Of a stretch of DNA of 64,000 nucleotides, positions 1 through 64,000 are shown one piece after another. Each line of letters opens with the position of its first letter. Position 1 is the stretch's first letter. Origin of the DNA: Gordonia iterans (GTDB taxonomy: Bacteria; Actinomycetota; Actinomycetes; Mycobacteriales; Mycobacteriaceae). The notes under the pieces are model-generated. The model saw nothing but the letters and a program-made list of their open reading frames with translations. It was not told where the DNA came from and did not search any database. The position numbers and the translations under genes are program-made. The stretch is taken from the NCBI RefSeq assembly GCF_002993285.1, contig NZ_CP027433.1, positions 682,001 through 746,000 on the forward strand, written 5' to 3'.

Positions 1-375
1 ATCTTCTCCATCATCGTGCTGGTCGCGGTGACCATCGGCGCGATCGTCGGCGAGCGCGACAACATCGTCGACTACATCCGCCAGGTCGGTGTGGTGACCG
101 CGCTCTTCTGCCTGATCAGCCTCAGCTTCGGCTACGGTGTCGCACTGTTGCTCAAGCTCACGCGCGCGCAGGCGACGGCCATCTCGATGGAGATCGGCAT
201 CCACAACACCACCATCGCCCTGACCATCGCTCTGAGCGTGCTCGACAACCTGATGGTCGCGATCCCGGCGGCCGTCTATTCGATCCTGATGTACATCATC
301 GCGCCGATCTTCGGCTGGGCGGTGAGCCGTCGCCGGATGGCGAGGGAGGCCGAATCGGTGGACCTGTCGCGTTAG
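1..375 (+). CDS. Bile acid:sodium symporter (BASS/SBF) family protein, C-terminal part
   Basis: The window opens inside this gene. The visible 124 residues are three to four hydrophobic helices followed by a basic tail (SRRRMAREAE). The motif around EIGIHNTTIALTIAL, with conserved Glu and Asn in a helix, is typical of the last core helices of BASS transporters, which move organic anions with sodium. The first in-frame Met is internal, so the true start is upstream of the window. The TAG stop overlaps the stop of the convergent MFS gene by four bases. The substrate cannot be told from this fragment. Confidence 0.8.
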   Translation: MFSIIVLVAVTIGAIVGERDNIVDYIRQVGVVTALFCLISLSFGYGVALLLKLTRAQATAISMEIGIHNTTIALTIALSVLDNLMVAIPAAVYSILMYIIAPIFGWAVSRRRMAREAESVDLSR

Positions 376-1910
376 TGCTGGACGTCGATGTCCAGCCCGC
401 GGGGCGTCAGGAAGTAGACGATCGCTGCGGCGCCGAGCAGGATCACCGACCCGATCAGCCCGACCCGGGTAAGGGCGTCGGTGAACGACGACGCCGCCTG
501 CGCCGCCAGGACCGGATCCCCGGTCTCCGCGGCGATCCGCAGAGCGGCGTTCAGCGACTGGTCCGCGCCGGGCACCGGCGAGGAGAGCTTGTCGCTGAAG
601 ATCACGGCGGCGATGGTCCCGAGCAGGGCGACGCCGAACACGTTGCCGAGGTCGTACGCGGTCTCCTCGATGGCGGCGGCGTTGCCTGCCTTCTCCTGGG
701 GGCTGCCGGACATGATCATCGCCGAACCGATTGCGAGAGCGCCGGCCCCCGCGCCCTGCAGGACCATCGACACCGCGACCCAGCCGTACTCCAGCGGATC
801 GGGCGAAGCCCACAGCAGCAGGAACCCGGCAGCCGGCAGTGCCAGCGCCAGGCCCATCACGGTGCGGACGCCGAGCAGGTCGACCAGCCATCGGGCCGCG
901 ATCGACGTCACGACGGCGCCGACGGCGAAGGGGAGCAGCCGGACCCCGGACTCGAGCGGACTGAAGTGTTCCACGCCCTGTAGCCACTGGGCCAGCAGCA
1001 GCAGACCGCCGCCCATCGCGAGCATGGAGAACAGTGCGGCCAGCACGCCGGCGGTCAGCTGCGGGCGCAGGAACAGCCGGACGTCGAGCAGCGGGTCGGG
1101 GCGGCGCAGGCACCGCCGGACGAAGGTCGTCAACAGCACGACCGCTGCGATCAGGGCGAGCCAGGCGGGACCGTTCGCGAGGCCGTCGTCGAGGAAGTGC
1201 TTGCCGAACTGCTTGATGGACCAGACCAGCGCGGCGACACCGCCGAGGGACAGCGCCGAGCCGGCGAAGTCCCAGCGGGCGGTGGTCTGCACTCGGGACT
1301 CGGGAAGCAGGAAGGCCGCCGCGACCAGGGCGAGGACCATCGGCGGGACGTTCACCAGGAAGGCCGAATGCCAGGAGAAGTGCTCCAGCAGGAAGCCGCC
1401 GATGATCGGGCCCACGGCCGCGCCGGCCGCGGACACCGCGGCCCAGACGCCGAGCGCCAGGGTGCGTTCGCGCGGGTCGACGAAGACCACCCGCAGCATC
1501 GACAGGGTGGTCGGCATGATCATGGCGCCGCCCAGGCCGAGGAGGGCGCGCAGAGCGATCACCGCGGCCGCCGAATCGGCCCACATCACCAGCAGCGAGG
1601 CGAGGGCGAAGAGGGTGAAGCCCGCCATCAGCAGGCGTCGTCGTCCGATGCGGTCGGCCAGGCCGCTCATCGAGATCAGCAGGCCGGCCAGGACCAGCGA
1701 GTAGGCGTCGACGATCCACAGTTGCTGTGCGGCGGAGGGCAGGAGATCGTCGGTGATCGACGGGAGTGCGACGTTGAGGACCGTCAGGTCCATGACGACG
1801 GTCAGCAGGGCGAGGGACAGCACGCCCAGCGCCGACCAGCGCCGCCACGCCGGGAGTTCGGCGGTCAGGGTGCCGTCGGATCTGATCTCGGGCGAGTACA
1901 GGAGGCTCAT
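372..1910 (-). CDS. MFS drug-efflux transporter, DHA2 (EmrB/QacA) family
   Basis: A 512-residue membrane protein with about 14 predicted helices, the usual size and topology of DHA2 drug:proton antiporters. Family marks are the helix-1 sequence VVMDLTVLNVALPSI, the loop motif GLADRIGRRRLL, and the antiporter motif C region near GAAVGPIIGGFLLE. The ATG is preceded by GAAGAAGGT. It overlaps the TGA of the upstream tetR gene (ATGA), so the two are one translationally coupled transcript. The context suggests an inducible efflux pump for a small hydrophobic compound; the ligand is unknown. Confidence 0.93.
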   Translation of the reverse strand: MSLLYSPEIRSDGTLTAELPAWRRWSALGVLSLALLTVVMDLTVLNVALPSITDDLLPSAAQQLWIVDAYSLVLAGLLISMSGLADRIGRRRLLMAGFTLFALASLLVMWADSAAAVIALRALLGLGGAMIMPTTLSMLRVVFVDPRERTLALGVWAAVSAAGAAVGPIIGGFLLEHFSWHSAFLVNVPPMVLALVAAAFLLPESRVQTTARWDFAGSALSLGGVAALVWSIKQFGKHFLDDGLANGPAWLALIAAVVLLTTFVRRCLRRPDPLLDVRLFLRPQLTAGVLAALFSMLAMGGGLLLLAQWLQGVEHFSPLESGVRLLPFAVGAVVTSIAARWLVDLLGVRTVMGLALALPAAGFLLLWASPDPLEYGWVAVSMVLQGAGAGALAIGSAMIMSGSPQEKAGNAAAIEETAYDLGNVFGVALLGTIAAVIFSDKLSSPVPGADQSLNAALRIAAETGDPVLAAQAASSFTDALTRVGLIGSVILLGAAAIVYFLTPRGLDIDVQH

Positions 1911-2482
1911 GGCTTACCTTCTTCGGGGACGGGCGCGGTGGGAGCGCTGAGCATGAGGGAGCGGGTCAGGTCTTCGACGAGGCTCAGATCGAGGGGCTCG
2001 TCCTGCAGCGCCGCGTGCATGCAGGCGCCGTCGACGAACACCGCCATGACAGTCGCCGTCCGGCGATCGGTCAGGGTGGCGAGGACGTCGACCAGCCCGG
2101 TGAACCAGCGGTGGCTGAGGGGCGCCAGTTCGGGCCGGGTGACGGCGGCGAGGTAGAGGGCGATCTCCGTGCGGACGCGATCTCCGTCGGTCAGGTAGTC
2201 GTGGAACAGTCGGGCCACCGACTCCGGCGTGCCGTCGCTGGCGGCGAGCAGCTCGGCGGACTCGGCCAGGTCCGCCTCGACCCTCTCGGCGAGTGCCTGG
2301 AGCGCCGCGGCCACGAGGTCGTCGAGGGAGGCGAAGTAGTACGTGGTGGAGCCGAGCGGGACTCCCGCGTGCTCGGCCACCCGGCGGTGGGTCAGCTTGC
2401 CGTCGCCGGAAGACAGCAGTTCTGCGGCGGCCGCGACGATCTGTTCTCGTCGTGCCGACGGGTCTCGAGTGGCCGGCGTCAT
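1907..2482 (-). CDS. TetR family transcriptional repressor
   Basis: A 191-residue protein with an N-terminal TetR helix-turn-helix (about residues 10-55: IVAAAAELLSSG, then THRRVAEHAGVPLGSTTYYF) and a C-terminal ligand-binding domain. I chose the ATG at 2482 because GAGGAG lies just upstream with good spacing; a longer reading frame starts at 2542 but runs through the operator. It is the first gene of a two-gene operon with the MFS pump. The large palindrome at 2513-2542 lies 31 bp before its start, which implies autorepression. Confidence 0.9.
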   Translation of the reverse strand: MTPATRDPSARREQIVAAAAELLSSGDGKLTHRRVAEHAGVPLGSTTYYFASLDDLVAAALQALAERVEADLAESAELLAASDGTPESVARLFHDYLTDGDRVRTEIALYLAAVTRPELAPLSHRWFTGLVDVLATLTDRRTATVMAVFVDGACMHAALQDEPLDLSLVEDLTRSLMLSAPTAPVPEEGKP

Positions 2483-2512
2483 GGTCGTCTCCTCAAGCGG
2501 TGGCAGCGGGTT

Positions 2513-2542
2513 GTGTACAAACGTACATGTACATTTGTACAC
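2513..2542. promoter_or_regulatory. 30-bp near-perfect palindrome, probable TetR operator
   Basis: The left half reads GTGTACAAACGTACA and the right half is its inverted complement; 14 of 15 positions pair, with one mismatch (2522/2533). It lies immediately upstream of the tetR-MFS operon. This size and position fit a binding site for two TetR dimers. The regulator assignment is inferred from location. Confidence 0.75.
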
Positions 2543-2592
2543 ATCGCAATGTGTGAGGTGAGACGGGGTGGAGTGGAGTGGCTCGACCCGGG

Positions 2593-3369
2593 TCAGTCGC
2601 CCTGGTCGGTGTTCTCGCCGTCGCGGCGCCTGCGGGCGATTGCGAGATAGTCGTCGAGCTGGCGGGTCAGTTCGCGATCCAGCGCGCGGTTCAGGCTGTT
2701 GTGCGCGGTCACCCGGCCGGTGTGCCGCAACTGGCGGATGAAGGTCATCGCCCAGTCCGACTCCTCGTCGCTCTCCGGGATCCAGCCGTCGAAGCGGCCC
2801 TCGGTGATGGCGGCGCGGCCCGCCGTGATGAGCGTCTTGGCGACGGTGTGCAGTTCTTCGTCGAGTTGCCGCTGCAGTCCGAGGATGTACTTCAGCGGGA
2901 TGCCGATGTCCATCATGGACCGGTACGCGTCGAAGGTCTCGGTGTCCTTCACGAGGTAGGCGGCCGGCTCCGCGTCGTCGCCGAGAGGTTCGATCAGACC
3001 TGCGTCCTGCAGCTGCCCGAGCACGTCCGGGTCCGACGTGCCGAGGAAGTCGAACAGCTCGCCGGCCGGAACCTGCTGGCTCGGGGTGCGCTGGATCGGC
3101 TCGGTGATCAGGTCCTTGAGGCCGAGCACCTCGACCAGATCGTCGCCGCGTTGCAGCCCGGACAGGAACTCGCCGATGTGCGACATCGTGAAGCCGCGGC
3201 GCAGCAGATCGTTGATCACCTTGAGACGCGACAGGTGCTGCTCGGTGTAGATCGCGATCCGTCCGCGCCGGATCGGGCGGGGAATCAGACCCCGGTCCTG
3301 ATAGCCGCGGACATTGCGGACGGTGGTCCCGGCCGCACGTGCGAGATCGTCGATCCGGTACTCCGTCAT
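2593..3369 (-). CDS. MerR family transcriptional regulator
   Basis: A 258-residue protein. The N-terminal MerR helix-turn-helix and wing occupy about residues 1-70 (YRIDDLARAAGTTVRNVRGY, then RGRIAIYTEQHLSRL). A long C-terminal helical effector region of about 180 residues has no cysteine cluster that would suggest metal sensing. I placed the start at 3369 because family members usually begin right at this motif; ATG codons at 3393 and 3429 are possible, and none has a strong Shine-Dalgarno. It lies downstream of the hydrolase/reductase pair in the same direction and may be cotranscribed or use its own promoter in 3370-3421. Confidence 0.87.
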   Translation of the reverse strand: MTEYRIDDLARAAGTTVRNVRGYQDRGLIPRPIRRGRIAIYTEQHLSRLKVINDLLRRGFTMSHIGEFLSGLQRGDDLVEVLGLKDLITEPIQRTPSQQVPAGELFDFLGTSDPDVLGQLQDAGLIEPLGDDAEPAAYLVKDTETFDAYRSMMDIGIPLKYILGLQRQLDEELHTVAKTLITAGRAAITEGRFDGWIPESDEESDWAMTFIRQLRHTGRVTAHNSLNRALDRELTRQLDDYLAIARRRRDGENTDQGD

Positions 3370-3403
3370 GTCGCTGATTATCGCAGAGGTCATTCCTCGT
3401 TGT

Positions 3404-3418
3404 GCCGGTGTTACCGGC
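3404..3418. promoter_or_regulatory. Small perfect inverted repeat upstream of merR
   Basis: GCCGGT-GTT-ACCGGC is a 6+3+6 perfect inverted repeat in the short gap between the reductase stop and the merR start. It could be a MerR operator or a weak terminator hairpin; the sequence alone does not decide. Confidence 0.35.
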
Positions 3419-3421
3419 GAG

Positions 3422-4549
3422 TCAGGCATCGACGGTGAGTTCGCCTGACGAGCACCGCGAGACGCACGGGAGGAAGTAGCCGTCGGCGCGCTCGGGTTCG
3501 GTGAGCAGGCCGTCGCGATGGTCGATCACGCCGGCCGCCGTGTGCAGCTTGCAGGCGCCACAGAATCCCTGCTGACACGAGTAGGGAGTGTCCGGCCGGA
3601 CACGGCGGATGGCGGCCAGCGCCGACTCGTCGGCGGCCACGGTGATCTTCTCGCCGGTCGACGTCAAGACGACGTCGAACTCCGTGCCGTCGACGATGGG
3701 CGGCGGTGCGAAGCGCTCGAAATGCAGCTCGATGTCGGCCCGGCCGACGAGATGGCTGCGCAGCGCCTCGAGCATCGGCACCGGTCCACAGCAGTAGAGC
3801 GAGAGATCCGCCTCGGCGGACGGGCACGGGCCGACCAGGTCGGCCATCGACGGGAGTCCGTCGACGTCGTCGGTGCGCACGGTGACCCGGTCGCCGTAGC
3901 GGGCCAGTTCGTCGAGGAACGGGATGGAGTCGGCGCTGCGCCCGGAGTAGATCATCGACCAGTCGAGGCCGTAGCGGTCGGCCATCGCGAGCATCGGCAG
4001 AATCGGTGTGATGCCGATCCCCGCGGCGACGAAGCGGAGTCGTCGTGCGGGTGAACCGTACCCGGGGAGAACGAGCGGGAAGGCGTTGCGCGGGCCGCGG
4101 ACGGTGACCGTGCCGCCGCACCGGACGGTGTCGTGGACCTCGATCGATCCGCCGCCGCCGTCCGGGATACGGCGGACGGCGATCCGGTAGGTGCGCCGGT
4201 CGCCGGGATCGCCGCACAGCGAATACGAGCGCATCCGCCCGGACGGCAGATGGAGATCCAGGTGCGCGCCCGGATGCCATTCGGGCAGCACCGAGCCGTC
4301 CGGAGCGGCGAAGGTCAGCGCGACCACGTTCTCGTCCCGGGCGACGGTCTCGCGGGCCACCACCTCCAGCGACAGCGCTCCCGCGTCGTCGGGCAGCGGT
4401 CTTAACCGCTCGAACGCGTTGAACAGCGGGAACCAGGTCTTCCGCAGGCCGGTGGTGAACCGCATCAGCGGGTCGCGGCGCCACCTCCCGTACAGGTGCG
4501 GAGGTTCGGTGGTCAGCGTCGTCGTGTGTTCGTGGAAGACGTGATTCAT
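3422..4549 (-). CDS. Ferredoxin reductase-type oxidoreductase with C-terminal [2Fe-2S] domain
   Basis: A 375-residue class IA-type reductase. In order it has a FAD-binding beta barrel (RMRSYSLCGDP, the RxYS flavin motif, about residue 110), an NAD(P)H-binding domain (AGIGITPILPML, about 175; CCGPVPMLEAL, about 245), and a plant-type ferredoxin domain with CQQGFCGACK plus a distant CVSRC (about 320-365). It would pass electrons from NAD(P)H through FAD to its own 2Fe-2S cluster and on to a partner oxygenase. The start ATG lies 2 bp after the stop of the COG3687 hydrolase, so the two are cotranscribed and probably work together. Confidence 0.9.
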   Translation of the reverse strand: MNHVFHEHTTTLTTEPPHLYGRWRRDPLMRFTTGLRKTWFPLFNAFERLRPLPDDAGALSLEVVARETVARDENVVALTFAAPDGSVLPEWHPGAHLDLHLPSGRMRSYSLCGDPGDRRTYRIAVRRIPDGGGGSIEVHDTVRCGGTVTVRGPRNAFPLVLPGYGSPARRLRFVAAGIGITPILPMLAMADRYGLDWSMIYSGRSADSIPFLDELARYGDRVTVRTDDVDGLPSMADLVGPCPSAEADLSLYCCGPVPMLEALRSHLVGRADIELHFERFAPPPIVDGTEFDVVLTSTGEKITVAADESALAAIRRVRPDTPYSCQQGFCGACKLHTAAGVIDHRDGLLTEPERADGYFLPCVSRCSSGELTVDA

Positions 4550-4551
4550 CG

Positions 4552-5448
4552 CTAAGCCGCCCTGCGTGCACCCGGAGACGAGGCGAGGTAGGCCACGGCC
4601 TGTGCGGTGTCGCCGATGTCCGTCGGCTGGAAACCGGGCCTGAAGTACGTGAAGGTCGCGCCCAGCAGATGGCGGATCTTGGGCAGCACGCCGGCGCGGG
4701 CGCCGCGGTAGTACCCGGTGAACTTGCCGACCGGCCCGATGTCGACCGTCGGGTCCGACGTCATGATGAAGCGGAATCCGCGCACCAGCAGAATTGCCAG
4801 GAACGGCATGGCCAGCGCCATCGCGCGCCCGCGGTGGAACATGGTGTCGGTGAAATAGGCTGCGGCCTCGTGCGCCACGGCACGATGCTCCACTTCCTCG
4901 GCGCCGTGCCAGGTGAACAGGTCCGTCATGCTCGGGTCGGCCCCGGCCTCGGCCCACCGGCAGTTCAGCGCGAAGTCGCCGAGGATCGCGGTGTAGTGCT
5001 CGATCGCGGCGATCATCCAGAGCCGCTCGATGAGGTGCTTCTGCCGCTGCTCAGGCGTGCCGCCCTCCCGCGGGCCCAACACCCGGCGGAAGATCCACTC
5101 CATCTGATCGGTGTAGGCCTTCGGGTCGATGCCGTGCCGCAGCATCCACTCCGCGACGGCCCGGTCGTGGGCCTCGGCGTGCATGGCCTCCTGCCCGACG
5201 AAGCCGCGCATGTCAGCGGCCAGGGCTTCGTCCTTGATCAGCGGGAGAGCCTCGTTGAACGTCTGGACGAACCATCGTTCCCCTTCGGGGAGGAGGAGGT
5301 TCAGCACGGTGATGAAGTTCGACGCCACGGGGTGCCCGGGAATCCAGTGCAGCGGCGCCGCGGAGAGATCGAACCGGACGTTGCGAGCATGCAGCTCCAC
5401 CTTGCCCGGGTCGGTGTCCGAGGTGGAATGCGACGGCGTGCTGGTCAT
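4552..5448 (-). CDS. Predicted metal-dependent hydrolase, COG3687/PF10118 family
   Basis: A 298-residue, mostly helical protein. It carries ferritin-like metal ligands spread along the chain: QEAMHAEAHD (about 87), AAIEHYTAI (about 153), and HGAEEVEHRAVAHE (about 190). A hydrophobic segment follows at about 215-235. The family is labelled metal-dependent hydrolase, but the E/H pattern and the coupling to a 2Fe-2S reductase fit a di-iron oxygenase better. It is the first gene of a three-gene minus-strand unit. Upstream is an inverted repeat (5539-5556) that may be its operator. The substrate is unknown. Confidence 0.85.
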   Translation of the reverse strand: MTSTPSHSTSDTDPGKVELHARNVRFDLSAAPLHWIPGHPVASNFITVLNLLLPEGERWFVQTFNEALPLIKDEALAADMRGFVGQEAMHAEAHDRAVAEWMLRHGIDPKAYTDQMEWIFRRVLGPREGGTPEQRQKHLIERLWMIAAIEHYTAILGDFALNCRWAEAGADPSMTDLFTWHGAEEVEHRAVAHEAAAYFTDTMFHRGRAMALAMPFLAILLVRGFRFIMTSDPTVDIGPVGKFTGYYRGARAGVLPKIRHLLGATFTYFRPGFQPTDIGDTAQAVAYLASSPGARRAA

Positions 5449-5538
5449 CGTGGCCTCCTTGCGTCGACGGCCCCGGGAGTCGGTCGGTCGACTTCCGGAA
5501 GGCGACGATGCGGGACGTTACCATTGAGCGTTGTCACA

Positions 5539-5556
5539 TGCTAGCAACTGCAAGCA
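5539..5556. promoter_or_regulatory. Inverted repeat, candidate operator of the hydrolase-reductase operon
   Basis: TGCTAGC-AACT-GCAAGCA pairs at 6 of 7 arm positions. It lies about 90 bp upstream of the COG3687 gene in otherwise featureless sequence. A TetR-type site is likely from its size, but no regulator is adjacent. Confidence 0.4.
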
Positions 5557-5610
5557 ATCGGCCGGAGACGCGGGGAGCGGGCCGCCGGAGGCGGCGGGCA
5601 TCGGCCCAGG

Positions 5611-6873
5611 TCATTGCCGGTACGATGCCAGGAAGTTTCCGATGCGCTCGATCGCGTCGCCGAGGTCTTGGGCCCACGGCAGGGTGACGATCCGGAAATG
5701 GTTGGTGTCCGGGAGGTTGAAGCCGCTGCCCTGCACCACGAGGATCTTCTCTTGCAGCAGCAGGTCCTGAACGAACTTCTCGTCGTTGTGGATCTCGTGG
5801 ACCTCCGGGTCCATTCGGGGGAACGCGTACAACGCGCCCATCGGCTTCACACAGCTGACGCCGGGGATCTCGTTGAGCCTGTCCCACGTGATCTGCCGCT
5901 GCTCGAACAGCCGGCCGCCCGGAGCGCAGAGCGCGTCGATGCTCTGGTAGCCGCCGAGCGCCACCTGAATCGCGTGCTGGCCCGGCACGTTGCTGCACAG
6001 GCGGGTCGACGCCAGCGTGTGCAGACCCTCGATGAAGCCCCGCGCGTGATCCTTCGGTCCGGTGATCACCACCCAGCCGGCGCGGTAACCGCACACTCGG
6101 TACGCCTTGGACAGGCCGTTGAACGTGAGCACCAGCATGTCGGGAGCGAGCGAGGCGATGTTGGTGTGCACGGCGTCGTCGTACAGGATCTTGTCGTAGA
6201 TCTCGTCGGCCAAGATCAGCAGCGAGTGCTTGCGGGCCAGTTCGACGATGCCCGTGAGGACCTCGGGCGAGTACACGGCTCCGGTCGGGTTGTTCGGGTT
6301 GATCACCACGATCGCCTTGGTGCGATCGGTGATCTTGGCGGCGATGTCGTCGAGGTCGGGGTTCCAGTCGGCGGCCTCGTCGCACCGGTAGTGCACGGGG
6401 GTGCCGCCGGACAGCGCGGTCATCGCGGTCCACAGCGGGTAGTCCGGCGACGGAATCAGCACCTCGTCGCCCGGATTCAGCAGGGCCTGCATGGTCATGG
6501 TGATCAGTTCGGACACGCCGTTGCCCAGCAGGACGTCGTCGACGTCGAAGTACGGGAAATCGGGGATCAGTTCGTAGCGCGTGACGATCGCGCGGCGGGC
6601 CGGGAGCACGCCCGCCGACTCGGAGTAGCCCTGCGAGAACGGGAGGGCGTGGATCATGTCGCGCATGATCACATCGGGGGCCTCGAAACCGAACAGCGCC
6701 GGGTTGCCGATGTTGAGCTTCAGGATGCGGTGCCCCTCGGCCTCCATCCGTGCCGCATGCTCGTGCACGGGGCCCCGGATCTCGTAGAGGACGTTCTTCA
6801 GTTTGTCGGACTGGTCCAGGGTACGCAGGTTCAGGTTCTGATGCGATACATGCGGTCGGCTCACGGGTTCCAT
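5611..6873 (-). CDS. aspC: PLP-dependent alanine/aspartate-type aminotransferase
   Basis: A 420-residue fold-type I aminotransferase closely resembling mycobacterial Rv0337c. The substrate region has ILKLNIGNPALFGFEAPDV. The NPNNPTGAVYS segment (about 190) contacts the cofactor, DEIYDKILYDD follows, and the PLP lysine is in FNGLSKAYRVCGYR (about 250). It transfers amino groups between amino acids and 2-oxo acids in the cytosol. I chose the ATG at 6873; an in-frame extension to 6984 would overlap the divergent exonuclease gene. Proximity to the large Fe-S reductase matches the Rv0337c-Rv0338c neighbourhood, here separated by three genes. Confidence 0.92.
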   Translation of the reverse strand: MEPVSRPHVSHQNLNLRTLDQSDKLKNVLYEIRGPVHEHAARMEAEGHRILKLNIGNPALFGFEAPDVIMRDMIHALPFSQGYSESAGVLPARRAIVTRYELIPDFPYFDVDDVLLGNGVSELITMTMQALLNPGDEVLIPSPDYPLWTAMTALSGGTPVHYRCDEAADWNPDLDDIAAKITDRTKAIVVINPNNPTGAVYSPEVLTGIVELARKHSLLILADEIYDKILYDDAVHTNIASLAPDMLVLTFNGLSKAYRVCGYRAGWVVITGPKDHARGFIEGLHTLASTRLCSNVPGQHAIQVALGGYQSIDALCAPGGRLFEQRQITWDRLNEIPGVSCVKPMGALYAFPRMDPEVHEIHNDEKFVQDLLLQEKILVVQGSGFNLPDTNHFRIVTLPWAQDLGDAIERIGNFLASYRQ

Positions 6874-6928
6874 TCTGACAGCCGGGGCAAATGGATTCCG
6901 CTGCAGGCGGTGCGGCAGGCTGGACGGC

Positions 6929-7819
6929 ATGACGTGCGCGGACGGCCGATTCGGCGGGGAGGGATTCGACGTCGTCGGCTTCAACGTGAACGGGATCCGG
7001 GCAGCGCGCCGGCGCGGGTTCGACGCATGGCTGGCCGCGCGCCGGCCGGACGTGCTCGCGATTCAGGAGTTGCGTTGCGGCGCAGACGATGTCGGCGAGT
7101 TCCCGGGATACCACGCGGCCTACGACGTCGGTGCCATTCCGGGGCGGAACGGAGTCGCCGTGCTGACCCGCACCGCACCGCACGCCGTGCGGAGCTGGGC
7201 CGACGCCCCGCCGAAGGCCCGCGGCCTGGGGGTCTTCGCGCACGAGGGCCGCTACCTGGAGGTGGACTTGGCGGACCGGCCGCTGACCGTGGGCTGCCTG
7301 TACTTGCCCAAGGGCGGCCTGCCCGCCGACCTGCAGAGGCCCGGCTCGATGCGCGAGAAGCCGGACGGCGGCGCCAAGTACGCCCGCAAGATGGGCTTTC
7401 TCGCAGCGTTCCGGCGCGAGCTGGACCGGAATCGACGAGCGGCGCTGGCCGCCGGGCGCGAGTTCTTGCTGGTGGGCGACCTCAATGTCGCGCATCTGGA
7501 ACACGACGTGACCAATTGGCGGCCGGCCCGCAAGATGGAGGGTTTTCTTCCCGAGGAGCGGGAGTGGTTCTCGTCGGTGACCGGGCCGCGGCGGTTCGTG
7601 GACGTGGTGCGCCGCCTGCACGGCGACCGCCCAGGGCCGCTGACCTGGTGGAGCTGGGCGGGAGAGTCGTTCGCCAAGGACGTCGGCTGGCGGATCGATC
7701 ACCAGCTGGCGACGCCGGGCCTGGCTCGTCGTGCGGTGTCGGTGACCGTGGACAAGGAGCCGTCCGCCGATCAGCGGCTCTCCGATCACGCTCCGTTGAT
7801 CGTCCGCTACGCCGACTGA
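6929..7819 (+). CDS. xthA: Exodeoxyribonuclease III
   Basis: A 296-residue exonuclease/endonuclease/phosphatase-fold enzyme. Catalytic and metal sites are visible: FNVNGIRAA (about 18), AIQELRC (Glu about 46), GCLYLPKG, VGDLNVAHLEHD (about 187; the more usual form is GDFN), and the C-terminal SDHAPLIV (about 287). It removes nucleotides 3' to 5' and cleaves abasic sites during base excision repair. It is divergent from aspC with a 55-bp gap. A Lys/Arg-poor start and no close paralogue in the window make the assignment simple. Confidence 0.93.
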   Translation: MTCADGRFGGEGFDVVGFNVNGIRAARRRGFDAWLAARRPDVLAIQELRCGADDVGEFPGYHAAYDVGAIPGRNGVAVLTRTAPHAVRSWADAPPKARGLGVFAHEGRYLEVDLADRPLTVGCLYLPKGGLPADLQRPGSMREKPDGGAKYARKMGFLAAFRRELDRNRRAALAAGREFLLVGDLNVAHLEHDVTNWRPARKMEGFLPEEREWFSSVTGPRRFVDVVRRLHGDRPGPLTWWSWAGESFAKDVGWRIDHQLATPGLARRAVSVTVDKEPSADQRLSDHAPLIVRYAD

Positions 7820-7895
7820 TCGTGCGTCTCGCAGGGCCGAACGTCCTTCCCGCACGGCCGGCCGCTGCGTGGCCGGGTCGGCCTTCTGTGCCGGA

Positions 7896-8876
7896 TCAGC
7901 GGCGCATGGCCAGTGCCGCGGCGACCTGGGCGATGCAACGCTCGGGGTCGTCGGTCAGCTGCTTCCACGTGAACGAGAGGGTGATCCATCCGGCCGCGGC
8001 GAGCATCGCGGTCTTCGCGTTGTCGTTCTCGAAACGCTCGGCGTCGCGGTGGTACGCCCACCCGTTGATCTCTACGCTGACCCGCTCGGCGGGCCAGGCG
8101 AAGTCGATTGGTCGGCCACCGAACCGATACTGCTGAATCCAGCCGGTGATCTCATGGAGCTTCAGCAACTCGGCGAAGAGGCGCTCGGCCTCGGACTCCG
8201 CGCCGGCGACCAGTGTTGCGAGCAGATCGCGCGCGGGCCGAAGGCCGTGCATGCCCTTGTTGCGTTCGAGCGCGGCGGTCAGGTCCGCCACGGTCACCAG
8301 CTTGCGCTGGAGGACGCGGTCAAGGAAGGCGGAGGCGTCCTTCTCGAGGGTGGCGAGGGTCCCGAGCACTGTGAGGGCGGGAGCGGTCACCGGGAGGCCG
8401 CGCTCCTCGGTGAGATCTTCGGCGGGCAGCGACCGGTGGAGTAGTACGACCTCGTGCGGAAGCTCGGGCGGTCGGTGGGAGTTCACCGGCACGCACACCG
8501 TGAGCGGCCGACGGAGCGCGTCGATCATGCCGTGCCACCACGCGGCGGAGGTCCGGTCGGCGACGCCACGGTGTGCGCCGACCACGGCGCGGACCAGTGC
8601 GGCGTCGGTGAACGCATGCTGGCGGGACAGGTAGACCCCGCGCGCGTAGTGCTCCCATGAACCGTTCTTCACCTTGCGGCTGATCTGGCCGCGGGAGAGA
8701 CCGCAGGTCAAGGCCTGGGGCGTGGTGAGCACCCCGTCCAGGTCGGCGAGTACCGTGTCGACCTCGGCGCGGATGCGCCGTCGTCGGGTGCGGCGGGCGT
8801 CGGATGAGGTCTGCGCGGTGGTACCGGGCTGAGTGGTCACGGTGTTTAGACGCAGCACCTCGCCCGCGGGTTCCAT
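7896..8876 (-). CDS. AbiEi-type antitoxin-like domain and DUF559 (VSR-like) domain protein
   Basis: A 326-residue protein. The N-terminal third has the winged-helix pattern of AbiEi-like proteins (TTPQALTCGLSRGQISRKVK and then WEHYARGVYL, about 40-80). The C-terminal 100 residues are DUF559-like, with EAERLFAELL, then PIDFAWPAERVSVEINGW, a restriction/VSR nuclease-like core. Such proteins are common single genes in actinobacteria, and no partner toxin gene is adjacent. A start at 8876 is assumed; a GTG lies 33 bp further in. The function is not known; a nuclease or stress-linked role is only an inference. Confidence 0.75.
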   Translation of the reverse strand: MEPAGEVLRLNTVTTQPGTTAQTSSDARRTRRRRIRAEVDTVLADLDGVLTTPQALTCGLSRGQISRKVKNGSWEHYARGVYLSRQHAFTDAALVRAVVGAHRGVADRTSAAWWHGMIDALRRPLTVCVPVNSHRPPELPHEVVLLHRSLPAEDLTEERGLPVTAPALTVLGTLATLEKDASAFLDRVLQRKLVTVADLTAALERNKGMHGLRPARDLLATLVAGAESEAERLFAELLKLHEITGWIQQYRFGGRPIDFAWPAERVSVEINGWAYHRDAERFENDNAKTAMLAAAGWITLSFTWKQLTDDPERCIAQVAAALAMRR

Positions 8877-8968
8877 CCCAGGAAATCTGCCGTCCTTTTG
8901 TGCCGGTTTCCGACACAAAAGGAAGGAGGATATTCCAGAGGACCCGGGGCAGATCGGTGATCGACGGG

Positions 8969-9664
8969 CTATCTCGAAGGCGGTGCGCTTCCGACGGCCT
9001 CGTAGGCCCACATCGTGAGGTAGGCGAGGGCGAAAAACGCGGCGACAGCCAGTCCGACGCCGGTGGACTCGACATGGGAGAGAGGGTTGCGGACCCAGTC
9101 GAGAGTGCCGGCGACCACCGCATCGGGGCGGTCGATCAGATCCCACGAGTTCCACCGCTGGAATCGGCCGATCACCACGCCGACCGCGCAGAGCGCGACC
9201 GTCACCGCCATCGCCGTCCAGCCGGTGACACGACCGAACTCGGCGGTGAGCCGGCGATGCACTAGGCGCATGGACACCACGCCGAGCATGATCCCCGTCC
9301 AGGCCGCGACACCGTACTGCAGGACGTGCCGCCAGAGGTCGTACCCGTTGCGGAGATGCACCAGATCGGTGATCAGGTACGGCGCGTTCGGCAAGAACGC
9401 GAGCCACAGGACACCGAACGGAAGCAGCCAGATCCGGCGCGGCACTGCGGCGAACGCGAAGGCGAAGACCAGGGGGATCCAGGCCAGGAAGAGATTCCAG
9501 ATCAGGAATCGGCTCGGATAGCTCAGTGGCGCCTCGGGATCGGTGATCCCCAGGACGGCGGTCAGCAGCGAGGTCCCGGCGAGTGCCGCCAGCAGGGCCA
9601 GGTAGCGCGGGTCGCGCAGGTCGATCGTGCTGCCGCGTTCCGGCGCCGGGGTGACTGAGTTCAT
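8969..9664 (-). CDS. DUF1361 domain membrane protein
   Basis: A 231-residue integral membrane protein with about six hydrophobic helices. It carries the DUF1361 signature FLPNAPYLITDLVHL at about residues 90-105. The N-terminus (MNSVTPAPERGST) is cytosolic-looking and no signal peptide is cleaved. Its role is unknown in any organism I can name. It stands alone on the minus strand, 92 bp upstream of the AbiEi/DUF559 gene and 97 bp from the next hairpin. Confidence 0.82.
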   Translation of the reverse strand: MNSVTPAPERGSTIDLRDPRYLALLAALAGTSLLTAVLGITDPEAPLSYPSRFLIWNLFLAWIPLVFAFAFAAVPRRIWLLPFGVLWLAFLPNAPYLITDLVHLRNGYDLWRHVLQYGVAAWTGIMLGVVSMRLVHRRLTAEFGRVTGWTAMAVTVALCAVGVVIGRFQRWNSWDLIDRPDAVVAGTLDWVRNPLSHVESTGVGLAVAAFFALAYLTMWAYEAVGSAPPSR

Positions 9665-9760
9665 GACGCCACCGTACGGAGCCGTCCCCGCCCGCGGTCG
9701 ACACCCAGCCGTGTCCGCGGCCGGATCGTCGCGTGCGGAGGACCGGCTCGGGATGCGCGA

Positions 9761-9791
9761 CGGCCCGGACTCCGTGCGGGAGTCCGGGCCG
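9761..9791. terminator. 13-bp perfect stem-loop, probable terminator
   Basis: CGGCCCGGACTCC, loop GTGCG, and the exact inverted complement form a very stable hairpin. It lies 23 bp past the stop of the large minus-strand Fe-S reductase gene. There is no T tract, which is common for actinobacterial terminators. Confidence 0.7.
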
Positions 9792-9814
9792 TCTAGTCGC
9801 GATGGCGGCGGGGC

Positions 9815-12800
9815 CTAGCGTCCGGGACGCTTCTTGCCCGCGGCCATGCCGAAGCCCTTCGCCTTGCCCTCGGTGCCCGTGGTGACGGCATCGGAGGACC
9901 GGGATGCCTCGGCCTCGGTCTCGACTGCGACCGCGGCGTCGGCGACCTCGTCGGGCGCCTCGGCGGGGACGTCGGGGGCGGTGTCCTCGGTGGCCGGAGT
10001 GTCGTCGAGGGGCGCGCCTTCGATCGGCTCCTCCGCCGGGGCCTCGGTGACCGCCGCCGCTGCCGGCTTCGAGGCACCGGGTTTGCGGAGTCCGCCGCCG
10101 GGCTTCTTGAGGCCGCCGGCCATGCCGAAGCCCTTGGCCTTGCCTTCCGTCGCGGCAGTGGTCGCCGCTGCGGTCTCGGTCGCCTGCTCCTGAGCCGACT
10201 CGGCCATCGCCGCCGCGCCCGGATCCACGGCTTCGATCACGTCGGCCGTGTCCTCGACGGTCTCCGCGGCCGGAACCTCGGTGTCGTCCGCCGCCGGTGC
10301 CGCTGTGGCCTTCGGGGCACCGGGCTTGCGGAGTCCGCCGCCGGGCTTCTTGAGACCGCCGGCCATGCCGAAGCCCTTGGCCTTGCCCTCCGACGGCGCG
10401 GTGGTGGTCTCGGTGGCCGGTGCATCGGTGACAGCGGTGACGTCAGCGTGCGCCTGCGCGGGAGCAGCTGCGGCGGGCTTCTTGATGCCGCCGGGCTTCT
10501 TCAACCCGTTCGGTGCGGTCTCCGTCGCAGCCGCCTCTGCCTCGGGCGGCGCCTCCGCTGCCGCCGGGGCCGCGCCACCGGGCTTCTTGATTCCGCCCGG
10601 CTTCTTCAAGCCGCCGGGCTTCTTGAGGCCGCTCGGCTTGCCCAGCCCGCCCTCGGCAGGTGCGGCGTCCGCGGCCGGCTTGGCAGCCCCGCCGGGGGCA
10701 GGTGCCCCACCCGGCTTCTTGAGACCGCCAGGCTTCTTCAGTCCACCCTTGGGCGCCAGCCCGCCGGTCGCGGGCTTCGTGGCAGCGGGCGCTTCGGTCT
10801 TTGCCGCGGGGGCGGCCTTGACCGGTGCGGGTTCCGGCTCGGTTTCGGGCTCGGGCTCCGGCTTGGCGACCCACTTGGGTCCGTGGTGCTTGTCGCCGCG
10901 GGTGATGCCCTCGTGCTGTCCGCGTCTGACGCCTTCCAGGATCATCTGGGCGACGTCGACCACCTCGATCTTGTCCTCCAGCTCGGTGCCGGAGGTCTGC
11001 GCGGTGACGCCGTCGGTCAGCATGACGCGGCAGAACGGGCAGCCGGTCGCGACGAGCTTGGTGTCGTCACCGGTGGGCGTGGTGGCCAGGGTGTCGAGCG
11101 CCTCGTCGACGCGGTCGACGTTGATGCGCTTGCCGATCTGCTCCTCCATCCACATGCGCGCGCCGCCGGCGCCACAGCACATGGAGCGCGAGCCGTGTCG
11201 CGGCATCTCGGTCAGGGTGGAGCCGGAGGCCTCCATCAGTTCGCGCGGAGCGTCGTAGATGGTGTTGTGACGACCGAGGTAGCAGGGATCGTGGTAGGTC
11301 ACTTCGCGCCCGCCGACCGGGGCGACCGGCACCAGGCGCTTCTCCCGAACCAGGCGGTTCAGCAGCTGGGTGTGGTGCACCACCTCGTACTGGCCGGCCG
11401 AGGCCTCGCCGGTGATCCCGGCGACCTGCGGGTACTCGTTGTAGATCGCATTGAAGCAGTGCGCACAGGTCACGACGATCTTGCGGCGCTGCTGGGGCGC
11501 GGTGGCGAAGAGTTCGTTGAAGGTCTCGATGTTCTGCTGCGCCAGCATCTGGAACAGGAACTCGTTTCCGGCACGGCGTGCGGAGTCGCCGGTGCAGGTC
11601 TCGCCCTGCCCCAGGACCATGAAGTCGACGGCCGCGATGTTGAGGAGTTCGGCGACGGCCTTCGTGGTCTTCTTGGCGCGATCCTCGTAGGCGCCGGCGC
11701 AGCCGACCCAGAAGAGGTATTCGTAGCCCTCGAACGACTCGACGTCTTGACCGTAGACGGGGACGTGGAAGTCCAGTTCGTCGATCCAGGCGGTGCGCTG
11801 GGCCTGGTTCTGGCCCCACGGGTTGCCCTTGTTCTCCAGGTTCTTGAACAGGCCGGCCAGCTCGGACGGGAAGTCCGACTCGATCAGGACCTGGTAACGG
11901 CGCATGTCGACGAAATGGTCGATGTGCTCGATGTCGACCGGGCACTGCTCCACGCAGGCGCCGCACGTGGTGCAGCTCCACAGTGCTTCGGCGTCGATGA
12001 TAGCCCCGGTGGTGCCCTCGGATTCGCCGACCAACGGCCGCTCGGCTTCGGTGCGGGCCTCGGCAGGGATCGCCTCGAGCTTGTCTTCGCGGACGTTGCC
12101 GTCGGCGTCGACCAGGCCGATCTCGTCGCCGCCCATGTCCTTGGCGCCGCCGGCCAGGAGGTACGGGGCCTTGGCGTAGCCGTGGTCGCGCAGCGACATG
12201 ATCATCAGCTTGGGCGAGAGCGGCTTGCCGGTGTTCCAGGCCGGGCACTGGCTCTGGCACCGGCCGCACTCGGTGCACGTGGTGAAGTCGAGCCAGCCCT
12301 TCCAGCTGAAGTCCTCGATCTTGCCGGCGCCGAAGGCATCGACGTCCGGGTCGGCGGTCTCCATCTCCAGGACCTTGCCGTTGCTCTCCATCGGCTTGAT
12401 GGCGCCGAGGGCGACACCGCCGTCGGACTCACGCTTGAAGAAGATGTTCGGGAACGCGGCGAAGCGGTGCCAGGCCACGCCCCAGTTGAGGTTCATGCCG
12501 ACCAGCAGCAGGAACAAGCTGCCCGAGAGCAGTTTGACGACTGCGAACAGCGACACCATCAGCGGGCTCGCCGGAAGCAGCTTGGCCACCTGCATGGTGA
12601 AGAAGTCGGAGTAGACGTTCGAGTGGTGGTACGTCGCGATCTTGCCGGCCTTGACGAAGATCATGCCCAGACCCTCGACCAGGACGATGGCCTCGATCGT
12701 ATAGGCGGGGAGGAACCGGGAGCCGGTGAAACGAGACAGGCGCTTGGGAACGCGAGGATGGTTCTTCTGCCGGATGACGATGAGGACGACGATGCCGATC

Positions 12801-13171
12801 ACGGTGCCGATGCCGAGGATCTCGTCCCACAGATGCCAGGCGAAGGAATCGCCGAAGAGCGGCCAGTGGAACTCCGGGTTGATCGACTGTCCGTAGGCTT
12901 CGAAGAAGAGCAGGAATCCGCCGAGGAAGCCGATCATCACCAGCCAGTGCGCGACGCCGACGGTCGGGAACTTCACCATTCTGGTGTGGGCGATGAACTC
13001 CTTGAGCATCGTCCACAGTCGCGACAGCGGATGCGCGAACCGCGACGAGTCGACCTTCTGGCCCTGCGAGATGATGCGGGCCATCCGTACGACACCGCGG
13101 AGGAACGAGCCCCAGCACAGAATGCTGATCGCTACCGCGATGGATCCGATTACAACCGTCGTGGTCGTCAC
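9815..13171 (-). CDS. Membrane-anchored Fe-S heterodisulfide reductase-like protein (Rv0338c type)
   Basis: An 1118-residue protein. Residues 1-250 hold about six membrane helices with histidines, like a respiratory b-type cytochrome subunit. Two 4Fe-4S motifs follow: CTECGRCQSQCP (about 297) and CTTCGACVEQCP (about 400). Then come CCG-type cysteine clusters typical of GlpC/HdrD (CAHCFNA about 565, GSRSMCCGAGGARM about 660, CPFC about 708). From about 745 the tail is low complexity: Ala/Pro/Glu stretches with repeated GLKKPGG and AKGFGMAGG blocks. It probably moves electrons between a soluble donor and the quinone pool. The catalytic part matches mycobacterial homologues; the long tail is described separately. 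Confidence 0.88.
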   Translation of the reverse strand: MTTTTVVIGSIAVAISILCWGSFLRGVVRMARIISQGQKVDSSRFAHPLSRLWTMLKEFIAHTRMVKFPTVGVAHWLVMIGFLGGFLLFFEAYGQSINPEFHWPLFGDSFAWHLWDEILGIGTVIGIVVLIVIRQKNHPRVPKRLSRFTGSRFLPAYTIEAIVLVEGLGMIFVKAGKIATYHHSNVYSDFFTMQVAKLLPASPLMVSLFAVVKLLSGSLFLLLVGMNLNWGVAWHRFAAFPNIFFKRESDGGVALGAIKPMESNGKVLEMETADPDVDAFGAGKIEDFSWKGWLDFTTCTECGRCQSQCPAWNTGKPLSPKLMIMSLRDHGYAKAPYLLAGGAKDMGGDEIGLVDADGNVREDKLEAIPAEARTEAERPLVGESEGTTGAIIDAEALWSCTTCGACVEQCPVDIEHIDHFVDMRRYQVLIESDFPSELAGLFKNLENKGNPWGQNQAQRTAWIDELDFHVPVYGQDVESFEGYEYLFWVGCAGAYEDRAKKTTKAVAELLNIAAVDFMVLGQGETCTGDSARRAGNEFLFQMLAQQNIETFNELFATAPQQRRKIVVTCAHCFNAIYNEYPQVAGITGEASAGQYEVVHHTQLLNRLVREKRLVPVAPVGGREVTYHDPCYLGRHNTIYDAPRELMEASGSTLTEMPRHGSRSMCCGAGGARMWMEEQIGKRINVDRVDEALDTLATTPTGDDTKLVATGCPFCRVMLTDGVTAQTSGTELEDKIEVVDVAQMILEGVRRGQHEGITRGDKHHGPKWVAKPEPEPETEPEPAPVKAAPAAKTEAPAATKPATGGLAPKGGLKKPGGLKKPGGAPAPGGAAKPAADAAPAEGGLGKPSGLKKPGGLKKPGGIKKPGGAAPAAAEAPPEAEAAATETAPNGLKKPGGIKKPAAAAPAQAHADVTAVTDAPATETTTAPSEGKAKGFGMAGGLKKPGGGLRKPGAPKATAAPAADDTEVPAAETVEDTADVIEAVDPGAAAMAESAQEQATETAAATTAATEGKAKGFGMAGGLKKPGGGLRKPGASKPAAAAVTEAPAEEPIEGAPLDDTPATEDTAPDVPAEAPDEVADAAVAVETEAEASRSSDAVTTGTEGKAKGFGMAAGKKRPGR

Positions 13172-13344
13172 GGCGAGTACCGGCCTTTCTTCGGGTCGTT
13201 AGCACAACTGCGCTGCGGCGCGGGTGCGCCTCAGCGAAGTCCGACATAGTTCTGTGTAACCGTAGAGGTTCGACTAGTGGTTCCGCCGCCAAGGATTACC
13301 TAACTTCGCTGGCCACGGTCCTGGACGTGATCGGTCCAACACAT

Positions 13345-13360
13345 GTTACTCGTGAGTAAC
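13345..13360. promoter_or_regulatory. Inverted repeat GTTACTC-GT-GAGTAAC upstream of the Fe-S reductase
   Basis: A perfect 7+2+7 inverted repeat 174 bp upstream of the Fe-S reductase start, in a 279-bp gap. A related TTACTG-GT-CAGTA sequence lies at 14852-14864 just upstream of the first WS/DGAT gene. Both look like TetR-type operators; a shared lipid-metabolism regulator is an inference. The rest of the gap 13172-13450 shows nothing else I can support. Confidence 0.45.
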
Positions 13361-13450
13361 CATAGCTTCGAGGCCCGTCACCGGGATGTGGCGGAGATCA
13401 TCGCACGGTGCGACGATCCGTCGGTCGCGGCACCGCCCGAGGTGGGTGGA

Positions 13451-14836
13451 TCAGTGGATCGGTTCGATCGTCTCAATCTCTGCGAGGGCGGTCTCCAGGT
13501 GATCGAGCATGCGTTGCAGGCTCGGCAACTGTGCGCGGGCACCGGTGATCCCGAACGCCGTCTTGCCGCCGACTGAGGTGATGGTGATGTTCATCGCCTG
13601 ACCGTCGACCGGAATCGACGCCGGATAGCAGCCGTCCAGTCGGGCGCCGTTCCAGTAGAGCTGTTCGTCGGCGCCGGGCACGTTGGAGATCACGACGTTG
13701 AACATCTGCGGCGACAGGTCCAGGCCGCCGGGCATGGGCGAAAAGGCGAGCGGCCACAGGTTCACCGCACCCAGGGCCAGCTGCTGCAGCGGGCGCAGAC
13801 CGCGGATGACGTTCTTGGCCGTGGACGTGGACGACCGGATTTCTCGAAGCCGGTCGGCGGGTGCGGGGAGGTCGGTCGCGAGCTTCGCCAGGATCGCGGT
13901 CACGTTGTTGCCCTCGGACTCGGCGTCGTGCAGCGACACCGGGACCATGGCGACCAGGGACTCGTCCGGCAGGGCGTCGTGGTCGGCGAGGTAGGAGCGT
14001 AACGCTCCCGAGCACATGGCGAGGATGACGTCGTTCACCGTCACGTGGTGGCGGCGCGCGGCTGCGCGGATGCGCTCGGTCGGCCAGTCCTGTGCGGCGA
14101 AGCGGCGGGCGGCGCCGATCGGGACGTTGAGCATCGTCTTGGGGGCCGGCTTCATCGGAGGGATGAAGTCCTTGTTCCGCATGCCCGAGACGGCGACCTT
14201 GGCCGCTGCGGGCGCTATGCCGACGATGTCGTCCGCGGTGCGCACCACGCTGCCGACCGTGTCGCTGACCTTCCCGAGCAGACTTCGCTCGGGCTTCGGC
14301 GCGCGCGGCCTCCGCCTCCTTCGGAGGTGGGCGTCCCAGAACGCGGTGCCGGTGCGGTCGTCGGCGTCGGTGGTCAGGCAGCGCTGCAGCATGCGCAGCG
14401 CGGTGACGCCGTCGACGGTCGAGTGGTGAACCTTGGTGTAGAGCGCCAGACGCCCGTCCTTGAGTCCCTCGATGATGTGGAGCTCCCACATCGGCTTGGA
14501 GCGGTCGAGCAGGGTGCCGTGGTTGAGCGAGACGTAGCGCAGCAGGTTCTTGATCTCGCCTGGGCGGGGCAGCGCGATGCGGCGCACGTGGTAGTCGAAA
14601 TCGATGCCGTCGGCGTGCTGCCAGGCGAGATATCCCGCGACACTGCCCGCCGGCCGGCGGAGGAAGGCCTCCTGGAAGTCCGTGGCCGCCTGAAAGCGCT
14701 CATGTATCTCGTCGGCCAGTTCGGCCGCCGTCTGCCCTTCGCGGGGCACGAACAGCTGAAGGCCGCCCACATGCATGGGCTGATCGCGTGTCTCGCCGAT
14801 GAGGAACATCGACTCGGTCACTGGCATGTACTGCAT
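13451..14836 (-). CDS. Wax ester synthase/diacylglycerol acyltransferase (WS/DGAT), copy 1
   Basis: A 461-residue acyltransferase. The catalytic HHxxxDG motif is KVHHSTVDG (about 130-137). Other family blocks are PMWELHIIEGL, RFAAQDWPTERIR, NDVILAMCSGALR, and the C-terminal NVVISNVPG. It joins acyl-CoA to diacylglycerol or long-chain alcohols to make storage triacylglycerol or wax ester at the membrane. The ATG at 14836 follows GAGGTGG with five-base spacing. It is the downstream member of a tandem pair, 86 bp from copy 2, in the same direction. Confidence 0.93.
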   Translation of the reverse strand: MQYMPVTESMFLIGETRDQPMHVGGLQLFVPREGQTAAELADEIHERFQAATDFQEAFLRRPAGSVAGYLAWQHADGIDFDYHVRRIALPRPGEIKNLLRYVSLNHGTLLDRSKPMWELHIIEGLKDGRLALYTKVHHSTVDGVTALRMLQRCLTTDADDRTGTAFWDAHLRRRRRPRAPKPERSLLGKVSDTVGSVVRTADDIVGIAPAAAKVAVSGMRNKDFIPPMKPAPKTMLNVPIGAARRFAAQDWPTERIRAAARRHHVTVNDVILAMCSGALRSYLADHDALPDESLVAMVPVSLHDAESEGNNVTAILAKLATDLPAPADRLREIRSSTSTAKNVIRGLRPLQQLALGAVNLWPLAFSPMPGGLDLSPQMFNVVISNVPGADEQLYWNGARLDGCYPASIPVDGQAMNITITSVGGKTAFGITGARAQLPSLQRMLDHLETALAEIETIEPIH

Positions 14837-14922
14837 GTGAACCACCTCGCCTTACTGGTCAGTAGTAAGAGCTTACGAGACGTGCGCCCGCGGAGACCAA
14901 CGTCGTCGGACATCTCACGCCG

Positions 14923-16323
14923 TCACGCATCGATCGGCTCGATCCGTTCGAGCTCGGTCAGGGCGGCGTCGAGATGGTCGAGGATGCGCTGCAGGCTCGG
15001 CAGCTGGGCTCGCGCGCCGATGATGCCGAAGTTCGCCTTGCCCCCGACCGTGGTAATCGTGATGTTCATCGCCAGCCCCTCCATCGGGATCGACACCGGG
15101 TAGCAGCCGTCGAGTCGCGCGCCGTTCCAATACAGCGGCTCGTCGGGGCCGGGAACGCTGGAGATCATGAGATTGAAGCCGCGCGGGGTGAAGTCCACGA
15201 AACCGGGCACCGGGGCGAAGGCCAGCGGCCAGATGTTGGCCGCGCCCAGGGCCAGCGACTGCACCTGCTTCAGGCCGCGCACCACGTGTTTGGCGCTCGA
15301 CGTGGAGGCGCGGATCTCCCGGAGTCGCTCGGTGGGGTCGTCGACGTCGGTGGCCATCCGCACGATGACCGCGGTGATCGCGTTGCCGTCGCCGTCGCCG
15401 TCCGCGTGCAGGGACACCGGCAGGCACGACGTGAGCGAGCGGTCCGGCAGCGCGCCCTGATCGCTGAGGTATCGCCGGAGACCGCCCGAGCACATCGCGA
15501 GGAGGATGTCGTTGAAGGTGGCGCCGTGCCTGCGGGCGGCCGCGCGCAGGCGATCGGTCGGCCAATCCTGCGCGGCGAATCGTCGTGCCGATCCGATCGG
15601 GACGTTGAGGATCGTCTTGGGGGCCATCTGCAGCGGCGCCACGTAGTCCCGGTCCGAGATGCCGGCGACGGCGACCTTCAGCGCGGCCGGTCCCAGTCCG
15701 AGCACGTCGTCGAGTAGGCCGACCGTGGATCCGGCCGCGCCGGCGACCTTTCGCAGGAGTCCGGTGCGGGGTTCGTCCGTGCGCTTGCGGGGACGGCGAC
15801 GCAGCAGTGCGGAGTCCCAGAATGCGGTGCCGGTGCGGTCGTCGGGGTCAGTGGACAGCGCCCGCTGCAGGATCCGCAGGGCGGTGACGCCGTCGGCGAG
15901 CGAGTGGTGGATCTTGGTGTAGAGCGCCAAACGCCCGTCCTGAAGGCCTTCGATGATGTGGACCTCCCACATCGGCCGGGAGCGGTCGAGCAGGGCCCCG
16001 TGGTTCAGCGAGACGTAACGCAGCAGGTTCTTGATCTCGCCCGGGCGCGGCAGAACGATGCGGCGGACGTGATAGTCGAAGTCGATGTCGTGTGCCTGCT
16101 GCCACGCGGTGTAACCGGCGATGCTGGCCGGGCTCGCCGGTCTCTTCAGGAAGAGCGGCTGGATCTCTTCGGCGTCGAGGAACTTCCGGTGGACCTCTTC
16201 GGCCAGATCCGCCGCGGTCTGGCCCTCGCGGGGCACGAACAACTGCAGCCCGCCGACGTGCATGGGCTGGTCACGTGTTTCGGCGATCAGGAACATCGAC
16301 TGCGTCACCGGCATGTACTGCAA
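14923..16323 (-). CDS. Wax ester synthase/diacylglycerol acyltransferase (WS/DGAT), copy 2, TTG start
   Basis: A 466-residue paralogue of the next gene downstream, with the active site KIHHSLADG and the same order of blocks. The start is best read as TTG at 16323: GGAGGA lies six bases upstream, and translation then begins LQYMPVTQSMF, aligning exactly with MQYMPVTESMF of copy 1. A longer frame to 16389 has no ribosome site. Duplication is old, since the two proteins differ throughout. The gap to the divergent secreted-protein gene (16324-16658) contains both promoters. Confidence 0.92.
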   Translation of the reverse strand: MQYMPVTQSMFLIAETRDQPMHVGGLQLFVPREGQTAADLAEEVHRKFLDAEEIQPLFLKRPASPASIAGYTAWQQAHDIDFDYHVRRIVLPRPGEIKNLLRYVSLNHGALLDRSRPMWEVHIIEGLQDGRLALYTKIHHSLADGVTALRILQRALSTDPDDRTGTAFWDSALLRRRPRKRTDEPRTGLLRKVAGAAGSTVGLLDDVLGLGPAALKVAVAGISDRDYVAPLQMAPKTILNVPIGSARRFAAQDWPTDRLRAAARRHGATFNDILLAMCSGGLRRYLSDQGALPDRSLTSCLPVSLHADGDGDGNAITAVIVRMATDVDDPTERLREIRASTSSAKHVVRGLKQVQSLALGAANIWPLAFAPVPGFVDFTPRGFNLMISSVPGPDEPLYWNGARLDGCYPVSIPMEGLAMNITITTVGGKANFGIIGARAQLPSLQRILDHLDAALTELERIEPIDA

Positions 16324-16658
16324 CGGTCTTCCTCCATCGGCTCGGGTTCGCGGACCACATGGTGCGCCCGTGATCGTGCACCGGCGCATCGCGAGATTAG
16401 TGTGTCATGCGCCACAATCGAGACGGTTTCCGGCCCCGGTCTCACCGCCTCGCGCGGCGTTCCCGGGCCGTTCTGACGTGCTCACTGAGGTGCGCTCGGC
16501 GGTGCGGGCGCGTGGCTGGGTGAAAGCCGACATCTGGCCGAATTTTCGTGTGACACCCAACCGGGTGACATCCTGCTAGTTTGTGATCCGAGACACTTAG
16601 CGCGCTCTCAGCTTTTTCCTCAGGTCGGGTTTGTATCGAACAAAGGATGCCCAGGCAG
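16324..16658. promoter_or_regulatory. Divergent intergenic region between WS/DGAT 2 and the secreted protein gene
   Basis: This 335-bp stretch holds no gene I can support. It contains an imperfect inverted repeat, TGACACCC-AACC-GGGTGACA, near 16551-16570 (7 of 8 arm positions pair), and a less GC-rich stretch around 16573-16640 that probably holds the rightward promoter. No clear -35/-10 pair stands out. Confidence 0.35.
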
Positions 16659-18221
16659 ATGACCACATCACAGACACGCCGGAATCGTCGTCGCAAGGCC
16701 GCCTCGGCCGCGGTGGCCGTCGGAGCCTCGGCAGCCCTGCTCGCCGGGACGACGCTCACGGCGCCTCCCGCTCAGGCCGACCTGCTTCCCCTGAGCATCG
16801 GGAGTATCGGGGAACTGCTCCCGGATGTGATCGCCGCCTGCGATGCCGGTGACCCGGAAGTCAGCAATGGACTTCTCGGAAGCTCGGCGGATTGCACCAA
16901 TGCGACGCCGTGGCTGTTGACCCCTGTTGCCGACGCGATCCTCGGGCTCGTCGCGCCGGAGCTTGCGCAGTTGATCTCGATCGGCGGCCTCAACGGGGCG
17001 CTGGCAACTTCCGGGCTGGAACTGGATCTGAGTTGGGGTGGCGTGGATGTCGTCATCCCGGGCACCGCGGTGATCGCGGGCAGCGGTTACACGACGGCGA
17101 TCACGCTCCTGGGTGGCCAATCGACTGCGAAGGCAGACTATGTTCTCGCAGCGGCCATCGCGGTGGCCGCTGCGGGCGGTATCGCTAACGCAGACGCGCT
17201 GTTCGGCGTGAGTGTCGCGAGTGCGGTGGGGCGGCCGGCAACTCAGATCGAACTCTGGCCGCTTCCGTCTGTCGGCTCGCCGCGGGTCGAGAACTCGGCG
17301 AACGCTAGGAGCCTCCCACTGGGTATTGCGATCGCCAACTCATCGATCACACTGAGCGAGCTCGCCACGGGAACTGTCGCCAACGTGCCGCAACACCGCG
17401 CGTCGACCGTCGCCCTTGGCGGGATCACGAGTGCTTACCGCGCGGTCGACGGCTCGCAGGGCGCGGTCTGCACCGCGCTCTACGGTGAGGCGCGCGTGCA
17501 CAAGCAGACACTGGACGACGACGGCAATGTCGTGAGTTCACAGCGGACCAACTCGTGCACCAGCGTGCTTTTCATCTTCCAGAAGCAGCAGAACGTGGGC
17601 GAACACGGCGGCTTCGAGGTCTACGCGATCAAGAACCCGTTCGACGTCGGTTTGGTGTCGCCGTTCGGCGACGACATCGCGGGGTTCCTCTCCGACGTCA
17701 CGGGAGAGGCCTTCGAACTGGGGGCGCTCAACGATCTGCTCGCCGGTCGCTTCGTCCCCGAGTTCCAGAGCGACATCATCCGCGTGGTGATGACGGACGA
17801 CGGACCGAAGCTGGAAACGGATCTCCCCGAGTGGCTGGAGAGCCTGTTCGGGCAGACTCAGACCAACTCGCTGCTGCCGTTGGCCGCCGCCGCGACAGAT
17901 GACACGGCGCCGACGGTTCTGAGTGTTGCCGACAAGGCAGGCGAGGCAGAGGAGGCGCAGGCGGACGTCACGTCCAAGTCGACCGCCGAGTCGGTGACCG
18001 ACGCGGGGATCGTCGTCAACGATCCCGCGCCGCTTCCGCCGGTCGAGACGCCGGAACTCGCCGATCCGCCCGCGATGGAGGTGGTCGATCAGACGCCGCA
18101 GGATTCGCCTCAGCCCGAGGCTGCCGACACCGAGTCGCCGTCCTCGGTCGAACCCTCGGCCGAGCCGGTCCAGGAGGTCGAAGCTGAATCCGCTGCCGAT
18201 CCGGAGCCGGCGCTCAGCTGA
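16659..18221 (+). CDS. Secreted protein of unknown function
   Basis: A protein of about 520 residues that I do not recognise. It has a clear Sec signal peptide: a twin-arginine-free basic start (RRNRRRK), a hydrophobic core (AVGASAALLAG) and a likely cleavage after APPAQA. The mature part begins with Leu/Ile-rich repeats, has four cysteines (near 50, 70, 265, 290) that could form disulfides, and ends in a roughly 130-residue Pro/Glu/Ala-rich acidic tail with no LPXTG. AAAGGA favours the ATG at 16659 over one at 16647. It is probably an exported or surface-associated protein. Confidence 0.72.
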   Translation: MTTSQTRRNRRRKAASAAVAVGASAALLAGTTLTAPPAQADLLPLSIGSIGELLPDVIAACDAGDPEVSNGLLGSSADCTNATPWLLTPVADAILGLVAPELAQLISIGGLNGALATSGLELDLSWGGVDVVIPGTAVIAGSGYTTAITLLGGQSTAKADYVLAAAIAVAAAGGIANADALFGVSVASAVGRPATQIELWPLPSVGSPRVENSANARSLPLGIAIANSSITLSELATGTVANVPQHRASTVALGGITSAYRAVDGSQGAVCTALYGEARVHKQTLDDDGNVVSSQRTNSCTSVLFIFQKQQNVGEHGGFEVYAIKNPFDVGLVSPFGDDIAGFLSDVTGEAFELGALNDLLAGRFVPEFQSDIIRVVMTDDGPKLETDLPEWLESLFGQTQTNSLLPLAAAATDDTAPTVLSVADKAGEAEEAQADVTSKSTAESVTDAGIVVNDPAPLPPVETPELADPPAMEVVDQTPQDSPQPEAADTESPSSVEPSAEPVQEVEAESAADPEPALS

Positions 18222-18420
18222 CCTCCGGCGCTCGCCACGGTCGTCGACGACCGGGATCCGGCCGCCCCGAAGAGGTGCGTCGGCAGTCAGGTTTCAGGGA
18301 CTGCTCCGTGTCAGACTTGCGCGTGGCACAGTAGTTTCTTTGGCCTAGTAACTAGTGTCACTGGAAATGGGGACAACGAAGCGCTGTCTCGGGACCGCCG
18401 GCCGATCCTCTACTTTGGTA

Positions 18421-19062
18421 GTGGTGCGGAGACGACTCGGGCTGCTGGCGCTGTGGGCGGTCGTCGCCGTCGAGATCGTCGTGATCGTCAGTTCGGCGTG
18501 GTCGTTGCTCGCCGCCCGCGGGCGCGTGTTCTCCGCGGACGACCTCCCCGCGGGAGGGCCGTCGACGCTGATCGTGCTCGGCGCCAAAGCGGAGAACGAC
18601 GAGCCCGGCACCTATCTGCGGAGCCGGCTCGACGTCGCCGTCGACCTCTACCGCACCGGGAGGGTCGAGAGGATCCTGAACTCCGGGAACGACGCGGACG
18701 ACGCCGGCAACGAGGTACGCGTGATGCGCGCCTACCTCGAGGAGCGTGGTGTGCCGAGCGAGGCGATCGTCGACGACCCGATCGGCATGAACACCGGTCA
18801 TACGTGCCGCCGGGCCGCCGTCGAATACGGGATCCGGGAGGCGCTGATCGTCACGCAGAACTTCCACATCGGCCGGGCGGTGGGGCTGTGCCGGTCCGAG
18901 GGCATCGACGCGATCGGGGTGATCGCCCCCTGCGACGGCTGCACCGGCCTCTCGCTGGTGCGCAACTACGTCCGGGAGGCGGTGCTGTCCCGGCCGAAGG
19001 CGCTGCTCACCGTGCTGCGGGTCAGATCTGCCAGCGCAGCGGCAACCGGGGGCGGCCGGTGA
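18421..19062 (+). CDS. YdcF/SanA family protein (DUF218)
   Basis: A protein of about 213 residues with one N-terminal membrane helix (LLALWAVVAVEIVVIVSSAW) and a DUF218 domain. Conserved blocks are STLIVLGAKAENDEPGTYLR, ILNSGND, MNTGHTCRRA and VTQNFHIGRAV. Members sit in the membrane with the domain outside and are linked to envelope integrity, though the reaction is unclear. The start is uncertain: the GTG at 18421 fits codon use, while the frame can extend to 18355 through bases with weaker GC at third positions. Its 3' end overlaps the convergent acyltransferase gene by 41 bp. Confidence 0.82.
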   Translation: MVRRRLGLLALWAVVAVEIVVIVSSAWSLLAARGRVFSADDLPAGGPSTLIVLGAKAENDEPGTYLRSRLDVAVDLYRTGRVERILNSGNDADDAGNEVRVMRAYLEERGVPSEAIVDDPIGMNTGHTCRRAAVEYGIREALIVTQNFHIGRAVGLCRSEGIDAIGVIAPCDGCTGLSLVRNYVREAVLSRPKALLTVLRVRSASAAATGGGR

Positions 19063-20254
19063 GGTATACCGAGCCGGGAAGGCGACGGAGCACCTCCACC
19101 AGTCCCAGAGACAGTGCGATGGTCAGCAGGTAGACGACGAGGGTGCCCCACGGCTGCCCGAGTGCGTGCACGATCGTCGGCGCCCCGTCCGTCTCAGGCC
19201 GCAGCAACAGGAACAGCACCAGCACGTGCACCAGGAACACCGGGAAGCTGCGGTTGGACGCGTACGCGACCGCTTTCCCGAAGCGCGGCGAGTACGGCCG
19301 CACGTGGGTCGCCCAGTGCAGGCCCATCGCGTAGATCGTCAGCACCGCGAACACCAGGAACGGCAGCAGCGTGACGGCGAAGGCGCTGTCGTGGCTGAAC
19401 ACCTTGCCGCTGACGAAGGCCTCGTACAGGTAGACGCCGACGGCGAACGCGCCGGTGCCGACCAGGCCGGCCGCCAGCCAGCCGCCCCGTCCGCGGATCC
19501 ACGCGTCCACCTGCTCCCGATGCACGGCGGCCACGGCGCCGGCGACGATGAAGAACTGGTAGGGGACGAAGGTCGCGTAGTGGTGCCACCACCAGCCGGC
19601 CCACGACTCCGGCGGCGTCCAGTAGGTGATCACCGCGAACACCGCGATCTGCAGGGCGAAGCTGGCGGCGAGCAGTGCGCCGTGATGGCCCTTGGTCTTC
19701 TGCACCAGCCAGCGGATCGCCGGGAACAGCAGGTACACCTGCAGCATCACCAGCAGAAAGTAGAGGTGGAACCCGGCGGTGCCCCACTTGAGCTGGTTCC
19801 AGAACTCGTCGAGGCTGGTCGGCACGTCGCCGAGGCGCCCGTACGACCACATGCCGATCACCACCCAGTACACGGCGGACCACAGGATGTACGGCACGAT
19901 CACGAGCTTCATCCGCCGGCGCCAGAACCATCCGGCGCGGAAGTCGTCGCGCCCGGCGTATTGGTACATCAGCACGAAGCCGGTCAGGGCGAAGAAGATG
20001 TTGCGCGACGCATGTAATAGCAGCGTGGTCGCGTTGGTGCCGATGTTGGAGAACGCGTCGGTGGTCTGCGTCAGCGCGTGAGTGAAGATCACCAGCGCGA
20101 ACGTCGTCGCGCGGATCAGATCCACCTGGAACAGGTACGGGCGTTTGGCTGAGGCCCTCGTGTTCGACGAAGGGGTGTTCGACGACGACGTGATCGGTCC
20201 GGCGGACTCCGGGGAGGGTCGGGTCACCGTGCGTGACCCCCTGGGCGTCGGCAC
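19022..20254 (-). CDS. Membrane acyltransferase, acyltransferase 3 family
   Basis: A 410-residue protein with about ten membrane helices. The family block is FQVDLIRATTFALVIFTHAL (about residue 42; the conserved Asp/Arg and the His at the end of helix 1), followed by RNIFFALTGFVLMYQY. Such enzymes move acetyl or other short acyl groups onto sugars or lipids of the envelope. It lacks a fused SGNH domain, unlike its two neighbours. The start is a GTG after a Ser/Thr-rich N-terminus. It lies downstream of the SGNH pair in the same direction after a 120-bp gap. Confidence 0.85.
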   Translation of the reverse strand: MPTPRGSRTVTRPSPESAGPITSSSNTPSSNTRASAKRPYLFQVDLIRATTFALVIFTHALTQTTDAFSNIGTNATTLLLHASRNIFFALTGFVLMYQYAGRDDFRAGWFWRRRMKLVIVPYILWSAVYWVVIGMWSYGRLGDVPTSLDEFWNQLKWGTAGFHLYFLLVMLQVYLLFPAIRWLVQKTKGHHGALLAASFALQIAVFAVITYWTPPESWAGWWWHHYATFVPYQFFIVAGAVAAVHREQVDAWIRGRGGWLAAGLVGTGAFAVGVYLYEAFVSGKVFSHDSAFAVTLLPFLVFAVLTIYAMGLHWATHVRPYSPRFGKAVAYASNRSFPVFLVHVLVLFLLLRPETDGAPTIVHALGQPWGTLVVYLLTIALSLGLVEVLRRLPGSVYLTGRPRLPLRWQI

Positions 20255-20374
20255 GGCTTCGTCGGGATGTTCGGCTGCAGTGTCATAGCGTGGTGAGCTG
20301 GGGTGCTCCGAACGACGAGGCTAACAGGCGAACCTGGCAGCAGCCTGTGTCGTTCGGTCCGGCCGTGGGCAGGA

Positions 20375-22528
20375 TCACCACCAGCTCGTGGCTCGCTGCA
20401 GGTCCCGCTCCAGGTACGGGATCAGGCTGCGGACGAAGGCGGTGGTGAGGTGGTGGCGGTCGTGCCAGACCAGGATGTTTCCCACCACGGCGGGGCAGTA
20501 GTCGGCGTCGCACAGGCCGTCGGAGTAGTCGACGAACGTGATGTTGCCGAACTCCGCGGCGATCGCGTCGGTGGGGTTCACCGGGGAGAGGGCCGCAGCG
20601 CGCGAGATGCCGCACACGTCGGGCCGGCGGCCGGAGGCGAGGCACTCGGGTGGGAGCAGGGGCGGATCGAGCCCGCGCGGCGTGTCCCGGACGACGATCA
20701 TCTGCTGGCCGCGGTCGCGCAGTTCGCGGAGGAGCGAGAGCTGTCCGCGGGGAATGTAGTCGCCGGTTTCGGAGCCCGCGCGCGTGCCGACGGTGAACAC
20801 GAACTCCGGGGCGTCCTTCTCCAGGCGGTCGAGCACGGCGTCGAGCCATTCCTGGCATTCGCGGGCCTGGTCGTCGACGGGCAGCCGGTACCGGAAGTGG
20901 CAGGCGGCCTTCTGGTAGGTGGTCACCCGGAAGCCGCGTTCCTTGCCGATCGCATCGAGCGCGGTCATCCAGTGTGCGGCGTGCGAGTCGCCGACCACGG
21001 CGAGGGTGCGCTCGGCGCGCGGATCGCCGTAGACGCCGACCCTGACGGAGGTGTCGCCGAAGTCGCTGAAGTGGTCGCGGTGGTGCAGCGGCCAGTCACC
21101 GCGGGCGGCCTCCGGTTCCGGCACGGGCCGGACGCGGGGGACGGGCGCGTCGTCCAGGAAGGCGCGTGCGCCCGGATACAGCGCGGGGTCGAGGTGCGCG
21201 GTGTCGATCCGCAGCGAGTCCGCGCGTTTCTGCCAGTACCCGGCGCTGGCGCCGGCGAAAGCGGTCAGCGCCACCAGAAGCAGTAGGAGGATCCGGCGGT
21301 AGCGGATGCTGAACCCGGAGTCGCGCCCGGAGCGCAGCGGTGTCTCGACGTATCGGGTGCACACCCAGGCCAGCAGCACCGACACCGACAGGACGGCCAG
21401 GCCGCCGGTGAATCCGGCGTCGTCCCGCCCGCGCCAGACCAGGTAGAAGACCAGCAGCGGCCAGTGCCACAGGTAGAGCGCGTAGGCGATGGAGCCGAGC
21501 CAGACGAGCGCCGGGTGCGCCAGGACCCGGCCGCCGGGAGACAGATCGGCGCCGGGGACCGGCCGGGCGGCGGTGTTCGACGACCCCGCCCAGATGATGA
21601 GCAGGGTGGCCCCGACCGGGACCAGCGCCATCGCGGCCGGATACTGCTCCACGCCGGCGATCCAGATCCCCGACGTGGCGATGAGGCCGACTCCGGTCGC
21701 GGTGAGCGCGGTGCGCAGCCACTGGGGCAGGGCCAGGCGCGGCATCCACACGGCCAGGAGTCCGCCGGCGAGCGGTTCCCACAGCCGGGCGAGTGTGTCG
21801 TAGTAATTGACGGGCTGATTGATGTCGTGGCGGTACTGGGCCCACGCGAAGGATACGAGCGCGACGGTCAGCAGGCAGAGGCCGACGATCCAGGCCACGG
21901 TGTTGCGCCGGCCGAGGACCGGTCGGCGCCGGGCGCCGGCCTTGAGCAGTCCGCCCAGGAGCAGGGCCGCCAACAGGGTGACGAGGAAGAACTGTCCCTG
22001 CATGGACATCGACCACAGGTGCTGCAGCGGGCTGATGCCCGAGTCCGCCGCGCCGTACCCCTGGGTGGTGAAGGCGAGTTGATAGTTCTGGAAGTAGAGG
22101 GCTGAGGCGACGATCTCTTCGCCGAGGGGGCCCCAGCGGGTGGTCGGCATGATCCACCAGATCATGGCGGCGACGAAGGCCAGCAGCAGGAACAGGGCGG
22201 GGATCAGTCTGCGGAGCAGGCGCTTGAAGCGCGGCCACGGGTTGACTGCGCGTTTCCAGGGGACGTCGGCGGGGACCGAGTTGGTCACGTGCTTGAGCAG
22301 GGAGGCGACGAAGAAGTAGCCGGACAGGGTCAGGAAGACGTCGACGCCGCCGGAGACGCGGCCGAACCAGACGTGGAAGACGGCGACGAGGAAGATCGCG
22401 ATGCCGCGCAGTCCGTCCAGGTCGAGGCGGTAGCCGGAGTTGTATCCGGCGGCGGCATCCTCGTTCGGCGTCGCTGCGCGGTTCGCCGGTCGCCACGAGT
22501 GACTCCCTCGTGGACGTGGAAGGGTCAC
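20375..22528 (-). CDS. OafA-type acyltransferase fused to SGNH domain, copy 2
   Basis: A 717-residue protein. Residues 1-400 are an acyltransferase 3 membrane domain (LDLDGLRGIAIFLVAVFHVW; FLTLSGYFF). The last 250 form an SGNH hydrolase-like periplasmic domain with the nucleophile block VVGDSHAAHWMTALD and the C-terminal WHDRHHLTTAFV (Asp/His). Together they O-acylate an envelope glycan or lipid. A GTG at 22528 overlaps the TGA of copy 1 (GTGA), so translation is coupled. The first 130 codons are almost identical in DNA to copy 1. Confidence 0.88.
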   Translation of the reverse strand: MTLPRPRGSHSWRPANRAATPNEDAAAGYNSGYRLDLDGLRGIAIFLVAVFHVWFGRVSGGVDVFLTLSGYFFVASLLKHVTNSVPADVPWKRAVNPWPRFKRLLRRLIPALFLLLAFVAAMIWWIMPTTRWGPLGEEIVASALYFQNYQLAFTTQGYGAADSGISPLQHLWSMSMQGQFFLVTLLAALLLGGLLKAGARRRPVLGRRNTVAWIVGLCLLTVALVSFAWAQYRHDINQPVNYYDTLARLWEPLAGGLLAVWMPRLALPQWLRTALTATGVGLIATSGIWIAGVEQYPAAMALVPVGATLLIIWAGSSNTAARPVPGADLSPGGRVLAHPALVWLGSIAYALYLWHWPLLVFYLVWRGRDDAGFTGGLAVLSVSVLLAWVCTRYVETPLRSGRDSGFSIRYRRILLLLLVALTAFAGASAGYWQKRADSLRIDTAHLDPALYPGARAFLDDAPVPRVRPVPEPEAARGDWPLHHRDHFSDFGDTSVRVGVYGDPRAERTLAVVGDSHAAHWMTALDAIGKERGFRVTTYQKAACHFRYRLPVDDQARECQEWLDAVLDRLEKDAPEFVFTVGTRAGSETGDYIPRGQLSLLRELRDRGQQMIVVRDTPRGLDPPLLPPECLASGRRPDVCGISRAAALSPVNPTDAIAAEFGNITFVDYSDGLCDADYCPAVVGNILVWHDRHHLTTAFVRSLIPYLERDLQRATSWW
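22081..22472. repeat. 392-bp block 99% identical to 24245-24636
   Basis: This block and the one 2164 bp to the right differ at four positions by direct reading. Both encode the start of the acyltransferase domain of the tandem SGNH-fused genes. Outside the block the genes diverge clearly, which points to recent gene conversion. Confidence 0.92.
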
Positions 22529-24678
22529 CACCAGCCGGTGGCGCGCTGAATGTCCTTCTCGAGGTACGGGATCAGGCTCCGGACGAAGGCCGTCGTGAGG
22601 TGGTGGCGGTCGTGCCAGACCAGGATGTTACCCACCACGGCGGGGCAGTACTCGTCGTCGCACATGGCGTTCGAGTATTCGATGAACGTGATGTTCGGGA
22701 ACTCGTCGACGAGTGCATCGGTGGGATTGACCGCCGAAAGCGACGCCTCGCGCGGTGTACCGCACACGCTGGGTTTGCGGCCCGCCGCGATGCACTCCGG
22801 CGGCGACATGGGGCCCGACATCGCCCAGGGGGTGTCGCGCACCGCGATCACCTTCTGGCCGCGCTCCCGGAACTCGGTGAAGATGTCCAGATAGCCTTCG
22901 GGCACGTAGTCGCCCTTGGTGGGACCTTCGATCGGCCGGGTCGAGGTGGTGAAGACGATGTCCGGCTTGTCTTCGGCGAGGCGGTTCATCACCGCCCGCA
23001 CCCAGTCCTTGCATTCGGTCAGCACCTCCCCCTGGAACTCGACGTAGGCTTCGGTGCTCAGCGCACAGCCGGCCTTCATGTACGTGGTGACGCGGAAGCC
23101 GCGCTTCTTGCCGAGCGCATCGAGCGCGGTCATCCAATGCTCGGAATGCGAGCCGCCGGCCACCGCGATGGTCCGCTCGGCGTTGGGGTCACCGTAGACG
23201 CCGACCTTGATCGCCGGGTCGCCGAAGTTGCTGAAGTGGTCGAGGTGGTTCAGCGGCCAGTCCTCGGCGGCGGCCTCGGGCGACGGCACCGGCGGGATGG
23301 CGGGCGCCGGAACACTGTCGAGGAAGGCGCGGGCGCCCGGGTAGAGATGCGGATCGAGGTTGGTGGTATCGACCTGCAACGATGCCGCGCGGGCCTGCCA
23401 GTAGACCGCGCTGCTGCCGGCGAAGACGCTCAGCACCACCAGGGCCGCCGCCAGGAACCGGCGGTAGCGGCGGCTGAAACCGTCTCCGCGGCCCCCGCGC
23501 AGCGGAGTCTCGACGAACTTGGTGGTGGCCCAGGCGATCAGCACCGACACGATCAGGATCGCGGCGCCCTCCAGGAAGTTCACCTCGTTCTTCATGCGCC
23601 AGGACAGGTAGAAGATCAGCAGCGGCCAGTGCCACAGGTAGAGCGCGTACGCGATGGAGCCGAGCCAGACGATCGCCGGGTGGGACAGGACCCGGCCGCC
23701 CAGGGAGAGGTCGGCGCCGGGAACGGGACGCGGCGCAGTGGCCGAGGAACCCGCCCAGATGATGAGCAGGGTGGCGCCGACCGGGACCAGCGCCATCGCG
23801 GCGGGGTACTCCTGGACGCCGGCGATCCAGATACCGGAGGTGGCGATCAGCGCGACGCCGACGAACGTGAGCGCGGTGCGCAGCCATTGAGCGAGAGCCA
23901 GCCGCGGCATCCAGATGGCGAGGAGTCCGCCGACCAGCGGTTCCCACAGTCGGGCGACGGTGTCGTAGTAGTTGAAGGGCTGGTTGATGTCGTGCCGCCA
24001 GTTGGCCCAGGCGAACGAGACGACGACCACGGCGAGAATGGAGAGCGCGACGATCCACGCCACGGTGTTGCGCCGTCCGAGGACCGGCCAGCGCCGGGCG
24101 CCGGCCTTGAGCAGTCCGCCCAGGAGCAGGGCCACCAACAGGGTGACGAGGAAGAACTGTCCCTGCATGGACATCGACCACAGGTGCTGCAGAGGGCTGA
24201 CCGCAGAGTCCGCGGCGCCATAGTCCTGAGCGGCGAACGCCAGGTGATAGTTCTGGAAGTAGAGGGCTGAGGCGACGATCTCTTCGCCGAGGGGGCCCCA
24301 GCGGGTGGTCGGCATGATCCACCAGATCATGGCGGCGACGAAGGCCAGCAGCAGGAACAGGGCGGGGATCAGTCTGCGGAGCAGGCGCTTGAAGCGCGGC
24401 CACGGGTTGACTGCGCGTTTCCAGGGGACGTCGGTGGGGACCGAGTTGGTGACGTGTTTGAGCAGGGAGGCGATGAAGAAGTAGCCGGACAGGGTCAGGA
24501 AGACGTCGACGCCGCCGGAGACGCGGCCGAACCAGACGTGGAAGACGGCGACGAGGAAGATCGCGATGCCGCGCAGTCCGTCCAGGTCGAGGCGGTAGCC
24601 GGAGTTGTATCCGGCGGCGGCATCCTCGTTCGGCGTCGGTGGGTTCGCCGACCCCGAGACTCTCGTTACGCCTGTCAC
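22525..24678 (-). CDS. OafA-type acyltransferase fused to SGNH domain, copy 1
   Basis: Paralogue of the next gene, with the same domain order. In the SGNH block the usual Asp is replaced: VAGGSHSEHWMTALD has Gly where copy 2 has Asp (GGSH against GDSH); the serine is kept. The C-terminal WHDRHHLTTAFV is intact. I chose GTG at 24678, giving 717 residues; the frame is open to 24792 through sequence that resembles the promoter region shared with the divergent alcohol dehydrogenase. A different acyl acceptor from copy 2 is likely given divergence of the SGNH part. Confidence 0.86.
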   Translation of the reverse strand: MTGVTRVSGSANPPTPNEDAAAGYNSGYRLDLDGLRGIAIFLVAVFHVWFGRVSGGVDVFLTLSGYFFIASLLKHVTNSVPTDVPWKRAVNPWPRFKRLLRRLIPALFLLLAFVAAMIWWIMPTTRWGPLGEEIVASALYFQNYHLAFAAQDYGAADSAVSPLQHLWSMSMQGQFFLVTLLVALLLGGLLKAGARRWPVLGRRNTVAWIVALSILAVVVVSFAWANWRHDINQPFNYYDTVARLWEPLVGGLLAIWMPRLALAQWLRTALTFVGVALIATSGIWIAGVQEYPAAMALVPVGATLLIIWAGSSATAPRPVPGADLSLGGRVLSHPAIVWLGSIAYALYLWHWPLLIFYLSWRMKNEVNFLEGAAILIVSVLIAWATTKFVETPLRGGRGDGFSRRYRRFLAAALVVLSVFAGSSAVYWQARAASLQVDTTNLDPHLYPGARAFLDSVPAPAIPPVPSPEAAAEDWPLNHLDHFSNFGDPAIKVGVYGDPNAERTIAVAGGSHSEHWMTALDALGKKRGFRVTTYMKAGCALSTEAYVEFQGEVLTECKDWVRAVMNRLAEDKPDIVFTTSTRPIEGPTKGDYVPEGYLDIFTEFRERGQKVIAVRDTPWAMSGPMSPPECIAAGRKPSVCGTPREASLSAVNPTDALVDEFPNITFIEYSNAMCDDEYCPAVVGNILVWHDRHHLTTAFVRSLIPYLEKDIQRATGWW
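24245..24636. repeat. Partner copy of the 392-bp conversion block at 22081-22472
   Basis: Same direction and frame as the block at 22081. The four differences lie within about 50 bp of each other (near 24434-24480), and the left 180 bp are identical. Confidence 0.92.
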
Positions 24679-24866
24679 GACCAGCCAGTCTAGCCACGGG
24701 GGGCGGGTCGACGTCGAATCGCCGGTTCGGCCCGCCTGTCCCCCGACCGGACGATTCTCCGAAAGCGGCACACGACGGTGTCGGTCCGGCAAGTATGCGA
24801 GTTGACGGATGAGAACTGATCCCTGTCACCGATCGAAGAGTCCCGAAGAGTGAGGAAACCGCACCG

Positions 24867-25994
24867 ATGAAGACCAAAGCAGCCGTCCTCCGCGGAGTGA
24901 ACGAAGAATGGAAGATCGAGGAGGTGGAACTCGGAGATCCGGTGGCCGGTGAAGTCCAGGTGAAGCTGGTCAGTTCGGGCCTGTGCCACTCCGACCATCA
25001 CTTGCGCACCGGTCAGAGCCCGGCGCCGCTGCCCATCGTCGGCGGTCACGAAGGCGCCGGGATCGTCACCAAGGTCGGTCCCGGCGTCACCCGCTTCGCC
25101 GAGGGCGATCACGTCGTCACCGCCTTCATCCCCGCCTGTGGGGTGTGCGGTCCGTGTTCGCGCGGGCAGCAGAACATCTGTGACGAGGGCGCCGGTCTGC
25201 TGACCGGCCTGTCGATCGCCGACAAGACGCATCGGATCACGGGGGCTGACGGCACCGGCTATGCGCAGATGTGTCTCTTGGGCACCTTCTCCCCGTACAT
25301 CACCGTGCACGAGGCGTCCCTGGTGAAGATCGAAGACGACATTCCGCTCAAGGAGGCCGCGCTGCTCGGCTGCGGTGTGGCCACCGGCTGGGGCAGTGCC
25401 ACCGAGATCGGTGGAACCAAGGTCGGGGACACCGTGGTGGTGGTGGGCATCGGCGGTGTGGGCATCAACTCGATCCAGGGCGCCAAGGCCGCGGGCGCGC
25501 GATACGTGGTCGCCGTCGACCCGGTGAAGTTCAAGCGCGACATGGCCGAGAAGCTGGGCGCCACGCACACCTTCGAGAGCATGGAAGAAGCGGCGCCGGT
25601 GGTCGGCGAGATCACCTGGGGCACGATGGCGAACACGGTGGTGCTCACCGTCGGCGAGATGAAGGGCGAGTACCTGGCTCCGGCGCTGGCCATGACCGGT
25701 AAGGGCGGCCAGGTGGTGGTGGTCGGCATGGGCGACTTCCAGGCGATGGACGTCTCGATGAACCTCTTCGAGCTGACCTTGCTGCAGAAGCGCGTGCAGG
25801 GCGCCATCTTCGGTGGTGCAGGACCGCGCACCCAGGTCCCCAAGCTGCTCAACGAGTACCGAGCCGGGCAGCTCAATCTCGCGGATCTGGTGACCCAGAC
25901 CTACAAGCTGGAGGAGATCAACAAGGCGTACGACGACATGCTCGAGGGCAACAACGTCCGCGGGATGATCGTGTACGACGACGCCGACTGGTGA
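24867..25994 (+). CDS. NDMA-dependent zinc alcohol dehydrogenase
   Basis: A 375-residue medium-chain dehydrogenase. Catalytic zinc ligands are in GLCHSDHH (about 38) and GGHEGAG (about 60); four structural-zinc cysteines lie in CGVCGPCSRGQQNIC (about 90-105). The nucleotide-binding glycines are VVGIGGVG (about 192). The sequence matches the actinobacterial family with tightly held NAD that is assayed with nitrosodimethylaniline and is tied to mycofactocin as electron carrier; mycofactocin genes are not in this window. GAGGAA precedes the ATG. It is divergent from the acyltransferase cluster and looks monocistronic. Confidence 0.92.
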   Translation: MKTKAAVLRGVNEEWKIEEVELGDPVAGEVQVKLVSSGLCHSDHHLRTGQSPAPLPIVGGHEGAGIVTKVGPGVTRFAEGDHVVTAFIPACGVCGPCSRGQQNICDEGAGLLTGLSIADKTHRITGADGTGYAQMCLLGTFSPYITVHEASLVKIEDDIPLKEAALLGCGVATGWGSATEIGGTKVGDTVVVVGIGGVGINSIQGAKAAGARYVVAVDPVKFKRDMAEKLGATHTFESMEEAAPVVGEITWGTMANTVVLTVGEMKGEYLAPALAMTGKGGQVVVVGMGDFQAMDVSMNLFELTLLQKRVQGAIFGGAGPRTQVPKLLNEYRAGQLNLADLVTQTYKLEEINKAYDDMLEGNNVRGMIVYDDADW

Positions 25995-26009
25995 GTTCGC
26001 GACGGGTGC

Positions 26010-28040
26010 TCAGCGTCGCTGCGGGGCCCCGAAGGGCGCCGGGCCCGGGGCCGGGAACGGGGAACCCGGCCCCGCCGGACCGGCGGCGGGAGGCGGTCCG
26101 GCCGGCCGGACGCGTTCGGAGGGCGGGCCGTCGGGGTCGTCGTTCAGGCTCTGCGCGTACGCGACGCCGAGGCCCAGCAGCACCAGTCCGACGACGATGA
26201 AGGCGATCACCCGGAAGATCCCGGCGAGTGCGGCGAGGTCGAACAGGAAGAGTTTGCCGACGGCGACGCCGAGGACGATCAGTCCGGCGGTCAGCACCAG
26301 CGTGCGTGAGGAACCGCGGAGGCGTCGGGCCCACAGCAGGGCGACGGCGCCGACGACGACGAAGCCGATGGTGGCGCACATGTGGCCCGCCCGAAAGCCG
26401 GTGAGCGAGCCGCCGGAGGCCAGGGCCCCGACCGCGACGCAGAGGACGTTGAACAGGACGAGGCCGACGACGCTGGCGCTCACCACGAAGGTGTTCCGGT
26501 CGGAGTCGGTGCGACCCTGCGTCCAGCAGCGGGTGAGCACGGCGAGCGCCGCCATCGCCAGCAGCGCGCCGATCACCACCACCACGCGCCGTCCGGTGGA
26601 CAGTGCGGAGGCGTCGACCAACTGAAGCAGGCCGGGACCGGCCAGTGCGAGCAGCCCGACCCCGAGGGCGACGGTCGCGAGGATCCGGAGGGCGGTCGCC
26701 AGTTCCTCGGTGTACAGGGAGGCCAGCGTCAGGAGCAGTGCGATGGCGAGAAGCCCGAGCGTCAACCCGTCCGCGCGGCCGGCGACGCCGATCGCGACGA
26801 CCGCGGTCGCCACGGCCCCCGTCAGCCACACCATCCGGACGCCGAGGTCGGCGCCGGGCAGGGCCGGGCCCAGGAGAGTGAGGAGCGCCAGGAGTGCGGC
26901 GGCGGCGCCGAGCAGGATCGCGGTGGTGGTGGCACCGAGGACGGGCGATCCGCCGACGAGTGGAAGCAGCGGGATCAGGCCGACGAGGGCCACTACAAGC
27001 GGAATCCCGCTTGTCCGCAGCAGCGCCACCGCCGAGCCGACGGCGAGCAAGAAGCAGACGGACGCGGCCACCGCGAACTGGCTTGCCTCGGCGCGATCGC
27101 CGAGTGCGGCGACGACGACCAGCGGCGCCGCCGTGGCGACGGTGTTGACCGTGAACAGCACCGGCCAGTCCCGGCCGAGCTGCACGGCCAGGGTGGCGGC
27201 GGCGTAGACGAGCAGGAATACCACCAGGGTGAGCGTGACGCCGTGGGTCAGGAACGGAGCGAAGGCGATCAGGCCGATGCCGACGGTGACGCCGAGCGCC
27301 TGGCTGTCCCACAGCCCGGCGACGACGAAGCCGCCGGCGGCGATCAGTCCGGTCAGCACCAGCGCGGCGATCACCGGGAGCCAGTGATAGATGTTCGCCG
27401 CGGCGAGCACGCAGAACAGGGCGGCGGCGATGCCGGTGGCGACGAGGGCCGCGGCGGCGGTGCGCTTGACTGCCTCCCGTCCGATGCGGAGTCCGGCGCC
27501 GACCAGAGCGGCCGCGAGGAGTGCGCCGCCGGCGACGCGGACCTCCGGCCTGAGCAGGCCGGCCTGGGCGGCGAGGACGAGGAGAAGCACGACGCCGATC
27601 AACGTGATCGCGACGCCCGTGAAGGCGAGGATCTTGCCGAGGGTGACGCCGTTGCCGGCGGGAGCGGGCACGGCGGGCGCCGGCGGGCCGAACGGCCGCG
27701 GCTGCGGTGGCGGCGGCGGTCCCGCGGTGGCGTACTGCAGCTGGGGCCGTGGTGCGGGGGCCGTCGGTGGGAGGGCCGGACCCCGTGCGAGACGGGGTGC
27801 CGGACCGCGTGCCGGGTCGGGTGCCGCGGTCACCGATGCGGGCTGCGGGGGAGCGGACTCGTGCGGAGCTGCCTCAGGTGCGGTCTGTGCGTCGGCCTGT
27901 TCGACGGACTGAGCCGCCTCCATGGCCTCGCGGAGGTCGGCGACGTCGTCGGTGACTCGGTTCAATCGCGCGGTGATCGAGCTCAGTTCGTCCCCGATGC
28001 GCGCCACGGCAGTGAAGAACGGATCCGGTTGTGTGCCCAT
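26010..28040 (-). CDS. DUF2339 polytopic membrane protein
   Basis: A 676-residue protein. It opens with a coiled-coil-like stretch (residues 10-45, ELSSITARLNRVTDDVADLR), then a Pro/Ala-rich linker to about 130. More than 15 tightly packed hydrophobic helices follow, the DUF2339 pattern, and it ends in a Pro/Gly-rich tail. The function of the family is unknown. It is convergent with the alcohol dehydrogenase (15-bp gap) and divergent from the HNH gene, sharing a 185-bp upstream region that contains a run of 14 G. Confidence 0.85.
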   Translation of the reverse strand: MGTQPDPFFTAVARIGDELSSITARLNRVTDDVADLREAMEAAQSVEQADAQTAPEAAPHESAPPQPASVTAAPDPARGPAPRLARGPALPPTAPAPRPQLQYATAGPPPPPQPRPFGPPAPAVPAPAGNGVTLGKILAFTGVAITLIGVVLLLVLAAQAGLLRPEVRVAGGALLAAALVGAGLRIGREAVKRTAAAALVATGIAAALFCVLAAANIYHWLPVIAALVLTGLIAAGGFVVAGLWDSQALGVTVGIGLIAFAPFLTHGVTLTLVVFLLVYAAATLAVQLGRDWPVLFTVNTVATAAPLVVVAALGDRAEASQFAVAASVCFLLAVGSAVALLRTSGIPLVVALVGLIPLLPLVGGSPVLGATTTAILLGAAAALLALLTLLGPALPGADLGVRMVWLTGAVATAVVAIGVAGRADGLTLGLLAIALLLTLASLYTEELATALRILATVALGVGLLALAGPGLLQLVDASALSTGRRVVVVIGALLAMAALAVLTRCWTQGRTDSDRNTFVVSASVVGLVLFNVLCVAVGALASGGSLTGFRAGHMCATIGFVVVGAVALLWARRLRGSSRTLVLTAGLIVLGVAVGKLFLFDLAALAGIFRVIAFIVVGLVLLGLGVAYAQSLNDDPDGPPSERVRPAGPPPAAGPAGPGSPFPAPGPAPFGAPQRR

Positions 28041-28115
28041 GAGTCCAGTGTGGTTGCTGACCAGGGCTGCAGGGATGCGCGAAACTACCTAGTTCTCACG
28101 ACGAACCGACCACAC

Positions 28116-28129
28116 GGGGGGGGGGGGGG
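28116..28129. repeat. Homopolymer of 14 G
   Basis: An unbroken run of 14 G in the divergent gap between the DUF2339 gene and the HNH gene, 76 bp from one start and 97 bp from the other. Runs this long are rare and prone to slippage; they can also be assembly artefacts. Confidence 0.95.
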
Positions 28130-28225
28130 CTTGCCCGAGCATCGGGATCAAACACTTGATCGAGCCTCGGTCACGGAGTAATGTGAATCACATCTAGTTC
28201 GAACAGGCTTCGGGGGTGAGAGTCT

Positions 28226-29347
28226 ATGGTGCACGTCGACCGCGGCACGCCGTGGGCCCGCGTCGACCTGACCGCGGCGGGCATGGTCGCTCCCGATGCC
28301 GACGATTCGGACCGCACACAGTGTCACGACTGGCTGGTGTACGCCTCGGCCGCGTGGCGTGGGCAGGGGTTCTTGTACTGGGAACAACTCCGCGGTATCG
28401 GGCAGTTCCTCGATATCGCGCTGGCCAACCTGCACGACGCGGTCGAGTCTGCCGCAGTCGAGTCTGACTCGGAGTGTGCGGCCGCCGAGTTCGACGTCAC
28501 CGACGCCTACACCGCCGCGACGACCGAGGTGCAGGTCCTGTTCGGGGTGCCCCTGTCCCAGGCACGTGCGTTGGTCGGTCAAGCGATCGCCGCGTCCGAG
28601 CGTCTGCCGCGTACCGCGGAACTGTTGCGCGACGGTCAGCTCAGCCCCGACGCCACCGTCCGCGACCTCGACCTGGACCAGTTCGGCGCCCCCGACGTAC
28701 CACCCGAGACACCGATCCTGATCGAACGCACCGCCCAGCCCGCCGACCCCTACCGGCCCACCACCGCACTCGACGTCCTCGTGCGCGCCCTGTTCCAGAC
28801 CTGCTCGGTCCCCGGCTGCGACCGCCCGGCCTGGAACTGCGAACTCGACCACGTCGACGAGTACGACCACGCCTGCCCGGCCACCGGCGGACCGACCTGC
28901 CTGTGCAACCTCGGGCCCACATGCGTGCTGCACCACCAGATCAAAACCCACGCCGGAACACCGGACCCGGCCGAGGGATTCCTCGACCCCTCGTCTGCGC
29001 GTCGTCGCAGGCTCCGCCACCCGCTCAGGACAAGCGACCAATGGATCGACGACCAATGGATCGACGACCACGGCACCGTCTGGACCTCGATCACCACACC
29101 ACACGGCCTGACCGTCGACACCCCCGCACCCGGACAATGGATGTTCCCCCAACTAGCCGGCATCCGCTGCCTCCACCAGAGGCCCACCACACCCCCACCG
29201 GCACCACCGGACCCGAACCCACACCACGACCCCAGCCGCGGCGGCCTCCACACCGCCACCGCACACAAACACGCCTGGCGCCGCGCCGAACGCGCCCGCC
29301 TCCGACGTCAACGCGAACGGGCCGAACGCGATCCGCCGCCGTTCTAG
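28226..29347 (+). CDS. 13E12-repeat/DUF222-type HNH endonuclease, internally shortened
   Basis: A 373-residue protein. The N-terminal 120 residues match the start of DUF222 (AYTAATTEVQVLFGVPLSQAR; ERLPRTAELLRDGQ). It then jumps to the segment just before the HNH domain. The nuclease part has CSVPGC, ELDHVDEYDHA and CVLHHQIKTHAG (about 195-245): paired cysteines for zinc plus His residues. Full-length relatives run to about 450-500 residues, so roughly 100 residues of the middle of DUF222 appear to be missing without loss of frame. The tail is Pro/Arg-rich. These genes are dispersed, phage-like repeats in mycobacteria. Confidence 0.8.
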   Translation: MVHVDRGTPWARVDLTAAGMVAPDADDSDRTQCHDWLVYASAAWRGQGFLYWEQLRGIGQFLDIALANLHDAVESAAVESDSECAAAEFDVTDAYTAATTEVQVLFGVPLSQARALVGQAIAASERLPRTAELLRDGQLSPDATVRDLDLDQFGAPDVPPETPILIERTAQPADPYRPTTALDVLVRALFQTCSVPGCDRPAWNCELDHVDEYDHACPATGGPTCLCNLGPTCVLHHQIKTHAGTPDPAEGFLDPSSARRRRLRHPLRTSDQWIDDQWIDDHGTVWTSITTPHGLTVDTPAPGQWMFPQLAGIRCLHQRPTTPPPAPPDPNPHHDPSRGGLHTATAHKHAWRRAERARLRRQRERAERDPPPF

Positions 29348-29366
29348 CTGGCGGGGTCTCGACTCC

Positions 29367-29428
29367 GCTCGACCGGCTTTAAGAAGGGCTCGACCGGCTA
29401 TTAGAAGGGCTCGACCAGCTTATGACAG
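29367..29428. repeat. 21-bp direct repeat, nearly three copies
   Basis: GCTCGACCGGCTTTAAGAAGG, then the same with ATTAG, then a partial third copy (GCTCGACCAGCTTAT), each 21 bp apart. It fills the space between the HNH gene and the response regulator and runs into the latter's stop codon. Confidence 0.85.
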
Positions 29429-30127
29429 ACCATGTTCCATGGCGTAGCGGGCGAGTTCGACGCGGTTGCCGAGCTGCAGCTTGCGGAGGGTGGCGCCGAC
29501 GTGGTTCTCGACGGTGCGCGGGCTCAGGTGCAAGCGCTCGGCGATCTGCCGCGAGCTCAGGCCCTTCGCGACGTAGCGGAGGACCTCGGTCTCACGTTCG
29601 GTGAGGGCGGGGGCGTCGTCCGCCGGCTCCTTGGCGAGGCGCCGGAACTCGCCGAGGACCAGACCTGCCAGCCCCGGCGTGAAGACGGCCTGCCCGGCCG
29701 CGGTGGCCCGCACTGCGGAGACGAGTTCGGCGCGCTGCGCGCTCTTGACCAGATACCCGGTGGCGCCGGCCTTCACCGCCTCGAGCACGTCGTCGCGTTC
29801 CTCCGAGGCCGACAGCACCAGGATCCGCGTGTCCGGAGAGACGGCAAGCACCCCGGCGGTGGCCTGGGCGCCGTTGCCGTCGGGCAGTTGCATGTCCATC
29901 AGCACCACATCGGGGCGGCAGGCCCTGGCCACCTCGGTGGCGCGCTTGACCCCGTCGGCGGTGGCGACCACGTCGAAACCCTCGTCGGTCAGGTCGCGGG
30001 CCACACCGTCGCGCCACATCGGATGATCGTCGACCACCATCACACGCAGCCGGCGCTGTGCCGCGGCGGGCGGCGGAGCGCCTGACGGCCGGTGGCGCGG
30101 TGCAGGGGCGTTCGGGTTCGGGGTCAT
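29420..30127 (-). CDS. NarL/LuxR-type response regulator (MacR-like)
   Basis: A 235-residue regulator. The receiver domain (about 27-145) has VMVVDDHPMWRDG and the phospho-Asp in VVLMDMQLPDG. The C-terminal GerE-type helix-turn-helix is LTERETEVLRYVAKGLSSRQ then SPRTVENHV. A GAGGAG site supports the ATG at 30127, which overlaps the stop of the kinase gene (ATGA). The final codons fall within the third copy of the 21-bp repeat, so the C-terminus may have been remodelled. It is the output half of a two-component pair; targets are unknown. Confidence 0.92.
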   Translation of the reverse strand: MTPNPNAPAPRHRPSGAPPPAAAQRRLRVMVVDDHPMWRDGVARDLTDEGFDVVATADGVKRATEVARACRPDVVLMDMQLPDGNGAQATAGVLAVSPDTRILVLSASEERDDVLEAVKAGATGYLVKSAQRAELVSAVRATAAGQAVFTPGLAGLVLGEFRRLAKEPADDAPALTERETEVLRYVAKGLSSRQIAERLHLSPRTVENHVGATLRKLQLGNRVELARYAMEHGLS

Positions 30128-31359
30128 CGTCCGCTTCTCCTCGAGACATCCGGGTCGGCTCGGTTCACCGGGATCGTCATCTCCCATTCTGTCCCCGCGC
30201 CGGGGGCCGATTCCAGCGAAATGGAACCGCCGAGTGTTTCGATCCGGCCGATGATCGACCGGCTGATCCCCATGCGGCCTTCACCGGTCGCCTGCCGGAG
30301 CCGGCCTTCGGGGATGCCGCAGCCGTCGTCGCGCACGCTGAGGACCACGGCATCGTCGAGGTCTTCGAGCAGGATGAAGCTGGCCGCGCCCGGGCCCGCG
30401 TGCAACCGCGTGTTGTCCAGGATGTTGTCGACCGCCGCGAGGATCTCATTGGCGGCCAGGGTGGGCAGGACGACCGGGTCGGCGGGAGTGCTCACCGAGA
30501 CGTTGTCGGTCGAACGGATGCGCAGTGCCGCGCCGAGATCGGTCCGCCCGCTCCGGGGAGCCGGGGTGGCCGTGGAGCCCTCGGCGATGAGCCGTCGCAG
30601 ACGCAGCTCTTGATCCGCCGCCAGTGCGGCCAGTTCGGCGGTGGGCCCGCCGATCTCCCGGCCGCGCCGCGAGATGAGGGCGAGGGCCTGCAACACGCCG
30701 TCGTGCACCTGCCGGGCCAGCCTCTCCCGCTCGGCCGCCTGCACCGCCACGTGCACCGCGGCGGTCAGCTTCTCGTGACTCACCCGGGCCCGGGAGGCGG
30801 CCAGTCCGACCGCCATGCCCGACACGACGAGCAGCAGGAAAGTCGCGTTCTTGCCGAAGTTGATGACGACCTCGCCTTTGACGGCGAAGTTGGTCAGGCC
30901 GATCAGCGCGCCGGCGCCGGCGCCGGTCCACGCACCCCCCATCAGGGCTGCCGACAGGACGGCGCTGGAGCACCAGAGCGTGGTGGGCCAGGACTGGTTG
31001 CCGGCGATCCACTCGGGCCCGGCGACGTAGAGAGTCGACAGCATCGCCGCGACGAACAGAGCCAACTCGCCGGCGACACACCACCAGGTGCGCCACACGC
31101 CTACCACGTAGCCGGCGGCGAAAAGCACGTTCGCCACGGTCAGTGCGGCGAACAGCAGCCAGGTGAACTGCGGATGCGCGAGGTCGTTGTTGATCGCGAT
31201 GTTGAAGCCGAGTGCGTAGACGAAGCCGACCAGCCGGAAGATCTGCGCTCCGCGCCACAGCGGGCCGACCGGATCGTCGTCGTCGAGCTCCCGCCACGAC
31301 TCCGGGTACAGGCGGTCGATACCGGTCGCGGGGGTGAGTCGGGAGCGGGAGGTGGACAC
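30124..31359 (-). CDS. MacS family sensor histidine kinase
   Basis: A 411-residue kinase. Residues 40-210 hold about six membrane helices of the DUF5931 kind. The phospho-His is in ERERLARQVHDGVLQAL (about 255), and the HATPase has ILDNTRLHAG and DDGCGIPEG (about 330-370). The start is GTG at 31359 with GAGGA seven bases upstream; an extension to 31449 would enter the neighbouring FAH gene. It phosphorylates the coupled response regulator. No extracellular sensor domain is visible, so the signal is probably sensed in the membrane. Confidence 0.9.
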   Translation of the reverse strand: MSTSRSRLTPATGIDRLYPESWRELDDDDPVGPLWRGAQIFRLVGFVYALGFNIAINNDLAHPQFTWLLFAALTVANVLFAAGYVVGVWRTWWCVAGELALFVAAMLSTLYVAGPEWIAGNQSWPTTLWCSSAVLSAALMGGAWTGAGAGALIGLTNFAVKGEVVINFGKNATFLLLVVSGMAVGLAASRARVSHEKLTAAVHVAVQAAERERLARQVHDGVLQALALISRRGREIGGPTAELAALAADQELRLRRLIAEGSTATPAPRSGRTDLGAALRIRSTDNVSVSTPADPVVLPTLAANEILAAVDNILDNTRLHAGPGAASFILLEDLDDAVVLSVRDDGCGIPEGRLRQATGEGRMGISRSIIGRIETLGGSISLESAPGAGTEWEMTIPVNRADPDVSRRSGR

Positions 31360-31382
31360 GGGCGGATCCTCGGAGCAGTAGG

Positions 31383-32267
31383 TCAGTGCGACGACGCGCC
31401 GATCGCGGTGCCGTCGACCACGGCGTCGTCGACCACGGTGCTGCGGCATGCGCCGATGCCGTCGATCGAGGCGACGATCGTGTCGCCAGCCTTCAAGTGG
31501 GCGCCGTGGTCGTGTGCGGGGGACGACGGGCTACCGGTGGCGACGACGTCGCCGGGTACCAGTTCCATGAAGCGGGACACCCGGCGCACCACGTGCACGG
31601 GGTCGAAGTGCAGGTTCGCGGTGTCGCCGGTCTGCACCTGCGCTCCGTTGACGACGGTCGAGAGCGCCACTGCGGGCGATACTCCGCCCGGCAGCTCGTC
31701 CGGCGTCACCAGGTACGGCCCGATCGGGGTGGAGCGATCCCAGATGTTGCCCAGACCCCACTCGTCCATCTCGAACTCCAGGTCGCGATCGGTGACGTCG
31801 TTCATCACGGTGAAACCGGCGATGGCGGCCGCCGCGGCCTCGTCGTCGGCGTGCCGGACCGCCCGTCCGATGACGACGGCGAGTTCGACGGCCGAGTCGA
31901 GAGCGTGCGCGTCGGCCGGTTTGACGATCGGATCGTGCGCGCCGATCAGGGCGGACGAGAACTTGGTCGACAACCGCGGATGCTGGGGGAGTGTCAAGCC
32001 GAGCCGTCGTACGTGATCGCCGTAGTTGTGTGCGACGCAGACCACCTTGTCCGGATCGAGCACCGGCGGGGCGAAGTCCGCCGTCTCCGCGTCGTACACC
32101 GTCCCGTCGGTGGCGGCAGCGGCCTTGCTCAGGCCTTCGGGGTCGGTCAGGAGCGCCCGCAGATCCGGGTAGCCGAGATCGAGCAGGGCGCCGCCGTCGT
32201 GCTGATCGCCGTCGATCTGTTTGACGGCGCGTGTGCCCCCGCCGAGCCGGATGGTCGCCAGTTTCAT
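31383..32267 (-). CDS. Fumarylacetoacetate hydrolase (FAH) family protein
   Basis: A 294-residue protein with the C-terminal FAH fold (about 75-290). Metal ligands and active-site blocks are ELAVVIGRAV (Glu about 128), MNDVTDRDLEFEMDEWG (Asp about 158), and DVVATGSPS near 245. The first part matches VCVAHNYGDHV, the catalytic His region. Relatives hydrolyse acylpyruvates or isomerise/decarboxylate dioxo acids in aromatic catabolism. It lies 23 bp upstream of the kinase gene in the same direction and may be cotranscribed with it. Its gap to dnaK holds the heat-shock control region. Confidence 0.87.
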   Translation of the reverse strand: MKLATIRLGGGTRAVKQIDGDQHDGGALLDLGYPDLRALLTDPEGLSKAAAATDGTVYDAETADFAPPVLDPDKVVCVAHNYGDHVRRLGLTLPQHPRLSTKFSSALIGAHDPIVKPADAHALDSAVELAVVIGRAVRHADDEAAAAAIAGFTVMNDVTDRDLEFEMDEWGLGNIWDRSTPIGPYLVTPDELPGGVSPAVALSTVVNGAQVQTGDTANLHFDPVHVVRRVSRFMELVPGDVVATGSPSSPAHDHGAHLKAGDTIVASIDGIGACRSTVVDDAVVDGTAIGASSH

Positions 32268-32463
32268 CGGTCTCTCCCCTTCGCGTGCGTCGCGTCCCCT
32301 CCCATCATGGCCCAGTCGGGCCGGTCACCCGCGCTCGCCCCGTGCCGAGGGGCTACGCCCGGCCGAACCCGCCGACCTGTGGGGCGAATCACAGCAATAT
32401 TAAGCGAATCAGACTCAACTGTGGGAACATCGACGAGGAAACGGGGTTGAACATGGCATGAAA

Positions 32464-32484
32464 CATGAGTGGGCCTCACTCAAG
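32464..32484 (+). promoter_or_regulatory. HAIR element 1 (HspR operator)
   Basis: CATGAGT-N7-ACTCAAG matches the HspR consensus CTTGAGT-N7-ACTCAAG at 13 of 14 arm bases. It ends five bases before the -35 hexamer of the dnaK promoter. Confidence 0.85.
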
Positions 32485-32488
32485 AACC

Positions 32489-32517
32489 TTGAAAGCCGGG
32501 CGACGAACCGGTAAGAC
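32489..32517 (+). promoter_or_regulatory. dnaK promoter, sigma70-like
   Basis: TTGAAA, 17 bases, TAAGAC. HAIR 1 sits just upstream of the -35 and HAIR 2 begins at the last base of the -10, so HspR bound at both would block polymerase. The start of transcription would be near 32524, about 100 bp before the dnaK ATG. Confidence 0.75.
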
Positions 32518-32537
32518 TTGAGTCAGGAACGCTGAAG
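32517..32537 (+). promoter_or_regulatory. HAIR element 2 (HspR operator)
   Basis: CTTGAGT-N7-GCTGAAG matches the HAIR consensus at 12 of 14 arm bases; the left half is perfect. It covers the expected transcription start. Confidence 0.78.
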
Positions 32538-32624
32538 TTTCGGATTGCCATCGCAGACGAACGGCCGGACTCGGCCACGCAAGACATCGGCTCACCGAGC
32601 CGAACGAAACTAGGAGGAACACAT

Positions 32625-34472
32625 ATGTCCCGTGCTGTCGGAATCGACCTGGGAACCACCAACTCCGCGCTGGCGGTGCTGGAGGGCGGCGAGCCCGTCG
32701 TCATCGCGAACGCCGAAGGTTCGCGCACCACGCCTTCCGTCGTCGCCTTCGCGCGCAACGGCGAGGTCCTGGTCGGCCAGCCTGCCAAGAACCAGGCGGT
32801 CACCAATGTCGATCGCACCATCCGTTCGGTCAAGCGCCACATGGGCGACCCGAACTGGAGCGTCGAGATCGACGGAAAGAAGTACACCGCGCAGGAGATC
32901 AGCGCCCGCACGCTGATGAAGCTCAAGCGCGACGCCGAGGCCTACCTCGGGGAGGACGTCACCGAAGCCGTCATCACTGTGCCGGCCTACTTCAACGACT
33001 CGCAGCGTCAGGCCACCAAGGAGGCCGGCCAGATCGCCGGCCTGGACGTGCTGCGCATCGTCAACGAGCCGACCGCCGCCGCCCTCGCCTACGGCCTGGA
33101 TAAGGGCGACAAGGAGCAGACCATCCTGGTCTTCGACCTCGGCGGCGGCACCTTCGACGTGTCCCTGCTGGAGATCGGCGACGGCGTGGTCGAGGTCCGT
33201 GCGACCTCGGGCGACAACGAGCTCGGCGGCGACGACTGGGACGAGCGGATCGTCACCTGGCTGGTCGACAAGTTCAAGGCCACCAGCGGCATCGACCTGA
33301 CCAAGGACAAGATGGCCATGCAGCGTCTGCGTGAGGCTGCTGAGAAGGCCAAGATCGAACTGTCCGCGTCGCAGAGCACCACCATCAACCTGCCGTACAT
33401 CACCGTCGACGCGGACAAGAACCCGCTGTTCCTGGACGAGACCCTGTCCCGCGCCGAGTTCCAGAAGATCACCCAGGATCTGCTGGACCGCTGCCGCAAG
33501 CCGTTCGAGGCCGTCATCTCCGACGCCGGGATCAAGGTGTCCGACATCGATCAGGTGGTACTGGTCGGCGGCTCGACCCGCATGCCGGCCGTCACCGACC
33601 TGGTCAAGGACCTGACCAACGGCCGCGAGCCGAACAAGGGCGTCAACCCGGACGAGGTGGTCGCCGTCGGCGCCGCGCTGCAGGCCGGTGTGCTCAAGGG
33701 CGACGTCAAGGACGTGCTCCTGCTGGACGTGACCCCGCTGAGCCTCGGCATCGAGACCAAGGGCGGCGTGATGCACAAGCTGATCGAGCGCAACACCGCG
33801 ATCCCGACCAAGCGGTCGGAGACCTACACCACGGCCGAGGACAATCAGCCCTCGGTGCAGATCCAGGTGTTCCAGGGTGAGCGCGACATCGCGGCCCACA
33901 ACAAGCTGCTGGGCAGCTTCGAACTGGGCGGCATCGCCCCGGCCCCGCAGGGTGTCCCGCAGATCGAGGTGACCTTCGACATCGACGCCAACGGCATCGT
34001 GCACGTCACCGCGAAGGACAAGGGCACCGGCAAGGAGAACAGCATCCGAATCCAGGACGGTTCGGGTCTCTCGAAGGAAGAGATCGACCGGATGGTCAAG
34101 GACGCCGAACTCCACGCCGAGGAGGACCGCAAGCGCCGCGAGGAGGCCGAGACCCGCAACCAGGCGGAGTCGCTGGTCCACCAGACCGAGAAGGTGCTGA
34201 AGGAGAACGAGGACAAGCTCCCCGCCGACGTCGCCGACACGGTCAAGGGTGCGATCGACGAGGCCAACGAGGCCCTGAAGGGCACCGACACCGCGGCCAT
34301 CCGCAGCGCCATCGAGAAGCTCTCGGAGAAGTCGCAGGCCATGGGTCAGGCGATCTACGCCAACGCCCAGCAGGCCGACGCGGGTGCCCCGGCCGGAGAG
34401 GCCGCCGGCTCCGGTGACGACGACGTCCTCGACGCCGAGGTCGTGGACGACTCCGCGGACGAGAACAAGTGA
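32625..34472 (+). CDS. dnaK: Molecular chaperone DnaK (Hsp70)
   Basis: A 615-residue Hsp70. The ATPase domain shows [17 protein letters not shown] (residue 5), [17 protein letters not shown] (about 175) and [12 protein letters not shown] (about 310); the substrate domain follows the linker [16 protein letters not shown] (about 365). It folds and protects proteins with DnaJ and GrpE, and also acts as co-repressor for HspR. AGGAGG lies eight bases before the ATG. It is the first gene of the operon, and its stop overlaps the grpE start (GTGA). Confidence 0.98.
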
Positions 34473-35113
34473 CCCAGCCGGGCGCCGAGAACGCCGCCGG
34501 GGCCTCCGACCCCGACGGCCAGGGCGCACCCCAGGACGCCGAGGCGCCTGGCGCCGGGACCGCGACGAACGACCCGAACGGTACCGAGGCGGGGGCCGCG
34601 GAGGCCCCCGCCGAGGGCGGGGCGGACGCGCAGGTCGCCGAGCTCACCGAGGCTCTGCAGCGGGAGCGGGCGCAGTTCGTCAACTTCCGTCGCCGCAGTG
34701 CCGAGGAGTACAAGCAGGCGACCGCGGCCGGCAAGCAGCGCCTCGCCGAGAAGCTGCTGCCGATCCTCGACGACATCGACCGGGCCCGCGAGCACGGCCA
34801 TCTCGAAGACGGCCCGCTGAAGGCCTTCGCCGACAAGCTCGGCGACGTGCTCGCCGGCGAGCAAGTGGTCAAGTTCGGTGCTCCGGGCGACGCCTTCGAC
34901 CCGGAACTGCACGAGGCCATTCAGAACGACGCGACCGGGAGCGATCTCGTGATCGGTCAGGCGTTGCGGCCCGGCTATCGGCTGGGCGAGAAGGTGATCC
35001 GTCACGCGATGGTGACCGTCACCGATGCCGCTCCGTCCACCGATGCCGCTCCGTCCGGCGCAGCGGCAGACGACCCGCAGGCGGGCGTCCCCGCACAGGC
35101 GGACAACCCGTAG
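34469..35113 (+). CDS. grpE: Nucleotide exchange factor GrpE
   Basis: A 214-residue protein starting at a GTG that overlaps the dnaK stop. The first 60 residues are acidic and disordered. A long helix follows ([20 protein letters not shown]), then the beta-domain [12 protein letters not shown] and [16 protein letters not shown] near 170. It releases ADP from DnaK. The last 35 residues are Ala/Pro-rich with a short TDAAPS repeat. A strong hairpin lies just past its stop. Confidence 0.96.
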
Positions 35114-35124
35114 TGACCGGACCG

Positions 35125-35159
35125 GACGGGACCGGGTGCCGACAGGCCCCGGTCCCGTC
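35125..35159 (+). terminator. Hairpin between grpE and dnaJ
   Basis: GACGGGACCGGG and CCCGGTCCCGTC pair perfectly (12 bp) around an 11-base loop. A short TCTCT follows. It starts 11 bp after the grpE stop and could act as a partial terminator or RNA-stabilising element that lowers dnaJ-hspR transcription relative to dnaK-grpE. Confidence 0.55.
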
Positions 35160-35218
35160 TCTGGTCATGACGAACGACACGGACGAGACAACAGACATGA
35201 AGGAGGTGACGTCCGAGA

Positions 35219-36415
35219 ATGGCAGTACAACGCGAATGGCTCGATCGAGACTTCTACGCCGATCTGGGCGTCGCTTCGGACGCATCGGCCGCTGACATCA
35301 AGAAGGCCTACCGGAAGCTCGCAGCGCAGCTGCACCCGGACCGGAATCCCGGCGACACCGCCGCGGAGGACCGATTCAAGAAGGTCTCCGAGGCCAACAG
35401 CGTGCTTTCCGATGCGGAGAAGCGCAAAGAATACGACGAGGCCCGCGCCCTCATGGCCAGTGGACGGTTCCGCGGCGGCAGCGGCGGCGGCTTCGGGGGC
35501 GGAGGCGGCGGTTACACGACTACCGGCGGCTTCGACATCGGCGACCTGGGCGACCTCTTCGGGGGCGGAGCAAGCGCCGGCGGAATGGGAGACATCTTCG
35601 GCGGCCTGTTCGGCGGCGGAAGCGGCGGTCGCACGCAGGGGTACACCCCGCAGGCGCAGCGGCCGCGCCGGGGCAACGACTTGGAGACCGAGACCACGCT
35701 CGCCTTCCGCGACGCGATCGCGGGCAACACGGTCAGCCTCAAGGTCACCAGCCCGTCCCCGTGTACCTCGTGCCACGGCTCCGGCGCCAAGGCCGGCACC
35801 AGCCCGAGGACCTGCACCAACTGCAACGGCTCGGGATTCCTGAACCGCAACCAGGGGCACTTCGGATTCTCCGAACCCGACCCGGAATGCCAGGGAACGG
35901 GCACGCGAATCGACGAGCCGTGCACCGAATGCCAGGGCACGGGTGTCCAGATCCGGCCGCGGACCATCAACGTCCGCATCCCGAAGGGCGTCGAAGACGG
36001 TCAGCGCATCCGGCTGACCGGCCAGGGCGAGGCCGGGCGTCGCGGCGCCCCTTCGGGCGACCTGTACGTGACGGTGCACATCACCCCGGACCCGCTGTTC
36101 TCGCGGAGCGGCAACGACCTGAAGGTCACCATGCCGGTGAGTTTCGGCGAGCTGGTCCTGGGCACCACGGCCAAGGTCCCGACGCTCGACGGCAGCGTGA
36201 GTATCAAGATCCCTCCGCACACGGCCGACGGCCGCACCCTCCGGCTCAAGGGGCGGGGCGTGCCGAAGCGCTCGGGCGGGGCCGGTGACCTCCTGGTCAC
36301 GGTCAAGTGCGCGGTCCCGCCGAAGCTCGACGACGCCGCGCTCGACGCGCTCAAGTCGTACGCCGAGGCGGAGAAGGCGAGCGGATTCGATCCGCGGGCG
36401 GACTGGGGGCGGTGA
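35219..36415 (+). CDS. dnaJ: Co-chaperone DnaJ with an altered zinc finger
   Basis: A 398-residue DnaJ of type I. The J domain has the HPD-containing LHPDRNPGD (about 37). A Gly/Phe-rich linker spans 80-145. The zinc region has [16 protein letters not shown], then DPECQGTG where CxxCxGxG is expected, then CTECQGTG: the first Cys of motif 3 is Asp (GAC codon at about 35879). The C-terminal peptide-binding domain is normal. AAGGAGGT precedes the ATG. It stimulates DnaK ATPase; the lost ligand should weaken the second zinc centre, which is the one needed for DnaK interaction. Confidence 0.95.
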
Positions 36416-36422
36416 ACGCGTC

Positions 36423-36824
36423 ATGCGTAAGGACGACGGAACCGCTCCGGGGCCCGACGATGCGGCCACCTTTCTGATCTCGGCCGCCGCCGAGTTGGCG
36501 GGCATGCATGCGCAGACCCTCCGTACCTACGACCGCCTCGGGCTGGTCACCCCGCAGCGGACCAGCGGCGGCGGTCGCCGGTACTCCCTGCGCGACGTCG
36601 AGCGGCTCCGGGAGATCCAGCGGCTCTCCCAGGACCACGGCGTCAACCTCGCCGGAATCAAGCGGATCATCGAGCTGAGCGATCAGCTCGAAGGGCTGCA
36701 GCGTCAGGTCGAGGAGATGGCCGGCATCATCCGCGGAAGCACGCCGCGCCGCGAGCTGGTGCACGTCGAGCGCGGCAATTCGGTGGTGGTGTGGCAGCCC
36801 CGCCGCCGCCGCCGCGCGATGTAG
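36423..36824 (+). CDS. hspR: Heat-shock repressor HspR (MerR family)
   Basis: A 133-residue MerR-type regulator: FLISAAAELAGMHAQTLRTY and RRYSLRDVERLREIQRLSQ (about 15-70), then a short coiled dimer helix and a basic tail ending RRRRRAM. It binds HAIR sites and represses this operon. The ATG at 36423 lies seven bases past the dnaJ stop behind GGGCGGTGA. As last gene of its own regulated operon it forms the usual negative loop. Confidence 0.95.
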   Translation: MRKDDGTAPGPDDAATFLISAAAELAGMHAQTLRTYDRLGLVTPQRTSGGGRRYSLRDVERLREIQRLSQDHGVNLAGIKRIIELSDQLEGLQRQVEEMAGIIRGSTPRRELVHVERGNSVVVWQPRRRRRAM

Positions 36825-36843
36825 AACGGCGCAGGCGCGCGGC

Positions 36844-38001
36844 TCAGCTGTGGACCGGGTCGTGGAGCATCTGGTCGATCGGAACCCCGGCGAGCCGGAG
36901 TTTGAGCTTGGTGGAGGCGATCATGTCCTCCGGGCCGGCGATGAGCACCTGCCAGCCGGACCAGTCGGCGAACTTTGCGGCAACGTCGCCGACCCGTCCG
37001 ACGACGATCTCCACGCCCCACTGATGCGGATCCGGCGCGCCCTGCGCCCACCAGGGATCGGTGGTCTCCTCGATCACGCCGGTCACCCGCAGCCACGGGT
37101 TGGTGGCAGCCAGATCGCGCAGGACCGCGAGGTCGTACAGTTCGCCGGGGAAGCGGGCGCCATAGAAGAGGTGGGTCGGCGGTGAGTCGGCGCGGCGCGC
37201 CATCGCGAGCAGGAGGGCGCGCAGCGGCGCCAGGCCCGAGCCGCCGGCCACCATCAGCACTGGGCGCTCCGGGTCGACGTGCAACACCCCGTGCGACTGC
37301 GCGAAGGTCCACACGTCCCCGGGCGCGGTCTCCTTCACGATCGAGGTGCTCACATGTCCGCCCGGCACCGCGCGGACGTGGAACTCCAACTCGCCGTTCT
37401 CGTTCGGCGGAACCGCAGGGGAGAGGTCACGCCAGGAATGCGGCCACTGCGGGATCGTGGTCTCGACGTACTGCCCGGGCAGCAGCGGCGGGGTCGGATC
37501 GATCGCGACCAGCCGGACCACCGCCCGCTCCCGGTTGATGGTGAACTTCTGCACCACCTTCGCGCGCCAGGTGGCCGGGCCCTCGACGCTCTGCGCGGCG
37601 CCGCGCATCACTCCGGTCGTCAGCATCATGGCCTGCACGACGGTGTCGGCGGTCTCGTCCTTCCAGTCCGGACCGAAGAGCGCCGCGGATTCGGTGACGA
37701 GGGCTCGGAGCATCAGGTCGTAGTGCTCGTCGGCGACTCCGTACTTCCGGTGGTCGCGCCCGAGCTGGGCGAGGAACTCGATCAGTTCGTCGTGCCCGCT
37801 TTCGCCGGGCAGTGCCTCCAGGACGTGATCGAGCACCTGCGTGAACGCCTGCCGCAGATGACTGAGGTGAGCCGGGAACAGGTCGCGGGTCGCGGGGGAG
37901 AGGCCGAAGAGCCGGGCGAGCACCCGGCCGGCGAAACCGTCCGGATCGGCGGCGATCAGATCACGGAGCCGGTGCAGGACGGGCTGAGTCGATTCGCTCA
38001 C
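36844..38001 (-). CDS. Type II flavohemoglobin-like protein (globin plus FAD/NAD reductase)
   Basis: A 385-residue fusion. The globin domain (1-140) has a proximal-His block LGRDHRKYGV (about 95). The reductase has an FAD region LLPGQYVETTIP and SWRDLSPAVPPNE (about 175-205), where the classical RxYS flavin motif is not conserved. An NAD region, VLMVAGGSGLAPLRALLLA (about 250), follows. This departure from the RxYS motif is the mark of type II flavohemoglobins such as mycobacterial Rv0385. Nitric oxide dioxygenation is therefore less certain; a redox role linked to membrane lipids or D-lactate has been proposed for the type. It is convergent with hspR. Confidence 0.88.
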   Translation of the reverse strand: MSESTQPVLHRLRDLIAADPDGFAGRVLARLFGLSPATRDLFPAHLSHLRQAFTQVLDHVLEALPGESGHDELIEFLAQLGRDHRKYGVADEHYDLMLRALVTESAALFGPDWKDETADTVVQAMMLTTGVMRGAAQSVEGPATWRAKVVQKFTINRERAVVRLVAIDPTPPLLPGQYVETTIPQWPHSWRDLSPAVPPNENGELEFHVRAVPGGHVSTSIVKETAPGDVWTFAQSHGVLHVDPERPVLMVAGGSGLAPLRALLLAMARRADSPPTHLFYGARFPGELYDLAVLRDLAATNPWLRVTGVIEETTDPWWAQGAPDPHQWGVEIVVGRVGDVAAKFADWSGWQVLIAGPEDMIASTKLKLRLAGVPIDQMLHDPVHS

Positions 38002-38105
38002 CGTGTCCTCCTCCCTGCCGCGCGGCCGAAGTGCGTTCCCCGCCCGCCCCAGAATAGTCCTGTCCCGCAGCGGCTCTGCCCGCAGGCGCGCGATTCCGGC
38101 GCCGA

Positions 38106-39299
38106 ATGTGGCACCCTACAATCGTGTCGACTCTGGACGGGCGGGTGGCCGGGATCGTCGACGCCCACGCCCACTTCTTCAACCCACGGACGCCGCCGTG
38201 GAGTCTCCAGCGGCTCGGCCGGGCTTCGGTGCCGGTGCTGCGCGCACTGCCCGCTCCGCTGGTGCGGGTGGCCGGCCGGTTCACCGACGAGCACAGCCTC
38301 AGCGGTCTCGCCGGTCCCGGCCTGCTCAACAAGCGATACGAACTGCGGGAGTACGGCAAGGACCTCGCGGGGCTCTGCACCGCCGCCGGGGTCACCGTGG
38401 AGTCCGTGATCCCGGTCGATTCGCAATGGCGGCGCCGGCTCTCGCCGGACGATGCCGCCGCCGCGGTGCGCCGCGACATCGAGCAACTGGCGTCGCTCCC
38501 GTACGGGAACGGACTTCCCGCATTGGGCGGACTGCTGGTGCCCGCCGACGAACGGGTGCCCGGGCTCGGTGTGCGCGAATCCCTGGACCGGGATGAGCTG
38601 GGGCTGATCCGCGGGGTACGACTGCGTTGGGGGCGTCATCCCGACCCTCTCGTGCACGATTGGTCGAGCGAGTCCGGCGCGCTGTCGTCGCCGAACTTCC
38701 TCCGCACGTTCCCGAGTCTCGCCGACCGCGGGCTGATCTTCGAATCGCTGTGCTACTCACACGAACTCGGCGAACTGGCGGCATTCGCATCGGAGTACCC
38801 CGAGGTGGACATCGTCGTCGAGCACCTCGGTCTTCCGGTCGGCGTATTCGGTCCGGTCGGCAGTTCGACCGGGACGACGGCGGCGGCCCGCGCCGACATT
38901 CTGAGTCTGTGGCGCGAGCGCATGTCCATGCTCGCCGCGCGCCCCAACGTGTCGGTCAAGATCAGCGGCATCGCGAGCGGACTGCTCGGCTACGGCCGGG
39001 AGCGCTCCGGGAACATCGGCGGACAGCACATCCTGGCCGACATGATCGGACCGCTGGTGCTCCACGTGACCGACCGTTTCGGTCCCGAGCGCGTGCTGTT
39101 CGGCTCGAACGCTCCGCTGGACTCGCACAACGCGACGATCGGGGTGACGGTCGGTGCACTCGTCGACGTCCTGTCGGATCGGGGCGACCATCTGCTGTCG
39201 CGCCTGTTCGCCGGGAACGCCCGGCGCCTGTACCGGATCGCCGATCACCCCCCGGCCTCCGGGGAGGCGGCCTCGGAGTCCGTGGACGCCGGCGACTGA
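38106..39299 (+). CDS. Amidohydrolase family protein (amidohydrolase 2 type)
   Basis: A protein of about 397 residues with a TIM-barrel metal hydrolase pattern: GIVDAHAHFFNP (His-x-His, about 18), VEHLGLPVG (His about 243), and VLFGSNAPLDSHN (Asp about 340). Relatives hydrolyse or decarboxylate cyclic and aromatic acids. Start codons at 38106 (ATG) and 38124 (GTG) are both possible and neither has a ribosome site. A TACAAT hexamer lies between them, which could be a -10 if a later GTG (38145) is used. It is divergent from the flavohemoglobin gene. Confidence 0.8.
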   Translation: MWHPTIVSTLDGRVAGIVDAHAHFFNPRTPPWSLQRLGRASVPVLRALPAPLVRVAGRFTDEHSLSGLAGPGLLNKRYELREYGKDLAGLCTAAGVTVESVIPVDSQWRRRLSPDDAAAAVRRDIEQLASLPYGNGLPALGGLLVPADERVPGLGVRESLDRDELGLIRGVRLRWGRHPDPLVHDWSSESGALSSPNFLRTFPSLADRGLIFESLCYSHELGELAAFASEYPEVDIVVEHLGLPVGVFGPVGSSTGTTAAARADILSLWRERMSMLAARPNVSVKISGIASGLLGYGRERSGNIGGQHILADMIGPLVLHVTDRFGPERVLFGSNAPLDSHNATIGVTVGALVDVLSDRGDHLLSRLFAGNARRLYRIADHPPASGEAASESVDAGD

Positions 39300-39383
39300 C
39301 GGTGCTGCGCGAACCTCCGGTGGCGTCGGCGGCACGCGCTACGGTGAGGGGATAGGCCGTGCAGCAGGAGGGAGGGCCCCGTC

Positions 39384-41096
39384 ATGACATCGTCGCCCCA
39401 CACGTCGTCGACCCACACACCCCCGACCGGCATCGTCGAACCGGCTCCGCACGTCACCCACCAGGTGCTCAATCAGGCGCCGCCGCGCGTCGACGTCAAC
39501 GAGTACGACACGAACAGGGTGCTGGCCGAGGCGGTCCGGCGGCACGACGGCGCGTGGGGCGAGGCCGAACTCTCCGAGATCGGCGCGCACGTCGGCACCG
39601 CCGAGTTTCAGCATGACGCTCAACTCGCGAACACCGTGACGCCGGTCCTGCACGCACTGGATCGGTGGGGGAACCGGATCGACGAGGTGGAATACCACCC
39701 GTCGTATCACCGGATCATCTCGTCGGCGGTCGCCCACGGCGCGCACACCCGGTGCTGGGACGACCCGCAGCCCGGGTCGCACGTGGTGCGGGCCGCCGCT
39801 TTCATGCTCTACGGGCAGATCGAACCCGGCCACGCGTGCCCGGTGTCGATGACGCACGCGGTGGTCCCCTCGCTCGAGCTCCAGCCCGACCTGGCCGCCG
39901 AGTGGGTGCCCCGGGCGCTGCGCCGCGAATACTCGCCGGAGCTGACGGCCGACAAGACCTCGGCGATCTTCGGCATGTCGATGACCGAGAAGCAGGGCGG
40001 CTCGGATGTGCGCGCCAACACGACGGTCGCCCGTCCGGCCGGTCGCGGGGGCCCGGGGCAGCCGTACCTGCTGACCGGCCACAAGTGGTTCTGCTCGGCG
40101 CCGATGTCCGACGCCTTCCTGGTGCTGGCTCAGGCGGAAGGAGCTGGGGGAGAAGGGCTCTCGTGTTTCCTGCTGCCGCGCGTGCTGCCCGACGGCACCC
40201 GGAACGTCTTCCGCATCCAGCGGCTCAAGAACAAGCTCGGCAACAAGTCGAACGCCTCGAGTGAGATCGAGCTCGACGGCACCGTCGCGCACATGGTGGG
40301 CGAGCCCGGGCGGGGGGTCCGCACCATCATCGAGATGGTCGCGCAGACCCGGCTCGACTGCGTGCTCGGTTCCACGGCGGGCATGCGCCAGAGTGTGGCC
40401 GAGGCCCTCTGGCACGCACGGCACCGGCAGGCCTTCGGCGCCACCCTGGTCGACCAGCCGGCCATGACGGCGGTGCTGGCCGACCTCGCGCTGGAGTCGG
40501 AGGCGGCGACGGTCACCGCCGTGCGGCTGGCCCGGGCGCACGACGAGGACGCCTCCGACGGCGAGCGTGCGTTCCGCCGGCTGGCGACCGCCGTCGCGAA
40601 GTACTGGATCTGCAAACGCGGTCCGCACCACGCGTACGAGGCGCTGGAATGCCTCGGGGGCAACGGCTACACTGAGGACTTCCCGCTCGCGATGCGATAT
40701 CGGGAACAGCCGGTGATGGCGGTCTGGGAGGGTTCGGGCAACGTGATCGCCCTCGATGTGCTGCGTGCGATGACGCGCGAGCCTGAGTCGGTGGGGGCCT
40801 TCGACGCCGAGGTGAACCTCGCGCGCGGCGCGCACCCGGTGCTCGACGCGCATCTGGACCGTCTTCGTGATCGACTCGGCGAACTCGTCGGCCTGGATCC
40901 GGCGTCCGCCCAGCGCCGGGCACGCGGCGTCGTCGAAGCGATGGCCCTCGCGCTGGAGGCCTCCCTGCTGACGCGCTTCTCGCCGAATCCGGTGGCCGAG
41001 GCCTTCGTCGCCGCACGCCTGGGCCCGGAGCGCGGATTCGAATACGGAACGCTCCCGGTGGGGACGGACCTGCCGGCGATCCTGGAAAGGCACTGA
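39384..41096 (+). CDS. AidB-like acyl-CoA dehydrogenase family protein
   Basis: A 570-residue flavoprotein. AidB-type features are the N-terminal extension with RWGNRIDEVEYHPSYH (about 93), the flavin block MSMTEKQGGSDV (about 203), and the C-terminal ECLGGNGYTEDFPLA (about 425) followed by WEGSGNVIALDVLRA. AidB proteins bind DNA and are induced by alkylation, though some relatives act as ordinary dehydrogenases. GGAGGGAGG precedes the ATG. The SDR gene begins one base after its stop, so the two are one transcript. Confidence 0.88.
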   Translation: MTSSPHTSSTHTPPTGIVEPAPHVTHQVLNQAPPRVDVNEYDTNRVLAEAVRRHDGAWGEAELSEIGAHVGTAEFQHDAQLANTVTPVLHALDRWGNRIDEVEYHPSYHRIISSAVAHGAHTRCWDDPQPGSHVVRAAAFMLYGQIEPGHACPVSMTHAVVPSLELQPDLAAEWVPRALRREYSPELTADKTSAIFGMSMTEKQGGSDVRANTTVARPAGRGGPGQPYLLTGHKWFCSAPMSDAFLVLAQAEGAGGEGLSCFLLPRVLPDGTRNVFRIQRLKNKLGNKSNASSEIELDGTVAHMVGEPGRGVRTIIEMVAQTRLDCVLGSTAGMRQSVAEALWHARHRQAFGATLVDQPAMTAVLADLALESEAATVTAVRLARAHDEDASDGERAFRRLATAVAKYWICKRGPHHAYEALECLGGNGYTEDFPLAMRYREQPVMAVWEGSGNVIALDVLRAMTREPESVGAFDAEVNLARGAHPVLDAHLDRLRDRLGELVGLDPASAQRRARGVVEAMALALEASLLTRFSPNPVAEAFVAARLGPERGFEYGTLPVGTDLPAILERH

Positions 41097-41097
41097 C

Positions 41098-42027
41098 ATG
41101 ACGGCTGACTCGGGTGAGGGCGGACAGTCCGGCGACGAGGGTGCCGCCGGAGAGGGGCCGAGGAACTACCTGGTGACGGGAGCGGCCTCCGGCATGGGGG
41201 CGCAGGTGGCACGACGACTCCGCGCCGCCGGGCACGAGGTGATCGGCGTGGACCGCGACGACGCGGATGTCGTAGCGGACCTCTCGGGACCCGACGGGCG
41301 GCGGCGCGCGGTCGTCGAGGCGCGCGAGCGCTGTTCCGGAGTGCTGCACGGAGCGGTCTTCGCAGCGGGTATGGGGCCGGCGCGCGGGGCTGAGCGCACG
41401 TTGTTGGAGGTGAACGTCCTCGGCGTCACCGAGCTCCTCTCCGAGCTGCGCCCGGCACTGGCTGCGGCGGGCAAAGCCAAGGTCGTCGTCTTCGGCTCCA
41501 ACTCCACCACCTCGACGCCGCTGGTGCCGCGCCGCGCGATCCGGCTGGCGCAGCGCGGCGACACCGCGGCGGCGGCGCGGGTCCTGCGGAGACGGGGGCG
41601 CCTGGCGCCGCCGCTGGCCTATGCCACGAGCAAGCTCGCGGTGAGTCGCTGGTGCCGCGAGCAGGCGGTGTCCGCCGAGTGGGCAGGCTCCGGGATCGCG
41701 CTGAACGTGCTGGCTCCCGGCCCGGTGCTGACGCCGTTGCTGCGCGGGCAGCTGAACAGTGCGACGGGCAGCCAGGTGCGGTCGTTCCCGGTGCCGGCCC
41801 GCGAGTGCGGAACTCCCGAACAACTCGCCGAGTGGACGCTGACGATGCTCTCGCCGGCAGCGGACTTCATGATCGGATCGGTGGTGACGGTGGACGGCGG
41901 CACCGAGGCGCTGCTGCGTCCCCGTGACTGGCCGTCGCGACTTCCGGTGCGGGAGCTGCCGCGGATGCTGTGGACTATGGCCCGGGCGCCCGGCCGCGGT
42001 CAGGTCGCCGACTACTCCGGCGTCTGA
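41098..42027 (+). CDS. Short-chain dehydrogenase/reductase
   Basis: A 309-residue SDR. The cofactor motif is VTGAASGMG (about 26), the NAG-like block is FAAGMG, and the active-site pair is YATSK (about 180). The spacing and the C-terminal VTVDGGTEALLRP resemble 3-alpha-hydroxysteroid dehydrogenase-like members. A 20-residue Gly/Glu-rich N-terminus is extra. It is cotranscribed with the AidB-like gene. Its 3' end overlaps the convergent TetR gene by 16 bp. Confidence 0.88.
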   Translation: MTADSGEGGQSGDEGAAGEGPRNYLVTGAASGMGAQVARRLRAAGHEVIGVDRDDADVVADLSGPDGRRRAVVEARERCSGVLHGAVFAAGMGPARGAERTLLEVNVLGVTELLSELRPALAAAGKAKVVVFGSNSTTSTPLVPRRAIRLAQRGDTAAAARVLRRRGRLAPPLAYATSKLAVSRWCREQAVSAEWAGSGIALNVLAPGPVLTPLLRGQLNSATGSQVRSFPVPARECGTPEQLAEWTLTMLSPAADFMIGSVVTVDGGTEALLRPRDWPSRLPVRELPRMLWTMARAPGRGQVADYSGV

Positions 42028-42617
42028 TCGAGCGCGGCGAAGGCCGCCTGGATCGGGGGATCGGTCTCGATCACGTGGCGCATCGACCACTCGAGGTCGG
42101 CGATCGGGGTGCCTGCCGTCTCATGGCCGATGAGCAGCAGCATGGACATTCCGGCGAGGTGGCCGGCGTGCGTCTGGTCGACGCCGAGTTCGCCGATGTA
42201 GCGGGCGACGGCCCCGCGTCGCACGGCGTCGACCTCGGTCAGGGCACCGGCGACGCGCTCGTCGACGGCCGCCCAGGCCCTGATGGCGGCCTCGGCGCGG
42301 TGCGGGAGGCTGAGCGCGACCTCGATCAGGGCGGCGATCCGTTCGGCTGACGGCGGTTCGGTGTCGAGGCGGGCGACGATCCGATCGGTCGCTTCGTCCC
42401 GCCAGTGACCGATCAGCGCCTGCTCGAACTCTTTCCAATTCCGGAACGAATGGTAGAAGGCGCCGGTGGTCAGACCGGTCTCGGCGCAGACCGTCGCCTG
42501 CTTGAAGCCGACGTACCCGTCCCGCGCCAGGACGCGCATGCCGGCGTCGAGGAAGCGGCTGCGCAGCGGCTGCTCCGCCGGAGCCGAGGCGTCGGTGATC
42601 GTCGGTTCGCTGGTCAT
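42012..42617 (-). CDS. TetR family transcriptional regulator
   Basis: A 201-residue protein with an N-terminal helix-turn-helix (about 20-65: RFLDAGMRVLARDGYVGFKQ and TTGAFYHSF) and a helical ligand domain. It is divergent from the MpaB/DUF4334 pair. A perfect 8+2+8 palindrome lies in the 119-bp gap between them, so it most likely represses itself and that pair. Confidence 0.9.
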   Translation of the reverse strand: MTSEPTITDASAPAEQPLRSRFLDAGMRVLARDGYVGFKQATVCAETGLTTGAFYHSFRNWKEFEQALIGHWRDEATDRIVARLDTEPPSAERIAALIEVALSLPHRAEAAIRAWAAVDERVAGALTEVDAVRRGAVARYIGELGVDQTHAGHLAGMSMLLLIGHETAGTPIADLEWSMRHVIETDPPIQAAFAALDQTPE

Positions 42618-42678
42618 GGATCGATTCTGCCACGCGGCCGGAGTGACCCCCGGAATCCCGGCACACCCTGGCCAAGAG

Positions 42679-42696
42679 GCATAAGTTGACTTATGC
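42679..42696. promoter_or_regulatory. Perfect palindrome GCATAAGT-TG-ACTTATGC, probable TetR operator
   Basis: An 18-bp inverted repeat (8+2+8, no mismatch) placed between the divergent tetR and MpaB-family genes, 62 bp and 41 bp from the two starts. Size and location fit a TetR dimer site. Confidence 0.8.
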
Positions 42697-42736
42697 TCAC
42701 GGAGATCATCCGTCCACGACGACGAAAGGCGGCACC

Positions 42737-43609
42737 ATGCTTCGCCGGGACCGCAATCGGGGCCTCGACCCCCGCACCGATTTCGAGGAGATCTACCGCA
42801 GTCTCACGCTGTATGAGTTCCCGTGGGACTTCAACCAGGCGCTGAGCTTCGCGTTGTTCCGCACCTACGCCGTACCGAGCATCGGCGCGCTGCTCTCGGA
42901 GTCGCGCGGCTTCGACGACACGCAGAAGCGCTACGACGACACCGGCCTCCTGCTGGAACGTCCGCTGGTGTGCGGGTTCGACTCCGCGGACGGCAGGGCG
43001 GCGATCCGGCGCATCAACCAGATGCACCGCGCGTACGACATCACCAACGACGACATGCTGTACGTGCTGGCCACGTTCGTCGTGGTCCCGAAGCGATGGA
43101 TCGACGACTACGGCTGGCGCAGGATGACCTACGACGAGGTCACGGCCACCGTGCACTACTACCGCAAGCTCGCCCGGCACATGAACATCGCGGACGTTCC
43201 CGAGAGGTACGAGGACTTCGCCGATCTGATGGACTCCTACGAAGCCGCGCATTTCGCCTTCGACGACGGCGGCCGGCGTGTCGCGGACCTCACCATGGAC
43301 CTGATGGCCGGCTTCTATCCGGCCCCGCTCCGCCCGGCCGTGCGGGTGTTCTCCCGCGGGCTGATGGACCGGCCGTTGCTCGACGCCTTCGGGTACGACG
43401 AGCCGCCGGCGCCGGTGCGAGCGGCCGCCCGGGCGGGCATGCGGGTGCGCGCGGCCGTCGTCCGCGGTCTGCCGCCCCGCCGGCGAGCCCAGACCTTCGG
43501 CCGCAGCCGGCGGATGAAGACCTACGGTCCCGGTGAGGCCGTGACGGAGCGACTCGGCACCTTTCCCAGTTGCCCCGTGCACGCCGATGCCGAGATGATG
43601 GCGGGATGA
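42737..43609 (+). CDS. MpaB-type oxygenase, DUF2236 family
   Basis: A 290-residue protein of the DUF2236 group, which includes latex-clearing protein and fungal MpaB; many members bind a b-type heme. It shows NQALSFALFRTYAVPSIGAL near 30 and the helical core YVLATFVVVPKRWIDDYG with VTATVHYYRKLARHMNI (about 115-155; a His candidate for heme). The C-terminus is Arg-rich. AAAGGCGG precedes the ATG. The next gene (DUF4334) starts at an ATGA overlap, so both are one unit under the TetR palindrome. The substrate is unknown. Confidence 0.8.
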   Translation: MLRRDRNRGLDPRTDFEEIYRSLTLYEFPWDFNQALSFALFRTYAVPSIGALLSESRGFDDTQKRYDDTGLLLERPLVCGFDSADGRAAIRRINQMHRAYDITNDDMLYVLATFVVVPKRWIDDYGWRRMTYDEVTATVHYYRKLARHMNIADVPERYEDFADLMDSYEAAHFAFDDGGRRVADLTMDLMAGFYPAPLRPAVRVFSRGLMDRPLLDAFGYDEPPAPVRAAARAGMRVRAAVVRGLPPRRRAQTFGRSRRMKTYGPGEAVTERLGTFPSCPVHADAEMMAG

Positions 43610-44121
43610 GCGACCTCCGGCTTGACGGCCTCGACACCGTCGGCGCGACCGATCTCTTCGACTCGCTGCCGCCGGTGCGCGTGGCCGAGATCCTCGGGCG
43701 ATGGCACGGGAGCGAGGTCCCGACCGGGCACCCGCTGGACGGGCTTCTCGACGTCTCCGGCTGGTACGGCAAGGAGTTCGTCGATGCCGACCGGGTGCAT
43801 CCGCTGCTCTTCGGATCGGCCGGGGCGCTCTACGCGGTGAATCCGAAGCTCATGCCGCTCGGTCTGCTCAACCGCCTCGGCCGCCGCTTCCCGCGGTGGC
43901 TGCCGCCCGGCGGCACGGCGCTCTTCCGGCTGGCCGCCACCCGCAGACCCCGCGCGCGGCTCCGCGACGTGCAGTACCGAGGGGTGGTGAGCGCGGCGAT
44001 GGTCTACGACGACCTGCCGGTCATCGACCACTTCCGCCGACTCGGACCGGACTCGCTCCTGGGGGCGATGGATCTCCGGGGCTCCGACAGGCCGTACTTC
44101 TTCCTCCTCGAACGCGACTGA
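43606..44121 (+). CDS. DUF4334/GXWXG domain protein
   Basis: A 171-residue protein. The GXWXG block is ILGRWHGSEVPTGHPLDGLL (about 25-45), and the DUF4334 part has PKLMPLGLLNR and DVQYRGVVSAAMVYDDLPV with a C-terminal DLRGSDRPYFFLLER. The ATG overlaps the stop of the MpaB-type gene. The domain pair is usually seen as a single small protein of unknown function; the calycin-like beta pattern suggests binding of a hydrophobic ligand. It may bind or process the product of the oxygenase. Confidence 0.85.
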   Translation: MSDLRLDGLDTVGATDLFDSLPPVRVAEILGRWHGSEVPTGHPLDGLLDVSGWYGKEFVDADRVHPLLFGSAGALYAVNPKLMPLGLLNRLGRRFPRWLPPGGTALFRLAATRRPRARLRDVQYRGVVSAAMVYDDLPVIDHFRRLGPDSLLGAMDLRGSDRPYFFLLERD

Positions 44122-44160
44122 CGCCCGGCCGGGGACGGCGCATCCGTCAGGGCAGGAGAA

Positions 44161-45282
44161 TCAGCTCTCGGAGATCTTCGGCTCGACCTCGACCTGAGGA
44201 GCGGACTGAGTGGCCTTTTCCACGAGCGGGCGCACACCCTCGGCGAACCAGAACGCTTCCTCGATGTGCGGCTGCCCGGACAGCACGAAGTGATCGATGC
44301 CGACCCCGCGGTACTGCGCGATCAGGTCGGCGATCTCGGCATGACTGCCCACCAGGGCGGTTCCGGCGCCGCCGCGGACCAGACCGTAGCCGGCCCAGAG
44401 ACCCGGGTAGACCTCGAGGTTCTCGATGTCCGAGCTCAGCTGGGCCTGGCGCTTCTGGCCTTCGGACTCGGCCTTGGCGATCGCCGCGCGAGTGAACTCG
44501 ATGACGCTGCGGTCCATCCGGTCGACCAGTTTGCGGGCCTCGGCCCAGGCCTCCTCGCGAGTGTCGCGGGCGATCACGTGCGCCCGGATGCCGAACGACA
44601 GGTCGCGGCCGTGGCGCGCGGATCGTCGTCGTACGTCGTCGACGAGCTCCCCGACGGCCGCGGGCGGTTCGGTCCACGTGAGGTAGGTGTCGACGGTCTG
44701 CGCCGCCGTCTCGCGGGCCGCCTCGCTGGCCCCGCCGAAGAAGACCTCCGGCACCGGCGACGGCGGGTTGTGCACGACGGCCCCGGCCACGTCGTAGTAC
44801 TCGCCGGCGAAGTCGAACGGGGTGCCCGACCACGCTTCGCGCACGATCTTCACGAATTCGGTGGTGCGGGCGTACCGCTCGTCCTTGCTCAGACGGTCGC
44901 CGAAGCGGGCCTGCTCGGTCCGGTCGCCGCCGGTCACCACGTTCAGGGCGAGCCGCCCGCCGGACAGCTCGTGGAAGGCGGCGGCTTGCTGCGCCGCCAG
45001 GGTCGGGGACACCAGGCCTGGCCGGAAGGCGACCAGGAACTTCAGGCGGCTGGTCTGTGGGATCAGCGCGGCGGCGGTGACCCAGGCGTCGTTGCACCAC
45101 GTGCCGGTCGGGGTCAGCACCGCCTCGAAGCCCAGTTGCTCGGCGGTCTTGGCGACCAGTGCCAGGTAGTCGAGGGAAGCCGGTCGGTGCGCGGACGCGA
45201 AGCCCTCCTGCACGGCGGCGCCGACCACCTCGCGACCGTCGCCGGTCGTGGGGAGGTACCAGTGGAAATGCGGGGTGGTCAT
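44161..45282 (-). CDS. ssuD: FMNH2-dependent alkanesulfonate monooxygenase
   Basis: A 373-residue luciferase-fold enzyme. SsuD marks are FHWYLPTTGDGRE at the start, EAVLTPTGTWCNDAW, LKFLVAFRPGLVSPT, NVVTGGDRTEQARFGD and a C-terminal HIEEAFWFAEGVRPL. It cleaves C-S bonds of alkanesulfonates with reduced flavin and oxygen, freeing sulfite. The start overlaps the ssuB stop (ATGA), and it is the last gene of the sulfonate operon. No flavin reductase (ssuE) is in the operon. Confidence 0.94.
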   Translation of the reverse strand: MTTPHFHWYLPTTGDGREVVGAAVQEGFASAHRPASLDYLALVAKTAEQLGFEAVLTPTGTWCNDAWVTAAALIPQTSRLKFLVAFRPGLVSPTLAAQQAAAFHELSGGRLALNVVTGGDRTEQARFGDRLSKDERYARTTEFVKIVREAWSGTPFDFAGEYYDVAGAVVHNPPSPVPEVFFGGASEAARETAAQTVDTYLTWTEPPAAVGELVDDVRRRSARHGRDLSFGIRAHVIARDTREEAWAEARKLVDRMDRSVIEFTRAAIAKAESEGQKRQAQLSSDIENLEVYPGLWAGYGLVRGGAGTALVGSHAEIADLIAQYRGVGIDHFVLSGQPHIEEAFWFAEGVRPLVEKATQSAPQVEVEPKISES

Positions 45283-46124
45283 GAGATCTCCAGATCGGTC
45301 GGGACGGAGGCGACGCCGAGGTGCCGCAGCACGAGCTCGCGCAGCTCCACCAGGCGGAGGTCGTCGCGTTCGCGTGGACGGGGGACGTCGACGGTGAGGT
45401 CGTGGGCGATGCGGCCGTCGTCGAGCACGATGACGCGGTCGGCCAGGACGACGGCCTCCTCGACGTCGTGGGTGACCAGGAGCGCGGCGAATCCATGTTC
45501 GGCCCACAGGCGGGTGAGCAGGGTGTGCGCCTCCAGCCGGGTGAGCGCATCGAGGGCGCCGAAAGGCTCGTCGAGCAGCAGCAGGTCGGGCTCCCGGACC
45601 AGCGCACGGGCGAGCGAGGCGCGTTGCGCCTCCCCGCCGGACAGGGTCAGCGGCCAGGCGTCGACGCGGTGACCGAGTCCCACCTCGCCGAGGGCCCCGA
45701 CAGCGAGTGCGTCGAGGTCGCGCCGGGAGGCCCCGGGGCGCTGCAGGTTCAGCGAGACGTTGGCGCGGACCTTACGCCAGGGCAGGAGTCGCGGCTCCTG
45801 GAAGGCGACGGCCCGTGAGCCGTCGACCTCGACGGTCCCACCGTGCTCGGCGTCCAGCCCGGCGACGATCCGCAGCAGCGTCGACTTTCCCGAACCGGAT
45901 CGCCCGACCAGCGCGATGATCTCGCCACGGTGCACGTCCAGATCGATGCCGGTCAGGACGCCGACCTCGCCGAACGACCGGGAGACGTCCCGGACCTGCG
46001 CGAGGACCGCCCCTTGAGCCTGTCCCGCTCCTCGAGCTCGTCCCGCTCCTTGAGCTTGTCCTGCTCCTTGAGCTCGTCCCGCTCCTTGAGCTCGTCCCGC
46101 TCCTTGAGCTCGTCGAAAGGTCAT
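45279..46124 (-). CDS. ssuB: Sulfonate ABC transporter ATP-binding protein with repeat-derived N-terminus
   Basis: A 281-residue ABC ATPase. Walker A is GRSGSGKSTLL (about 73), the signature LSGGEAQRASLARAL (about 161), Walker B LLLLDEPFGALD (about 182), and the switch His VTHDVEEA. It powers uptake of sulfonates with SsuC and SsuA. The first 40 residues are an odd addition: six Ala-Gln/Arg-Gly-Ala hexapeptides encoded by 18-bp DNA repeats. The ATG at 46124 is the last start of the upstream 50-bp array and overlaps the TGA of the sixth mini-ORF. The ordinary domain begins at about residue 41 (VLAQVRDVSRSFG). Confidence 0.93.
   Translation of the reverse strand: MTFRRAQGAGRAQGAGRAQGAGQAQGAGRARGAGQAQGAVLAQVRDVSRSFGEVGVLTGIDLDVHRGEIIALVGRSGSGKSTLLRIVAGLDAEHGGTVEVDGSRAVAFQEPRLLPWRKVRANVSLNLQRPGASRRDLDALAVGALGEVGLGHRVDAWPLTLSGGEAQRASLARALVREPDLLLLDEPFGALDALTRLEAHTLLTRLWAEHGFAALLVTHDVEEAVVLADRVIVLDDGRIAHDLTVDVPRPRERDDLRLVELRELVLRHLGVASVPTDLEIS
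46016..46115 (-). repeat. In-frame 18-bp repeats in the ssuB N-terminus
   Basis: About six units with the minus-strand core CGAGCTCAAGGAGCGGGA. Each adds six residues (R/Q-A-Q-G-A-G) and keeps the frame. The core AGCTCAAGGAGC is also the building block of the adjacent 50-bp array. Confidence 0.88.
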
Positions 46125-46130
46125 CGCGCC

Positions 46131-46430
46131 ACTCCTTGAGCTTGTCTTGCTCCTTGAGCTCGTCGAAAGGTCATCGCGCCACTCCTTGAGCTTGTCTTGC
46201 TCCTTGAGCTTGTCGAAAGGTCATCGCGCCGCTCCTTGAGCTTGTCTTGCTCCTTGAGCTTGTCGAAAGGTCATCGCGCCGCTCCTTGAGCTTGTCTTGC
46301 TCCTTGAGCTTGTCGAAAGGTCATCGCGCCGCTCCTTGAGCTTGTCTTGCTCCTTGAGCTTGTCGAAAGGTCATCGCGCCGCTCCTTGAGCTTGTCTTGC
46401 TCCTTGAGCTTGTCGAAAGGTCATCGCGCC
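46131..46430 (-). repeat. Six 50-bp tandem repeats carrying coupled mini-ORFs, between ssuC and ssuB
   Basis: The element TCATCGCGCC recurs at 46121, 46171, 46221, 46271, 46321, 46371 and 46421, exactly 50 bp apart, and the bases between are nearly identical. Read on the minus strand, each unit contains AAGGAG, a seven-base gap, ATG, then 16 more codons and TGA. The TGA lies inside the ATGA of the next unit. The predicted peptide is MTFRQAQGARQAQGAAR, with small variants. Mini-ORFs start at 46424, 46374, 46324, 46274, 46224 and 46174. The first ATG overlaps the ssuC stop and the sixth TGA overlaps the ssuB start. Whether the peptides are made is unknown. Confidence 0.95.
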
Positions 46431-47299
46431 ACCCTCCAGCGCAGCAGGTACGACTCCAGGCCGCGGACGATCCAATCGGTGGTGAGGCCGAGGAACGCGT
46501 AGATCACCAGGCCGAGCACGATGATGTCGTCGCGCAGGTAGGTGCGCGCATTCATCACCAGGTAGCCCAGGCCGGCGTCGGCGTTGATCTGCTCGGCGAC
46601 GATCAGCGAGAGCCACGCCACCGAGAGCGACAGGCGGAAGCCGGTGAGCGCACTGGGCACCGAGCCGGGCAGGATCACGGTCCGGGCCAGGCCCCAGCGG
46701 CCCAGGCCGAGCGACCGGCCGGCCTCGATGAGCTTCGGGTCGACGCTCTGGATGCCCGCGACCAGATTGAGGTAGAGCGGAAACATGACGCCGAGCGCGA
46801 TCAGGAAGATCTTCGGCTCCTCGCCGATGCCGAACCAGACGACGAAGAGGGGTATCAGTCCGAGGAAGGGGATGGTGCGCAGCATCTGCAAGGGCGGGTC
46901 GATCGCCAGGTCGGCGACCCGGAAGAAGCCCACGAGCAGCCCCAGGACCAGTGCGAGGGTCACGCCCAGGACCAGACCGTAGGCGACGCGTTCGAGCGAG
47001 ACCGGCAGCGCCGCGGACAGGCTCCCGTCGGCCCACGTCTCCTGGGCGGCGGCGAACACCTGCGAGGGCGCGGCCAGCTTGTCCTCGGGGAGCACCCCGG
47101 TCACGGACAGGACTTGCCACAGGATCAGGAGCACGACGGGCGAGACCAGCCGGAGCAGCGCCGACCAGCCGATCGTCGGCAGCCGGATCGCCGACAGCCG
47201 TTGCGCGATCGAGACGCGCTCCGGGTTCTCGGAAACGTGGCCGGGACCGGACCGCACGGAAGGGGCATCGAGCGGCGGCCGGGTGAGCACGCCGGTCAT
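46421..47299 (-). CDS. ssuC: Sulfonate ABC transporter permease
   Basis: A 292-residue inner-membrane permease with about six helices after a 55-residue cytosolic start. The family block is EAGRSLGLGRWGLARTVILPG (EAA motif, about 195) followed by GLGYLVMNARTYLRDD. It forms the channel for sulfonates with SsuB and SsuA. The ATG at 47299 overlaps the ssuA stop (ATGA). Its last codons (GTG GCG CGA TGA) are the sequence that was duplicated with each 50-bp unit. Confidence 0.94.
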   Translation of the reverse strand: MTGVLTRPPLDAPSVRSGPGHVSENPERVSIAQRLSAIRLPTIGWSALLRLVSPVVLLILWQVLSVTGVLPEDKLAAPSQVFAAAQETWADGSLSAALPVSLERVAYGLVLGVTLALVLGLLVGFFRVADLAIDPPLQMLRTIPFLGLIPLFVVWFGIGEEPKIFLIALGVMFPLYLNLVAGIQSVDPKLIEAGRSLGLGRWGLARTVILPGSVPSALTGFRLSLSVAWLSLIVAEQINADAGLGYLVMNARTYLRDDIIVLGLVIYAFLGLTTDWIVRGLESYLLRWRVAR

Positions 47300-48300
47300 G
47301 ATCGGTTCTCCTCCACGACCGGGTTGAACTCGTCGTCGAAGTACTCCGTGGCGTCGGGCTTGTTCGGGATCACGCCGGCGCCGGAGAAGAGGTCGATCAG
47401 CTTCTGCTGCTTGGCGATCCGTTCGGCGTCGATCGGCACGATCTCCCGGGCCGAGGTGTCGAAGGTGGCGGCGGCCACCGGCTCCGGGAGCGTGGTCAGC
47501 CTGCTGAAGATCGGCACCCACTTGTCCTTGTTGTGCACGGCCCATCGCTGTGCGCGGGTCACCCGGCCGACGAAGTCGGAGAGCGCGGCGTTCTTCGCCT
47601 TGTCGCCCAGCGCCGCGTCGGAGGCGAGGTAGTAGCCCTGTTGCGTCGTCAGGCCGGTGCCGTCGGCCAGCACGCGCGCCTTGCTCTGCTGCTGCGCGAT
47701 CACCGCGTACGGATTCCACACGGCCCAGGCATCGATCTGCCCGGCGTTGAACGCCGCGAGCCCCTCGTTCGGCGTCAGGTACGTCTCGGTGACGTCGCCG
47801 GGTTCCAGCCCGGCCTGATCCAGCAGGGCCAGCACCAGTCCGTTGGAGCTGGATCCTTTGGTGAAAGCGATCCTCTTGCCCTTCAATTCGCCGACCGACC
47901 TGATCGGCGAGCCGGCCGGCACCAGCAGGAAGTCGTTGGCCGTGCTGCCGGCGAGGATCGCGATAATCTTCAGTGGAGATCCGGCCGACTGAGCGAACAG
48001 CGCGGGGACGTCACCGGTGGAGCCGACGTCCACCTTGCCCGCCGCGGCGGCTTCGAGCAGGGGCGGGCCGGCCTCGAAGGTGGCCCACCTGATCTTGTAG
48101 GGGAGGTCGCTCAGTTCCCCCGCGGATTCGAGCAGCGTCTGCGTGGACTTGACCTGGTCACCGACGACCAGGGTGATCTCTCCCGAGCCGGCGCTGTCGT
48201 CGCTCCCGCCGTCGTTCGCGGAGCAGGCGGTCCCGGCCATCGTGAGCGCGGCCGCCGCCGCGAGAGACACACCGAACCGACCGAACTTCCACCGTGACAC
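47296..48300 (-). CDS. ssuA: Sulfonate ABC transporter substrate-binding protein
   Basis: A 334-residue exported binding protein: a basic start (SRWKFGRFG), hydrophobic core (SLAAAAALTMAG) and a Cys in GTACSAND that may be lipidated, although the -3 residue Gly is atypical. The ligand domain has the SsuA/NMT1 pattern (FEAGPPLLEAAAAGKVDVGSTGDVP; GKRIAFTKGSSSNGLVLALL). I chose GTG at 48300 because AGAGGAG lies seven bases upstream; an ATG at 48318 has no such site. It is the first gene of the operon; the 237-bp gap to sseA holds divergent promoters. Confidence 0.93.
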   Translation of the reverse strand: MSRWKFGRFGVSLAAAAALTMAGTACSANDGGSDDSAGSGEITLVVGDQVKSTQTLLESAGELSDLPYKIRWATFEAGPPLLEAAAAGKVDVGSTGDVPALFAQSAGSPLKIIAILAGSTANDFLLVPAGSPIRSVGELKGKRIAFTKGSSSNGLVLALLDQAGLEPGDVTETYLTPNEGLAAFNAGQIDAWAVWNPYAVIAQQQSKARVLADGTGLTTQQGYYLASDAALGDKAKNAALSDFVGRVTRAQRWAVHNKDKWVPIFSRLTTLPEPVAAATFDTSAREIVPIDAERIAKQQKLIDLFSGAGVIPNKPDATEYFDDEFNPVVEENRS

Positions 48301-48537
48301 GTCACTGCTCCTCTGCATCGAACAACCCGCCCTCGTGGCGGTACGACGAGTGTTCGCAAGCGGGCTCCGGCGGGTCAATCGGCCGCCGGTCGCACCTCTG
48401 AAACGGAGATGTCTTCGCAGGTCAAAAGGGTTCGCGTTGCGTTCACCGTGGGCCCAAAGTTCTGCTCACGCCGAGTCTGAATCGGCAGGCTAGAGTCACC
48501 GGGTACGGGGCGCGAACGAGATGGACGGGAGCCGACT

Positions 48538-49365
48538 ATGGCGCGGGTGCTGATCACGGTGGACGATCTGGTCGAGGAGCTGCTGTCGAACCGGCCGCCC
48601 GTGGTCCTGGATGTGCGGTGGCGACTCGGCGACGACGACGGCTTCGCCCAGTACAAGGCCGGGCATGTTCCCGGCGCGGTGTACGTCGATCTGGACGCCG
48701 AGCTCGCCGCGCCGCCGAGCGCGGAGCAGGGACGGCACCCGCTTCCGGGTGTGGGAGATCTGCAGGCCGCGGCCCAGCGGTGGGGGATCGACGCCGGCGC
48801 ACCCGTCGTCGTGTACGACGACTGCGGGGGAACCTCGGCGGCGCGCGCCTGGTGGCTGCTGCGGTGGGGCGGCCTGGCCGACGTACGACTGCTCGACGGC
48901 GGGCTGAGCGCCTGGCGGTCGGCCGGGTTGCGGCTTTCCTCGGGGGATACCGTGCCGCGCTCGGGCAACGTCGTCCTGACCCCCGGCGGGATGCCGACGG
49001 CCGACATCGACGAGGTGGCTGCCGGCGGGGCGCTGTTGCTCGACGCGCGGGCCGGGGACCGGTACCGCGGGGAGACCGAACCGGTGGATCCGCGTCCCGG
49101 TCACATCCCCGGCGCGGTCAGTGCACCGACCGCCGAGAACCTCACGGCAGCAGGGACTTTCCGTGAGTCGGGCGAGTTGCGCGAGCGGTTCGCCGCGCTC
49201 GGCGCGGACGGCGGGCGGCTGGTGGTCTACTGCGGATCCGGAATCAATGCCGCGCACCAGATCGCGGCGCTGGAGCTCGCCGGCCACCCGGGTGCCGTGC
49301 TGTACCCGGGCTCGTACTCACAGTGGAGCAATGACGAGACCCGCCCGGTCGAGACCGGCGAGTGA
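48538..49365 (+). CDS. sseA: Thiosulfate sulfurtransferase with two rhodanese domains
   Basis: A 275-residue enzyme. The N-terminal rhodanese domain (1-130) keeps DVRWRLGDDDG and YDDCGGTSAARAWWLLRW. The C-terminal domain holds the catalytic Cys in VVYCGSGINAAH (about 233). It moves a sulfane sulfur from thiosulfate or 3-mercaptopyruvate to a thiol acceptor. GGGAG precedes the ATG. It is divergent from the ssu operon, so both sides of this region serve sulfur supply. Confidence 0.92.
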   Translation: MARVLITVDDLVEELLSNRPPVVLDVRWRLGDDDGFAQYKAGHVPGAVYVDLDAELAAPPSAEQGRHPLPGVGDLQAAAQRWGIDAGAPVVVYDDCGGTSAARAWWLLRWGGLADVRLLDGGLSAWRSAGLRLSSGDTVPRSGNVVLTPGGMPTADIDEVAAGGALLLDARAGDRYRGETEPVDPRPGHIPGAVSAPTAENLTAAGTFRESGELRERFAALGADGGRLVVYCGSGINAAHQIAALELAGHPGAVLYPGSYSQWSNDETRPVETGE

Positions 49366-49418
49366 GCCGGTGACCGGGCGGGCCCGGGAGTGCTGAATGC
49401 CCCGCGGGATCCGCGAGG

Positions 49419-49715
49419 TCAGTGGTCGTCGTAATGCCCGTCGTGCGCGGCGTGGCGGTGACCGTCGTGCAGGTAGTCGACGTGATCGCCGTGCGGAACG
49501 GCGTCGTGGCCGCAGTTCTCGTCGTGCTCGTGGGCGTGGTCGGCGTGAACCACGTGCTCGGCGGGCTCGCACTCGTCGTAGTGGCCGTCGTGCTCGCGGT
49601 GCAGGTGGCCGTCGTGCGCGTAGTCGACGTGGTCGCCGTGCGGGACCGCGGTATGACCGCAGTCGGCGCCGTGCTGGTGGTCGTGGTCCGGGTGCTCGGT
49701 GTGCAGGCTCGGCAT
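49419..49715 (-). CDS. Histidine-rich, probable zinc-binding protein
   Basis: A 98-residue hydrophilic protein, about a quarter histidine, with many Asp/Glu. It contains two near repeats of GHTAVPHGDHVDYAHDGHLH (about 20 and 70), each with a Cys before it (ADCGH, ENCGH). There is no signal peptide. I chose ATG at 49715 because GGAAGGA lies five bases upstream. It sits downstream of the cysteine-free L36 gene and its Zur-like box. That fits a role as a zinc store or chaperone made under zinc shortage; this is inferred from composition and context. Confidence 0.8.
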   Translation of the reverse strand: MPSLHTEHPDHDHQHGADCGHTAVPHGDHVDYAHDGHLHREHDGHYDECEPAEHVVHADHAHEHDENCGHDAVPHGDHVDYLHDGHRHAAHDGHYDDH

Positions 49716-49734
49716 GGAGGTCCTTCCAGGAAGT

Positions 49735-49762
49735 ATCGCAATATGCGCATTGATGAATGTAT
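49735..49762. promoter_or_regulatory. AT-rich palindromic region upstream of the histidine-rich gene
   Basis: Contains ATGCGCAT and a CATT-GATG-AATG inverted repeat in a locally AT-rich stretch, 20 bp upstream of the start. It may be an SmtB/Zur-type operator; the match to any consensus is loose. Confidence 0.35.
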
Positions 49763-49804
49763 TTCCCGGTCGACCCGATGTCAACGCCCCGACGGCCCCG
49801 GGGC

Positions 49805-49927
49805 TCAGCCCTGGCGTGCCTTGAAGCGGGGATTCTTCTTGTTGATCACGAAGATCCGCCCGCGACGCCGGACGACCTGCGAGCCGGGCTGGTTCTTCAT
49901 GGACTTGAGTGAGTTGCGAACCTTCAC
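49805..49927 (-). CDS. rpmJ2: 50S ribosomal protein L36, cysteine-free (type B) paralogue
   Basis: A 40-residue protein starting at GTG 49927 behind [19 protein letters not shown], then [19 protein letters not shown]. The usual L36 has a CxxC...CxxxxH zinc knuckle; here there is no cysteine at all, so this is the zinc-free form (YkgO type). Such copies replace the zinc-binding L36 on ribosomes when zinc is scarce and are normally repressed by Zur. The box at 49941-49955 is 14 bp upstream. Confidence 0.93.
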
Positions 49928-49940
49928 GGGTGCTCCTTAC

Positions 49941-49955
49941 TGAAAACAGTTATCA
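49941..49955. promoter_or_regulatory. Zur-like operator TGATAAC-T-GTTTTCA
   Basis: On the minus strand it is a 7-1-7 inverted repeat with six of seven pairs, the spacing and TGAAAA/TTTTCA core of actinobacterial Zur boxes. It lies 14 bp upstream of the cysteine-free L36 start, overlapping the expected promoter end. Confidence 0.75.
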
Positions 49956-50006
49956 ATAAGGAAGAATAGCGGGATCCCGGAACCGGTCGCAAGGTCGCGC
50001 GGACGG

Positions 50007-50693
50007 CTACCCGTTGTGCTGCGAGCGCACCGCGTGCGTGCGCGGGAGGAAACGCCCCGCGATCGGCAGGAGGATCGCGAGTGAGAGCCAGGTCCACTGT
50101 CCGGCCTCCGGGCCGAAGCGCAGCGCGATCGGGATAGAGGCCCCGAACACCACGGGTGGGAGCCAGGCGGTGATCAGCCCGGCGGCGCGTTGCACACCCG
50201 TCGTCGGATTGCGCTCGAGCCCACGGATCCGGCCGAGCCAGGAGACGGCGATCTGAGCCAGCGAGGCCAGGGCGATGTTCAGGGCGTAGAGGGCAGTGGG
50301 CAGTGCGAAGTCCGACGAGGCCGGGTCGCTGATGCCCTGCGTGGTGAACGGGATGACGATCACCAGGCCGACCGCGACGAGGTTCGCCGTCATGGTCGGT
50401 CCGTCGAGTCCGCTGAGCTCGCGCATCAGCCGGACGTTGGCCCGCCAGAACGCGACGATCACCACGAAACTCAGTGCGAAGCCGAACAACTGGGACCCGA
50501 AACCGGATGCCAGCAGACTGTCGACGCTCCGCCATGCCTCTCCCGGCGGTGCGTCGAGGTTCGCGATGAGCAGGGTTGCCGAGAATCCGTAGATCGCGTC
50601 GAAGAACGCAACTCCGCGGCCGTACTCGTTGCTGTCCAGGGAGAAGAAGGTCTGCGGATCGTGCCGGCGTGGCGCCGGCGGCGATGCGGTCAT
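50007..50693 (-). CDS. TMEM175/DUF1211 family membrane protein
   Basis: A 228-residue protein with about six helices. The family block GRGVAFFDAIYGFSATLLI lies in the first helix (about 28), equivalent to the RxxxFSD filter motif of TMEM175 potassium channels, here with FFDAIYG in place of FSDGVFA. The remaining helices are FVVIVAFWRANVRLM and later Leu-rich segments. A role as a cation channel is plausible only by family. No ribosome site is seen before the ATG at 50693. It is a single gene. Confidence 0.78.
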   Translation of the reverse strand: MTASPPAPRRHDPQTFFSLDSNEYGRGVAFFDAIYGFSATLLIANLDAPPGEAWRSVDSLLASGFGSQLFGFALSFVVIVAFWRANVRLMRELSGLDGPTMTANLVAVGLVIVIPFTTQGISDPASSDFALPTALYALNIALASLAQIAVSWLGRIRGLERNPTTGVQRAAGLITAWLPPVVFGASIPIALRFGPEAGQWTWLSLAILLPIAGRFLPRTHAVRSQHNG

Positions 50694-50746
50694 GGACAAA
50701 GGATGGCACCGCTGCCGAGCCGCCGCCGGTGGTTCGCCGCGGTCGG

Positions 50747-51670
50747 CTACACCTGGTCGAGGCGCCGGAGCAGGGTGCGGGTCCGGGCGCGGCGGTCGGG
50801 GTCCCGGTCGAAGACGATGCCGACGAACTCGTCGACTCCGGCCGCGGCCACGTCGGCGATCCGCGCGGCGACGGTCTCCTCGTCGCCGATGATCGCCGCA
50901 TCCGAGGAGTGCTCGAAGCCCTCGCGGTCGAGCATCGCGCGGTAGGAGGGCAGGGCGTTGTACACCGCGAACTGCTCGGCGGCGCTGGCGCGAGCCCCGT
51001 CGACGTCGTCGGTCACGGCCACCGGCAGCATGGCCACCACGCGCACCGCGTCTGCGGGGCGTCCGGCATCGACGGCGGCGGCGCGCAGGGTCGGGCCGAT
51101 GTGATCCCGGAGGGTCCGAGGTCCGGTCATCCAGGTAACCGTGCCCGACGTACGACGTCCCGCGACGCCGAGCATCTTGGGGCCGAGCGCGGCGAGATAG
51201 ACGTCCGGTGCGGGAATGTCGGTCAACGTGAGGCTGCCGCGCGTGGTCACGAAATCACCTGCAGTGGAGACCTTTTCGCCGTTCAACAGGGGTAGCAGGC
51301 CGTCGAGAAACTCATTGGTCCGGCGGACCGGGTGATCGTACGGGACTCCCCACATGCCCTCGGTGACCACTTGGTGACTCAGCCCGAGCCCGAGGCTGAG
51401 GCGGCCGCCGACGACGGCGTTGGCGGTGAGGGCCCGCTGCGCGAGCAGCATCGGATGCTGGTTCTGAATGGGCAGTACGCCGGTGCCGAACCGGATCTCG
51501 GGCACGCTGTTCCCGGCGACGGCGATCATGGTCAGCAGATCCGGCTCGTTGGGCATCTGGGTGGACCAGACACGACGGAAACCCTCGTTGTGCAGCGCGT
51601 GGAGGCTTTCGACTGCGCGGGTGGCCGAAGCCGTGCGCGCGTTGATGTTCCAGACGACGCTGACCTGCAT
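50747..51670 (-). CDS. LLM class F420-dependent oxidoreductase
   Basis: A 307-residue luciferase-fold enzyme: RFGTGVLPIQNQHPMLLAQ and GGRLSLGLGLSHQVVTEG (about 65-105), then YLAALGPKMLGVAG (about 170). The pattern is that of actinobacterial F420-dependent reductases of the TIGR03564 kind. CGAGGAG precedes the ATG at 51670. The substrate is unknown. It is divergent from the second DUF2236 gene with a gap of about 156 bp. Confidence 0.87.
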   Translation of the reverse strand: MQVSVVWNINARTASATRAVESLHALHNEGFRRVWSTQMPNEPDLLTMIAVAGNSVPEIRFGTGVLPIQNQHPMLLAQRALTANAVVGGRLSLGLGLSHQVVTEGMWGVPYDHPVRRTNEFLDGLLPLLNGEKVSTAGDFVTTRGSLTLTDIPAPDVYLAALGPKMLGVAGRRTSGTVTWMTGPRTLRDHIGPTLRAAAVDAGRPADAVRVVAMLPVAVTDDVDGARASAAEQFAVYNALPSYRAMLDREGFEHSSDAAIIGDEETVAARIADVAAAGVDEFVGIVFDRDPDRRARTRTLLRRLDQV

Positions 51671-51826
51671 GCTTGCTCCTCGGGGAGTTTCGGGACGACT
51701 ATTCGAGACACTACGCGTGGACGTCGTGCATGTCTCCGCGAACGAATTGTGAGACATTGGTGTCATATTGTGTCAAAGTCTCGTCGTCGAGCCCGGACGG
51801 CGATGACCACCCGGAAGAGGATCGTC

Positions 51827-53041
51827 ATGGAACTCGTGATCAGCCCGGCGCGGCAGCGGCTGCGGGACAGGGTCAAGCGCTGCACCGGCTTCGACCTGCT
51901 CCCCGGCCACGACGTGCAGGCGGCCTACCTCGCCGGACACACCGCGGGTGATCCGGTGGCCGAACGCTTCGTCGCCGAGACCTACCACGGGGAGATGGGG
52001 CCCGAACGGGCCCGGGACCTGCTCGACGAGGCGCTGCGCGTCGGGATCGACGGGGTGCCCGACGCGCCGGCCTCGATGCGTGCGCTGTTCCAGGAGTTCG
52101 AGACCGTTCCGGACTGGGTGGACCCCGAACTGGTCGAGCGCGGCGCCGCGGTGTGGCGGCGCTGGGGCTACAGCCTCGGCGCAGTGGGCAACGCCGGGAC
52201 CATGGACACCTACACCGAAGGCTCGCTCGCGGTGCCGCTTTCGCTGTCCGGCGGGTACGCCGGCGCCAGCGCGCTGCACCGCTACCTGGAGACCACGCGC
52301 TGGTGGTTGGAGGTCTGCAAGCCCGGCGCTGTGCTCACCCCCGGCTCGCGCGCCCGCGAGGTGTCCCTGAAGGTCCGGGTGATGCATGTGTCGGTGCGGG
52401 CACGAGTCGCCGAACACCCGGAGTGGAACGCGACTGCGCACGGCCTGCCGATCAGCCAGAGCGAGATGATGCTGACCCTGCTCGGCGGCAGCGTCGGTCC
52501 GGCGCTCGGGCTCTACTCGCTGGGCTTTTTCACCAGTCCTGCCGAGATGCGTGCGGTGCTGCACTTCAACAGGTATCTCGGGCACCTGGTGGGCTGTCGC
52601 GTCGACCGCATGTACCCGGAGACGGTCGGCGACGGGGTGCGCCTGCTCTACTACTTCGACGCCACTCGCAAGGATGATTCCGGGCCGCTGGGCCCGGAGC
52701 TGGTCGAGGCTTTCGTCCCGTCTTTCGCGCCCGGCGACGACGTCCGCGGCCTGGACCGGATCCGCGCGCAGTACCACCTGCACCTGCAGGCCGGGTACAC
52801 GCGACTGTTCATGCTCCCGTGGAACCGGCGCAGATACCGGTTGCCCAGCGGAATCCCCGGTGTGCTGCTCCTGGTGGGCCGAGCACCGCTGATCGTGCTG
52901 GTAGAACTGCTGCGACGGGTGTCCCCCGGCGTCGACCGGCGCTGGCAGGAGTCGTCCTACCGGCGGTGGAGCCGTTGGCACGCATGGCACCTCGGTCAGC
53001 GCGAGGAGCGCTTCGATGCGGGGCGCCGGCTGCGCCGCTGA
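51827..53041 (+). CDS. DUF2236 oxygenase, latex-clearing-protein-like
   Basis: A 404-residue DUF2236 protein. The segment SLKVRVMHVSVRARV (about 180-194) has the Arg/Lys then His-x-x-Val-Arg layout of the heme-binding helix of latex clearing protein, where the His is the proximal ligand. The N-terminal part has EFETVPDWVDPELVERGA, also family-typical. The ATG at 51827 follows GAGGA. Lcp proteins cleave polyisoprene but are exported; this one lacks a signal peptide, so the substrate is more likely an internal lipid. Confidence 0.82.
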   Translation: MELVISPARQRLRDRVKRCTGFDLLPGHDVQAAYLAGHTAGDPVAERFVAETYHGEMGPERARDLLDEALRVGIDGVPDAPASMRALFQEFETVPDWVDPELVERGAAVWRRWGYSLGAVGNAGTMDTYTEGSLAVPLSLSGGYAGASALHRYLETTRWWLEVCKPGAVLTPGSRAREVSLKVRVMHVSVRARVAEHPEWNATAHGLPISQSEMMLTLLGGSVGPALGLYSLGFFTSPAEMRAVLHFNRYLGHLVGCRVDRMYPETVGDGVRLLYYFDATRKDDSGPLGPELVEAFVPSFAPGDDVRGLDRIRAQYHLHLQAGYTRLFMLPWNRRRYRLPSGIPGVLLLVGRAPLIVLVELLRRVSPGVDRRWQESSYRRWSRWHAWHLGQREERFDAGRRLRR

Positions 53042-53123
53042 CCCGCACCGGATCGTCGATGTCCGGATCGCCGGGATTCACTAGGCTGGCCTGTGCAGTC
53101 GTCCCCTGCCGGAGAGTCCGCCC

Positions 53124-55802
53124 ATGCCGTCGGAGAAGCAGCCGAACCCCCCGGGTCGCCTGGTCCGCGCTGACCGCCGACCAGGCGCTCGAGCGGCTCG
53201 GCGTGACTCCGCGCGGACTCGACACCGCGCGCGCTGAGAAGCTGCTCGGACGGTGGGGGCCGAATGCCCTGGAAGCGGCGGCGACCGTACCGTGGTGGCG
53301 AATCCTGTTGCGGCAGTCGATGAGCCCGCTCATCGCGATCCTGTTGGTGGCCGGCATCATCACCTCTGTCCAGCGGCACTGGGTGGACGCGGGTGCGATC
53401 TTCCTGGTGCTCGCCCTCAACGCCTCGCTCGGGTTCTGGCAGGAACGCAAGGCCGAGCGGGAGGTCCGCGCCCTCGCGTCGATGTCGATCACCACGGCCC
53501 GGGTCCGCCGGCCCGGCGACGACGCCGTCCACCGGGTGCCCGCCGATCGGCTGGTCCCCGGCGATGTGGCGCTGCTCGACAGCGGCGATCAGGTGCCCGC
53601 GGATCTGCGCCTGCTGACGGTCAACGGCCTGCAGGTGGACGAGTCGATGCTGACCGGCGAATCGATCGCGGTCGCCAAGGACCGGCGCCGGTGCCGGCGG
53701 ATGCCCCGATCGGCGACCGCCGCTGTATGGCCTTCAGCGGAACCTTCGTGACCGGCGGCCGGGCCACCGGAGTGGTGGTGGCGACCGGCACCCGCACCGA
53801 ACTCGGCGCCATCAGCGAGTTGATCGCAGGCCCGCCGGTCAAGACGCCCCTGGAACTGCTGACCGCCCGCCTGGAGAAGTGGATCGGCATCGCGATCCTG
53901 GCCGCGGTGGTCTTCACCTTCGGCGCCGGACTGCTGGGCGGATACACCGTGTCCGAGATGTTCCGGACGGCGGTGGCGTTGTCGGTGGCTTCGATCCCCG
54001 AATCGCTGCCCATCATCCTCACAGTGGCGATGAGCGTCGGCGTGGCGCGCATGGCGAAGCGGCATGCGATCGTGCGCACGCTGCCGGCCGTCGAGACCCT
54101 CGGCTCGACTACGGTGATCGCGTCGGACAAGACCGGAACGCTGACCCAGAACAAGCTGACCGTCGAACGGGTGTGGACCGTGGACGGACCCTGGGTGCCG
54201 GGCGTGCCGGCGGGTCCCGCCGCGCGCGCCGCACTCCGGGCCGGAGTCCTCACCAACGAGGCCAAGCGCGACGAATCCGGTGTGCTGCACGGGGATGCGG
54301 TGGATGTCGCCATGGCCGAAGTGGCTCTCGCCGCGGGTGCCGCGGCCGATGCCGAGCGCGCCGAGCCGCCGCTGGCTTACACCCCGTACGAGCCCGCGCT
54401 GCGGTACTCCCAGGCGGTGCGCCGGGACTCGACGGGTCGACGCACGCTCTACGTCAAAGGGCAGCCGGACATCATCGCGGGACTGTGCGGCCGAGTGGCC
54501 ACCGGCACCGGCACCGGCACCGACGAACCGGCCGCCGTGCCGATGGACTCCGCCACCGTGATGGCGGCGAACGATGCACTGGCTGCCGAGGGACTCCGCG
54601 TCCTCGCCGCCGCACACCGCGTCCTCGACGACGACGAGCCCGTGGCCGATCCGCTGCCGGCACCGCACGATCTGGTGTTCCTCGGACTGGAGGGCATGAC
54701 CGACCCGCCGCGCGAGGGCGTCGCCCGGGCCGTCGCCGACTGCCGCCAGGCGGGGATCGCGGTCACGATGATCACCGGGGACCAGCCCGCCACGGCCGAG
54801 GCGATCGCCCGCAGACTCGGCCTGGATTCGGCGGCGGCGCCGGTGACCGGGGCGGAGATGGCGGGCCTGGACGACGACCAGCTCGCCGACCGGCTGGCGG
54901 AGACCTCCGTCGCGGCTCGGGTCTCTCCGCACGACAAGCTGCGGATCGTCGGCGCCCTCCAGGCACGTGGCGAAGTGGTCGCGGTGACCGGCGACGGGGT
55001 GAACGACGCGCCCGCCCTCAAGGCCGCGTCGATCGGCGTCGCGATGGGACGGGACGGGACCGACGTCGCCCGCGAGGCCGCGGACGTGGTGCTGACCGAC
55101 GACGACTTCGTGACCATCGTCGACGCGGTCGAGCAGGGCCGCGTCACCTTCTCCGCCATCCGGAAGGCCACGTTCTTTCTGCTGTCGACCGCGGTGGCCG
55201 GTGTGCTGGCGCTGTCGGTCAACGTGCTGCTCGACCAGCCGCTGCTGTTTCTTCCGGTGCAGATCCTGTGGATCAATCTGGTCACCAGCGGTATCCAGGA
55301 TGTGGCGCTGGCATTGGAACCGGCCGAGGGCGACGAGCTGAAGCGGAAGCCGCGGCCGCGCAGCGAAGGGGTGCTGTCCCGCACGCTGTGGGTGCGGACC
55401 TTCCTGACCGGCGCGTGGATGGGCGCGCTGGTGCTGGCCGTCTACGGCTGGGCGCTGAGCGAGGGTTCGACCGTCGAGCACGCCCGTACCATGGCGCTGA
55501 CGACGTTCGTGCTGTTCAACTTCGTTCAGGTCGGCAACGCGCGTACCGAGCACCGGTCGCTGCTGACGCTCAGTCCGCTGCGGAACAAGCTGCTGGTGAG
55601 CACCGCCGTCGGCTCGATCGTCCTGCTGTGGGCGGCGATGAGTTGGTCGGTGTCGACCGGTCTTCTCGGTGTGACACCGCTGAGCCTGACGGACTGGGTC
55701 TCCTGCGGGCTGATCGCGCTGACCGTGCTGGTGCTGGTGGAGGCGGACAAGCTCGTGCGGAACCGGATCCGGGCGCGCCGTGCGCTCACCCGCGCAGGAT
55801 GA
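53124..55802 (+). pseudogene. Cation-translocating P-type ATPase, frameshifted twice
   Basis: About 890 residues of a P2-type ATPase split over two frames. An ATG at 53124 (MPSEKQPNP) runs into a C6 run (53147-53152). After that the protein continues one frame over (VAWSALTADQALERLG to DESMLTGESIAVAKD). Near 53681 it returns to the first frame (PAPVPADAPIGDRRCM onward). The rest is intact: PESLP, the phosphorylation site DKTGTLTQNK (about 54126), TGDGVNDAPALK (about 54988) and six C-terminal helices. The shifts are +1 and -1 and cancel. Read literally, the gene is broken; sequence error is the main alternative. Confidence 0.85.
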
Positions 55803-55872
55803 TTTCCGGCGTCGAGGAGGTGCGGGCGCCGATCATCGGGAAGAATCGAGCCTGGACCAGTTGGGAGGATCC

Positions 55873-56298
55873 ATGACCGATTCCGTTGCCGCACCGCTCG
55901 GGCCCGTCGAACTGATGGTGGTGTCTCTCGCCCCGGGTGGGCCGTCGCCCGAGCTGCTTGCTGCTCTCGCCGCGCAGGTGGACGCGCAGACCGTCCGGGT
56001 GCTCGACTTCGTCGTGGTGCACAAGACCGAATCGGGCGACGTCGAGGTGACCGAACTGGAGCTGGACGCTCTCGGCGGCGCGGCGCTGGAACTGGCGGTG
56101 CCGGGCCTGACCGGCGACGAGGACATCGCCCTGCTGGCCGAGACCCTGGTGGCCGGGGAGACTTCCGCGATCGTGGCGCTCGAGCTCGTCTGGGCTCGAG
56201 AGCTCGGTGCGCGGCTGGCCGCCGAGGGCAGCGAAGTGATTGCTGCGGAGCGTATCCCGGCCTCCGTGGTCAACGAGATCGCCGCACTCCACGACTGA
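55873..56298 (+). CDS. DUF6325 family protein
   Basis: A 141-residue cytosolic protein: GPVELMVVSLAPG, then TVRVLDFVVVHKTESGDVEV, then an acidic segment and IVALELVWARELGARL. This is the DUF6325 pattern; function unknown. GGGAGGA precedes the ATG. It is followed 40 bp later by a SHOCT-domain gene, a pairing often seen in actinobacteria, so both are likely one transcript. Confidence 0.82.
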   Translation: MTDSVAAPLGPVELMVVSLAPGGPSPELLAALAAQVDAQTVRVLDFVVVHKTESGDVEVTELELDALGGAALELAVPGLTGDEDIALLAETLVAGETSAIVALELVWARELGARLAAEGSEVIAAERIPASVVNEIAALHD

Positions 56299-56338
56299 TC
56301 CGCCCATCGGCCACTCGACCCACGAGGAGAACTACGAC

Positions 56339-56662
56339 ATGCGACGAGCAGGACGGCCCGGACTCATCGGTCTCGCGGCCCGCACCGCGGTGGTGACCGG
56401 CACCGCCAACGCCATGGGCAATCGTGCCCACAGCAAGCGCCTCGCCCAGGAGCAGGCCGCGCAGCAGGCCGCGTGGCAGCAGCAACAGGCGCAGCAGGCC
56501 GCGTTCGCCGCCCAGCAGGCTCCGGCCGCAGCGGCTCCGTCGCCGTCTCCGGCCGGTGGCGTCGATCTGACCGCGGAACTGATGAAGCTCGCGGATCTGC
56601 GTACTCAGGGGCTGCTGACCGACGAGGAGTTCGCGGCGGCCAAAGCCAAGCTCCTGGGCTAG
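56339..56662 (+). CDS. SHOCT domain protein
   Basis: A 107-residue protein. A short basic start (RRAGRPGLIGLAART) leads to an Ala/Gln-rich coil (about 25-65) and a C-terminal SHOCT motif, LMKLADLRTQGLLTDEEF then AAAKAKLLG. SHOCT helps proteins self-assemble or sit at membranes. GAGGAG lies nine bases before the ATG. Function beyond the link with the DUF6325 gene is unknown. Confidence 0.85.
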   Translation: MRRAGRPGLIGLAARTAVVTGTANAMGNRAHSKRLAQEQAAQQAAWQQQQAQQAAFAAQQAPAAAAPSPSPAGGVDLTAELMKLADLRTQGLLTDEEFAAAKAKLLG

Positions 56663-56668
56663 TGCGGG

Positions 56669-57322
56669 TCAGCGGCGCAGGGCGTCGGCGATCGGGACGT
56701 CGCCGTCGGTGAAAGGGATGTCCCGGCCGACGGTGGACGGGTCGGCGAGGACGGCGGCGGCCACCTCGGCGACGTTCGCTCGCGAAGTACCGGGGTTGTC
56801 GGCGGCGCGGACCGCTTCGGGGTCGATCTTTCCCGTCGGCTCGTCGAGGGTCAGCCGGCCGGGCATCAGGATGGTCCAGTCGAGGTCGGCCGCGCGGAGA
56901 GCGGTGTCGGCCGCCGCCTTGGCCTCCGCGTACGCGTAGAACGAATCCCCCTCGGGCACACCGTGATCGGGTCCGGCGCCGAGATACGACACCATCACGT
57001 AGCGCCGCACTCCGGCCTCCTGCGCGGCCTGCATGGTGCGGATCGCGGCGTCCCGGTCGACGGCGTAGGTGCGCGCGGGGTTCCCGCCGCCGGCACCGGC
57101 CGAGAACACCAGCGCGTCGGCGCCGCGGACCACGGCGGCCAACTCGGCTGCCGAGGCGTTCTCGACGTCGAGCAGGAGCGGCGTCGCGCCGGTGGCCGCC
57201 ACGTCGACGGCGTGCTCGGCGCTGCGGACGACGGAGGTCACCTCGTCGCCGCGGGCGGTCAGGATCGGGGCCAGGAGGAGTGCCACCTTGCCGTGGCCTC
57301 CGATGATCACGATTTTCGACAT
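56669..57322 (-). CDS. NAD(P)-binding atypical SDR (NmrA/YwnB-like)
   Basis: A 217-residue Rossmann protein: VIIGGHGKVALLLAPIL at the start (GxxGxxG form), VFSAGAGGGNPARTYAVDRD (about 90), and a YAYAEAKAAAD block with Tyr/Lys (about 135). It matches small sugar-epimerase-like SDRs (SDR_a5 group) that act as reductases or redox sensors. It is convergent with the SHOCT gene (6-bp gap). Downstream of the hydrolase gene, separated by the inverted-repeat element. Confidence 0.87.
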   Translation of the reverse strand: MSKIVIIGGHGKVALLLAPILTARGDEVTSVVRSAEHAVDVAATGATPLLLDVENASAAELAAVVRGADALVFSAGAGGGNPARTYAVDRDAAIRTMQAAQEAGVRRYVMVSYLGAGPDHGVPEGDSFYAYAEAKAAADTALRAADLDWTILMPGRLTLDEPTGKIDPEAVRAADNPGTSRANVAEVAAAVLADPSTVGRDIPFTDGDVPIADALRR

Positions 57323-57374
57323 GGCATCGACCGTACCGACCCCGGCTGAGACGCAGCCGTGCCCTGCCGTGTCG

Positions 57375-57454
57375 CTAGTGTCCTGTGTTGGAAGTTTCTC
57401 GATGGTTGCCGGGCCCCGGCATACCGCGAAAGAACTTTCGACACGGGACACTAG
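57375..57454. repeat. 80-bp imperfect inverted-repeat element (MITE-like or terminator)
   Basis: It begins CTAGTGTCCTGTGT and ends ACACGGGACACTAG. The two arms pair for most of about 40 bp around a GCCGGGCCCCGGC centre. The right end supplies the TAG stop of the alpha/beta hydrolase gene. Its size and ends look like a miniature transposable element; a strong hairpin terminator is the alternative. Confidence 0.8.
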
Positions 57455-58752
57455 AGGCCGTGGCGGTCGAGGAACTCGACGACTGCCGTTTCGAAGACCT
57501 GGTTGTCGTCGCCGGCCACCATGTGTCCGGCGCCGGCCACGTCGGCGACCTGGGCGTGCGGGATGAGTGCGAGCGTGCGTGCGATGCCCTCGTCGCTCAC
57601 CACATCCGAACGGCCGCCGCGGACCAGCAGCGTCGGCACCGTGACGTCGACGGCGGCCTCGGCCAGGATCTCCGGCCGGGTCGCCCGATGCGACTCGCTC
57701 GGGTCGCCGAGGAAGCGCGGATCCCAGTGCCAGTACCAGCGGCCGTCCGCCCGCTGCCGGACGTTCTTCTGGAGTCCGTCCAGGTTCCGGGTGCGTCTGC
57801 GCTCGGGGTAGTACTCGACGATGGCGTCGGCGACGTCGTCGAGCGTGGCGAAACCGCCCTGATGCGCGGCCATGAACGCACGGATGCGGTCGATGCCGCG
57901 CTCCTCGGTGTGGATCACCACGTCGACCATCACCAGCGCGGTCGCGATTCCGGGGTTGCGGCCGACGGTGTTCAGCGCGGTGATGCCGCCCAGCGAGGCG
58001 CCGACGAGGACCGGCGTGATCTGCAGGGTGCGCAGCACGGCGAGCAGATCGTCGGTGAACGCGTCCAGTTCGTAGTCGCCGTCGGCGGCCCATGACGAGT
58101 CGCCGTGCCCCCGCAGATCGAGGGTGTAGACCTCGCGCCCGCGCGCGGCGAGATCGGCTGCCGAGCGGTCCCACGAATGCCGGGTCTGTCCCCCGCCGTG
58201 CAGAAACAGCAGGGGCGAGCGGCCGTCGGCCCGGCCGGTCGGCCGCCAATGGTCGCCGGTGAGCGTCAGGCCGCCGCTTTCGACGGTGAACGGCACCCGA
58301 GCGCCCTCCGGAGCGACTGTCGCCGACGGTGGGTCCGGCAGCCAGGCCCGCACGTCGGAGAGGAACTCCTCGATCGCCGGAATGTCGGCGTTCGGGAAGC
58401 GGTCGGCGAGCCGCTCCAGATGGATCTCGGAGAACGGATCGGCGATCAGATCGGCGATGTAGTGGCGGCGGATCACCAAGAACTGCTGGGTCTGCTCGAC
58501 GTAGTCCTCGATCCATTCGGTCGCCACGCGCTCGGCGGCGCTGTCGCTGGCCCAGTCCGCGGTGACGATCCCGGAGAGATCACCGTCGTCCCGGTGCAGG
58601 GCGAGCCGCTCGTCGCCGTCGTTCACGACGAGTTCGTCGCCGTCGAGCTCGACGAGATAATCGAAGCCCGTCATCCGGGTAATCGCGCCGTACGCGGCGA
58701 TTCTCCTGGCGGCGTCGGGGAGATCGGTCGGGGCCGGTCCGGGATCGCTCAT
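57451..58752 (-). CDS. Alpha/beta hydrolase with N-terminal extension
   Basis: A 433-residue protein. The last 290 residues form the hydrolase: oxyanion block LLFLHGGGQTRHSW (about 182), nucleophile VGASLGGITALN (Ser about 257), late Asp in VPTLLVRGGRSDVV, and His in GAGHMVAGDD (about 410). The first 140 residues are an alpha-helical, acidic addition. It probably cleaves an ester or epoxide; the substrate is unknown. An ATG at 58752 is preferred over 58761. The stop codon is formed by the end of the inverted-repeat element. Confidence 0.85.
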   Translation of the reverse strand: MSDPGPAPTDLPDAARRIAAYGAITRMTGFDYLVELDGDELVVNDGDERLALHRDDGDLSGIVTADWASDSAAERVATEWIEDYVEQTQQFLVIRRHYIADLIADPFSEIHLERLADRFPNADIPAIEEFLSDVRAWLPDPPSATVAPEGARVPFTVESGGLTLTGDHWRPTGRADGRSPLLFLHGGGQTRHSWDRSAADLAARGREVYTLDLRGHGDSSWAADGDYELDAFTDDLLAVLRTLQITPVLVGASLGGITALNTVGRNPGIATALVMVDVVIHTEERGIDRIRAFMAAHQGGFATLDDVADAIVEYYPERRRTRNLDGLQKNVRQRADGRWYWHWDPRFLGDPSESHRATRPEILAEAAVDVTVPTLLVRGGRSDVVSDEGIARTLALIPHAQVADVAGAGHMVAGDDNQVFETAVVEFLDRHGL

Positions 58753-58902
58753 GATCACCACCGTAAGGCCGCGGGCTTCGCGCCGGATGCCGGGTCGGCG
58801 TCGCGGCGGCGCAGCACACCCGATCCGCAGGTATCATTTGCCGCACCGACGAACATTGACCGATTGAGGAGTGAAGCGCAGCAGTGGGCACAGCCACCGC
58901 CG

Positions 58903-58926
58903 CCGGGTCGTCCCCTGACGACCCGG
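58903..58926 (+). ncRNA. Stable hairpin in the leader of the CNNM operon
   Basis: CCGGGTCGTC, loop CCCT, GACGACCCGG: a 10-bp perfect stem about 75 bp upstream of the first CNNM start. The leader (about 58830-59002) holds no convincing gene and could be a structured control RNA or attenuator. I could not match it to the M-box or any other riboswitch. Confidence 0.4.
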
Positions 58927-59002
58927 GGGACAGTTGCCGGTACAAGACACACCCGATTCCCGCGGGGGAACGGCCGGACACCGGTGAGGCGGTGAGACGG
59001 CC

Positions 59003-60385
59003 TTGGTCTCGGCGAGCCTGACGCTGCTTCTCGGCATCGTCCTCACGATTCTCATCATCGCGGTGGGCGGCTACTTCGTCGCCCAGGAGTTCGCGTACAT
59101 GTCCGTCGACCGTGCGCGCCTCGCGGCTCGGGCCGAAGAAGGCGATGCCGCGGCGAAGCGGGCGCTGGCCGTGACGCGCCGGACGTCGTTCATGCTGTCG
59201 GGTGCGCAACTGGGCATCACGGTGACCGGTCTGCTGGTGGGCTACGTGGCCGAGCCGCTGATCGGCGCCTCACTGGGGGTCCTGCTCGGCGGGGTCAACG
59301 TGCCGCCGGCGGTGAGCATCTCGGTCGGAACGGTCGGCGCTCTGGTGCTGGCGACCGTCGTGCAGATGATCTTCGGCGAGCTGTATCCGAAGAACCTCGC
59401 CATCGCCGCCCCGGAACCGCTCGCCCTCGGACTGTCCCGGTCGACGCTGATCTACCTGGCGTTGTTCGGGTGGCTCATCAAGATCTTCGACGTGGCGGCC
59501 AATCTGCTGCTGAAGCTGCTGCGGGTGGAGCCGGTGCACGACGTCGACTCGAGCGCCTCGCCGGACGATCTGAAGCGCGCGGTCGCCGACTCGCGGGACA
59601 GCGGTCACCTGCCCGCGGACCTGGCGATCCTGATCGACCGGGTGCTCGACTTCCCGGACGAGGACGTCGAGCACGCGATGAAACCGCGTTCCCAGGTCGA
59701 CACGGTGCGCCGGGACTGCACGCTCGCCGAGCTGCGTGAACGGATGTCGCACGCGCACAGCCGGTACCCGGTCGTGGACGCGACGGGCGAACCCGTCGGC
59801 ACCGTGGCCCTGATCGACCTGCTGCGCAGCCGCGAGCCCGACAGCGCGCCGGTCACCACCATCATGCGCAAACCCGTGGTGGTGCCCACGCTGATGCCGC
59901 TGCCCGACGCGCTGGAGCAGATGCGCGCCGACCGTGCTCAGCTGGCCTGCGCCATCGACGAGTACGGAGGTTTCGCCGGGATCCTCACCACCGAGGACAT
60001 CGCCGAAGAACTGGTCGGTGAGCTCACCGACGAGCACGACGACGGTCCCGCAGCGGACGTCGTCGCCGAACGCGAGCGCGTGTGGCGCATGGAGGGCGGC
60101 ATGCATCTCGACGAGGTGGAACGGGTCGTCGGACACCGCCTCCCGACGGGTGACTACGAGACCGTCGCCGGGCTGGTGATCGCGGTCGCGGGCGACTTCC
60201 CGGAGATCGGGCAGCGCGTGCGGGTGGACCTTCCGGACGATCCGGCCGACCTGGTGCACCACCATCCGGTGCGGCGCCGGCTCGAGGTGGAGACGCTGGC
60301 GGTGGACAGACACGTCCCGAGCGAACTGCGCGTGGAGCTGGTCGAAGCGGACGACGCCGAGCCTGAGAAGGAGGTGCGACGATGA
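59003..60385 (+). CDS. CNNM/CorC (TlyC) family transporter or efflux protein, first
   Basis: A 460-residue protein. DUF21 membrane domain (1-190: about four helices, with FVAQEFAYMSVDRARL and QLGITVTGLLVGY), two CBS domains (about 225-345: MKPRSQVDTVRRDCTLAEL; IMRKPVVVPTLMPLPDAL) and a C-terminal CorC_HlyC domain (about 360-440). The family exports or transports magnesium or cobalt; older names call it hemolysin. A TTG start at 59003 is the best I can place. It overlaps the next CNNM gene (ATGA). Confidence 0.9.
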   Translation: MVSASLTLLLGIVLTILIIAVGGYFVAQEFAYMSVDRARLAARAEEGDAAAKRALAVTRRTSFMLSGAQLGITVTGLLVGYVAEPLIGASLGVLLGGVNVPPAVSISVGTVGALVLATVVQMIFGELYPKNLAIAAPEPLALGLSRSTLIYLALFGWLIKIFDVAANLLLKLLRVEPVHDVDSSASPDDLKRAVADSRDSGHLPADLAILIDRVLDFPDEDVEHAMKPRSQVDTVRRDCTLAELRERMSHAHSRYPVVDATGEPVGTVALIDLLRSREPDSAPVTTIMRKPVVVPTLMPLPDALEQMRADRAQLACAIDEYGGFAGILTTEDIAEELVGELTDEHDDGPAADVVAERERVWRMEGGMHLDEVERVVGHRLPTGDYETVAGLVIAVAGDFPEIGQRVRVDLPDDPADLVHHHPVRRRLEVETLAVDRHVPSELRVELVEADDAEPEKEVRR

Positions 60386-61404
60386 GCTCACCCGCCTTCG
60401 TGATCATCGCGACCGTCGTGCTCATCGTTCTGAGCGCGTTCTTCGTGATCATCGAGTTCTCCCTGCTCGCTGCGCGCCCGCAACGACTGGAGCAACAGGC
60501 CCGCACGCGCCGATCGGCGCGTGCGGCACTGCGCGGAGTCAACGAGCTGACCATGATGCTCGCGGTGGCCCAGCTGGGCATCACCGCCTGCACCTTCGCG
60601 CTGGGCGCGGTGACGAAACCTGCCGTCGACTCGTGGCTCGCACCGGTCCTCTCCGGCTGGGGGCTGCCCGCCTGGCTCGCCGACGCCGCGGCCTTCGGGC
60701 TGGCGCTGCTGATCGTTACCTTTCTGCATCTGGTGATCGGCGAGATGACGCCCAAATCGTGGGCCATCGCGCATCCGGAGCTCGCCGCCAACCTGATCGG
60801 CATCCCGTCGCGCATGCTGGCCTGGCTACTCCGTCCGCTGCTGCTGTGGATCAATCGCATCGCGAACAAGCTGGTGGCGGCCAGCGGCTTCGTACCCGCG
60901 GACCGGCAGGCGCTCGGCGGCCAGGACATCGACACCATCCGCCAGGTGGTGGAGCATTCGGCGGCGGTGGGAACGCTCGACGACTCGTTCCGGACCCAGC
61001 TCGCCCAGGTGCTCGACTTGCAGGGACTGCGGCTCGCCGAGCTGTTGCCGTCCGGCCCGCCGCGGGCGACCGCGGTGCCGGAGGCCGCGACCGTGGAACA
61101 GCTCCGTGACGTCGCGGCGGAGTCGGGGCACCTGCGGGTCCTGGTCGAGCGCTCGGGCGCGGTGCCCGGCGTGGTGCACGTCCGGGACGTGCTGACCGAA
61201 CCCGGCGACCGGCCCGTGACGGAGGTCCTGCGCGAGCCCTTCGTACTGGATGCGCAGACGCCGGCCTACGAGGCGCTGACCGGTATGCGGACCCGCGGCG
61301 AGCCGTTCGCCGTCGTGACCCGAGGCGGCGTCTTCGCGGGTGTGGTGACGTCGTCGGACCTGCTGCGCCGGGTGCTTCCGCACGGCGCCGAGCTCAGGTT
61401 GTGA
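60382..61404 (+). CDS. CNNM/CorC family protein, second, shorter
   Basis: A 340-residue relative of the upstream gene. It keeps the DUF21 domain (FFVIIEFSLLAARPQRLEQQ; QLGITACTFALGA; FLHLVIGEMTPKSWAI) and a degenerate CBS pair (about 210-330), but lacks the C-terminal CorC domain. AAGGAGGTG precedes the ATG, which overlaps the stop of the first gene. Paired long and short members are usual and suggest a hetero-oligomer handling divalent metal. Confidence 0.9.
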   Translation: MSSPAFVIIATVVLIVLSAFFVIIEFSLLAARPQRLEQQARTRRSARAALRGVNELTMMLAVAQLGITACTFALGAVTKPAVDSWLAPVLSGWGLPAWLADAAAFGLALLIVTFLHLVIGEMTPKSWAIAHPELAANLIGIPSRMLAWLLRPLLLWINRIANKLVAASGFVPADRQALGGQDIDTIRQVVEHSAAVGTLDDSFRTQLAQVLDLQGLRLAELLPSGPPRATAVPEAATVEQLRDVAAESGHLRVLVERSGAVPGVVHVRDVLTEPGDRPVTEVLREPFVLDAQTPAYEALTGMRTRGEPFAVVTRGGVFAGVVTSSDLLRRVLPHGAELRL

Positions 61405-61429
61405 ACCCGGCCCCGCGGGCGGCCCGGGA

Positions 61430-62299
61430 TCAGACCGGCGGGTGCAGGCCGCGTTCGGCGAGTCGGTCGAGGATCGCGGAATCCCCCAGGTAGGGCTCGG
61501 TGCTGCGCGGCCAGTGCACGATCACGTCGGTGTAGCCGAGATCGGCGGCCCGCCCGGTCAGCTCGTCGAAGGCGTCGACACTGCTCAGGGCCCGTACCGG
61601 GGCGCTGTCCAGACTCAGATAGGAGTCCGGAACACGGGCTCTCCCGGCCTCCTGCGCGGTGGCGGCCATGAGCTCCTAGGAGTGCTGAGCGCGTGCGAAC
61701 CATTCGTCGAGGGTGTCGGCGCCGCGGCCGCCCTGGGTCACCCAGCCGTCGCCCTTTCGCGCGGCGAACCGGATCTGGCGCGGGCCGTCCCCGGCGAGCA
61801 GAAGAGGCAGTCGTGGGCGGACCGGACCGCCGGCCAGACGCATGTCGCGCGCAGAGTAGTAGTCGCCGTCGAACGTCACATGGTCGTCGGTCAGAGTCAG
61901 ATCCAGGAGACGGACGAACTCCTGGAAGCGGTTCACTCGCTCCCGGACGGTCAGCCCGGGCTGCCCGAGGATCCCGTCGTCCGGGCTGCCGCCGACGCCC
62001 AGTCCGGCGAGCAGCCGCCCGCCGGAGATGTCGGCGAGGGTCTGCAGTTCGCGGGACAACGCCACCGGGTGCCGGAAGTTCGGGGAGAGGACGAAGCTGC
62101 CGATCCCCAGCGTCGAGGTGACTGAGGCGGCTGCGGTGAGCGTCGGCAGGCACGAGAACCAGCGTGCGTCCGGAAGTCCGCCCCAGACGAGGTGGTCGTA
62201 GGTCCACGCGTGGTCGAAGCCCAGCTCTTCGGCGCGTTGCCAGAGCGGTTTCGCCACGGTCCACGGCATGTCCGGCAGCAGGCAGATCCCGTAACGCAT
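61430..62299 (-). pseudogene. LLM class F420-dependent oxidoreductase interrupted by an amber codon
   Basis: The first 207 codons (to 61679) give MRYGICLLPDM, then WTYDHLVWGGLPD and GRLLAGLGVGGSPDDGI, a normal luciferase-fold oxidoreductase. A TAG at 61678-61676 then stops it. The same frame continues without any shift: ELMAATAQEAGR to TDVIVHWPRSTEP, which is the expected C-terminus. A single base change therefore seems to have cut the gene. AGGAG overlaps the TAG and an ATG (61669) follows six bases on, so restart or read-through is possible. Confidence 0.82.
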
Positions 62300-62411
62300 G
62301 GTCCGAACGTACTTCAGACTCACCGGTCGGCGCGGGCCGCGGCCGCGCAACCCGGATGCAACCGCCCCGGGGATAGTGTGCGCTGCACCACACCACATCA
62401 AAGGAGATGAC

Positions 62412-63002
62412 ATGGGACAGACCACCTTGCGCGGACTGATGGGCCTGCCGGCCGAGCCGGCGCCGTTGCGCGACTCCGCGCTCGTCATGATCGACTGTCA
62501 GAACACCTACACGCGCGGGATCATGGAGCTGGAAGGGGTGCAGGAGGCGCTCGACTCCGGTGCCGAACTGCTCGACAGAGCGCGGGGCCTCGGCGTACCG
62601 GTGGTGCACATCATGCACGACGCCGGTGAGGGCAGTCCGTACGACGTACGCGCGGAGATCGGGCAGATCGCCGCGAAGGTCGCCCCGCGCGACGGTGAGC
62701 CGGTGATCGTGAAGAACTTCCCGAACTCCTTCGTGGGGACCGGTCTCGACGAGCAATTGACGGCCCTCGGCACGCGGAACCTCGTCCTCGCCGGCTTCAT
62801 GACGCACATGTGCGTCAACTCCACGGCTCGCGGGGCGTTCAGCCTCGGCTACGCGCCGACCGTTGTCGCCGCGGCGACCGCCACGCGCAGCCTTCCGGGC
62901 GCGGGCGGCGTCGGCGCTGCCGCGCTGCAAGCGGCGAGCCTCGCGGCCATCGACGATCTGTTCGGCATCGTCGTGCCCGACGCGGCCGCCGTGCCCTCGT
63001 AG
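62412..63002 (+). CDS. Cysteine hydrolase, isochorismatase-like
   Basis: A 196-residue protein with the catalytic triad of the family: Asp in ALVMIDCQNTY (about 28), Lys in VIVKNFPNSF (about 100) and Cys in HMCVNSTARGA (about 137). Members hydrolyse amides or isochorismate. AAAGGAGA precedes the ATG. It is divergent from the LLM gene with a 112-bp gap. Its last four codons and stop lie within a 34-bp sequence that is repeated at 63719. Confidence 0.9.
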   Translation: MGQTTLRGLMGLPAEPAPLRDSALVMIDCQNTYTRGIMELEGVQEALDSGAELLDRARGLGVPVVHIMHDAGEGSPYDVRAEIGQIAAKVAPRDGEPVIVKNFPNSFVGTGLDEQLTALGTRNLVLAGFMTHMCVNSTARGAFSLGYAPTVVAAATATRSLPGAGGVGAAALQAASLAAIDDLFGIVVPDAAAVPS

Positions 63003-63024
63003 GTGCGGGCGCTCCGCCAGAAGC
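62991..63024 (+). repeat. 34-bp direct repeat, left copy
   Basis: Identical to 63719-63752 over all 34 bases (GTGCCCTCGTAGGTGCGGGC and the next 14). It includes the end of the cysteine hydrolase gene. Confidence 0.95.
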
Positions 63025-63292
63025 TGTCGATGACCCCTGCGGCGAATTGGAGACCGACCTGCAGGCAAGTGAGGTAGCGGAATTCAACCGCCAGGCCATG
63101 AGAGATGTCGCCGAACGCTGGAGAGGTAGAGTCGCCGCAGTGTCCAATGCCAAGGAGTTGCGGGGAGATGTCACTGCCGACGTCCGACTTCGGTACGAGA
63201 AAGCAGTCCGGCGATCCGGGGAAGCCTACTCACTGCAGGGCGTCTATCAGCAGGATGGCAAACAATGGAAGATCTGCGGTCTAAGCTGGTAG
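63005..63292 (+). pseudogene. C-terminal remnant of an NTF2-like/lipoprotein gene
   Basis: An open frame of about 95 codons with no start of its own, joined directly to the left 34-bp repeat. It contains CGELETDLQASEVAEFNRQA and ends SLQGVYQQDGKQWKICGLSW, with the Lys-Trp-Lys-x-Cys ending typical of small secreted NTF2-like (DUF4878-type) proteins. The N-terminus, including any signal peptide, is missing. GC at third positions is lower than in neighbours. Confidence 0.55.
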
Positions 63293-63576
63293 AGAGGCGC
63301 TATCGTGCCTCATTTCTAGTCGCCGGAGTCGTGGTCGCCTATGTCTCGTACACGCTCCTTCGGGAGGCTCTCGGGGCGCTGGTCGGAATCAGCCGATATC
63401 CCGAAGCCTGGACGTGGTGGCTACCGGCACTCGCCCCGGCCTGTGCAGCTGCCGTTCTAGTATCGGCGACCTGGCGGCGTCCGGGCCGCACCGCGGCGAG
63501 GATCAGGAGCTTCGCAATCGGATACGGAGCACTCGCTCTGGTCCTAGCCGTGTTCATCTACACCTACTACGCGTGA
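63265..63576 (+). CDS. Small membrane protein, unknown
   Basis: A 103-residue protein with three hydrophobic helices (ASFLVAGVVVAYVSYTLL; LPALAPACAAAVLVSA; IGYGALALVLAVFIYTYY). I recognise no family. It starts 27 bp inside the remnant lipoprotein frame, so it was probably the next gene of the same operon. It lies between the 34-bp direct repeats. Confidence 0.6.
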   Translation: MEDLRSKLVERRYRASFLVAGVVVAYVSYTLLREALGALVGISRYPEAWTWWLPALAPACAAAVLVSATWRRPGRTAARIRSFAIGYGALALVLAVFIYTYYA

Positions 63577-63598
63577 CCGCGTGCCACTCGGTTAGCGG

Positions 63599-63718
63599 TG
63601 GAGGCTCGCCGGGGTCCGGCGTCGAAGGTCGGTGCGATCAAGCGGATCCGCCGACCAGGGGGGTGCATGCCGAGGCGTTGCGGACGTGGGTGAAGCGGGC
63701 CGAGATCGACAGGGCATC
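63599..63718 (+). mobile_element. Degraded IS3-type orfA fragment
   Basis: Across frames the bases encode GAIKRI, then VHAEALRTWVKRAEIDR, which resembles the helix-turn-helix region of IS3-family OrfA transposases. Indels near the CAGGGGGGT run break it, and no orfB or clear inverted repeats remain. It abuts the right 34-bp repeat. Confidence 0.55.
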
Positions 63719-63752
63719 GTGCCCTCGTAGGTGCGGGCGCTCCGCCAGAAGC
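63719..63752 (+). repeat. 34-bp direct repeat, right copy
   Basis: Exact copy of 62991-63024, 728 bp to the right. It carries the last codons and stop of the cysteine hydrolase without the rest of that gene. Confidence 0.95.
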
Positions 63753-63782
63753 CGGGCGCCGATCTCGCCGCATCCTTGCGCC

Positions 63783-63799
63783 ATACCCACCAGGGGTAT
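63783..63799. promoter_or_regulatory. Copper-type operator 1 (CsoR-like)
   Basis: ATACCCACCAGGGGTAT is an inverted repeat of the ATACCCC/GGGGTAT kind bound by CsoR, with one imperfect arm. It lies about 50 bp upstream of the copper-chaperone gene. Confidence 0.6.
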
Positions 63800-63815
63800 A
63801 CCTTGGACTCGTAGG

Positions 63816-63830
63816 TACCCCATAGGGGTA
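63816..63830. promoter_or_regulatory. Copper-type operator 2 (CsoR-like)
   Basis: TACCCCATAGGGGTA is a 6-3-6 perfect inverted repeat matching the CsoR core. It ends 20 bp before the ATG and probably overlaps the promoter. Confidence 0.7.
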
Positions 63831-63850
63831 TGTCGAGGAGGAGGAAAGTC

Positions 63851-64000
63851 ATGGCGAGCAGCGAGTACAAGGTGACCGGAATGACCTGCGGGCACTGCGA
63901 GGCCTCGGTCCGCGAAGAGGTCGGCGAGATCACCGGAGTCCAGGGCATCCAGGTCAGCGCCCAGACGGGCACGCTGGTGGTCACCGCCGACCAGCCTGTC
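63851..64000 (+). CDS. Heavy-metal-associated domain protein, copper chaperone-like (partial)
   Basis: The 50 visible residues begin MASSEYKVTGMTCGHCEAS, with the MTCGHC copper-binding motif at residues 11-16, and continue with the usual beta-alpha-beta pattern. It is either a CopZ chaperone of about 70 residues or the N-terminal domain of a copper ATPase; the window ends before this is settled. GAGGAGGAAAGTC precedes the ATG. Two CsoR-like boxes lie upstream, so copper-induced expression is likely. Confidence 0.85.
   Translation, partial: MASSEYKVTGMTCGHCEASVREEVGEITGVQGIQVSAQTGTLVVTADQPV

Follow-up and report, generated by a model that had tools for sequence, protein, structure and literature searches.

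The gap between the sulfonate permease gene ssuC and the ABC ATPase gene ssuB of Gordonia iterans is filled, on the minus strand, by six 50-bp units that form six 17-codon mini-ORFs arranged stop to start. The TGA of each mini-ORF overlaps the next ATG through ATGA, and the seventh ATG, at position 46124, is the start codon of ssuB. The array is most likely a tolerated insertion that preserved translational coupling. In the reading that we favor as fairly probable, a high-copy repeat special to this lineage was inserted behind a stop codon and expanded in tandem, in a manner resembling mycobacterial MIRUs, and stop/start coupling renders it harmless. Positions are those of the plus strand of the window, the whole 64,000-nucleotide stretch of DNA that was analysed, unless genome coordinates are given.

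Anatomy of the ssuC–ssuB ladder

The minus-strand gene order is ssuA, ssuC, ssuB, ssuD. The sulfonate-binding protein gene ssuA (47296-48270) was assigned by gene model and by an NCBIfam match (TIGR01728) above the cut-off. SsuA alone passed a curated NCBIfam cut-off; the best matches of the other three products were strong yet below theirs. These are the permease SsuC (46421-47299; SsuC NF008470, E 2e-58), the ATPase SsuB (45279-46124; NF008420, across residues 43-268) and the alkanesulfonate monooxygenase SsuD (44161-45282; NF001939/TIGR03565). The ssuA stop overlaps the ssuC start through ATGA (47296-47299), and the ssuD start overlaps the ssuB stop in the same way (45279-45282). Also on the minus strand of the window, a short repetitive ORF rich in His and Asp (49419-49784) possibly encodes a metal-binding protein.

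Tandem Repeats Finder reported the array at 46079-46430 (minus strand) with a period of 50, 7.0 copies, 98% match and a score of 655, a degree of repetition far above chance expectation. The TGA of ssuC overlaps the ATG of mini-ORF 1 (46371-46424), which encodes MTFRQAQGARQAQGAAR. The same product is encoded by mini-ORFs 2 (46321-46374), 3 (46271-46324) and 4 (46221-46274), followed by mini-ORF 5 (46171-46224; MTFRQAQGARQAQGVAR) and mini-ORF 6 (46121-46174; MTFRRAQGARQAQGVAR), whose TGA overlaps the ATG of ssuB. All six lie on the minus strand. A sequence-only reading of this DNA had described a ladder of mini-ORFs from the ssuC stop to the ssuB start, and every ORF and ATGA link of it was recovered. 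It had also placed AAGGAG in every unit, which is accurate for ATGs 2-7, where the motif lies 7 nt ahead of the start codon; the first ATG is served by a native GGAGG instead. Another AAGGAG lies inside each mini-ORF. The seventh ATG does open ssuB, as that reading had it, but the repetition does not end there, since the 50-bp repeat continues inside the gene as an 18-bp in-frame array (46007-46114, minus strand; Tandem Repeats Finder) encoding an N-terminus rich in RAQGAG.

The start of ssuB is constrained by its reading frame. No upstream start lies in the open frame, and the next in-frame ATG, GTG or TTG occurs only at codon 64, inside the ABC domain; because no other start precedes that codon, any SsuB that is made must start at 46124, where the ladder has its last ATG. 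SsuB would then carry a low-complexity, repeat-coded N-terminal extension of about 40 residues ahead of a complete ATPase domain (residues 43-268) whose Walker A motif is intact. The presence of the ladder, together with the lack of an alternative early start, bears out the earlier proposal that each unit resets the frame and leaves ssuB readable at any unit number.

Each 50-bp unit consists of the native end of ssuC, GTGGCGCGATGACC, and the repeat. The ssuB-proximal units retain GTGGCGCG, and the four ssuC-proximal units, which carry GCGGCGCG, are mutually identical. Because these four are identical and GTGGCGCG persists next to ssuB, the ssuC side of the array was probably amplified last. 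In G. jacobaea, G. sputi, G. jinhuaensis and a Williamsia, the ssuC–ssuB overlap is a plain ATGA with no repeat. Because these relatives show the bare junction, the array is read as an insertion specific to this lineage, made where the two genes were already coupled; tandem duplication, which copied the ATGA, came afterwards.

Predicted pairing with the anti-Shine-Dalgarno sequence ranged from -8.6 to -10.6 kcal/mol across all seven ATGs. The sequence used in this calculation is what we take to be the actinobacterial anti-Shine-Dalgarno, from general knowledge rather than read from the G. iterans genome. Since every ATG has its own ribosome site, a relay of ribosomes from ssuC may be unneeded for SsuB synthesis. 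A scan for sigma-70-like promoters and intrinsic terminators found neither, and folding was only mildly better than that of shuffled sequences (z -1.85).

A dispersed core repeat and its frame solutions

The array contains a 20-bp core, CCTTTCGACAAGCTCAAGGAGC, with an AAGGAG of its own. The distribution of this core was surveyed by genome searches and in 37 stretches taken around repeat sites. Allowing up to 3 mismatches, the core (TTTCGACAAGCTCAAGGAGC) was found at 182 sites in the 4.0-Mb G. iterans genome, as compared to 1 site for the reversed control, and at 0-21 sites per genome in 58 other Gordonia genomes. A search of the genus for RTGANNTTTCGACNNGCTCAA gave 15 matches in G. iterans and 0 in the 58 other genomes. 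The period of the arrays differs by locus (28, 35, 42, 45, 50, 51, 56, 57, 94, 104, 106, 115, 143 and 164, among others). The core recurs from array to array; whatever else a unit holds is local sequence. At four loci (L162, L169, L176 and L185) the core alternates with another repeat that is longer, of the CGTTTCGACTCGCCTCG...GGCTCAACGAGCG type, likely a related family. A text query of the literature with the core sequence returned nothing on bacterial repeats. A phage or plasmid origin of the array was considered and set aside after searches gave no phage match and two weak plasmid matches. A RAYT/REP origin was rejected as well, as no Y1_Tnp (PF01797) match was found in the whole genome and the control genomes were positive.

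As judged with a simple gene finder based on codon usage, 24 of 32 intergenic clusters of the core follow a co-oriented stop codon. In five cases, behind ssuC and hemL and at L154, L155 and L159, the core starts exactly two bases past the stop (stop+CC). This placement is a pattern, from which a mechanism of insertion does not follow. Where a stop overlaps the next start, an insertion right after the stop falls just within the next gene.

Such insertions were found in other operons. A second stop/start relay runs from hemL to a histidine phosphatase gene (L182, genome 3760070-3760320, minus strand), passing from a TGA/ATG junction through a mini-ORF encoding MTFRQAQGAK to ATGA, and then through a second ORF, (MTSSGSE)n..., to another ATGA and the phosphatase start. 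The second ORF is built of 21-bp repeat units and holds many in-frame ATGs. At this locus a one-unit mini-ORF, MTCPVARQGAK, is found in a sister genome (G048), and the element is absent from the other relatives seen. A one-step relay links a carboxyltransferase gene to the biotin carboxylase gene accC (L181, genome about 3635840-3635970, minus strand); here a 42-codon repeat mini-ORF ends in GTGA, whose GTG is likely the biotin carboxylase start. The same sister genome has an in-frame repeat at accC instead of the mini-ORF. Between hsaG and hsaF the repeat forms an in-frame N-terminal extension of hsaF, which is present only in G. iterans among 20 loci, and between two acyl-CoA dehydrogenase genes (L158) it lengthens the upstream gene with the overlap kept. 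At hemL and hsaF nearly all relatives have gaps free of the repeat, as do most relatives at accC. In each of the five intra-operon cases examined (ssuCB, hemL, accC, hsaF and the acyl-CoA dehydrogenase pair) the downstream gene is readable.

Two further candidates were rejected as operon devices. A three-unit GTGA ladder of 32-bp units (positions 2490-2700 of L178, genome about 3451490) is intergenic, lies between convergent predicted genes some 600 nt past the closest one on its upstream side, and has no gene to couple, which makes it helpful as a negative control. The other, L152, is a suspected ladder beside a tRNA gene.

The ladder as evidence and the competing explanations

The chaining of stops and starts is by itself less improbable than it appears. 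When all tandem duplications of 15-120 bp spanning an ATGA were simulated, one third gave ladders, one third in-frame fusions and one third broken frames. Markov sequence of equal composition yielded about 0.17 chains of at least 7 ORFs (each no longer than 60 codons) per 64 kb, and in the real 64-kb window no other chain reaches 4 ORFs. Because duplication over an ATGA produces a ladder in a third of cases, the ladder is no proof of a regulator; it follows from duplication where two genes are coupled, perhaps with selection acting as a filter. The repeat also occurs at many sites where coupling is not possible, including L178, which argues against a designed device.

In the favored reading, an interspersed repeat bearing its own AAGGAG would have inserted right behind the TGA shared with the ssuB start (ATGACC). 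The native stop/start junction and the repeat would then have been duplicated together in tandem, giving 50-bp cassettes, a length that is 2 mod 3. Each cassette closes the previous frame and restarts through AAGGAG-7 nt-ATG. Ribosomes leaving ssuC, either relayed along the array or initiating afresh, could reach the last ATG and produce SsuB with its extension. A rival reading is a neutral repeat, where the mini-ORFs have no meaningful translation, ribosomes initiate anew at the last AAGGAG-ATG to make SsuB, and duplication yields the ladder incidentally. The ribosome site at each ATG, the ladder frequency among simulated duplications and the L178 ladder about 600 nt from the nearest upstream predicted gene are all consistent with this. 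However, the reading chain is kept at every one of the five intra-operon insertions, through several different frame solutions, and we regard this reading as unlikely. The sequence-only reading had suggested a tunable, possibly variable attenuator, with the number of restarts setting the SsuB:SsuC ratio and differing between cells. The four identical ssuC-proximal units suggest a recent change in copy number, the M. tuberculosis complex shows variation in MIRU copy number (PMC2453075), and for MIRU differential translation inside an operon has been proposed (PMC2734929). A ribosome site on every ATG would nevertheless blunt any cumulative loss, and many arrays of the family sit where coupling is impossible. 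We consider such an attenuator improbable.

A role at the level of RNA or DNA, such as 3'-end structure, mRNA stability, protein binding or promoter activity, would make the position between ssuC and ssuB incidental. It would fit the placement of intergenic clusters behind co-oriented stops, and the senX3-regX3 gap, which contains MIRU, shows promoter activity (PMC4213456). The lack of a promoter or terminator in the scan and folding only mildly better than in shuffled sequences make such a role very improbable here. As for damage to ssuB by the insertion, with the gene now heading to loss, the low-complexity extension and the want of an alternative start are what such a gene might show; the complete ATPase domain, the intact Walker A motif and the surviving ATGA overlap with ssuD leave this with hardly any likelihood.

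Relation to described repeat systems

Contrary to the earlier statement that no described system of this kind is known, mycobacterial MIRUs have a matching architecture: they insert at start codons in such a way that the gene becomes coupled, at -4 nt, to an ORF inside the repeat (2025 review, PMC12548453). MIRUs are 40-100 bp long and both dispersed and tandem; M. tuberculosis has them at 41 sites, of which 12 are polymorphic, and relatives show short gaps at rnc-fpg1, a comparable repeat site (PMC2734929). The senX3-regX3 array consists of 77-bp and 53-bp units, and MIRUs have been reported solely from M. leprae and the M. tuberculosis complex (PMC4213456). The Gordonia unit of 50 bp falls within the MIRU size range and is likewise repeated in tandem in an intra-operon gap. 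Its small ORFs overlap the neighboring stop and start (-4 nt), with six linked through ATGA, and the insertion lies at a coupled stop/start that is bare in relatives. The MIRU unit lengths of 77 and 53, like the 50 of Gordonia, leave a remainder of 2 on division by 3. The two differ in what is dispersed, as in Gordonia only the 20-bp core is spread over the genome, and unit length and remainder are local to each locus. In its anatomy the Gordonia array resembles a MIRU, a likeness that concerns the described architecture. A search for MIRU arrays upstream of regX3 found none at the 30 mycobacterial loci returned from 401 family genomes.

As far as the tools show, the MIRU-type solution, insertion at a coupled stop/start with the downstream gene left readable, is new outside mycobacteria. 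Because its unit make-up differs from that of MIRU, the Gordonia version perhaps evolved independently. A stronger proposal, that Gordonia has an independent MIRU-type system which spreads itself, targets stops, brings its own ribosome site and sets translation ratios in ssu, hemL and accC through relays of variable unit number, seems to us distinctly unlikely. Within one genome the frame solutions comprise a six-unit ladder, a two-ORF relay, a one-ORF relay and an in-frame fusion. They form a natural set on which to test whether a chain of termination-reinitiation steps is costly to expression or tunes it.

Two other known systems share features with the array. Like REP/REPIN elements mobilized with RAYT, the Gordonia repeat is short, present in high copy and located behind genes, with a palindromic CCTT...AAGG edge; it differs in that the genome is without Y1_Tnp, the core is often coding and the arrays include local flanks. 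With termination-reinitiation coupling it shares the ATGA overlap and a nearby ribosome site, and the whole ssuACBD operon is linked in this way. Such coupling normally involves one junction per gene pair, whereas the ssuC–ssuB gap has six near-identical junctions in series.
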